Positions 1 through 23,937 of a stretch of DNA of 23,937 nucleotides are shown in pieces; the stretch's first letter is position 1; each line of letters begins with the position of its first letter. A program made the translations under genes and the position numbers. The notes below the pieces were generated by a model, which worked only from the letters and a program-made list of their open reading frames with translations, made no database searches and had not been told where the DNA came from. The DNA is from a virus: positions 1-23,937 of IMG/VR virus record IMGVR_UViG_3300025282_002100; one strand, written 5' to 3'.

Positions 1-95
1 GTGTGTCCTGTCGGAGCCACCTGTGGCGACGGTGGTGCGCCGGTATATGGATCAATTCCGACTTGTCGTTGTCTCGCAGGATCTAGTAGTGCCAT
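1..95 (-). CDS. Start of a virion-region protein, cut by window edge
   Basis: Only the first 31 residues are present. They begin MALLDPARQRQVGIDPYTGA and continue into a proline-rich stretch. The ATG lies one base after the TAA stop of the gene before it (TAACATG), the same tight spacing as the rest of the operon, which is why this start is believed. No domain can be recognised in so short a piece. Its place after several Gly/Pro/Gln-rich probable internal virion proteins suggests another of that kind, but this is inference from position only. Confidence 0.6.
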   Translation of the reverse strand, partial: MALLDPARQRQVGIDPYTGAPPSPQVAPTGH

Positions 96-96
96 G

Positions 97-393
97 TTAT
101 TGTTGACCCACTTTAAAGTTGATATTGCCTGTTTGAAGCCCAGAATAAGGGGCGAACATCCGTGACAAGATCCGTTCCGCCCTGACATTAGTAGACGGAC
201 TTTCCATCAATGCCAAGAGGCGTGTCAGTGTCTCGTCCTCCTCTCGAATATCCCGCACCGCATCTCGCCCGGACAACAATCCTCCCCCGATCCCCGACAA
301 CATCTCGCCAAACTGCTGACGACCAGACTCACGGGGTTGAGCCATAAGTTGTCGTCGTCGGCTGATCCCGGATGGTAGATATGGATTCGCCAT
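97..393 (-). CDS. Small unknown protein of the internal-virion gene group
   Basis: This 98-residue protein is not recognised. It has an Arg/Gln-rich N-terminus (residues 11-26), a short glycine cluster (GIGGGLLSG, about 34-42) and an acidic-to-hydrophobic helix (about 46-63, containing IREEDETLTRLLALME). It starts 5 bases after the stop of the 576-residue gene and ends one base before the next start, so it belongs to the same transcript. The composition (no signal peptide, no clear membrane span) fits a small virion or assembly protein, but nothing in the sequence proves a role. Confidence 0.75.
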   Translation of the reverse strand: MANPYLPSGISRRRQLMAQPRESGRQQFGEMLSGIGGGLLSGRDAVRDIREEDETLTRLLALMESPSTNVRAERILSRMFAPYSGLQTGNINFKVGQQ

Positions 394-398
394 TATCG

Positions 399-2129
399 TT
401 AGCCCGATGTCCCAGAGACATAGCCTTCAGCAGACATCGCTGCGGCCTTCATGTACTCCTGAATCAGTGGCAAGATAAATTCATAACGTCCCTGCTGCAA
501 CGCTTCCATTGTTTTGTCGCGTTCAAGGCCGTATTCAGCGAGAAACTTGTTCCATTCCATGTTCTTGCCAAGCATCTCGACCGCTGCATCCTGCCGCATT
601 TGCTGGACACCCGACAGGGCGTTGACGGAATCCACAAGGTTCCGACTTTGCTCCATTGTCAGGTTGGACGCCGTTTGAATCGCATTCTGAAGCCTGTCGT
701 CCTGTCGTCGCGCCCGATCCAGAGCCATATTAGTCTGAAGCGACCGCGCTTGAGCATACCGCTGGTCCGTAGACAGCCGTTGCGTCATCGCCTGTTGGTT
801 CAGTTGGTCGAGTGCCTGACGATACCGTGTATCGGCTCGGTCGCCTTCTTCGAGCGCAATCTGTTGAGCGGCCTGAGTGTACATCGGGGCTAATTGCCCT
901 TCCAGCCGTTCCATATACTCAGCTTCCGGCCCCTGTCCAAGCAGTCCACGCTGCGCCATCGCCGCCTGTCCCTGTTCCAGTTGTGACTGTCTGAGGATGT
1001 CAAGCGGGGATCGAGCCGCCTCGACCTGCATGGCAAGTCGCTGATCGTCCTGTGGCAACACGCCGCCACTGGCAATCAGTTCGTTGAGACGTTGCTGCTG
1101 TTCAGCTTCGAGTGTCGTTGGGGGCGCTTCGCCGTATCCGCTCACCACGTCACTGAGGTTTCTAAAAATACTCGCTTCTCCTTCCGTGGGGGTCGTTTCG
1201 CCGCCACGGTCAAGAATCTCTGAGAGTGTCTGCTCTGCCTGAGCCGTAAATGGCGTGGACACCACACCTCCGGTGCCAATTAAATTCTCTAACGCGAGGT
1301 TTGCTTTGCGAGACAGTGGATCGGCTCCGACTTCGGTGGTGAAAATGTCCTGAAACTCGCCGGGATACAATGGGGCACTTTGCGAATCAATCGGAATGTC
1401 CCCGATCATGCTTAACAGGTCCGACCCAGGATATTGGTTAAATCCAGTCATTGCTCCCGGCTGAGATGTGCCACCGCCTTCGCCACCCAAGGTGGGATTG
1501 ACAATATTTGTGCCGCCGCCTCCGACTGCGCCGGTTTCGCCACCATTTTCTCCACCTATAACTCCACCGTTTTCCCCACCTGTTTCTCCACCATTTCCTC
1601 CATTGACGGGGGGTGGGGCACCAAGCTGTCGCAACCCAAACGGAAGTTGTTGATCGCCATAGAACACGTTGTAGTCAGGCACGCCCGCCATTCTGGTGTC
1701 ATAGGGATCTTGCTGAAACTGATAGCCCGCCCCTGTCAGCGCAGGAAGAAGACCCGATACCGGCTGATTCTGGACGAGACTCATCGGATCGCCAAGGCCC
1801 ACGTCAGGTGTTCCAAGCGACTCCCACGTAGGAAACTCGCCTCCAGCCTGTTGATAGTCCAGATCCGTCATGCCGCTATACTGATCGCCAACATCAGAGG
1901 GGCGAAATCCAAGACCATACCCGTAGTCGTCACCTGCTGGTGGCGTGGCCCAATCAATCTCGCCAGGAATCCCCCCGGTGTCTCCTGTCGTGGCACCGTC
2001 CCACCCCTGAATCGGATCAATCCCTAACGCCGATCCAATCCGAGACTCATCACCGGGATTGGCACCTAAAAAGCCACTAATCTCTTGGTGATGTTTTGGG
2101 GCGTACTGTTTTTGCCAGTCATTCGCCAT
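399..2129 (-). CDS. Large Gly/Gln-rich protein, probable internal (ejection) virion protein
   Basis: The protein has 576 residues in two halves. Residues 1-220 are low-complexity, rich in Gly, Asp and Pro, and include a near-tandem array of GGENGG/GGETGG-like units at about 176-220. Residues 330-560 are mostly Gln/Ala/Arg/Glu and look like long amphipathic helices. It starts after a GGAAG purine stretch about nine bases before the ATG and lies 5 bases after the previous stop. In short-tailed phages the genes beyond the tail nozzle often encode proteins carried in the capsid and ejected with the DNA; the helical, Gln/Ala-rich C-terminal half fits this. No catalytic motif is seen. A fibre or tail accessory protein is an alternative. 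Confidence 0.8.
   Translation of the reverse strand: MANDWQKQYAPKHHQEISGFLGANPGDESRIGSALGIDPIQGWDGATTGDTGGIPGEIDWATPPAGDDYGYGLGFRPSDVGDQYSGMTDLDYQQAGGEFPTWESLGTPDVGLGDPMSLVQNQPVSGLLPALTGAGYQFQQDPYDTRMAGVPDYNVFYGDQQLPFGLRQLGAPPPVNGGNGGETGGENGGVIGGENGGETGAVGGGGTNIVNPTLGGEGGGTSQPGAMTGFNQYPGSDLLSMIGDIPIDSQSAPLYPGEFQDIFTTEVGADPLSRKANLALENLIGTGGVVSTPFTAQAEQTLSEILDRGGETTPTEGEASIFRNLSDVVSGYGEAPPTTLEAEQQQRLNELIASGGVLPQDDQRLAMQVEAARSPLDILRQSQLEQGQAAMAQRGLLGQGPEAEYMERLEGQLAPMYTQAAQQIALEEGDRADTRYRQALDQLNQQAMTQRLSTDQRYAQARSLQTNMALDRARRQDDRLQNAIQTASNLTMEQSRNLVDSVNALSGVQQMRQDAAVEMLGKNMEWNKFLAEYGLERDKTMEALQQGRYEFILPLIQEYMKAAAMSAEGYVSGTSG
1470..1604 (-). repeat. Degenerate Gly/Asn/Glu-coding repeat inside the 576-residue gene
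   Basis: This stretch encodes repeated GG(E/N)(N/T)GG-like units such as GGETGGENGGVIGGENGG. On the plus strand it reads as degenerate repeats of CCACC followed by T-rich triplets. It is an in-frame, flexible linker-like segment between the N-terminal and helical parts of the protein. Repeats of this sort expand and contract by slippage. Confidence 0.75.
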
Positions 2130-2134
2130 GTTAT

Positions 2135-2920
2135 TTATCTTCCGTTCGGTATTTTCTTCCTAGTCACAGGAGTCTGCCCATTTTGACCTATCAACGCATA
2201 CCGATCTGAACCCTCGGGAAAGTCTGGCTCCCAATCTGTGGGAAGCTCCCAAGGTTCCCCTGTAGATGGGTCAACCTGATCGCCTGGTCCAGGTGGTCCA
2301 GGAGGGGTGGGAGGTGGTCCAGGAGAGGGAGGTGGTCCAGGAGGGAGAGGTCGGCCTCGCGCTCCAGAAAAATCGAAGTTCTTCGGCAGATACTCTTCCG
2401 ATGGAGGACCGGACGGACGCAACATAGATAACGCTTTTTGCATATCGCCAAGTTCTGAATGTGCGCCGCCAAAGGTCGGAAACGGCGATGCTGACTGCTC
2501 TGAGGACTCGTAGGCTTTCCGCCCCCCTAGCGACACCTGACTTCCTGAGACATCCTGAAAAGGCAACGCTTCCTCGCTTCCAAAGTTCACCCCGGATCGC
2601 GTCATTAGCTCCGGTCGAGGAAACGCAGGGTCCATACCTAAACCAAACGCATCTACGATACCGCCCTTAAACATTGGAAGGGGCTGTACGTAGGAGCTTG
2701 GCATCGACACAGGCGTCTGGGCACGCTGCGCGTATAATGCGCCTAATCGTCCCAAGTCTCCGGTCGCGCCCTTGAACAACTGTTCAGGATGGAGCGTTGG
2801 AAACTTCTGCCCATAGCCGGTAATTTCTGCCTGTTCTGGACGTGCCCCTCCCAAGTAGCCGCCTAGACCACCCAGTGCGGCTCCCGCCCACGGAAGCCAC
2901 GCTGCTTCAGTGCCGGTCAC
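2135..2920 (-). CDS. Pro-rich protein with N-terminal glycine-zipper helix, probable internal virion protein
   Basis: The 261-residue protein begins with a hydrophobic Gly/Ala helix (about residues 8-26, WLPWAGAALGGLGGYLGG) of glycine-zipper type, which could insert in or cross a membrane. The middle is unremarkable, and residues 191-213 are almost only Pro, Gly and Ser. The start is GTG: its bases overlap the TGA stop of the acetyltransferase gene (GTGA), and AAGGAG lies 8 bases upstream, so the start is well supported. A short membrane-active helix plus disordered linker fits a protein ejected with the DNA. That role is inferred; no family was recognised. Confidence 0.75.
   Translation of the reverse strand: MTGTEAAWLPWAGAALGGLGGYLGGARPEQAEITGYGQKFPTLHPEQLFKGATGDLGRLGALYAQRAQTPVSMPSSYVQPLPMFKGGIVDAFGLGMDPAFPRPELMTRSGVNFGSEEALPFQDVSGSQVSLGGRKAYESSEQSASPFPTFGGAHSELGDMQKALSMLRPSGPPSEEYLPKNFDFSGARGRPLPPGPPPSPGPPPTPPGPPGPGDQVDPSTGEPWELPTDWEPDFPEGSDRYALIGQNGQTPVTRKKIPNGR
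2282..2350 (-). repeat. Proline-coding tandem repeat
   Basis: On the plus strand GGTGGTCCAGGAG-like units recur three to four times. They encode the PPGPPPSPGPPPTPPGPPGP stretch near the C-terminus of the 261-residue protein. It is an in-frame low-complexity linker. Confidence 0.75.
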
Positions 2921-3375
2921 GGGGACAACTCCTTCGTAAAGGCCACTCTGGGAATCCGGTGATAGCGCAAGTGCTTTGCCATAGCTAATCCTCGCCTGTT
3001 GTCGTCTTCAACAGAAATCATAAAGTGTTTCAGGCCCATTTTTCGGGCTTCGTCTTCGGCGCGTCGAGCCGCCCGGACACTGTGTTTCCGAAACGGTGGG
3101 GCAATATAGAGATGCGGTTGCCCGAAACTCAAATCCGGCGTAATGTTCGTGACCCCTGTAAAGCCAATCGTATCATCGTCACACATGACCATCAGAAAGA
3201 TGGCCCGTTTGCTGGAAACTGCCTGTAACAGCGTGTTCATCGCTAGCGTACACGCCAGTTCGTCTGGTAGTGACGCGCCCATGAACGACTCGAATCCAGC
3301 CCTGTCCTTCTGATACCACTGCAACACTCGCGGGGGATCACCGACCGTATAGTCCCTGAGTGAAATCTCTGACAT
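2917..3375 (-). CDS. GNAT-family N-acetyltransferase
   Basis: This 152-residue protein has the length and layout of a single-domain GNAT enzyme, which moves an acetyl group from acetyl-CoA to an amine. The strand before the cofactor loop is PHLYIAPPFRKHSVRAARRA (about 87-106), in the place where the family has its R/Q-x-x-G-x-G/A pyrophosphate loop; here the glycines are replaced (RKHSVRA), so the loop is divergent. A C-terminal segment, NRRGLAMAKHLRYHRIPR (126-143), fits the usual final helix and strand. It sits between probable virion genes, and its stop overlaps the next GTG start. The ATG has no SD; a short AT-rich spacer precedes it. The substrate is unknown. Confidence 0.75.
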   Translation of the reverse strand: MSEISLRDYTVGDPPRVLQWYQKDRAGFESFMGASLPDELACTLAMNTLLQAVSSKRAIFLMVMCDDDTIGFTGVTNITPDLSFGQPHLYIAPPFRKHSVRAARRAEDEARKMGLKHFMISVEDDNRRGLAMAKHLRYHRIPRVAFTKELSP

Positions 3376-3399
3376 CTATACACATGAAAGTATACAAAG
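3376..3399 (-). promoter_or_regulatory. AT-rich spacer before the acetyltransferase gene, weak -10-like box
   Basis: The 24-nt gap reads CTTTGTATACTTTCATGTGT plus a few bases and holds a TATACT hexamer. Seventeen bases upstream of it the sequence is TTTCAG, a poor -35. TATAC and GTATA form a 5-bp inverted repeat with an 8-nt loop. There is no SD in front of the ATG. It may be a weak promoter or a small regulatory hairpin; confidence is low. Confidence 0.25.
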
Positions 3400-3933
3400 T
3401 CATTGGCTCGTCTGAAAGCTAATCATGCCACGAATGTCCACATTGTTCGTGATGCTTGACGGCCATGAGGCATGATCCGTGCGATAACAATAGAGTTTAT
3501 CGGTGCCCCCGGTGGTGACGTATCCTTCCGTATCGACCGATCCTTTGATGATCAGCGGTCCCGTGAAGGTCGTCGCAATGGCTTTCAGCCCCTTCGGTAT
3601 CTGAATCCGTAGCTCGTTGCCCATGCCGGAGCCTGTCGTCGTGTCTTCGAGAAAGAAGTTGATCGTCACAAACTGTCCCATTTTGATGTACTGAAATAGC
3701 TTCTGATCTGCCGACGCGACGGTCCAGGTGCCCGAATTGGCGGTGAAATTCCCGGCGGCGAATGCTGCGCTGTGCCATCCTCGCTCCTGTTGAATCCGTT
3801 GCACTCGTCGCCTGGTGTCAAGCGAGGCAAAATAGAGGGACCGCACGGACTTCTCCGTCACGCTCCCAGACTCCTCCCGTATTCGCGCAAAGTCAGGAAC
3901 CGGAAAGTCGAGAGGGATGTTTGAACGAGCCAT
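3400..3933 (-). CDS. Beta-sandwich virion protein (tail fibre or tail accessory type)
   Basis: The 177-residue protein has a helical N-terminus (about 15-50, ending in RRRVQRIQQERG) followed by a beta-rich domain (about 62-177). That domain carries the pattern FTANSGTWTVASADQKLFQY, then alternating strands (MGQFVTINFFLEDTT), and ends with NNVDIRGMISFQTSQ. From memory of the family, this TW-V-S-D/Q...F-Y-...V-I-F-L...G-I-F layout recurs in small fibre-like proteins of phages and prophages. The start codon overlaps the stop before it (TAATG). The role is most likely structural; receptor binding is possible but unproven. Confidence 0.75.
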   Translation of the reverse strand: MARSNIPLDFPVPDFARIREESGSVTEKSVRSLYFASLDTRRRVQRIQQERGWHSAAFAAGNFTANSGTWTVASADQKLFQYIKMGQFVTINFFLEDTTTGSGMGNELRIQIPKGLKAIATTFTGPLIIKGSVDTEGYVTTGGTDKLYCYRTDHASWPSSITNNVDIRGMISFQTSQ

Positions 3934-4703
3934 TAGCGTCCATATCTCCGACGCACAGACTCGACGGCCTTGGAAACAACTCCCGGTTTCGATAATTCCT
4001 TTCGTTGGACTTCGAGTTCTTCTTCAAGCGAGCGACCGGCCTTCTCTGCTGATTCTTTTAACACCTGATCTCCATAGATCCTCATCATTGTTTCGATGTC
4101 TCGTATAACCCCAGGAGGTCCTGGCGATACAGACGAATATTCCCCCTCATTTAGTCGAGAATTCGACCTATATCCAGCTTGAAATAATTTCTTGTTTATA
4201 ACATCTCGAATTCTATCAGCCTTGTCAGCAGCATCCTCTTGACCCTCCCCCCATGCAAGTTCATCTAGCGTGTCCAACATGGAGCCAGGTTCAGGCCAAT
4301 TGCCAACTTCATCTCCACTACGGATAGACCTCTCTGAAATGCCAATTTCTCGTAATGCCTGTGGTATATCAACAGCGGTCTGAATAGGATTCGTAAAAAA
4401 TCCGCGACGACTGACATTTGCTGGCTTATCACTAAGCACAACATCCCTGAGAGTATTTGATGGAGCGGTCGATTGTGGATTAGCCTTAAAGAGTCCACGA
4501 AATCGACGAAGAATGTTGGGAAGATTTTTACCTAAACGCAGAACATTTAGAACACTTCCGGGTCCAAGCGGCATCCCACCGTACTCACGAGTTTCGGACG
4601 ACGACAGCATGTTGATAATCTGCTCATCCGTTAAGTTCCCGTAATCTACAGGCGGCTCCGTAGTTTGACGAACAAGAGAAGGTCTTCTGGGTCCGTTAGC
4701 CAT
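3933..4703 (-). CDS. Unknown protein encoded by an AT-richer gene
   Basis: This 256-residue protein matches nothing I recognise. It is polar, with a basic patch around residues 58-72 (GKNLPNILRRFRGLFK) and an acidic, helical C-terminus (about 205-256, with KESAEKAGRSLEEELEVQRK). The gene is visibly poorer in GC than its neighbours (some 60-base lines are 35-40% GC) and uses more A/T-ending codons, a hint of separate origin. The next gene's ATG overlaps its TAA. A perfect TATAAT lies just upstream. An added gene (moron) or an internal virion protein are both possible. Confidence 0.75.
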   Translation of the reverse strand: MANGPRRPSLVRQTTEPPVDYGNLTDEQIINMLSSSETREYGGMPLGPGSVLNVLRLGKNLPNILRRFRGLFKANPQSTAPSNTLRDVVLSDKPANVSRRGFFTNPIQTAVDIPQALREIGISERSIRSGDEVGNWPEPGSMLDTLDELAWGEGQEDAADKADRIRDVINKKLFQAGYRSNSRLNEGEYSSVSPGPPGVIRDIETMMRIYGDQVLKESAEKAGRSLEEELEVQRKELSKPGVVSKAVESVRRRYGR

Positions 4704-4714
4704 CTAGTGTTCCA

Positions 4715-4957
4715 TTATAACGACGGACTGGCTTTTACCGCCAGAATCGCCCCGACCATTGAACCAGTCGCATAGGGAGCAAATCCCCACGGCACCTGTT
4801 CAATCGCCGCAATGACATTGGTATACCAGAAGCAGCCAATCAGGAAACTCCCACAGGCAATCCGGCGAATCTCGCCCAACTGAATCGCCCGTGTTTGCCA
4901 TGATACCAGCCCAACCATAATCAACCCACGCACAAACAACAGCAGATAGCTACTCAT
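4715..4957 (-). CDS. Small three-helix membrane protein, possible holin
   Basis: From the ATG at 4957 the protein has 80 residues with three hydrophobic segments: about 3-19 (SYLLLFVRGLIMVGLVS), about 31-50 (IACGSFLIGCFWYTNVIAAI) and about 56-76 (WGFAPYATGSMVGAILAVKA). This start is chosen because GGAG lies 6 bases upstream and it overlaps the previous stop by only 8 bases; the frame stays open upstream to an ATG at 5008, which would mean a 59-base overlap. Size and three membrane spans resemble class I holins, which open the inner membrane at lysis. However, no endolysin is seen nearby, so this is only a structural analogy. Another small membrane protein is possible. Confidence 0.7.
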   Translation of the reverse strand: MSSYLLLFVRGLIMVGLVSWQTRAIQLGEIRRIACGSFLIGCFWYTNVIAAIEQVPWGFAPYATGSMVGAILAVKASPSL

Positions 4958-5234
4958 GGGGTTCTCCATAAAGAAACGCATAGGCATCAGCGGCAGATTT
5001 GCCCTCAACGGCCATTTGCCGTAACTGATCTTTGGCTGTTTTGTAATAGACCGGCAAATCCAGCAGTTCTTCTTCCAGATTCTTCAGTGCCCCCGGCTTC
5101 ATCCAGAGTTCTCCGCCATGTTCCTGTTGCCCTTGATGGTATTTGCGAGTCATCACCCGCTGAAGCCAGCGCACAATCGAGTCAACATGCTCCGTGGGTG
5201 TCTTAAATCGAAACACCAACAATCTCTTTGTCAC
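4950..5234 (-). CDS. Small helical protein with MazG-like acidic motif
   Basis: The protein has 94 residues. The central stretch HGGELWMKPGALKNLEEELL followed by DLPVYYKTAKDQL (about 39-71) has the E-E-x-x-D spacing on a helix followed by a second helix that is typical of MazG-like, all-alpha NTP pyrophosphohydrolases. The preceding KYHQGQQ (31-37) also fits small phage proteins of this type. Only part of a full MazG site can be recognised, so enzymatic function is inferred. The GTG start overlaps the TGA of the metallopeptidase-like gene (GTGA), which couples their translation. It could instead be a structural or regulatory helical protein. Confidence 0.7.
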   Translation of the reverse strand: MTKRLLVFRFKTPTEHVDSIVRWLQRVMTRKYHQGQQEHGGELWMKPGALKNLEEELLDLPVYYKTAKDQLRQMAVEGKSAADAYAFLYGEPHE

Positions 5235-5545
5235 GCATCCACCTTTCGTTCCTGATATTGATCATAAATGGCTTGCACTTCTTTATGGCCGAGTTGCCGA
5301 ATCAGCATCGTCGTATATCGCCGCACCGTGCGCTCCGACCACGTCGGCCGCACATAATGACAGAGTTCGTGAATCAGCGTGGACACAATCGCCGGGGCTT
5401 CATTGATAGTGATTTCTGTGCCCTGCTGTGTCCCGTGCAGGAAGTAGTTCTTTTTTCGGCTTGGATCAATAAGATATTTCTGCGTAATCTGCACATCCCC
5501 AAGAGCGGCGAGGATATCCACAAGGAGAGGATTGCGTTTATTCAC
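5231..5545 (-). CDS. HExxH zinc metallopeptidase-like protein
   Basis: This 104-residue protein contains HELCH at residues 59-63 within a helix (IVSTLIHELCHYVRP), the zinc-binding and catalytic HExxH motif of gluzincin and related metallopeptidases. A glutamate at residue 71 (WSERTVRR) is a candidate third ligand. The preceding strand EITINEAPA fits the edge strand of such small minimal peptidase domains. The GTG start overlaps the TGA of the phosphoesterase gene (GTGA) and the stop overlaps the next GTG, so it is translationally coupled on both sides. The target is unknown. It is short for a secreted peptidase and has no signal peptide, so it presumably acts in the cytoplasm or in the virion. 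Confidence 0.75.
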   Translation of the reverse strand: MNKRNPLLVDILAALGDVQITQKYLIDPSRKKNYFLHGTQQGTEITINEAPAIVSTLIHELCHYVRPTWSERTVRRYTTMLIRQLGHKEVQAIYDQYQERKVDA

Positions 5546-6666
5546 TCGACATCAAACCAGTGCATCCCAACCGAATTTAAGTCAACCTTCCCATTCTCTG
5601 ACTCATACCACACATACCCCCGCTTTTGAGGACGACCCCCAATCCGTGGTTTCGTTTGATAGCCCTGGGTTTGACACAGGCACCCGCATTCAACAAGCAA
5701 CTGGTTGCCACGCCACGGGAGCTTCGAGAGTTGATGGGTATGCCCCATCACAATGAGCTTATACGTCTCAAGGCCAAGGCTGAGTTCGTTATCAAGCAGC
5801 CAGTCTTCCAGTTTGCGAAGCGCACCACCTGGAATCGTGCTGAATTTTTCTGGATGCCCAATCCAGACATCACCATGCGTCGTAAACCAGTCAATCTGGT
5901 GCCCGGACGGCGTTTCATGTCGGGCAATGGTGACGTTCGGGTATTGCTTGGCAAGCGCGGTCAACGGACAGAGCAAGCCGCCCGTCATATACCGAATCGC
6001 GTCAACCATATCTGAGGTCAATCGTTCTCGCAGCCGTTTTTCAAGACGGGCATCGTGATTCCCAATGATGATTTCAACCGAATGGAAACTCCGACTGAGC
6101 GCGTCAATGACCTGTGTGACAGACGCCCATTCCTCGCTAAAGCCGACATGCTCATATTTCGTGAACGTCGAAAAGGCATACGCATCAGAGATGTCCCCCA
6201 CACAGATAGCCTTGGTGGAGCGCGGTCCTTCACGGTGGCAAATATGTGCCAGCATGTCGGGTTCGTGGAACGGCGCATGGATATCTGGAATAATGACGAC
6301 GCGATCTCGACCTTTGGGTTTCTTGGGAGCAACCTCTTTCCGCTGTTTCATACGACCAATACAGCGATCCCATTGTTTTTGGGCTTCCTCGTAGCTAGCG
6401 AGTGGTTCTCGAATGGGTGGCGAGGCAGCAGCGACCTCGGCCTGTTTGACAGCCTGACGTGTGTCGCGCTCCTCAGATAGACGCTTAAAGTGGCAGGTCC
6501 GACACCGTGAAGAGTGGGGACTAATGCCGACTTTTCCGCAATCGACACAGATTTTGACTTTAGCAATAGAGTTGATGCCTTTTCGTGCGTAATAGCACGA
6601 CCGACATCGCTGCACTTTTGACGTAGAGACAGGATTCTTCTTACAAATAGGGCATAGTTTCACCAT
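5542..6666 (-). CDS. Calcineurin-like metallophosphoesterase with two N-terminal zinc fingers
   Basis: The protein has 374 residues from the ATG at 6666 (a GTG nine bases upstream is also in frame; neither has a strong SD). Residues 5-58 hold two Cys4 fingers: C5/C8 with C21/C24, and C40/C43 with C55/C58. A basic linker of about 60 residues follows. The phosphoesterase domain then shows every metal-binding block: PDIH (D128, H130), GDISD (158-161), GNHD (202-205), THGD (263-266) and GHTH (308-311). Such enzymes hydrolyse phosphomono- or diesters with two metal ions. The Cys4 fingers suggest binding to nucleic acid or protein. It is the first gene of a coupled cassette placed after the tail-nozzle gene. 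The substrate is unknown. Confidence 0.88.
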   Translation of the reverse strand: MVKLCPICKKNPVSTSKVQRCRSCYYARKGINSIAKVKICVDCGKVGISPHSSRCRTCHFKRLSEERDTRQAVKQAEVAAASPPIREPLASYEEAQKQWDRCIGRMKQRKEVAPKKPKGRDRVVIIPDIHAPFHEPDMLAHICHREGPRSTKAICVGDISDAYAFSTFTKYEHVGFSEEWASVTQVIDALSRSFHSVEIIIGNHDARLEKRLRERLTSDMVDAIRYMTGGLLCPLTALAKQYPNVTIARHETPSGHQIDWFTTHGDVWIGHPEKFSTIPGGALRKLEDWLLDNELSLGLETYKLIVMGHTHQLSKLPWRGNQLLVECGCLCQTQGYQTKPRIGGRPQKRGYVWYESENGKVDLNSVGMHWFDVE

Positions 6667-6687
6667 ACCAGTCACTCACAGGAGTTC

Positions 6688-8739
6688 TCACCCCTGCAAT
6701 CTCCTTGTTGCCCCTGGAAGTAACTGATACCCGAGCGTCATACCTTCGAGGCTCCATGATCCGTTCTGGGAATCATCGCTGATCCGAATCCGGCACCCCA
6801 CAGCCTGAATAAAATCTCCGTTGGTGCCTTCCATGTTGATAATGGTCTGCACAGAATCAAAGGGAATCGTGATATTGGACGCATCGTCAGTGTCAATCCC
6901 GTTCCCATCTGACGTGATCAACTGAAGACCAAGCGGCTCAAGGGCCTTACTGGCCCCGCCTCGCGCTACTGATTCATCTGACGCGCTCCCCGTCATCCAT
7001 TCCACAGTTAACGTGACATCAGAATCCGCTTCTGCGACGAGATCCAACCACCGAAAGCGTTTGACGTACGCCATCGTCTGCTGTGGTTCACGCACATTCC
7101 ACGAATTGTCTGTGCCGTAGATGACCTTTGTAATCCACCGCGCCGGAATGTTTGAGCCGTCAAAACTATCCCCATCAAAAAACTCGTAACAGAACCCCCC
7201 TTTGGCGGTCTGGGCTTCTCCTGTGAGAATAATCTGTGTATCACTGGAGGTTTCAACCGTGGTAGACGCCGACATCGGCATATCCGGCCAGATGTACCAC
7301 ACGCCCCATCGGTAGTTCCAGACCACCGCCTGAGATGGTTCTGCCTGATCACCCGATTCAGTCGGACCTGACCAGAACCAGACCACATGCCCATTTTCAA
7401 TGTCATGCACCGCATGGGTCTTGTCACGCTGTGCATACAACATGGTTTTCAGCGTTTCTTTCACAGGCGTCGAGATCACAATATCGTTATTGCCGTCAAA
7501 CAGCCGAATGTCACCCAGGGGAGTAAAATACGACAGCATGACGCGGCTCGTAGACACCTGATTGCCTGACGCATCGGTATAAATCGCTCCGGCTGGCACT
7601 CTGATAATCGACCGATTCGATGAGGTGCCAACCACGGCATTGGACTTCGTGCGTGTCCAATCCATTAAGTCTGAGACTATTTGCCCTGTTCCGGTAACGG
7701 TCCAGATGGATCGTTCACAGAACACGACCAACGCACCCTCGAAGTCCCCCACGATCCCGGTAACCACGTCCCCGACTGAGGTTTGATCGGTGAAATCGAG
7801 GTAGTTATTGACTCCCACCTGATCCGGCTTCCCCGGATCGGACCAAAAGACACGGCGGGGATTAGTGTCGGTGCGTCCCCACCAGAGGCGTTGTTTGTGT
7901 GGCTCACAGAAGTAACTCCCGGTTGGTGGGGCATCCCCATGTTCTGCAATTAAGCGGTTTTCAAGGATGTCCAGATCGGACGCATTGTCGGTATAGCTCG
8001 TCGTCGTGCGTCCATCAATAAACGTCACAAAGTAGTAATTTGTGCCAGTGCCGGTCGTGCGATACAGTTCGTAGCCGGTAATGTCGGTATCTGAATCCGC
8101 CGTCCATGACAGATCGGCCTGTTCATCCTGTAACTGAATGACATTGGAGGTCACACTTCCTGCGGATCGCACCTCTGCGGCGTCCACGCTGACCATCTTC
8201 CACGTATAGGAGCCGTTCAGTTGTCCGGTGGCCGTATTGACCGCCGCCGTAATGGTGGGAGATTTCCCGCTAGCTCCGGCAGTCGCCAATGATGACCCGT
8301 TCCAGACCCGTGGAGCTACGACCCCATTGGCAAAGAACAGATTGTTATCGACCTGCGCGAAATCTGGAATTGAACCAATCGACCCGCTGCCTAAATCAAC
8401 AATAAACGTCCACGACGCCCCGTCATTGGTGCTATACCAGAGTTCATACTCATTCGCGGCCGCCTCGAACACCCCAAGGAGTTGTCGCGTAAAACTACTC
8501 CCTGTTTGCCGATAGGCGCGAAGGGCACGCAGTCGCGTGGCCGCACTTCCTGTATTGGTCGTGACCGCAGAGCTATTCTGTTTGCTATAGCCGTCGATTT
8601 TCTTGGCCCGTCCGAGCTTATCAATCCACAGATTCCGGGAACCACTGGAGGAATAAATAGACGGCAACGCCACCGAATGAATCCCCTCCTGGGTGCCCAG
8701 AAAGACCGAGAACACCTGCGTTTGAATCGGATAGGCCAT
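6688..8739 (-). CDS. Tail nozzle / tail hub protein (P22 gp10- and T7 gp12-like role)
   Basis: The 683-residue protein is nearly all beta. Segments such as NLWIDKLGRAKKIDGY near the N-terminus, PDFAQVDNNLFFANGV (125-140), HKQRLWWGRTDTNPRRVFWSD and a late AVVWNYRWGVWYIWPDM form the repeated W/F-rich blades expected of a propeller-like nozzle. A fibronectin type III-like insert is seen at about 160-255 (SYTWKMVSVDAAEV ... ITGYELYRTTGTG). In short-tailed phages the nozzle closes the DNA channel below the adaptor ring. Length and position after the head genes fit. The ATG overlaps the previous TAA (TAATG). The assignment rests on architecture rather than close identity; a T7 gp12-like or P22 gp10-like hub cannot be told apart by eye. 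Confidence 0.78.
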   Translation of the reverse strand: MAYPIQTQVFSVFLGTQEGIHSVALPSIYSSSGSRNLWIDKLGRAKKIDGYSKQNSSAVTTNTGSAATRLRALRAYRQTGSSFTRQLLGVFEAAANEYELWYSTNDGASWTFIVDLGSGSIGSIPDFAQVDNNLFFANGVVAPRVWNGSSLATAGASGKSPTITAAVNTATGQLNGSYTWKMVSVDAAEVRSAGSVTSNVIQLQDEQADLSWTADSDTDITGYELYRTTGTGTNYYFVTFIDGRTTTSYTDNASDLDILENRLIAEHGDAPPTGSYFCEPHKQRLWWGRTDTNPRRVFWSDPGKPDQVGVNNYLDFTDQTSVGDVVTGIVGDFEGALVVFCERSIWTVTGTGQIVSDLMDWTRTKSNAVVGTSSNRSIIRVPAGAIYTDASGNQVSTSRVMLSYFTPLGDIRLFDGNNDIVISTPVKETLKTMLYAQRDKTHAVHDIENGHVVWFWSGPTESGDQAEPSQAVVWNYRWGVWYIWPDMPMSASTTVETSSDTQIILTGEAQTAKGGFCYEFFDGDSFDGSNIPARWITKVIYGTDNSWNVREPQQTMAYVKRFRWLDLVAEADSDVTLTVEWMTGSASDESVARGGASKALEPLGLQLITSDGNGIDTDDASNITIPFDSVQTIINMEGTNGDFIQAVGCRIRISDDSQNGSWSLEGMTLGYQLLPGATRRLQG

Positions 8740-9089
8740 TAGTCGTCCGAGTCATCTCCGCGAATATCGTCCACCACCGCCGCGAGCTTGGCGTGTGCGT
8801 TCCTGAGTGCGACTTCGGCGTCCACCACGGCTCCTACGGCCTCAGAGAGCGTCTGGTCGTCAAGCAGGTCACGATTCGTGGCGTCTTCCGCAATCGTAAG
8901 CAGCGTTCCGGTGAGATCAATCGCTCGTTGACGCTTGGTTGTGCTTGGCTGATCGATTACGACATCTTCAACAACCTGAATCGACGTAGAAATCGCCTTG
9001 AGGATAGCTCCTGCTGGTCCCCCAATAAGCGGCACGAACGGTACGAGTCCTTTAAGCACGCCCCCAATTTTTCGCCACGGCAGTCCCAT
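8739..9089 (-). CDS. Small protein with one hydrophobic segment
   Basis: The 116-residue protein begins with a Gly/Pro/Leu/Ile-rich hydrophobic stretch (about residues 8-35, IGGVLKGLVPFVPLIGGPAG and following) and continues as an acidic, alanine-rich helix (about 60-108). It ends in a run of acidic residues. AAAGGAT lies 6 bases before the ATG, and the TAA overlaps the start of the nozzle gene. The layout resembles small phage proteins sometimes called holin-like or virion-associated, with one membrane-active helix and a charged tail. No specific family was recognised and a lysis role is not shown. Confidence 0.7.
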   Translation of the reverse strand: MGLPWRKIGGVLKGLVPFVPLIGGPAGAILKAISTSIQVVEDVVIDQPSTTKRQRAIDLTGTLLTIAEDATNRDLLDDQTLSEAVGAVVDAEVALRNAHAKLAAVVDDIRGDDSDD

Positions 9090-9101
9090 ATCTAGATCCT
9101 T

Positions 9102-10274
9102 TCAGCGTGTGGCCCCGGCGGAGAGATCGAACGCGGCCCCATGCTCTAAGAGAATTTTACCCCGTTTTCTGGCATTGTCGAGCGTGCGCGTCGGCCTCCA
9201 CGGTTGCCCCGCATAGACATCGGGAATGGAATGCTCTCCCACCGCATTGGTGTGCCGCTCAAGTCGTCCAGCGGCTTGCCAGTTTGCCATTCGCATCGAG
9301 TTTTCAGACACAAACCCTGCGGCCCCGTCATAGGAATGATTGCCCCCGGTGACGCGATCCTCTGCTCGATTCTGACCGCCGGTCGGGGTGTCAAATCCCG
9401 TTTGAAGCAACGAAATCACATCCCCATCCACCCCGGCAAAATCATCCACGGGAATCTGCTCCAAGGCCCGTTCGTGACACGCAAGGGGAAGCTGTGGGGC
9501 ACCGGCACGCATGGCTCGAAAGAAGTCGTTCCGCTTTTTCATGTCCGATCCGCCATACACATCACCTAATTCCCGCATCGGCACCGCAAAATTACAGAGG
9601 TCGCGCACCATCTCAGCCGTCGCTTTCAACCTGTCACAGGCTTTTGTGTGACTTGTGCCAAGCTGCTGATAGAAAAACTCCTGACTCATCAACCACGCAA
9701 TCGGGGCTTTTCCGTGACGGTAAATCACGCGCTCGAAGACTTCACGCACCCGATCCTCGTTCTTGAGGGCATCAAATGTTGTTTCTTCCATTTCGGGGCG
9801 AATCCCGGTCGAGCAGCAGATAATGACATGGGTAGAATGGGTGGCAATTTCTTCCTGCCTGAGATAGCGATCAATCTTGTCGTTTCCCCACGTCATCATG
9901 CGCTGTGACGCCAGCCAGAACTCACGATTTCCAGGGTAGAGCCACGTTGCGGTCGCGGTATGCCAGTCATGCGACAGGCCATCCTGTATGTCTTGGGGCG
10001 GATCAATCTCGTCAACAGCGTATTCGTCCCGTAACCACGCTTCATAATCACCAAGTGTGGGGCATTTAATGGCTTCCCCATACCAGAGACTCGCGCCAAG
10101 TAGCCATCGGGCATGACCGAGTTCTGGATCGGTCGGCGCACGCCCCATGACGCCGCAAAATACCGTCGCAATATCGTCACTGGCATCACCACAGAGCGAC
10201 TTCCATAAGCCCTGCCCGTGATGACCGGGACCATTCATATTGATGCCGGTGAATCGCTGATGGTCGTTGGGCAC
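9102..10274 (-). CDS. Unknown 390-residue protein in the tail gene group
   Basis: This full-length gene is of strong coding character but no family is recognised. The middle of the protein alternates short strands (THVIICCSTGI, about 147-157) with long helices (EDRVREVFERVIYRHGKAPI; ACDRLKATAEMVRDLCNFAV), compatible with an alpha/beta barrel. The C-terminal third holds HERALEQIPVDDFAGVDGD and GGNHSYDGAAGF, rich in Asp, Glu and His that could form an active site. The apparent start is GTG without an SD; the ATG at codon 12 is an alternative. It lies between fibre-region genes and the nozzle, so a tail-associated enzyme acting on the cell surface is plausible, but this is inference only. Confidence 0.75.
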   Translation of the reverse strand: MPNDHQRFTGINMNGPGHHGQGLWKSLCGDASDDIATVFCGVMGRAPTDPELGHARWLLGASLWYGEAIKCPTLGDYEAWLRDEYAVDEIDPPQDIQDGLSHDWHTATATWLYPGNREFWLASQRMMTWGNDKIDRYLRQEEIATHSTHVIICCSTGIRPEMEETTFDALKNEDRVREVFERVIYRHGKAPIAWLMSQEFFYQQLGTSHTKACDRLKATAEMVRDLCNFAVPMRELGDVYGGSDMKKRNDFFRAMRAGAPQLPLACHERALEQIPVDDFAGVDGDVISLLQTGFDTPTGGQNRAEDRVTGGNHSYDGAAGFVSENSMRMANWQAAGRLERHTNAVGEHSIPDVYAGQPWRPTRTLDNARKRGKILLEHGAAFDLSAGATR

Positions 10275-10276
10275 GG

Positions 10277-10639
10277 TTAGAGTTTGGCTTTGATGGCTGT
10301 GAGAACTTGATTTGTGACATCCTCACCCGCGACACCCGACAGGACTTCGACAATAGACACCGAGACAACATCAGTGGTCAGGAGTGTTTGTGCGGTCGCT
10401 GTCTGATCAGCCTCCTGTGCTGCATCAGCAGCAGCTTCGCTGACCGCCGCAATTTCTGCTGATGTGGGCTGCGCCCCATAACTGACATCGGGTGGAGTCC
10501 ATGACGAAATATAGGGACCGTCCCCTTGACTGTCATCGGACAGGCCATAGACCTGTACTCCTGCGGCTGAGACATAGTGCGGATCACAATCCCGCCCGAG
10601 AATAACTGCGTCTACTCGATGCTTATAACTGTGCGACAT
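10277..10639 (-). CDS. Small unknown protein following the tail fibre gene
   Basis: The 120-residue protein has a short beta-rich N-terminus (VDAVILGRDCDPHYVSAAGV), a Pro/Tyr-rich linker (YISSWTPPDVSYGAQPTSAE), an alanine-rich helix (about 59-82) and a final helix ending in TAIKAKL. It starts 3 bases after the fibre gene's stop, with AAGGA directly before the ATG. Small genes placed after fibre genes often encode fibre assembly factors or capping proteins; that is a positional argument, and no known chaperone motif was seen. Confidence 0.7.
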   Translation of the reverse strand: MSHSYKHRVDAVILGRDCDPHYVSAAGVQVYGLSDDSQGDGPYISSWTPPDVSYGAQPTSAEIAAVSEAAADAAQEADQTATAQTLLTTDVVSVSIVEVLSGVAGEDVTNQVLTAIKAKL

Positions 10640-10642
10640 TCC

Positions 10643-12478
10643 TTATCCCCACGTCAGACTGACAAGCTGCACTTCAATCCATGTATATTTCTGTGCCCCG
10701 AGGACCGTGGTATCAGACCCCCGATTGTGCTGGTATTTCATACTCACCGTATCGCCCGCTGACAGGCTCAGCATTTTCGTCACCGCCATGCTCGTGTTGC
10801 CGGGATTGGTCTTATCTTGATGCCGCGCCACTTCGGTCGCCCCGTCAAAGAGCATCGTGTAACTATTTGAATTATTGTTCCCATCGCCCTGCGCCATAGC
10901 TTGACACTGATAATAGCCTGCGCCACCAGTCGGGACGGTAAACACCCCCGTGCTGGTGTTGTAGGATGCGGCAAAATCCCAATTTTCCGTGTCACAGACG
11001 ATGACTGTGTCAGACCCTGTGCCCACTGTCTGGTCTGAACTGAGATAGGCTTGCGCGTCAATGGAGATGTTGTAATCTTCTACCGCCCAATTCGATCCAT
11101 CACACACGAGGCTAATGTAATCCCATTGACGATAGAGATACTGCCCCGCAATGCCGTTAATGGTTTCGGAGCTATTGCCGTCCACGAGGACCGCATTCGC
11201 ATTTGAGGTGGTCTTGACCACTTTGATGCGCCGACCGCTATTCCCCGACGCCGCAAAGAGCGTGATGGTAAACGCACCCCCCGCAGGATCACAGAGAATC
11301 GTGGCATCTACGCCGGCATCACCCGTCGTGACCGTATAATTCGCAGTCTTGCTCAAAACTGTTGCTGCGGAATTAGTAGGCGCAGCCCACGCACTATCAC
11401 CACGGAGGAATGTCGAGCTACTCGCCGTGCCGCTACCAAGTCGGGCGGTGGCAACCGTGCCAGAGGAGATATTTCCTGCGGCGAGAGAGGTGAGATTCGC
11501 CCCACTCAGGTCATCAATAATCGTGGAACTCAACGGGCCGTTAATCTTGCCGTCCGTCCCGATTAAGGACACATTGCCTGTGCCGATATTGAGTCCTCCA
11601 CCGACATCCAGCGAACTCGACCCCGTGCCACTCACCGTGAGTCCGGTAAATTGAGGACTGTCTCCGGTTCCCACACCGATACTGGTGCGAAGCGTGGCTC
11701 CGCTTTCTGCCACCGGATCGCCCGATCCATCTCCGACAATCATCTGTCCGTCCGTGAGGACAGCCATCGCGGTAATAGCACTTGCCCCGCTGCCGAGAAG
11801 CACTCCGCCATCCGTGAGTGTGCTGACACCCGTACCGCCGTAGGCCACACCAATATCTGTGGCTTGCCACGTACCAGTGGCGACCGTGCCGAGAACAGTA
11901 ATCGCTGTTGAACTGCCGACATCCAGCGTCGTGGGATCACCTGACGCATCTCCAATCAGAATTTCCCCATCTCCCAATACCGCTGTTGCCGTAATCGCAG
12001 CGGTCCCACTGCCAAGCAGGACTCCACCATCCGTGAGTGAGGTTGCGCCCGTGCCACCACTCCCAACAGCCAGGGTTCCGGTGACATTGCCAGCCGCCAG
12101 ATAATAGCTGCCTTCCTGATCATCCAGCTTGTCGGCGTTTAGGTTGGCTACCTTCGTGGTCGAGGCAATTGTGAGAGGAGCCGTTCCGGTGGAGACATCA
12201 GCTTCTAAGGTTTGCGCCCGGATTTCATATGCACCAGCATCCCAATTAGCAGTCAGGGCTACGGTGCCGTTGGCCTTCACGAATCCCGTGGCTTCAATGC
12301 CGTCCAGTTTGTCGGCATCGAGATTCGCCACCACCGCTGCGCCTGAGACACAGGCAAACGGGGCATTCGTGCTGCGACTGAAGGTATGCAGCCCCGTGAT
12401 GGTGTAGGCGTTCTCCTCTGTCAGCAGCGTATTATTTGATAAATCTGCGTCAGTGTTGGCAACTTGAATATCAGCCAT
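10643..12478 (-). CDS. Tail fibre with C1q-like C-terminal domain
   Basis: The 611-residue protein is rich in Gly, Thr, Ser and Ala. It shows motifs common in phage tail fibres: two VANL(D/N)ADKLD units (about 50-60 and 110-119), two near-identical GGTG-x-LTDGGVLLGSG blocks (141-158 and 214-231) and STFLRGDSAWAAP (355-367). Residues about 475-611 read as a C1q/TNF-like jelly roll: YNTSTGVFTVPTGGAGYYQC, then TMLFDGATEVARH, LSLSAGDTVSMKY and a final strand (TWIEVQLVSLTW). C1q-like domains form trimers and commonly bind ligands, so this is the likely receptor-binding tip. The SD GAGG is built into the last codons of the gene before it, whose TAA overlaps region of the start. Confidence 0.82.
   Translation of the reverse strand: MADIQVANTDADLSNNTLLTEENAYTITGLHTFSRSTNAPFACVSGAAVVANLDADKLDGIEATGFVKANGTVALTANWDAGAYEIRAQTLEADVSTGTAPLTIASTTKVANLNADKLDDQEGSYYLAAGNVTGTLAVGSGGTGATSLTDGGVLLGSGTAAITATAVLGDGEILIGDASGDPTTLDVGSSTAITVLGTVATGTWQATDIGVAYGGTGVSTLTDGGVLLGSGASAITAMAVLTDGQMIVGDGSGDPVAESGATLRTSIGVGTGDSPQFTGLTVSGTGSSSLDVGGGLNIGTGNVSLIGTDGKINGPLSSTIIDDLSGANLTSLAAGNISSGTVATARLGSGTASSSTFLRGDSAWAAPTNSAATVLSKTANYTVTTGDAGVDATILCDPAGGAFTITLFAASGNSGRRIKVVKTTSNANAVLVDGNSSETINGIAGQYLYRQWDYISLVCDGSNWAVEDYNISIDAQAYLSSDQTVGTGSDTVIVCDTENWDFAASYNTSTGVFTVPTGGAGYYQCQAMAQGDGNNNSNSYTMLFDGATEVARHQDKTNPGNTSMAVTKMLSLSAGDTVSMKYQHNRGSDTTVLGAQKYTWIEVQLVSLTWG
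11786..11839 (-). repeat. Internal repeat of the tail fibre, copy 2
   Basis: Encodes GGTGVSTLTDGGVLLGSG. It is nearly identical in sequence to the block at 12005-12058 and is followed by a second similar segment (AITAMAVLTDG versus AITATAVLGDG), showing an in-frame duplication of about 70 residues within the shaft. Confidence 0.8.
12005..12058 (-). repeat. Internal repeat of the tail fibre, copy 1
   Basis: Encodes GGTGATSLTDGGVLLGSG and pairs with the copy at 11786-11839. The plus-strand DNA in both holds the shared core CCATCCGTGAGTG. Confidence 0.8.
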
Positions 12479-12832
12479 TTACGCCTCAATGTACACCAAC
12501 GCGCCGTCTACTGACTGTCCACCACTGAGTTCCATATTCAGCAGAGTCGCGTCGGAGGTTTCAAACCAGCCCACTGGATTGAATGGCAGCACAATGGTCT
12601 GACCCGCCGTCGGTCCCATCTGCCCTGTCAATGCCGTGCCCCCGGCTCCATCCTCGAACCGAATCGTCACCGCCGTGCCGGTCATCGTAAAGAACGCCGC
12701 CAAGACGCGGATTTTCTTGCCTGTGACCGCAGCGACCAGCGTATTGTCCCCACTGGAGGCCGCATCAATCTTGGCCCGTTTGATCAGTTGAGCGTCACGC
12801 CCATCCTGAAAATCTGCTTGAATAAACGCCAT
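12479..12832 (-). CDS. Small beta-rich virion protein (decoration or fibre-base type)
   Basis: The 117-residue protein is made of alternating beta strands: DNTLVAAVTGKKIRVLAAFF (about 29-48), then TAVTIRFEDGAGGTALTG, PFNPVGWFET (83-92) and a final GALVYIEA. From memory, the pattern VAAV-GKKIRVLA ... F-GTALTG ... PFNP-GWFET is a recurrent small structural protein of phages, beta-sandwich in nature. It has a good SD (AGGAG, 6 bases before ATG). Its final codons GAG GCG TAA supply the SD for the fibre gene. A decoration protein on the capsid or a fibre-attachment protein is likely; which one cannot be decided here. Confidence 0.75.
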   Translation of the reverse strand: MAFIQADFQDGRDAQLIKRAKIDAASSGDNTLVAAVTGKKIRVLAAFFTMTGTAVTIRFEDGAGGTALTGQMGPTAGQTIVLPFNPVGWFETSDATLLNMELSGGQSVDGALVYIEA

Positions 12833-12841
12833 TCGGCACTC

Positions 12842-13519
12842 CTATTCTGTATGCGTGTATCGGTAATCGTATCCCGGCGCACGATCCCGATTAAATCGAG
12901 CCAATGTCTGAATGACTGGCCCAAAAATCTGGTTTCCTAAATCAATAACGGGTCCGGCCTCGTCATCTTTTCCTACACGTAACATTCTTACGGCAAACTG
13001 CGCGAGAGGCAACATCACAATGTCAGGATAGGCAAAGGTGCCACCCGCCGTGATGTCCGATGCGACCTTCATGCCGTAATACCTCACCGTATGGGTCGCA
13101 TCTGGCAGCGGGTCCCAATAGATATGGCTCCCGTTCGTCCAGTAGCGTTTCGGACGCCCGGACGTAGACGACGAAAACTGTATCGTTGGATAGGTTGTGC
13201 CCGCGCTATAGTGATCGCCCACGGGGCCGACGCGATCCAGATCCCACGCCGGACGACTGGTATCAGGATCGATAAATTGCAGTCGATCCAGGCGAATCAC
13301 CCCGGACGGAAATGCCGTGGATTCTGTGCTGGCTGATGTCGTAACGGTGCCGATACTTGAGGCCATGACGTTAGGTTGCAACGACATCATGGACTCAAAG
13401 TGATCCTGCGCGGCGTTTAAGGCACGCAGCCCAAGCGTGACACCTGTTTCACTTGACTGAAGCTGAAGCCCACGATCCATAAGCTCCATCGTGTCCAACA
13501 GCGATTGACCTGTCGCCAT
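12842..13519 (-). CDS. Probable head-tail adaptor (connector) protein
   Basis: The protein has 225 residues. An N-terminal helical region (about 1-45, LLDTMELMDRGLQLQ ... LGLRALNAAQDHFESMMSL) is followed by a beta-containing middle (GVIRLDRLQFID; RPKRYWTNGSHIYWDPLPDA, about 122-141) and a C-terminal helix (MLPLAQFAVRMLRVGKDDEA). The pattern of helix, beta hairpin with Y-W-G-I-W-P, and helix fits the adaptor proteins that form the ring under the portal in P22- and T7-like phages. Position before tail genes agrees. An SD-like GGGAGA sits 9 bases before the ATG. Function is inferred from architecture and position. Confidence 0.68.
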   Translation of the reverse strand: MATGQSLLDTMELMDRGLQLQSSETGVTLGLRALNAAQDHFESMMSLQPNVMASSIGTVTTSASTESTAFPSGVIRLDRLQFIDPDTSRPAWDLDRVGPVGDHYSAGTTYPTIQFSSSTSGRPKRYWTNGSHIYWDPLPDATHTVRYYGMKVASDITAGGTFAYPDIVMLPLAQFAVRMLRVGKDDEAGPVIDLGNQIFGPVIQTLARFNRDRAPGYDYRYTHTE

Positions 13520-13524
13520 AAGGC

Positions 13525-14061
13525 TTAATCTCCCGCATGGTGATTCACAAATTTACTACCAGAGGACGGCCCGCGCATACTGACCTGAATCCTCGTATGA
13601 TCCCACTGCGCCGACCCGACATCATCAACAAGCTGTTCGCGGGTCCGATCACGCGCCTCATGGTCACGACGAGATTCGTCTTCAATACGCGCCCAATACT
13701 GCTTTCCCGATCCCCATTTAAACCCACTCTGTTCATACACCGCCGCAAGTGCGCGGTCGTCAAGCGGAACATAGCGATTCTGTGAATCCTCAACCACAAA
13801 CAGAAGCAGCCACCCCGGACACAACTGATGAGCAATCCGGGGACGGCGATACCACACCAACCATCGTTCTCGCGCCGGATGCCATGTCGCATCCAGATCC
13901 GCATGGATATCCTTGAGTTTTGTTCTAAACCGATCCGGGGCGTACGTCACGCCAAAACGATTGGGATGCCAGAACTGAAGCGTATGCTCCATTGGCAGTG
14001 CTGTCGTCTGTGCAATCGGAACGGAATAGGACTCATTGGACTCCTGTGCGGTGAGTGCCAT
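13525..14061 (-). CDS. Unknown protein between capsid and adaptor genes
   Basis: The 178-residue protein contains a compact Trp/Arg-rich core: LQFWHPNRFGVTYAPDRFRT (about 28-47), ATWHPARERWLVWYRRPRIA (58-77) and LCPGWLLLFVVED (80-92). A charged helix follows (RIEDESRRDHEARDRTREQL, about 125-144). The C-terminus is disordered. The ATG overlaps the previous TAA (TAATG). The mixture of strands in the first half and a basic/acidic helix in the second does not match a family I can name. Position suggests a head-completion or neck protein. Confidence 0.72.
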   Translation of the reverse strand: MALTAQESNESYSVPIAQTTALPMEHTLQFWHPNRFGVTYAPDRFRTKLKDIHADLDATWHPARERWLVWYRRPRIAHQLCPGWLLLFVVEDSQNRYVPLDDRALAAVYEQSGFKWGSGKQYWARIEDESRRDHEARDRTREQLVDDVGSAQWDHTRIQVSMRGPSSGSKFVNHHAGD

Positions 14062-14705
14062 TAGCCAAAGACCTTGACAGCAAACTCCTGCACACGATCA
14101 TCCTTGCTGGCGCGGCAATGCTTTGCCATTCGCGCACGGGCCATGTTGTAGGACTGCCTGGATTCAGGCTTAAAGTTTGCGGTCCACCCGTCAATCGGGC
14201 ACTGAAGAAGGCCTTTGTCGGTATCTTCAATCAGGCTGTCGGGAATCGCTTCGTCCGTCTTAATCCACGGAGCCTTAAATGAGTTCGGTTGAGCATCTCG
14301 CAGACGCAATGACAACGGTTGACGGTCGCCATTGTCATCAAAGTATGTCGTGACCTGTGTGGCATCAGACTCTACGCCACCGCGATGGGGACGCCCTTTG
14401 CCGTCCCATGTGTGCATCGTGGGAAAGCGTGGCGCACCACGTTCTGACATCTCTGTCCACTTCGCATGTTCATCGAGATAGCGCGTGATAATACCCGCCA
14501 CCGCTTCTCTTCCCGCCCATTGAATGCCGCGATGTTTTTCGAGTTCATCAAGGTCATACACTTCGCCAAGCACTTCACGCACCGTCACAGGATTGACTCC
14601 CTCTGGAGTTTTTTCTTGTAACGCCGCAAGTGGCGACTCGCCCAGATGCTTCAGGAAAAACTGATTTTCTTCAATCGAATATCGAACGGGTTGAAAAGAC
14701 TCCAT
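14061..14705 (-). CDS. Unknown protein, possible zinc-site at C-terminus
   Basis: The 214-residue protein has a helical N-terminus (about 8-75) and a loop-rich middle. Its C-terminal segment (about 166-205) runs LLQCPIDGWTANFKPESRQS and then NMARARMAKHCRA. The cysteines and histidine are placed somewhat like a C-x(n)-H-C finger, but only two Cys and one His are clearly placed, so metal binding is doubtful. TAAGGAG lies 5 bases before the ATG, the best SD in this part. It starts 8 bases after the decoration-protein stop. The role is unknown; position suggests head assembly. Confidence 0.73.
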   Translation of the reverse strand: MESFQPVRYSIEENQFFLKHLGESPLAALQEKTPEGVNPVTVREVLGEVYDLDELEKHRGIQWAGREAVAGIITRYLDEHAKWTEMSERGAPRFPTMHTWDGKGRPHRGGVESDATQVTTYFDDNGDRQPLSLRLRDAQPNSFKAPWIKTDEAIPDSLIEDTDKGLLQCPIDGWTANFKPESRQSYNMARARMAKHCRASKDDRVQEFAVKVFG

Positions 14706-14713
14706 GAGACTCC

Positions 14714-15115
14714 TTAATACGTTGTATTCGTTCGGACTGGACGCAGCACGATATGGACCGCCCCTTCATAGGCTGTGACCGTTCCGGTGTAATTCAACGC
14801 AAGTTGTTCCCCGCGATCAAGGAGGCGATTTGCCGCCGTTGACGTCAGGGTTGATTGAACAGGGGTATTGGCCGTGCTGTCCAACGCCAAGGTTGAACTC
14901 AGAGCCGTTGTCAAACTCGCTGGAGCCGTGCCTGATGCAGCGACACCAACGTCCAACGTGGTGCTGCTGGCTCCGGCGGTGCTGTGACATTCGCGCACGT
15001 CCATGATTTCGTAGTCCTGATCCGCGACAAAAATACCAGTATCCGCCGCTTCTCCGGCTGAAATGGTATAGACCACATGCACAGGGGCAAGTTTCGCTAT
15101 CGCTTTAATTCCCAT
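14714..15115 (-). CDS. Small beta-rich protein directly after the capsid gene, probable head decoration protein
   Basis: The 133-residue protein is rich in Ala, Thr and Ser with alternating strands: HVVYTISAGEAADTGIFVAD (13-32), YEIMDVRECHSTAGASSTTL (35-54), a Thr/Ser/Ala-rich stretch (60-95) and a final LALNYTGTVTAYEGAVHIVL (104-123). Proteins of this size and composition directly downstream of the major capsid gene are often capsid-stabilising or decoration proteins. It is separated from the capsid gene by 65 bases holding a strong hairpin, and only a weak purine stretch (AAGAAG) precedes the ATG, so its level may differ from that of the capsid protein. Confidence 0.72.
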   Translation of the reverse strand: MGIKAIAKLAPVHVVYTISAGEAADTGIFVADQDYEIMDVRECHSTAGASSTTLDVGVAASGTAPASLTTALSSTLALDSTANTPVQSTLTSTAANRLLDRGEQLALNYTGTVTAYEGAVHIVLRPVRTNTTY

Positions 15116-15141
15116 AATTTCTTCTTTCTGGCGAAGTGACA

Positions 15142-15166
15142 GGGGAGAGGCGTAACGCCCCTCCCC
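15142..15166 (-). terminator. GC-rich hairpin after the capsid gene (attenuator or RNA-stability element)
   Basis: On the minus strand an 11-base arm GGGGAGGGGCG, a TTA loop and the arm CGCCTCTCCCC can pair fully, with one G-T wobble. It begins 15 bases after the capsid stop codon. No run of T follows (next bases TGTCACTTCG), so a full Rho-independent terminator is not supported. Partial termination or protection of the capsid mRNA 3' end is more likely. Confidence 0.6.
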
Positions 15167-15180
15167 CCACCTACTCAGGT

Positions 15181-16464
15181 CTAGCTTTCCGCGATGTCTT
15201 CGATTTTCGCCCCGGCCGCTGGATTATCACTCAGCAGATTCCCCTGCCAGTACCATGCCACCTCAAAGGTGGCATTGGAGGTCTGACGGAAGAACGGCGT
15301 GCCGTCGAAGATTTCCGACACCGGACGGGGCACCGCATTCTCACCGTGACCGATGTAGAAATGCTTGGTATCCATTCCGATGATGGTGTTCGCCGCAAAA
15401 TACGGCTCTGCGTGCCACGGGTTGCCACTGAAACGGTAGACCGTGCGACCATCGCCGCCGTCTTTCCCCTTCTGCTGCGCTCCGCCATCACGCCCCACAC
15501 CCGATCCGCCATCAAACGCCTTCGGTGAACTCATGGCAAAGAACGTATCTTCGCGCAGGAGTTCGTGATACCGACGAATGATCGCAAGATTGGAAATGTA
15601 GGCATTCAAGGTGGCTCCGCCCTTTTCGCGTACGGAATCTTCAAGCTGCATCAGCAAATCTTCCGTCAGCGCCCGGTTGGTGCCACTGTTGTCCAACACG
15701 ACCGATTCCCAGAACTCATTGCCCGCCGTACTGCGGTTAATGTTGCCGTAATTCCCAGAGGGAGGATTGGCATCATCAATGATTCCCAGAAGACCGTCAG
15801 TGTGGTAAATCGCCCCGGATTTCGTCGTATTCTCAATACAGAAGAAATCACCAGCGGCGGTGCCACTTGGGGCTGACCCACTAATGGTCACGGTGCGGTT
15901 GGTCGCATCAATCGCGGTGACCGTTCGGGACGCCGCCAAATCAGCATCGTTGTCAGAAGCGTCAATCAAGTCCACGGTCATCCCTAAATCAATACTTGGA
16001 AGGGCATTGACGGTAATTGTGGTCTGATTGTCGGCTGCTGGCATGACTGCTAACTTGCCAAGGCCATCCGAAATAAGGTCAGCGTTGATAAGTTTCAGGA
16101 TACGCCGTCTGAAACCGGCTTCCATCATCTTCAGGGCGGTCTGGAACGCAAACTTCGAGTTCCGGGCATCCTGAATGAGTTTCCACGACATATTGTACAG
16201 TCCTGCAAACTCCTGAAGACTAAAGGAGGCTTCAGTCGTGTCGGGATTGATGTTGGACGGCAACGCACCGCCTTCTGCCAAACCACTCCACGCACCTGGA
16301 TTCTTCACCATGATGGGCATGATGAATTGCCCTCGACCACCAACAGGCTTTTTCGCCTTCTGGAACATATTCCAGCAGACCACCTCTTGGTTGACGAGGT
16401 ACTGCACCTGATCCACCCCGTAGGTGTATTTCAGGGCTTCAATGACATCAGTTGTGCTCGCCAT
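15181..16464 (-). CDS. Major capsid protein (HK97-like fold expected)
   Basis: The protein has 427 residues. The N-terminal arm (1-60) leads to a helix-rich region with SWKLIQDARNSKFAFQTALK followed by MMEAGFRRRIL (about 94-124), the place of the long spine helix. A beta-rich insert lies at about 143-215 (TITVNALPSIDLGMTVDL ... TVTISGSAPSGTAAGDFF). The C-terminal part has SNLAIIRRYHELL and FAANTIIGMDTKHFYIGHGE followed by a P-domain-like end. Its place immediately after a scaffold gene and its length fit the abundant shell protein. AAGGAG lies 9 bases before the ATG. It should be made from the strong promoter at 17440-17468. Confidence 0.87.
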   Translation of the reverse strand: MASTTDVIEALKYTYGVDQVQYLVNQEVVCWNMFQKAKKPVGGRGQFIMPIMVKNPGAWSGLAEGGALPSNINPDTTEASFSLQEFAGLYNMSWKLIQDARNSKFAFQTALKMMEAGFRRRILKLINADLISDGLGKLAVMPAADNQTTITVNALPSIDLGMTVDLIDASDNDADLAASRTVTAIDATNRTVTISGSAPSGTAAGDFFCIENTTKSGAIYHTDGLLGIIDDANPPSGNYGNINRSTAGNEFWESVVLDNSGTNRALTEDLLMQLEDSVREKGGATLNAYISNLAIIRRYHELLREDTFFAMSSPKAFDGGSGVGRDGGAQQKGKDGGDGRTVYRFSGNPWHAEPYFAANTIIGMDTKHFYIGHGENAVPRPVSEIFDGTPFFRQTSNATFEVAWYWQGNLLSDNPAAGAKIEDIAES

Positions 16465-16494
16465 ACGCGATTACTCCTTCTGACAGGAGCGACC

Positions 16495-17322
16495 CTATTC
16501 CGGTTGACCGGGACTCAGCATCGGCCACAATTCATTCGCCCGTTCTTCTGGGGTTTTGTAGCCATCTGTTTTGCCGCTGGTCGGAGATACCTGACCGCCC
16601 TTGGACGGAAAGGGTGACTCCTTCGCAACCTTGGCTGCTGCCCGATCTGCATCCCGCACCGCTTTTTGTATCCCTTCCCACCGCTTTCGCAGCATCTCAG
16701 GATATTCAGTGTCCAGCGTGTCGCCTTCATGCGAGTAATACACATCTCGCATGAGTTCATTCACGACATCACTGTCGGGAAGTCCCTGTTCCTCGCGGAT
16801 TTTCAGAAACCGTGTATCGAGGTCTTTTTCCGCTTGCTTGCCTTGACTGGCTCCCACATTGTCTCGCAACTCCTTGTAATCCTTATAGAGTTTGGCAAGA
16901 GCCTGATCGCGCTGTTGGAGGGCTTGGTTGAGTGGATTGATCCCCTCGTTGACCATGCGTTCCATGAGTTGCGCGGCGGTGTTTCCATCCAGATAGGGCA
17001 TCTGTCGAAGCTGGTCCAGCATGTTGCTTTGACTCTGCTGTCCCTGCTGCTGCGACTGTGCCTGATTCTGGGCGGCCTGACGCGCATATTGCTGTTGCTG
17101 CATCTGCTGGGCGTACTGCTGCAACTGCTGGGTCTGCTTGGTTCGTTCGGATTCCCACTGTTTCCGTTCCTCGGCAAGTGCTTGTGTTTTCCTCGTATAT
17201 TCGGCCTGGGCATCAGCGGGCCAGGAACCGGATGATGAGGACTCGCCTCCTGTCTCAGTATTATCTGGTGCCGCGTCGGAGTCTGTTGATTCCGGTGCGA
17301 CGGTTACGTCTTCTTCTGCCAT
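16495..17322 (-). CDS. Capsid scaffold protein
   Basis: The 275-residue protein is acidic and disordered at the N-terminus (1-40), then a Gln-rich helical stretch (about 46-115, QQLQQYAQQMQQQQYARQAA) and a charged coiled-coil-like region (about 120-180). The C-terminus has basic, Gly/Ser/Pro-rich segments (240-275) of the sort that bind the capsid protein. High Gln/Glu content, coiled-coil character and position just before the major capsid gene are standard for scaffolds of short-tailed phages, which shape the prohead and then leave. AAGGAGAGTT precedes the ATG. It is the first gene after the internal promoter. No protease domain is seen. Confidence 0.85.
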   Translation of the reverse strand: MAEEDVTVAPESTDSDAAPDNTETGGESSSSGSWPADAQAEYTRKTQALAEERKQWESERTKQTQQLQQYAQQMQQQQYARQAAQNQAQSQQQGQQSQSNMLDQLRQMPYLDGNTAAQLMERMVNEGINPLNQALQQRDQALAKLYKDYKELRDNVGASQGKQAEKDLDTRFLKIREEQGLPDSDVVNELMRDVYYSHEGDTLDTEYPEMLRKRWEGIQKAVRDADRAAAKVAKESPFPSKGGQVSPTSGKTDGYKTPEERANELWPMLSPGQPE

Positions 17323-17323
17323 A

Positions 17324-17439
17324 ACTCTCCTTCGTCGAGTGGTCTACGAGTCCACTATCGGTTGCTCATCTGCCGATGAGTCCCATACTGGGTATTCGTG
17401 TCCCGTGTTCGCATCAGCAAACGTCGGGCAGTTCTTTGG
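17324..17439 (-). other. Leader region between promoter and scaffold gene
   Basis: The leader of about 110 nt contains no supported gene. It has two possible small hairpins: CTCATC-GGCA-GATGAG (6-bp stem, 4-nt loop) and AGTGG...CCACT with a 9-nt loop just before the SD. Either could affect translation of the scaffold mRNA; this is structural inference only. Confidence 0.4.
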
Positions 17440-17468
17440 AGTATAAGAATCCAGCGGTCAGAGGTCAA
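17440..17468 (-). promoter_or_regulatory. Strong sigma70-type promoter before scaffold and capsid
   Basis: On the minus strand TTGACC and TATACT are separated by exactly 17 bases, five of six matches to consensus in each box. The -35 box overlaps the final codons of the 52-residue gene; the transcription start would be near 17433. It would drive the scaffold and capsid genes separately from read-through from upstream. Confidence 0.72.
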
Positions 17469-17623
17469 GTCTTGCGACGGCGGGCTTTTGAGTAGGCAAT
17501 CGCCATTGCCTGTTTCTTTCCACCCTTAAACCGATCCGGGTGATCGGTGTGTTCTTTGAGCATCTCCGCCATTGACGCGGTGAGTCGCGCTTTCGGTGGT
17601 GGTTTTCGCTGTACGGTAGTCAT
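17465..17623 (-). CDS. Small basic protein with FKGGKKQAMAIAYSKA motif
   Basis: The product has 52 residues. Its ATG overlaps the portal stop (ATGA). The C-terminal half reads RFKGGKKQAMAIAYSKARRR (31-50), a motif I know from very small phage and bacterial proteins of the kind with K-x-G-K/R-K-Q-A-I-A-I-A-x-x-x-A. The N-terminus contains a Lys/Arg/Pro-rich stretch and a helix (SMAEMLKEH, about 17-25). The role is unknown; a DNA- or portal-associated accessory protein is possible. The strong promoter for the scaffold gene overlaps its stop codon. Confidence 0.72.
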   Translation of the reverse strand: MTTVQRKPPPKARLTASMAEMLKEHTDHPDRFKGGKKQAMAIAYSKARRRKT

Positions 17624-19815
17624 GGTTGTTGTTGTTCCGCCATTGCCTGTGCCAGTGCTTGCGGAGCCTGTGGCGCAATCTGCTGACTGGCTTTCATCTG
17701 ATCCATCGCCATATCAATGGCTTCAGCCGCCGCTTTTGCTGCGGCCTGTTGTGCCGCCTGTGCCACGGCTCCCTGCACCTGCTGCTGTTGCATCCCATCC
17801 TGCCGTCGATCTGAGGCTTCAACGAGGAACTGTCGGCATTTATTCCAGAACTGGACGAATCCCTGTTGAATTTCCGGGCTGGCTGAGAGCCATTCCGTGG
17901 TCGCCATTTCCGCTTCTAGTTCATCCATGATGACGCGCAGGTTCCAGAACGGCATCGGAATATGGTCAGGAAGCTGTTGTCCCTGCCAGAGTCGTTCCAC
18001 CAGCGACATGCCGAGCTTGCGATACTTAGATTCTGCCGCTTCGCGCCCAATGTCGCCCATACTCAGGTCTGATGCAATTTTTTCCTTGTCAATTCGTCCC
18101 GTGCGCTCGTCAATGTACAAGACACTGAGTGGCGACTGGAGATGTTCCCGAATGCGGGCTTCTCGCAAGGCACGCAGTTCAGGAATGAGGCTCCCTCGCT
18201 CAACCGTGATCGAGTAATCTGTGCCGGATTTGAGGATTTCAGAGGTCTGAAAGATAAACACTTCGTCTTTCATGCTGTTATCGGTGTAATGGAGCGTCCG
18301 AAACGACGGATAATACTCCTTGACCCGATTGATCCGCATTTCCTTGACTTTTGCCATCCTCTGCCCCAAATGCTGGTAGAGATTCCCCCATTGGGTGTCA
18401 ATGATCTCTTGCAGCATCGGCACGGCCATTGGTCCCCGCATTTGACCGGGAAACTTGCTTTCCGAGAATAAATCCACGCCCCCCGCGATTTCCCGCATCA
18501 GCTTGATCGTGAGTTCCACGGACTGCATAAACCACGCCGGAAGCTGCGGGGGGTCGCGGCGTTGCACCATCTTGACGCCACTATCGGTGAGGCCACCTTC
18601 GATGGGCGCGGGGTAGTCCGAGGGAATGTCTTCGCGCTTGAGCGTCGGTCCAAGCAGTTCGTCGGCGTAAATCGACGCATTCGCCTGTTCGCCCAATTGC
18701 GAGAGGCGTTTATTGAGAAACCGCTGTGGGGCAATCAGGTCGCTGACGTAATCATTGTTCCAGAAGCTCGATGTGGTCGGACTCCAGTGAAAATCGACCA
18801 ATGGGATAGATTCATAGGGATTATCGCCGTCATGGAGGATTTGTTCGCCCGGAATAAAGGAACTGTACTTCCCACGCGGGTGTTTGTCCGAGATCGGCTG
18901 AAAGCGTTCCACCACGACCGCCATATCGGGATCATTTTGCGTGCGACTGCCTTGAATCCGTGGAATCAGGTCTTGAAGATGCACCGAGCCGGTCGGATCG
19001 CCAAATTGCTTGATATCGGTGCTGAGAATCCGCACATCTGACGCATCCTTGATATTCTGGATTGACTCCTTGCTGACATCATAATTCGCCTCAATCCACC
19101 CCAATGTGCGGATTTTGGCAATATAGACCGCCTGATCCGGGGAGAGATCGTCTACGGATCGCACAGAACTGTCGATAAAGACCTGTAAGGGACTGAGGAC
19201 TTCGCTGCCGATATCACCAGCCAGCACCATGTCCTCAATGACCTCAAAGCGTTCCTTTGGCCCGCCTTGCGCGAGAATTTCCTGGCGCATGGACTCAGGA
19301 ACGACCTCTCCGGTCTGAATGTCAGTCCATTGCAGTTCGTTTGTCTCTGGATCGAACCGGGGCATCGGTTCCATCGTGGCATCCTTGACCCACGGCACAT
19401 ACTCGAAGGCCACGCCGCCAATCGCCATCCACCAGAGGATTTCCCAGGTGCGGGAGGGTTGATCGAGCTTTTCGTCCAAGGCCCGAATCAGTTTGTCCAC
19501 GACTTCAGCCTTGGCAATGGATTGCGGGTCTTGTTTGTCGGCCCGTGCTTTAAAGACCGGCGCAATACTGCTCAGACGCCCCATCATCTTGTAGAGCATC
19601 TGGGCGGCAAGGTTAAAGACCAGATACAACTTGTTGGGATCGCGCTTGCGCGTAAACATGACCCGATTCTGCGTGCCGATCCAGTGTTCGCCGGAGGCAA
19701 ATGCCAGATTGGTCAGAATGCGGAGTTCCACGGACCCGACACTTCGGGCTTTCTGGGCACGGAGGCGGTCGTAGTCGTCGGTATAGTCAGCGAGATTCTT
19801 CGCGTCGTCAGCCAT
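17620..19815 (-). CDS. Portal (head-tail connector) protein
   Basis: The protein has 731 residues, the size of P22-type portals. Features in order: helix-rich N-terminus (1-50); NRVMFTRKRDPNKLYLVFNL (51-70) leading into the wing; an acidic region (about 140-210); FIDSSVRSVDDLSPDQAVYI followed by wing strands; FHWSPTTSSFWNNDYVSDLI and PQRFLNKRLSQLGEQA (about 343-381), the stem/clip region; REIAGGVDLFSESKFPGQM; then a Gln/Ala-rich C-terminal barrel-like tail (about 670-731). It forms the DNA channel ring and docks the terminase. It follows the terminase and precedes the scaffold, as expected. No clear SD precedes the ATG. Confidence 0.87.
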   Translation of the reverse strand: MADDAKNLADYTDDYDRLRAQKARSVGSVELRILTNLAFASGEHWIGTQNRVMFTRKRDPNKLYLVFNLAAQMLYKMMGRLSSIAPVFKARADKQDPQSIAKAEVVDKLIRALDEKLDQPSRTWEILWWMAIGGVAFEYVPWVKDATMEPMPRFDPETNELQWTDIQTGEVVPESMRQEILAQGGPKERFEVIEDMVLAGDIGSEVLSPLQVFIDSSVRSVDDLSPDQAVYIAKIRTLGWIEANYDVSKESIQNIKDASDVRILSTDIKQFGDPTGSVHLQDLIPRIQGSRTQNDPDMAVVVERFQPISDKHPRGKYSSFIPGEQILHDGDNPYESIPLVDFHWSPTTSSFWNNDYVSDLIAPQRFLNKRLSQLGEQANASIYADELLGPTLKREDIPSDYPAPIEGGLTDSGVKMVQRRDPPQLPAWFMQSVELTIKLMREIAGGVDLFSESKFPGQMRGPMAVPMLQEIIDTQWGNLYQHLGQRMAKVKEMRINRVKEYYPSFRTLHYTDNSMKDEVFIFQTSEILKSGTDYSITVERGSLIPELRALREARIREHLQSPLSVLYIDERTGRIDKEKIASDLSMGDIGREAAESKYRKLGMSLVERLWQGQQLPDHIPMPFWNLRVIMDELEAEMATTEWLSASPEIQQGFVQFWNKCRQFLVEASDRRQDGMQQQQVQGAVAQAAQQAAAKAAAEAIDMAMDQMKASQQIAPQAPQALAQAMAEQQQP

Positions 19816-19826
19816 AGTGGTCTAGA

Positions 19827-20186
19827 TTACGGTCGCGGTTTTCGCGTGACGGGACCACCGGCACCACCTGCCAACATCTTGATAATGTCTTCCAGATTGA
19901 TCCCCGGCACAATGCCCTGTCCCTGACCAGATCCCGACAGTTGCGCGGCGACGGCTCCCATTTCAGTGGGATTGGCTTGGGCATCAAATTGGGGATAGCG
20001 TGTTGGCATCTGCTGTTCGCTTGTTGGAAGTGTGCCGGATTCAATCGTCTTCCGTTCTGTTGTTGTAATTGTACCGGGACGCGCTCGTTGCTCTCGACGT
20101 GTAGCGCGTGCTGACGCCTTGTCTTTTTCAAGTTGCTTCAGACCCTTGACATCGTATCCGTATGTCTTGCCACCAAATTCAGGCAT
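19827..20186 (-). CDS. Small basic, low-complexity protein before the portal
   Basis: The 119-residue protein is Arg/Lys/Thr-rich in residues 1-50 (KDKASARATRREQRARPG), then Gln/Pro/Gly-rich, ending GGAGGPVTRKPRP. Its ATG overlaps the TAA of the previous gene (TAATG), and the SD TTAGGAG is encoded within the last codons of that gene. It is probably mostly disordered. Neighbours are terminase and portal, so it may be a minor head or assembly protein. No homology is recognised. Confidence 0.7.
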   Translation of the reverse strand: MPEFGGKTYGYDVKGLKQLEKDKASARATRREQRARPGTITTTERKTIESGTLPTSEQQMPTRYPQFDAQANPTEMGAVAAQLSGSGQGQGIVPGINLEDIIKMLAGGAGGPVTRKPRP

Positions 20187-20404
20187 TATTGCGCTCCTAA
20201 GTGGGCATCCGGTAGCACGGCGAGATCCCGATCCGATGTCGCGGGCACCATGCCGGACCCGTTATCCGGTTGCTGTATCTGGGTCATGATCATGCGTTCC
20301 AGAGTATCCATCCGGTCCTTCAGCACGGTCAGGTCGTGCGTCGTCACCTGCGGTGAAGGCACGTTCAGCCACCTCAGTAAGTGTTTGCGAAGTCTCTCCA
20401 CCAT
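20186..20404 (-). CDS. Small protein, C-terminal DAHLG
   Basis: The 72-residue protein has an amphipathic helix at the N-terminus (VERLRKHLLRWLNV) and a second helix (LTVLKDRMDTLERMIMTQIQ, about 25-44). It has a good SD (AAGGAG, 10 bases before ATG) and high GC at third codon positions (about 52 of 72 by hand count), strong support for this frame. It overlaps the previous gene by 143 bases in another frame. Its end ...PDAHLGAQ resembles the terminase end ...VDAHLGGL. Confidence 0.72.
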   Translation of the reverse strand: MVERLRKHLLRWLNVPSPQVTTHDLTVLKDRMDTLERMIMTQIQQPDNGSGMVPATSDRDLAVLPDAHLGAQ

Positions 20405-20543
20405 GATTTTGCATCTCCTTGAACAGTGCCGTCAAGGACCGAGCGTCAGTTTTTCCATTGGGCAACTGTCGGGTCAGGGATAATGTCTGCATTATAAAGT
20501 ACACTTTCTGTTCCAATGCGGCCACTCGTTCATCAAGGGTCAT
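20262..20543 (-). CDS. Small coiled-coil protein overlapping the next gene
   Basis: The protein has 93 residues. The start is one base after the terminase stop (TAGGATG). Residues 1-46 (beginning TLDERVAALEQKVYFIMQTL) form a convincing coiled coil. The rest (47-93) has poor GC at third codon positions (about a third, by hand count) and looks like an out-of-frame shadow of the 72-residue gene. Either the two genes overlap for 143 bases or the true end of this protein is lost by an indel. Confidence 0.55.
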   Translation of the reverse strand: MTLDERVAALEQKVYFIMQTLSLTRQLPNGKTDARSLTALFKEMQNHGGETSQTLTEVAERAFTAGDDARPDRAEGPDGYSGTHDHDPDTATG

Positions 20544-20544
20544 C

Positions 20545-22125
20545 CTACAATCCTCCTAAATGGGCATCAACCGGCCCCTGTCGTTTCTTTTTTCGCAATG
20601 GCGATCCATACCATTGCACGGTTCCCGCCGGGGGCTGCAACGGGGGAGCCTTCAGGCCCGTCCGCGCACGGGGATGGCGCGAGAGGACGTGTTCCACGCA
20701 ATCCAGGGCATGATCGTTAACTTTATAGCGTTCGTATTTTCCGGCAGCGGTCGATTTATCCGGCCATTGAGCCGATTCGAGTTCATACGGCACCATCGTC
20801 AACCACGGAGCCAGATAAATCTGATCGTGCTGAAAATACTGACGGGCCGCTTCGGTGCGAACCTCGCGTCCCTGCTTGTTCGCCAGTAAATGTACCCCGT
20901 GGAGTAAACATTCCTGTTTGAACTGGGAATTACTGTCCACCCACGCCATCGGGCGTGTGTGCCAGATCGCCGCCATGCGTCTGAGGTCGTCACACCACCG
21001 CACGATAGAACTGTCCTGGTCGAGTTCGGGGGTATTGGCGACATACCGATAATTGGTCAATTCGTCCAGCAGATACGCCTGACCCTCCGGGGACACGCCC
21101 ACCACGACCGCGGCACAGTAGGTGCCGGTATCGGCTCCGATTTCGATATGCCAGTCGTGCGGCAGTTTAAAATTCTCCTTCACGGGACCAGCTTCCTGAT
21201 GTTTCCAGAGGGGCGCGTGATCCTGCATGGACAACATGCGGTCGCCCCGCTGATAATTGTAGACACGCCCCACGTAGTCACCGAGTTTCCCCAGATAGGC
21301 AATCGAGAACTGTTCCCGCGTCAGGAGTTGCTGGTCCCGGTCCATCGCGGCCTGATCGAAGCTATAGGGGTTGACGGTCGCCGGAATCCCGCATTTACAG
21401 ACCCAGTCGGGAAAATCGGGGTGGTCATGGCCGTGATCGTGGAAAATCTGCACCCACGGGCGGTCAGGCGTCGTCGGAAAGACGGCATAGCCCTTCCTGA
21501 CGCGCAAATTCTGGGCGATGGAGGTAAAACACTCAATTCCCGGCAACTGATACGCTTCACAGTAGACGTACGCATCGACTTCCTTGCCCTTGAGCGATTC
21601 TGACCGTTCCCAACTCCGCGCCTCGAACCGTGCCCCATTGTCGAGTTCCAGCCAGAGGCGTCCATCCTTCGGACGGTTCTGGAGCGACGCATAGGACTGA
21701 TTGAGTCCCCGTTCCGAGCAAATGGCTTCGAGGAGATAGTCAAATTCCGGGGCGGTCATGTCGTATTCGTTCCCGACCAGATAGACCGTGGCGTGTGGGA
21801 CCGCCGCAAAGGATGCCGCCCAGAGGCCCGCCCCTGCCGACTTGCCGGATTTGTACGCGCCGAGTTCCGCGACGACTTTGGCCCGTCCCGCCGGTCGGGG
21901 CATCATCAGGCGATGGGTGAGGGTGCCGTCAGGGAGGCGCACCTGCATCATCGGGTCAGTGCCCTGCGGATCGGCCTCAATTTCCGTCAGATCGTAGCCA
22001 TCCGTGGTCGCCCACCACGCCGCCTGATGCTCAAACGGAATAAATCCGATTTTCTCGCACAAAAACGTGCGAAAATCCGTCATCAGGCGATCTCGAAGGG
22101 CGGGTGGGACGTGTTTCTCAGCCAT
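20545..22125 (-). CDS. terL: Large terminase subunit (DNA packaging ATPase/nuclease)
   Basis: The 526-residue protein couples ATP hydrolysis to DNA packing into the prohead and cuts the DNA. The ATPase part has a Walker A-like AYKSGKS (90-96), Walker B with catalytic glutamate in VDAYVYCE (183-190) and a TTPDRPW coupling motif (218-224). The nuclease part shows the three acidic blocks of the RNase H-like fold: IEIGADTG (D332), WVDSNSQF (D397) and NDHALD (D471, D475). Length and layout match the family. GAGGTGA precedes the ATG by 10 bases. The last residues DAHLGGL encode the TTAGGAGG SD of the next gene. Confidence 0.93.
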   Translation of the reverse strand: MAEKHVPPALRDRLMTDFRTFLCEKIGFIPFEHQAAWWATTDGYDLTEIEADPQGTDPMMQVRLPDGTLTHRLMMPRPAGRAKVVAELGAYKSGKSAGAGLWAASFAAVPHATVYLVGNEYDMTAPEFDYLLEAICSERGLNQSYASLQNRPKDGRLWLELDNGARFEARSWERSESLKGKEVDAYVYCEAYQLPGIECFTSIAQNLRVRKGYAVFPTTPDRPWVQIFHDHGHDHPDFPDWVCKCGIPATVNPYSFDQAAMDRDQQLLTREQFSIAYLGKLGDYVGRVYNYQRGDRMLSMQDHAPLWKHQEAGPVKENFKLPHDWHIEIGADTGTYCAAVVVGVSPEGQAYLLDELTNYRYVANTPELDQDSSIVRWCDDLRRMAAIWHTRPMAWVDSNSQFKQECLLHGVHLLANKQGREVRTEAARQYFQHDQIYLAPWLTMVPYELESAQWPDKSTAAGKYERYKVNDHALDCVEHVLSRHPRARTGLKAPPLQPPAGTVQWYGSPLRKKKRQGPVDAHLGGL

Positions 22126-22135
22126 GCGTCGATGA

Positions 22136-22360
22136 TCACCTCAGTGCGGCAAGTGCCTGTGACCAAAACCCACCAGTCTGGACCTGTTCATCGATCCCTC
22201 CAGCGACGGGAAACCCTATTTGCTCACAGCGAGCACACCCACGTCCCGTGCCGATGGGGTCGTCAAAATGATCCAGCCACGCCGTCCCAAAGGCGCAGAC
22301 GAGTGCGTCGTCAGTCGCCGTCGAGCGTGGCCTGTCGAGCGCGAGTGAGAATTGACGCAT
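22136..22360 (-). CDS. Small unknown protein upstream of the large terminase
   Basis: The 74-residue protein has a perfect SD (GGAGG, 6 bases before ATG). It ends 10 bases before the terminase start and overlaps the previous gene by 50 bases. It has CARC near the middle (GCARCEQIGFPV) and a helix at the end. Frame support is moderate; no homology is recognised. The CxxC could be part of a metal site but only two cysteines are grouped. Confidence 0.5.
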   Translation of the reverse strand: MRQFSLALDRPRSTATDDALVCAFGTAWLDHFDDPIGTGRGCARCEQIGFPVAGGIDEQVQTGGFWSQALAALR

Positions 22361-22568
22361 ACGCCGCCTCCACCGTCATCGGATCGAGTCGCAACCACGC
22401 ACACCAGAGAATCAGGCTCTCGTTCGTATGATCAGAGAGAAAGTCCCGTGCGGTGGTCCGAAAATAACTCTGTTGCATTGGAGTGGTCCCGCCAACCTCC
22501 TGCACGTCCTTGACTGCCCGTAGGAGTACACTCAATGCGAGTTTATAATACGCTGTCTGATCGACCAC
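22311..22568 (-). CDS. Small unknown helical protein
   Basis: The 85-residue protein starts with GTG. GAGG lies 7 bases upstream of it, and it overlaps the sigma-like gene by 37 bases. It is helical: YKLALSVLLRAVKDVQEV (8-25), ARDFLSDHTNESLILWCAWL (40-59) and LDPMTVEAAYASILTRARQA (61-80). The phrase ...FL-x(8-10)-L-WC-x-LRLDP-x-V recalls small proteins that occur beside phage terminases, but I cannot name the family. A small terminase accessory role is possible. Confidence 0.68.
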   Translation of the reverse strand: MVDQTAYYKLALSVLLRAVKDVQEVGGTTPMQQSYFRTTARDFLSDHTNESLILWCAWLRLDPMTVEAAYASILTRARQATLDGD

Positions 22569-22933
22569 CGATGCGCCTCATTCGACGTGGTATCTATCGC
22601 ATCGTCCTGAGATGCCTTCCAGGCTCGGGCCATCTCAAGCACCTGCTCCCGTGGCGTCCGATGCACGGGAGGGGTCCAGGTCCGCTGTCGTGCTATCCGA
22701 CACCAGTCCCGTCGATGACTGGCGTTGTCCAGTCCCGTGCTGCCGTGGAGCGTCAGGTGCGTGGCGACGATCCCCATCTCCGTGAGCGTCCAGCGTATCC
22801 ACTTGTGCGCGTCCGCTTCATACTGACCCACCCGTGATCCGCTGATGCCGAGTTCGCGTCCCACTTCTTTCAGCGTGTATTTCCGATCACGCCCCCACCG
22901 CCGATAGAGGATATTCTGAAGTTTCTCTCGCAT
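22532..22933 (-). CDS. Small protein with sigma70 region-4-like helix-turn-helix
   Basis: The protein has 133 residues. Residues 17-46 (RKYTLKEVGRELGISGSRVG then QYEADAHKWI) match the layout of region 4 of sigma70 factors (TL-EVG-xLG-x-S/T-x-x-R-V-x-Q-x-E-x-x-A), which binds the -35 box of promoters. A basic region (75-100) and an acidic, charged end (105-133) follow. No region-2 domain is seen, so it is not a full sigma factor. It could bias transcription to late promoters, act as anti-sigma, or simply bind DNA near the packaging site. Start follows the previous stop by 8 bases; no strong SD. Confidence 0.72.
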   Translation of the reverse strand: MREKLQNILYRRWGRDRKYTLKEVGRELGISGSRVGQYEADAHKWIRWTLTEMGIVATHLTLHGSTGLDNASHRRDWCRIARQRTWTPPVHRTPREQVLEMARAWKASQDDAIDTTSNEAHRWSIRQRIINSH

Positions 22934-22941
22934 GACTGTCG

Positions 22942-23379
22942 CTAATTGGCCTTCCCCTGCTGCTCGTAGCGTTGCAGGAGGTCGTGATAAAACGACGCCA
23001 ACGGCGATTCCTTCCCCGCCATTCCCGCGACTTTCGCCTCAATCGACTGCCGACAGGTATCCGCCTTCAGCTTCGCCGCCCCGTCACATTCGGTATAGTT
23101 CGTCGTCCAGAGAAAATAGGCCATTTCGTTGTAATGTTTCCGCAGCGCGACATCGAGTCGTTGATCGTCCCCCAACTGGTGCCACGGCATCCCCCCACTC
23201 TGCTGTTCAAGGGCGCTCAACACCTCCGACTGCATCGGCCAGACTTCCTCGCACGCGATCAGCACCTCTTCCGGCTGTTCCTCGTCCCAGAAGTACCGGA
23301 CCGCTTCCGCGATGGGTGCCCCGGAGAGAATCATCGACGCGAGTTCCGTCGCTTCCCGCTTGGTCAACTGTCTCGTCAT
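22942..23379 (-). CDS. Probable small terminase subunit
   Basis: The 145-residue protein is all-helical by composition: REATELASMILSGAPIAEAV (8-27), PEEVLIACEEVWPMQ, ALRKHYNEMAYFLWTTNY (about 77-94) and TCRQSIEAKVAGMAGKESPL (108-127). The pattern K-H-Y-x-E-x-A-Y-F-L ... A-D-T-x-R-Q-x-x-E-A-K-x-A-G-M-A-G is one I associate with small phage proteins placed just ahead of large terminases and often named small terminase. Position agrees. GC at third positions is very high from its first codon. It overlaps the helix-turn-helix gene by 173 bases in another frame; GAGGAG lies 16 bases before ATG, somewhat far. Confidence 0.6.
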   Translation of the reverse strand: MTRQLTKREATELASMILSGAPIAEAVRYFWDEEQPEEVLIACEEVWPMQSEVLSALEQQSGGMPWHQLGDDQRLDVALRKHYNEMAYFLWTTNYTECDGAAKLKADTCRQSIEAKVAGMAGKESPLASFYHDLLQRYEQQGKAN

Positions 23380-23707
23380 GCGTCAATACCACTTTCTCCT
23401 CCCCACGGGAGGCTGTCGGAAACCGCAACGTCACCTCACATCCACAGGTGGTCGCATAGCGTAAAAACCAGCGCAACGTACTCGTCCCGCTTTTCCCACG
23501 TTTCTTATGAAAATACTGATAGAGCGCATTCGGCTTCACCCGCCACGCCGTCGCAATCTGACTCACCGAGAGTCCCGCCCGGAGCCGCATTTCCTCCAGC
23601 AAGTCCGAAAACCCCTCCACGGTCGCCGGATAGCGCAACGACACCTCCCCCGGACTCCCTGTCTGTGCCGATCTCCGCGCCGACACACTCATTCGCACTT
23701 TCCGCAT
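23207..23707 (-). CDS. XRE-like helix-turn-helix DNA-binding protein, uncertain C-terminus
   Basis: The open frame has 166 residues. Residues 30-75 (FSDLLEEMRLRAGLSVSQIA, then TAWRVKPNALYQYF) form an XRE-type helix-turn-helix. GTSTLRWFLRYATTCGCEVT (75-94) continues a believable domain. From about residue 110 to the end the sequence (RGTHRGSGPVLLGRGTAGRG) looks like the out-of-frame shadow of the small terminase gene. Were one base removed from the GGGG run at about residue 102, the frame would end at a TGA three bases before the next ATG, the spacing normal in this operon. The N-terminal start is uncertain: ATG here lacks spacing from the purine stretch; downstream GTG/ATG are possible. Likely an autoregulator at the head of the operon. 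Confidence 0.62.
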   Translation of the reverse strand: MRKVRMSVSARRSAQTGSPGEVSLRYPATVEGFSDLLEEMRLRAGLSVSQIATAWRVKPNALYQYFHKKRGKSGTSTLRWFLRYATTCGCEVTLRFPTASRGEEKVVLTHDETVDQAGSDGTRVDDSLRGTHRGSGPVLLGRGTAGRGADRVRGSLADAVGGVERP

Positions 23708-23769
23708 CTCCAGAGTCTACCATAATCATTCAGTAAGATTGTCCCCCTCTTCCTCATTTTTCAGACACG

Positions 23770-23812
23770 GTTGGGACAGACGTCGGACATTCTGGGCATA
23801 TTGTGTCCCAAC
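23770..23812. promoter_or_regulatory. Inverted repeat, candidate operator
   Basis: GTTGGGACA at 23770-23778 and its exact reverse complement TGTCCCAAC at 23804-23812 are separated by 25 bases (34 bp between arm centres, close to three helical turns). It lies upstream of the helix-turn-helix gene and is a natural candidate binding site for it or another regulator. A long-loop RNA hairpin is an alternative. Confidence 0.55.
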
Positions 23813-23880
23813 ATCGACACGTCAAATCGTCAAAAACCCCAACAAAAGGCTCATGTCGCCACAGGTGGGCAACCCTCCAG

Positions 23881-23909
23881 TCTATAGCCCCCCGTTCACG
23901 GGGAGTCAA
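23881..23909 (-). promoter_or_regulatory. Sigma70-type promoter with palindromic spacer
   Basis: On the minus strand TTGACT (plus-strand 23904-23909) and TATAGA (23881-23886) are separated by 17 bases. The spacer includes CCCCGT-GA-ACGGGG, a perfect 6-bp inverted repeat (23890-23903). A protein bound there would block RNA polymerase. The start of transcription would be near 23874, ahead of the whole leftward operon. Confidence 0.7.
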
Positions 23910-23936
23910 CACGGGGAACACGGGGAACACGGGGAA
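23910..23936. repeat. Three tandem 9-bp repeats CACGGGGAA
   Basis: Three exact copies of CACGGGGAA end at the window edge, so more copies may follow. The ACGGGG core is the same as one half of the palindrome in the neighbouring promoter spacer (23890-23903). They may be regulator half-sites or iteron-like binding sites. Confidence 0.75.
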
Positions 23937-23937
23937 C

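Follow-up and report, generated by a model that had tools for sequence, protein, structure and literature searches.

The terminase junction of an uncultivated phage holds an open reading frame whose product resembles region 4 of the sigma70 family, and the locus raises the question of what a phage does with this single piece of a sigma factor. A preliminary description of the same DNA had proposed that the protein redirects host RNA polymerase to late promoters. In this study, we examine the protein, its relatives and its genomic surroundings. The stretch of DNA analysed, referred to here as the window, is a virus record of 23,937 bases in which almost all genes lie on the minus strand.

Related loci and gene order

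Related loci were recovered from viral contigs using the window's large terminase (37 loci) and the conserved 145-aa protein encoded upstream of the sigma-4-like gene (68 loci). Dereplication of the loci left a set of 44 related phage lineages with strongly conserved genes for the head and for packaging. Among isolate phages, no relatives of TerL or of the 145-aa protein were found and the sigma-4-like protein gave weak matches only; a pattern scan of GTDB genomes found no relatives of TerL or of the sigma-4-like protein. The contig L002 is nearly identical to the window, with 4952 bases identical bar one gap, and adds 669 bases to it. Short repeats (CCCCGTGTT) were observed near the contig end, at 23885-23937 in the window and at L002:655-705.

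The gene order is HTH gene, 145-aa gene, sigma-4-like gene, 85-aa gene, possible 74-aa gene, terL, portal, scaffold-like gene and major capsid (Table 1). The first 37 nt of the 85-aa gene are shared with the 3' end of the sigma-4-like gene, and the 85-aa gene occurs in other phages without the sigma-4-like gene. No profile, PDB or convincing fold match was obtained for the 145-aa protein. It is a candidate terminase small subunit, a role assigned by position since the fold search gave no convincing fold, and it is a better candidate for this role than the sigma-4-like protein.

Table 1. Coordinates of the features at the terminase junction of the window
Feature	Position	Strand	Evidence or remark
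166-aa HTH protein, first gene of the operon	23207..23707	-	PHROG 1373 transcriptional regulator, E 1.1e-8
Conserved 145-aa protein, upstream of the sigma-4-like gene	22942..23379	-	Adjoins TerL or the slot in 68 loci; alignment
Stand-alone sigma-region-4-like HTH protein, 133 aa, pI about 10.6	22532..22933	-	Pfam, NCBIfam, L088 homolog
Region-4-like domain, residues 1-59 (part of 4.1 and the 4.2 helix-turn-helix)	22757..22933	-	
Basic C-terminal tail, about residues 60-133	22532..22756	-	Not conserved in the L088 homolog
85-aa accessory slot protein	22311..22568	-	Six-member alignment
Possible 74-aa gene	22136-22360	-	Between the 85-aa gene and the terminase large subunit
Terminase large subunit	20545..22125	-	PHROG 2, E 3.1e-12; 37 related loci

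The sigma-4-like protein and its domain

The Pfam family Sigma70_r4 (PF04545) matched residues 3-43 of the 133-aa protein with an E value of 5.7e-8 and 32.6 bits, against a curated cut-off of 24.1, and the segment TLKEVGRELGISGSRVGQYE falls within this match. The proposed likeness to the -35-binding helix-turn-helix of sigma factors was thus confirmed. The best NCBIfam match was RpoH (E 2.1e-6, or 3.9e-7 with residues 1-59 alone), RpoH and RpoS being the nearest full-length families, and a PDB search with a two-sequence profile recovered region 4 of RpoS at 2.5e-6. Sigma70_r2 (PF04542) was absent from the window and from seven related records, using a search that gave a match in 11 of 14 control genomes; this agrees with the preliminary statement that no other sigma regions are present. 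No recognised domain and no nuclease or recombinase motif was found in the C-terminal tail, and the gene gave no defence-family match.

An open frame as long as the one found here (168 codons) occurred in 71 of 1000 random stretches, so that its length is weak evidence for a gene. We regard 22532-22933 as a gene on the strength of its homology and of a codon score that was best in its own frame among the six.

When viral contigs were searched with the whole protein or its N-terminus, the only hits were L002, the full sigma factor L043 and the HTH protein L044. L044, an unrelated phage protein in which no other sigma region is present, matched Sigma70_r4 above the cut-off (E 9.4e-8). Since L044 matches equally well, the domain match alone does not imply contact with the polymerase. 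The frame at L043:3248-4744, two genes past a portal-like gene on a phage contig, encodes a long protein that looks like a true sigma factor and has both sigma regions, 2 and 4.

A second member of the family

A homolog of 139 aa is encoded in the same slot at L088:1342-1761, the contig L089 being identical to L088. It shares 53% identity with the window protein over 47 residues, and its Sigma70_r4 score lies exactly at the cut-off, 24.1. The helix-turn-helix domain is the only part common to the two proteins, whose tails and N-termini differ. Judged by sequence comparison, the occurrence of so divergent a homolog in the same slot confirms that the sigma-4-like frame represents a gene family.

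Copies of a direct repeat of 36 nt lie on either side of the L088 gene (1330-1365 and 1756-1791), with 30 of 36 positions identical as against at most 22 in shuffled copies. The repeat is a copy of the terL gene start, as would be expected of a cassette inserted at that point. In the window, a search of the sigma-4-like gene and its surroundings (22100-22960) gave no repeats.

Distribution at the terminase junction

We compared the 44 lineages for what lies between the 145-aa gene and terL. Nothing is present there in 17 lineages; 6 carry a member of the 85-aa family but not the sigma-4-like gene, 19 have other contents, and 2 possess the sigma-4-like gene, which is absent from the remaining 42. 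The two carrier lineages lie on separate, well-supported branches, and each has a sister without the gene. In those relatives of the window phage that carry the 85-aa gene, a linker of about 57 nt, which can encode a 22-codon peptide, replaces the sigma-4-like gene. A conserved mini-ORF of 22 codons with a CxCxxC motif (MANDECQCAACRAAEVILRGGR) was observed at this place, overlapping both neighbours, at L004:1136-1204, L024:5676-5744 and L035:2688-2756.

Other slot genes include L103:982-1479, with a weak Mom-like match, and the gene or genes at L100:1229-3291, with a weak PAPS-reductase match; by eye, these slot genes also resemble DNA cytosine methylase, and they are possible counter-defence genes. 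The contents of the slot, including the Mom-like and PAPS-reductase matches, indicate that it accommodates accessory genes. The gene had been placed inside the packaging cluster, a location that is correct, but the place proved to be a variable accessory slot. While the head and packaging genes are conserved, 42 of the 44 lineages do without the sigma-4-like gene, which is moreover third in its operon, and it is therefore unlikely to be the general late-gene switch of the group.

Promoter-like sites and operon control

Two sigma70-like promoters in the operon had formed part of the earlier proposal. Between 18000 and 23937 we found four such sites, compared with 2.8 +/- 1.7 in shuffles, and only two of them, at 9 of 12 matches, are on the operon strand; the sites are therefore at chance level.

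In some lineages the inverted motif TCCA-N6-TGGA lies in the region upstream of the first HTH gene, with 10 occurrences in all against 0.26 expected. Arrays were located at L002:384-512 (upstream of the window's end), L105:2435-2471 and L110:132-167, with five exact copies in L002 beyond the end of the window. The array is a candidate operator. The motif was also considered as a target of the sigma-4-like protein and rejected, because the sites are found in lineages without its gene as well. The gene for the 166-aa HTH protein was present in all 32 lineages with enough upstream sequence to test, and this protein is a better candidate regulator of the operon than the sigma-4-like protein.

Recognition residues, core-binding positions and structure model

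Residues were numbered on what we take to be the corresponding stretch of sigma70. The numbering is consistent with the residues listed in PMC4943231. Recognition of the -35 bases by sigma70 is set by R584, E585 and R588 (PMC2613000), the counterparts of which are G32, S33 and G36 in the window protein and Y, S and R in the L088 homolog. Six core-binding positions have been published. Of these, the window protein retains R562 and G577 unchanged, has conservative changes at F563 and L598 (the four being, in sequence order, R12, W13, G25 and I46) and has lost E555 and I565. From this comparison of base-reading and core-binding residues, canonical -35 recognition by the 133-aa protein appears unlikely, and DNA binding with another specificity is plausible. 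Assignment of the protein as a sigma factor of the sigma70 family was rejected on the absence of region 2 from the window and the seven related records and the lack of conservation of the base-reading residues.

The structure model of the 133-aa protein was poor, with a mean pLDDT of 56.5 and helices at residues 2-15, 21-27 and 32-52, and every Foldseek match of the model had an E value above 1. In fold, the HTH of this poor model is similar both to sigma region 4 and to HTH domains of the Lrp type (Z 4.6-6.7), and the UPF0122 structures 1xsv and 1s7o were among its fold matches (Z 5.6 and 5.2).

Comparison with known systems

The protein shares with sigma70 region 4 (PF04545; RpoH, RpoS) the 4.1/4.2 layout with the pattern TL.EVGRE.G, and the modelled helices are in the expected order. 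It differs from the sigma70 family in that neither the protein nor the genome piece contains a region 2, R584, E585 and R588 are replaced, and the basic tail is of another kind. Like the UPF0122 (YlxM-type) proteins, it is small and has a sigma-4-like HTH without any other sigma region; this likeness, however, is at the level of the fold only and was not found by sequence, and UPF0122 proteins are bacterial.

Proposed role and alternatives

We favour, with moderate confidence, the interpretation that the gene is an accessory one and encodes a small, basic, stand-alone HTH protein derived from sigma region 4, which binds DNA and serves as an auxiliary transcription regulator. The N-terminal 55 or so residues would descend from, or at least closely resemble, region 4 of the sigma70 family, and the gene would have entered the slot between the probable terS and terL in a small number of the lineages that make up this uncultivated group of phages. 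The N-terminal domain is predicted to fold as a sigma-4-type helix-turn-helix and may, through its altered recognition helix, bind DNA with a specificity of its own. The protein would be expressed alongside the packaging genes and act as an auxiliary regulator of phage or host genes, and its basic tail could carry another function. The domain match, RpoH and RpoS as the nearest families, the sporadic distribution on separate branches, the second member in the same slot, the direct repeat around the L088 gene, the changed base-reading residues and the high pI support an accessory regulator; the lack of repeats at the window's gene, the poor model, the Lrp-type resemblance and the four of six core-binding positions that are kept or conservative count against it.

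An unlikely alternative, though the one that fares best, is a late-gene activator of the RinA/ArpU/Ltr type of Gram-positive phages, binding the promoter of the packaging operon. Ltr proteins are small and basic, of about 130 aa (PMC13123087), a description that the length and charge of the 133-aa protein fit, and its gene is also near the terminase genes. However, it lies behind the probable terS and not ahead of a late promoter, no promoter or repeats were found near it, and most relatives do not carry it. No ArpU or RinA profile appeared among the NCBIfam matches listed up to E 10, where filters drop weak ones, and the conserved HTH gene in first position fits the role better.

The sporadic distribution and the direct repeats around the L088 copy could also be those of a mobile-element remnant, a homing-nuclease or transposition-associated HTH with no current role in transcription, and L044 shows that an HTH of the Sigma70_r4 type can occur in a phage protein that lacks the other sigma regions. 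We consider this somewhat less probable still, as the tail is without a nuclease or recombinase motif, the frames are intact in two divergent members and codon use is gene-like.

The role originally proposed, in which a region 4 mimic docks on the flap of the host polymerase and redirects it to late promoters in the manner of T4 gp33 or a split sigma, we regard as improbable. It would account for the region 4 homology and for the kept or conservative R562, F563, G577 and L598; a search of the kin records gave no match to a single-subunit phage polymerase, although it had no positive control and nothing firm follows from it. As with the gp33/gp55 split sigma of T4, a small phage protein would stand in for region 4, but no gp55-like or other region 2 partner was found here, and gp33 of T4 neither shows recognisable homology to sigma factors nor reads DNA sequence (PMC2988020). 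Redirection to late promoters is further opposed by the absence of the gene from 42 of 44 lineages, its third place in the operon, the changed base-reading residues, the chance level of promoters and the match of L044 without other sigma regions. A more speculative variant, which we hold to be just as doubtful, is that the detached region 4 has kept its polymerase-docking surface and lost -35 reading, so that it would dock on the host flap and either link the polymerase to a new DNA element lying upstream or displace the host's own region 4, as an optional terminase-slot add-on exchanged between phages.

HTH domains are common in small terminases. A terminase small subunit, or an accessory packaging factor whose HTH binds the packaging site, would agree with this domain and with the position of the gene directly upstream of the large terminase module, but it is the least probable of the explanations, given that Pfam, PHROGs and NCBIfam yielded no match to a terminase profile, small subunits included, that the 145-aa gene is the one conserved beside TerL across the group, and that the sigma-4-like gene is dispensable there (2 of 44 lineages).

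Conclusions

The match of L044 to the same profile illustrates the limits of a domain match, and placement of the gene across 44 lineages argues against a master late switch. The analysis also identifies, at the terminase junction of this group of uncultivated phages, a slot into which accessory genes insert. Stand-alone sigma-4-like domains such as the one described here are a simple way in which phages could make new regulators from parts of the host transcription machinery.
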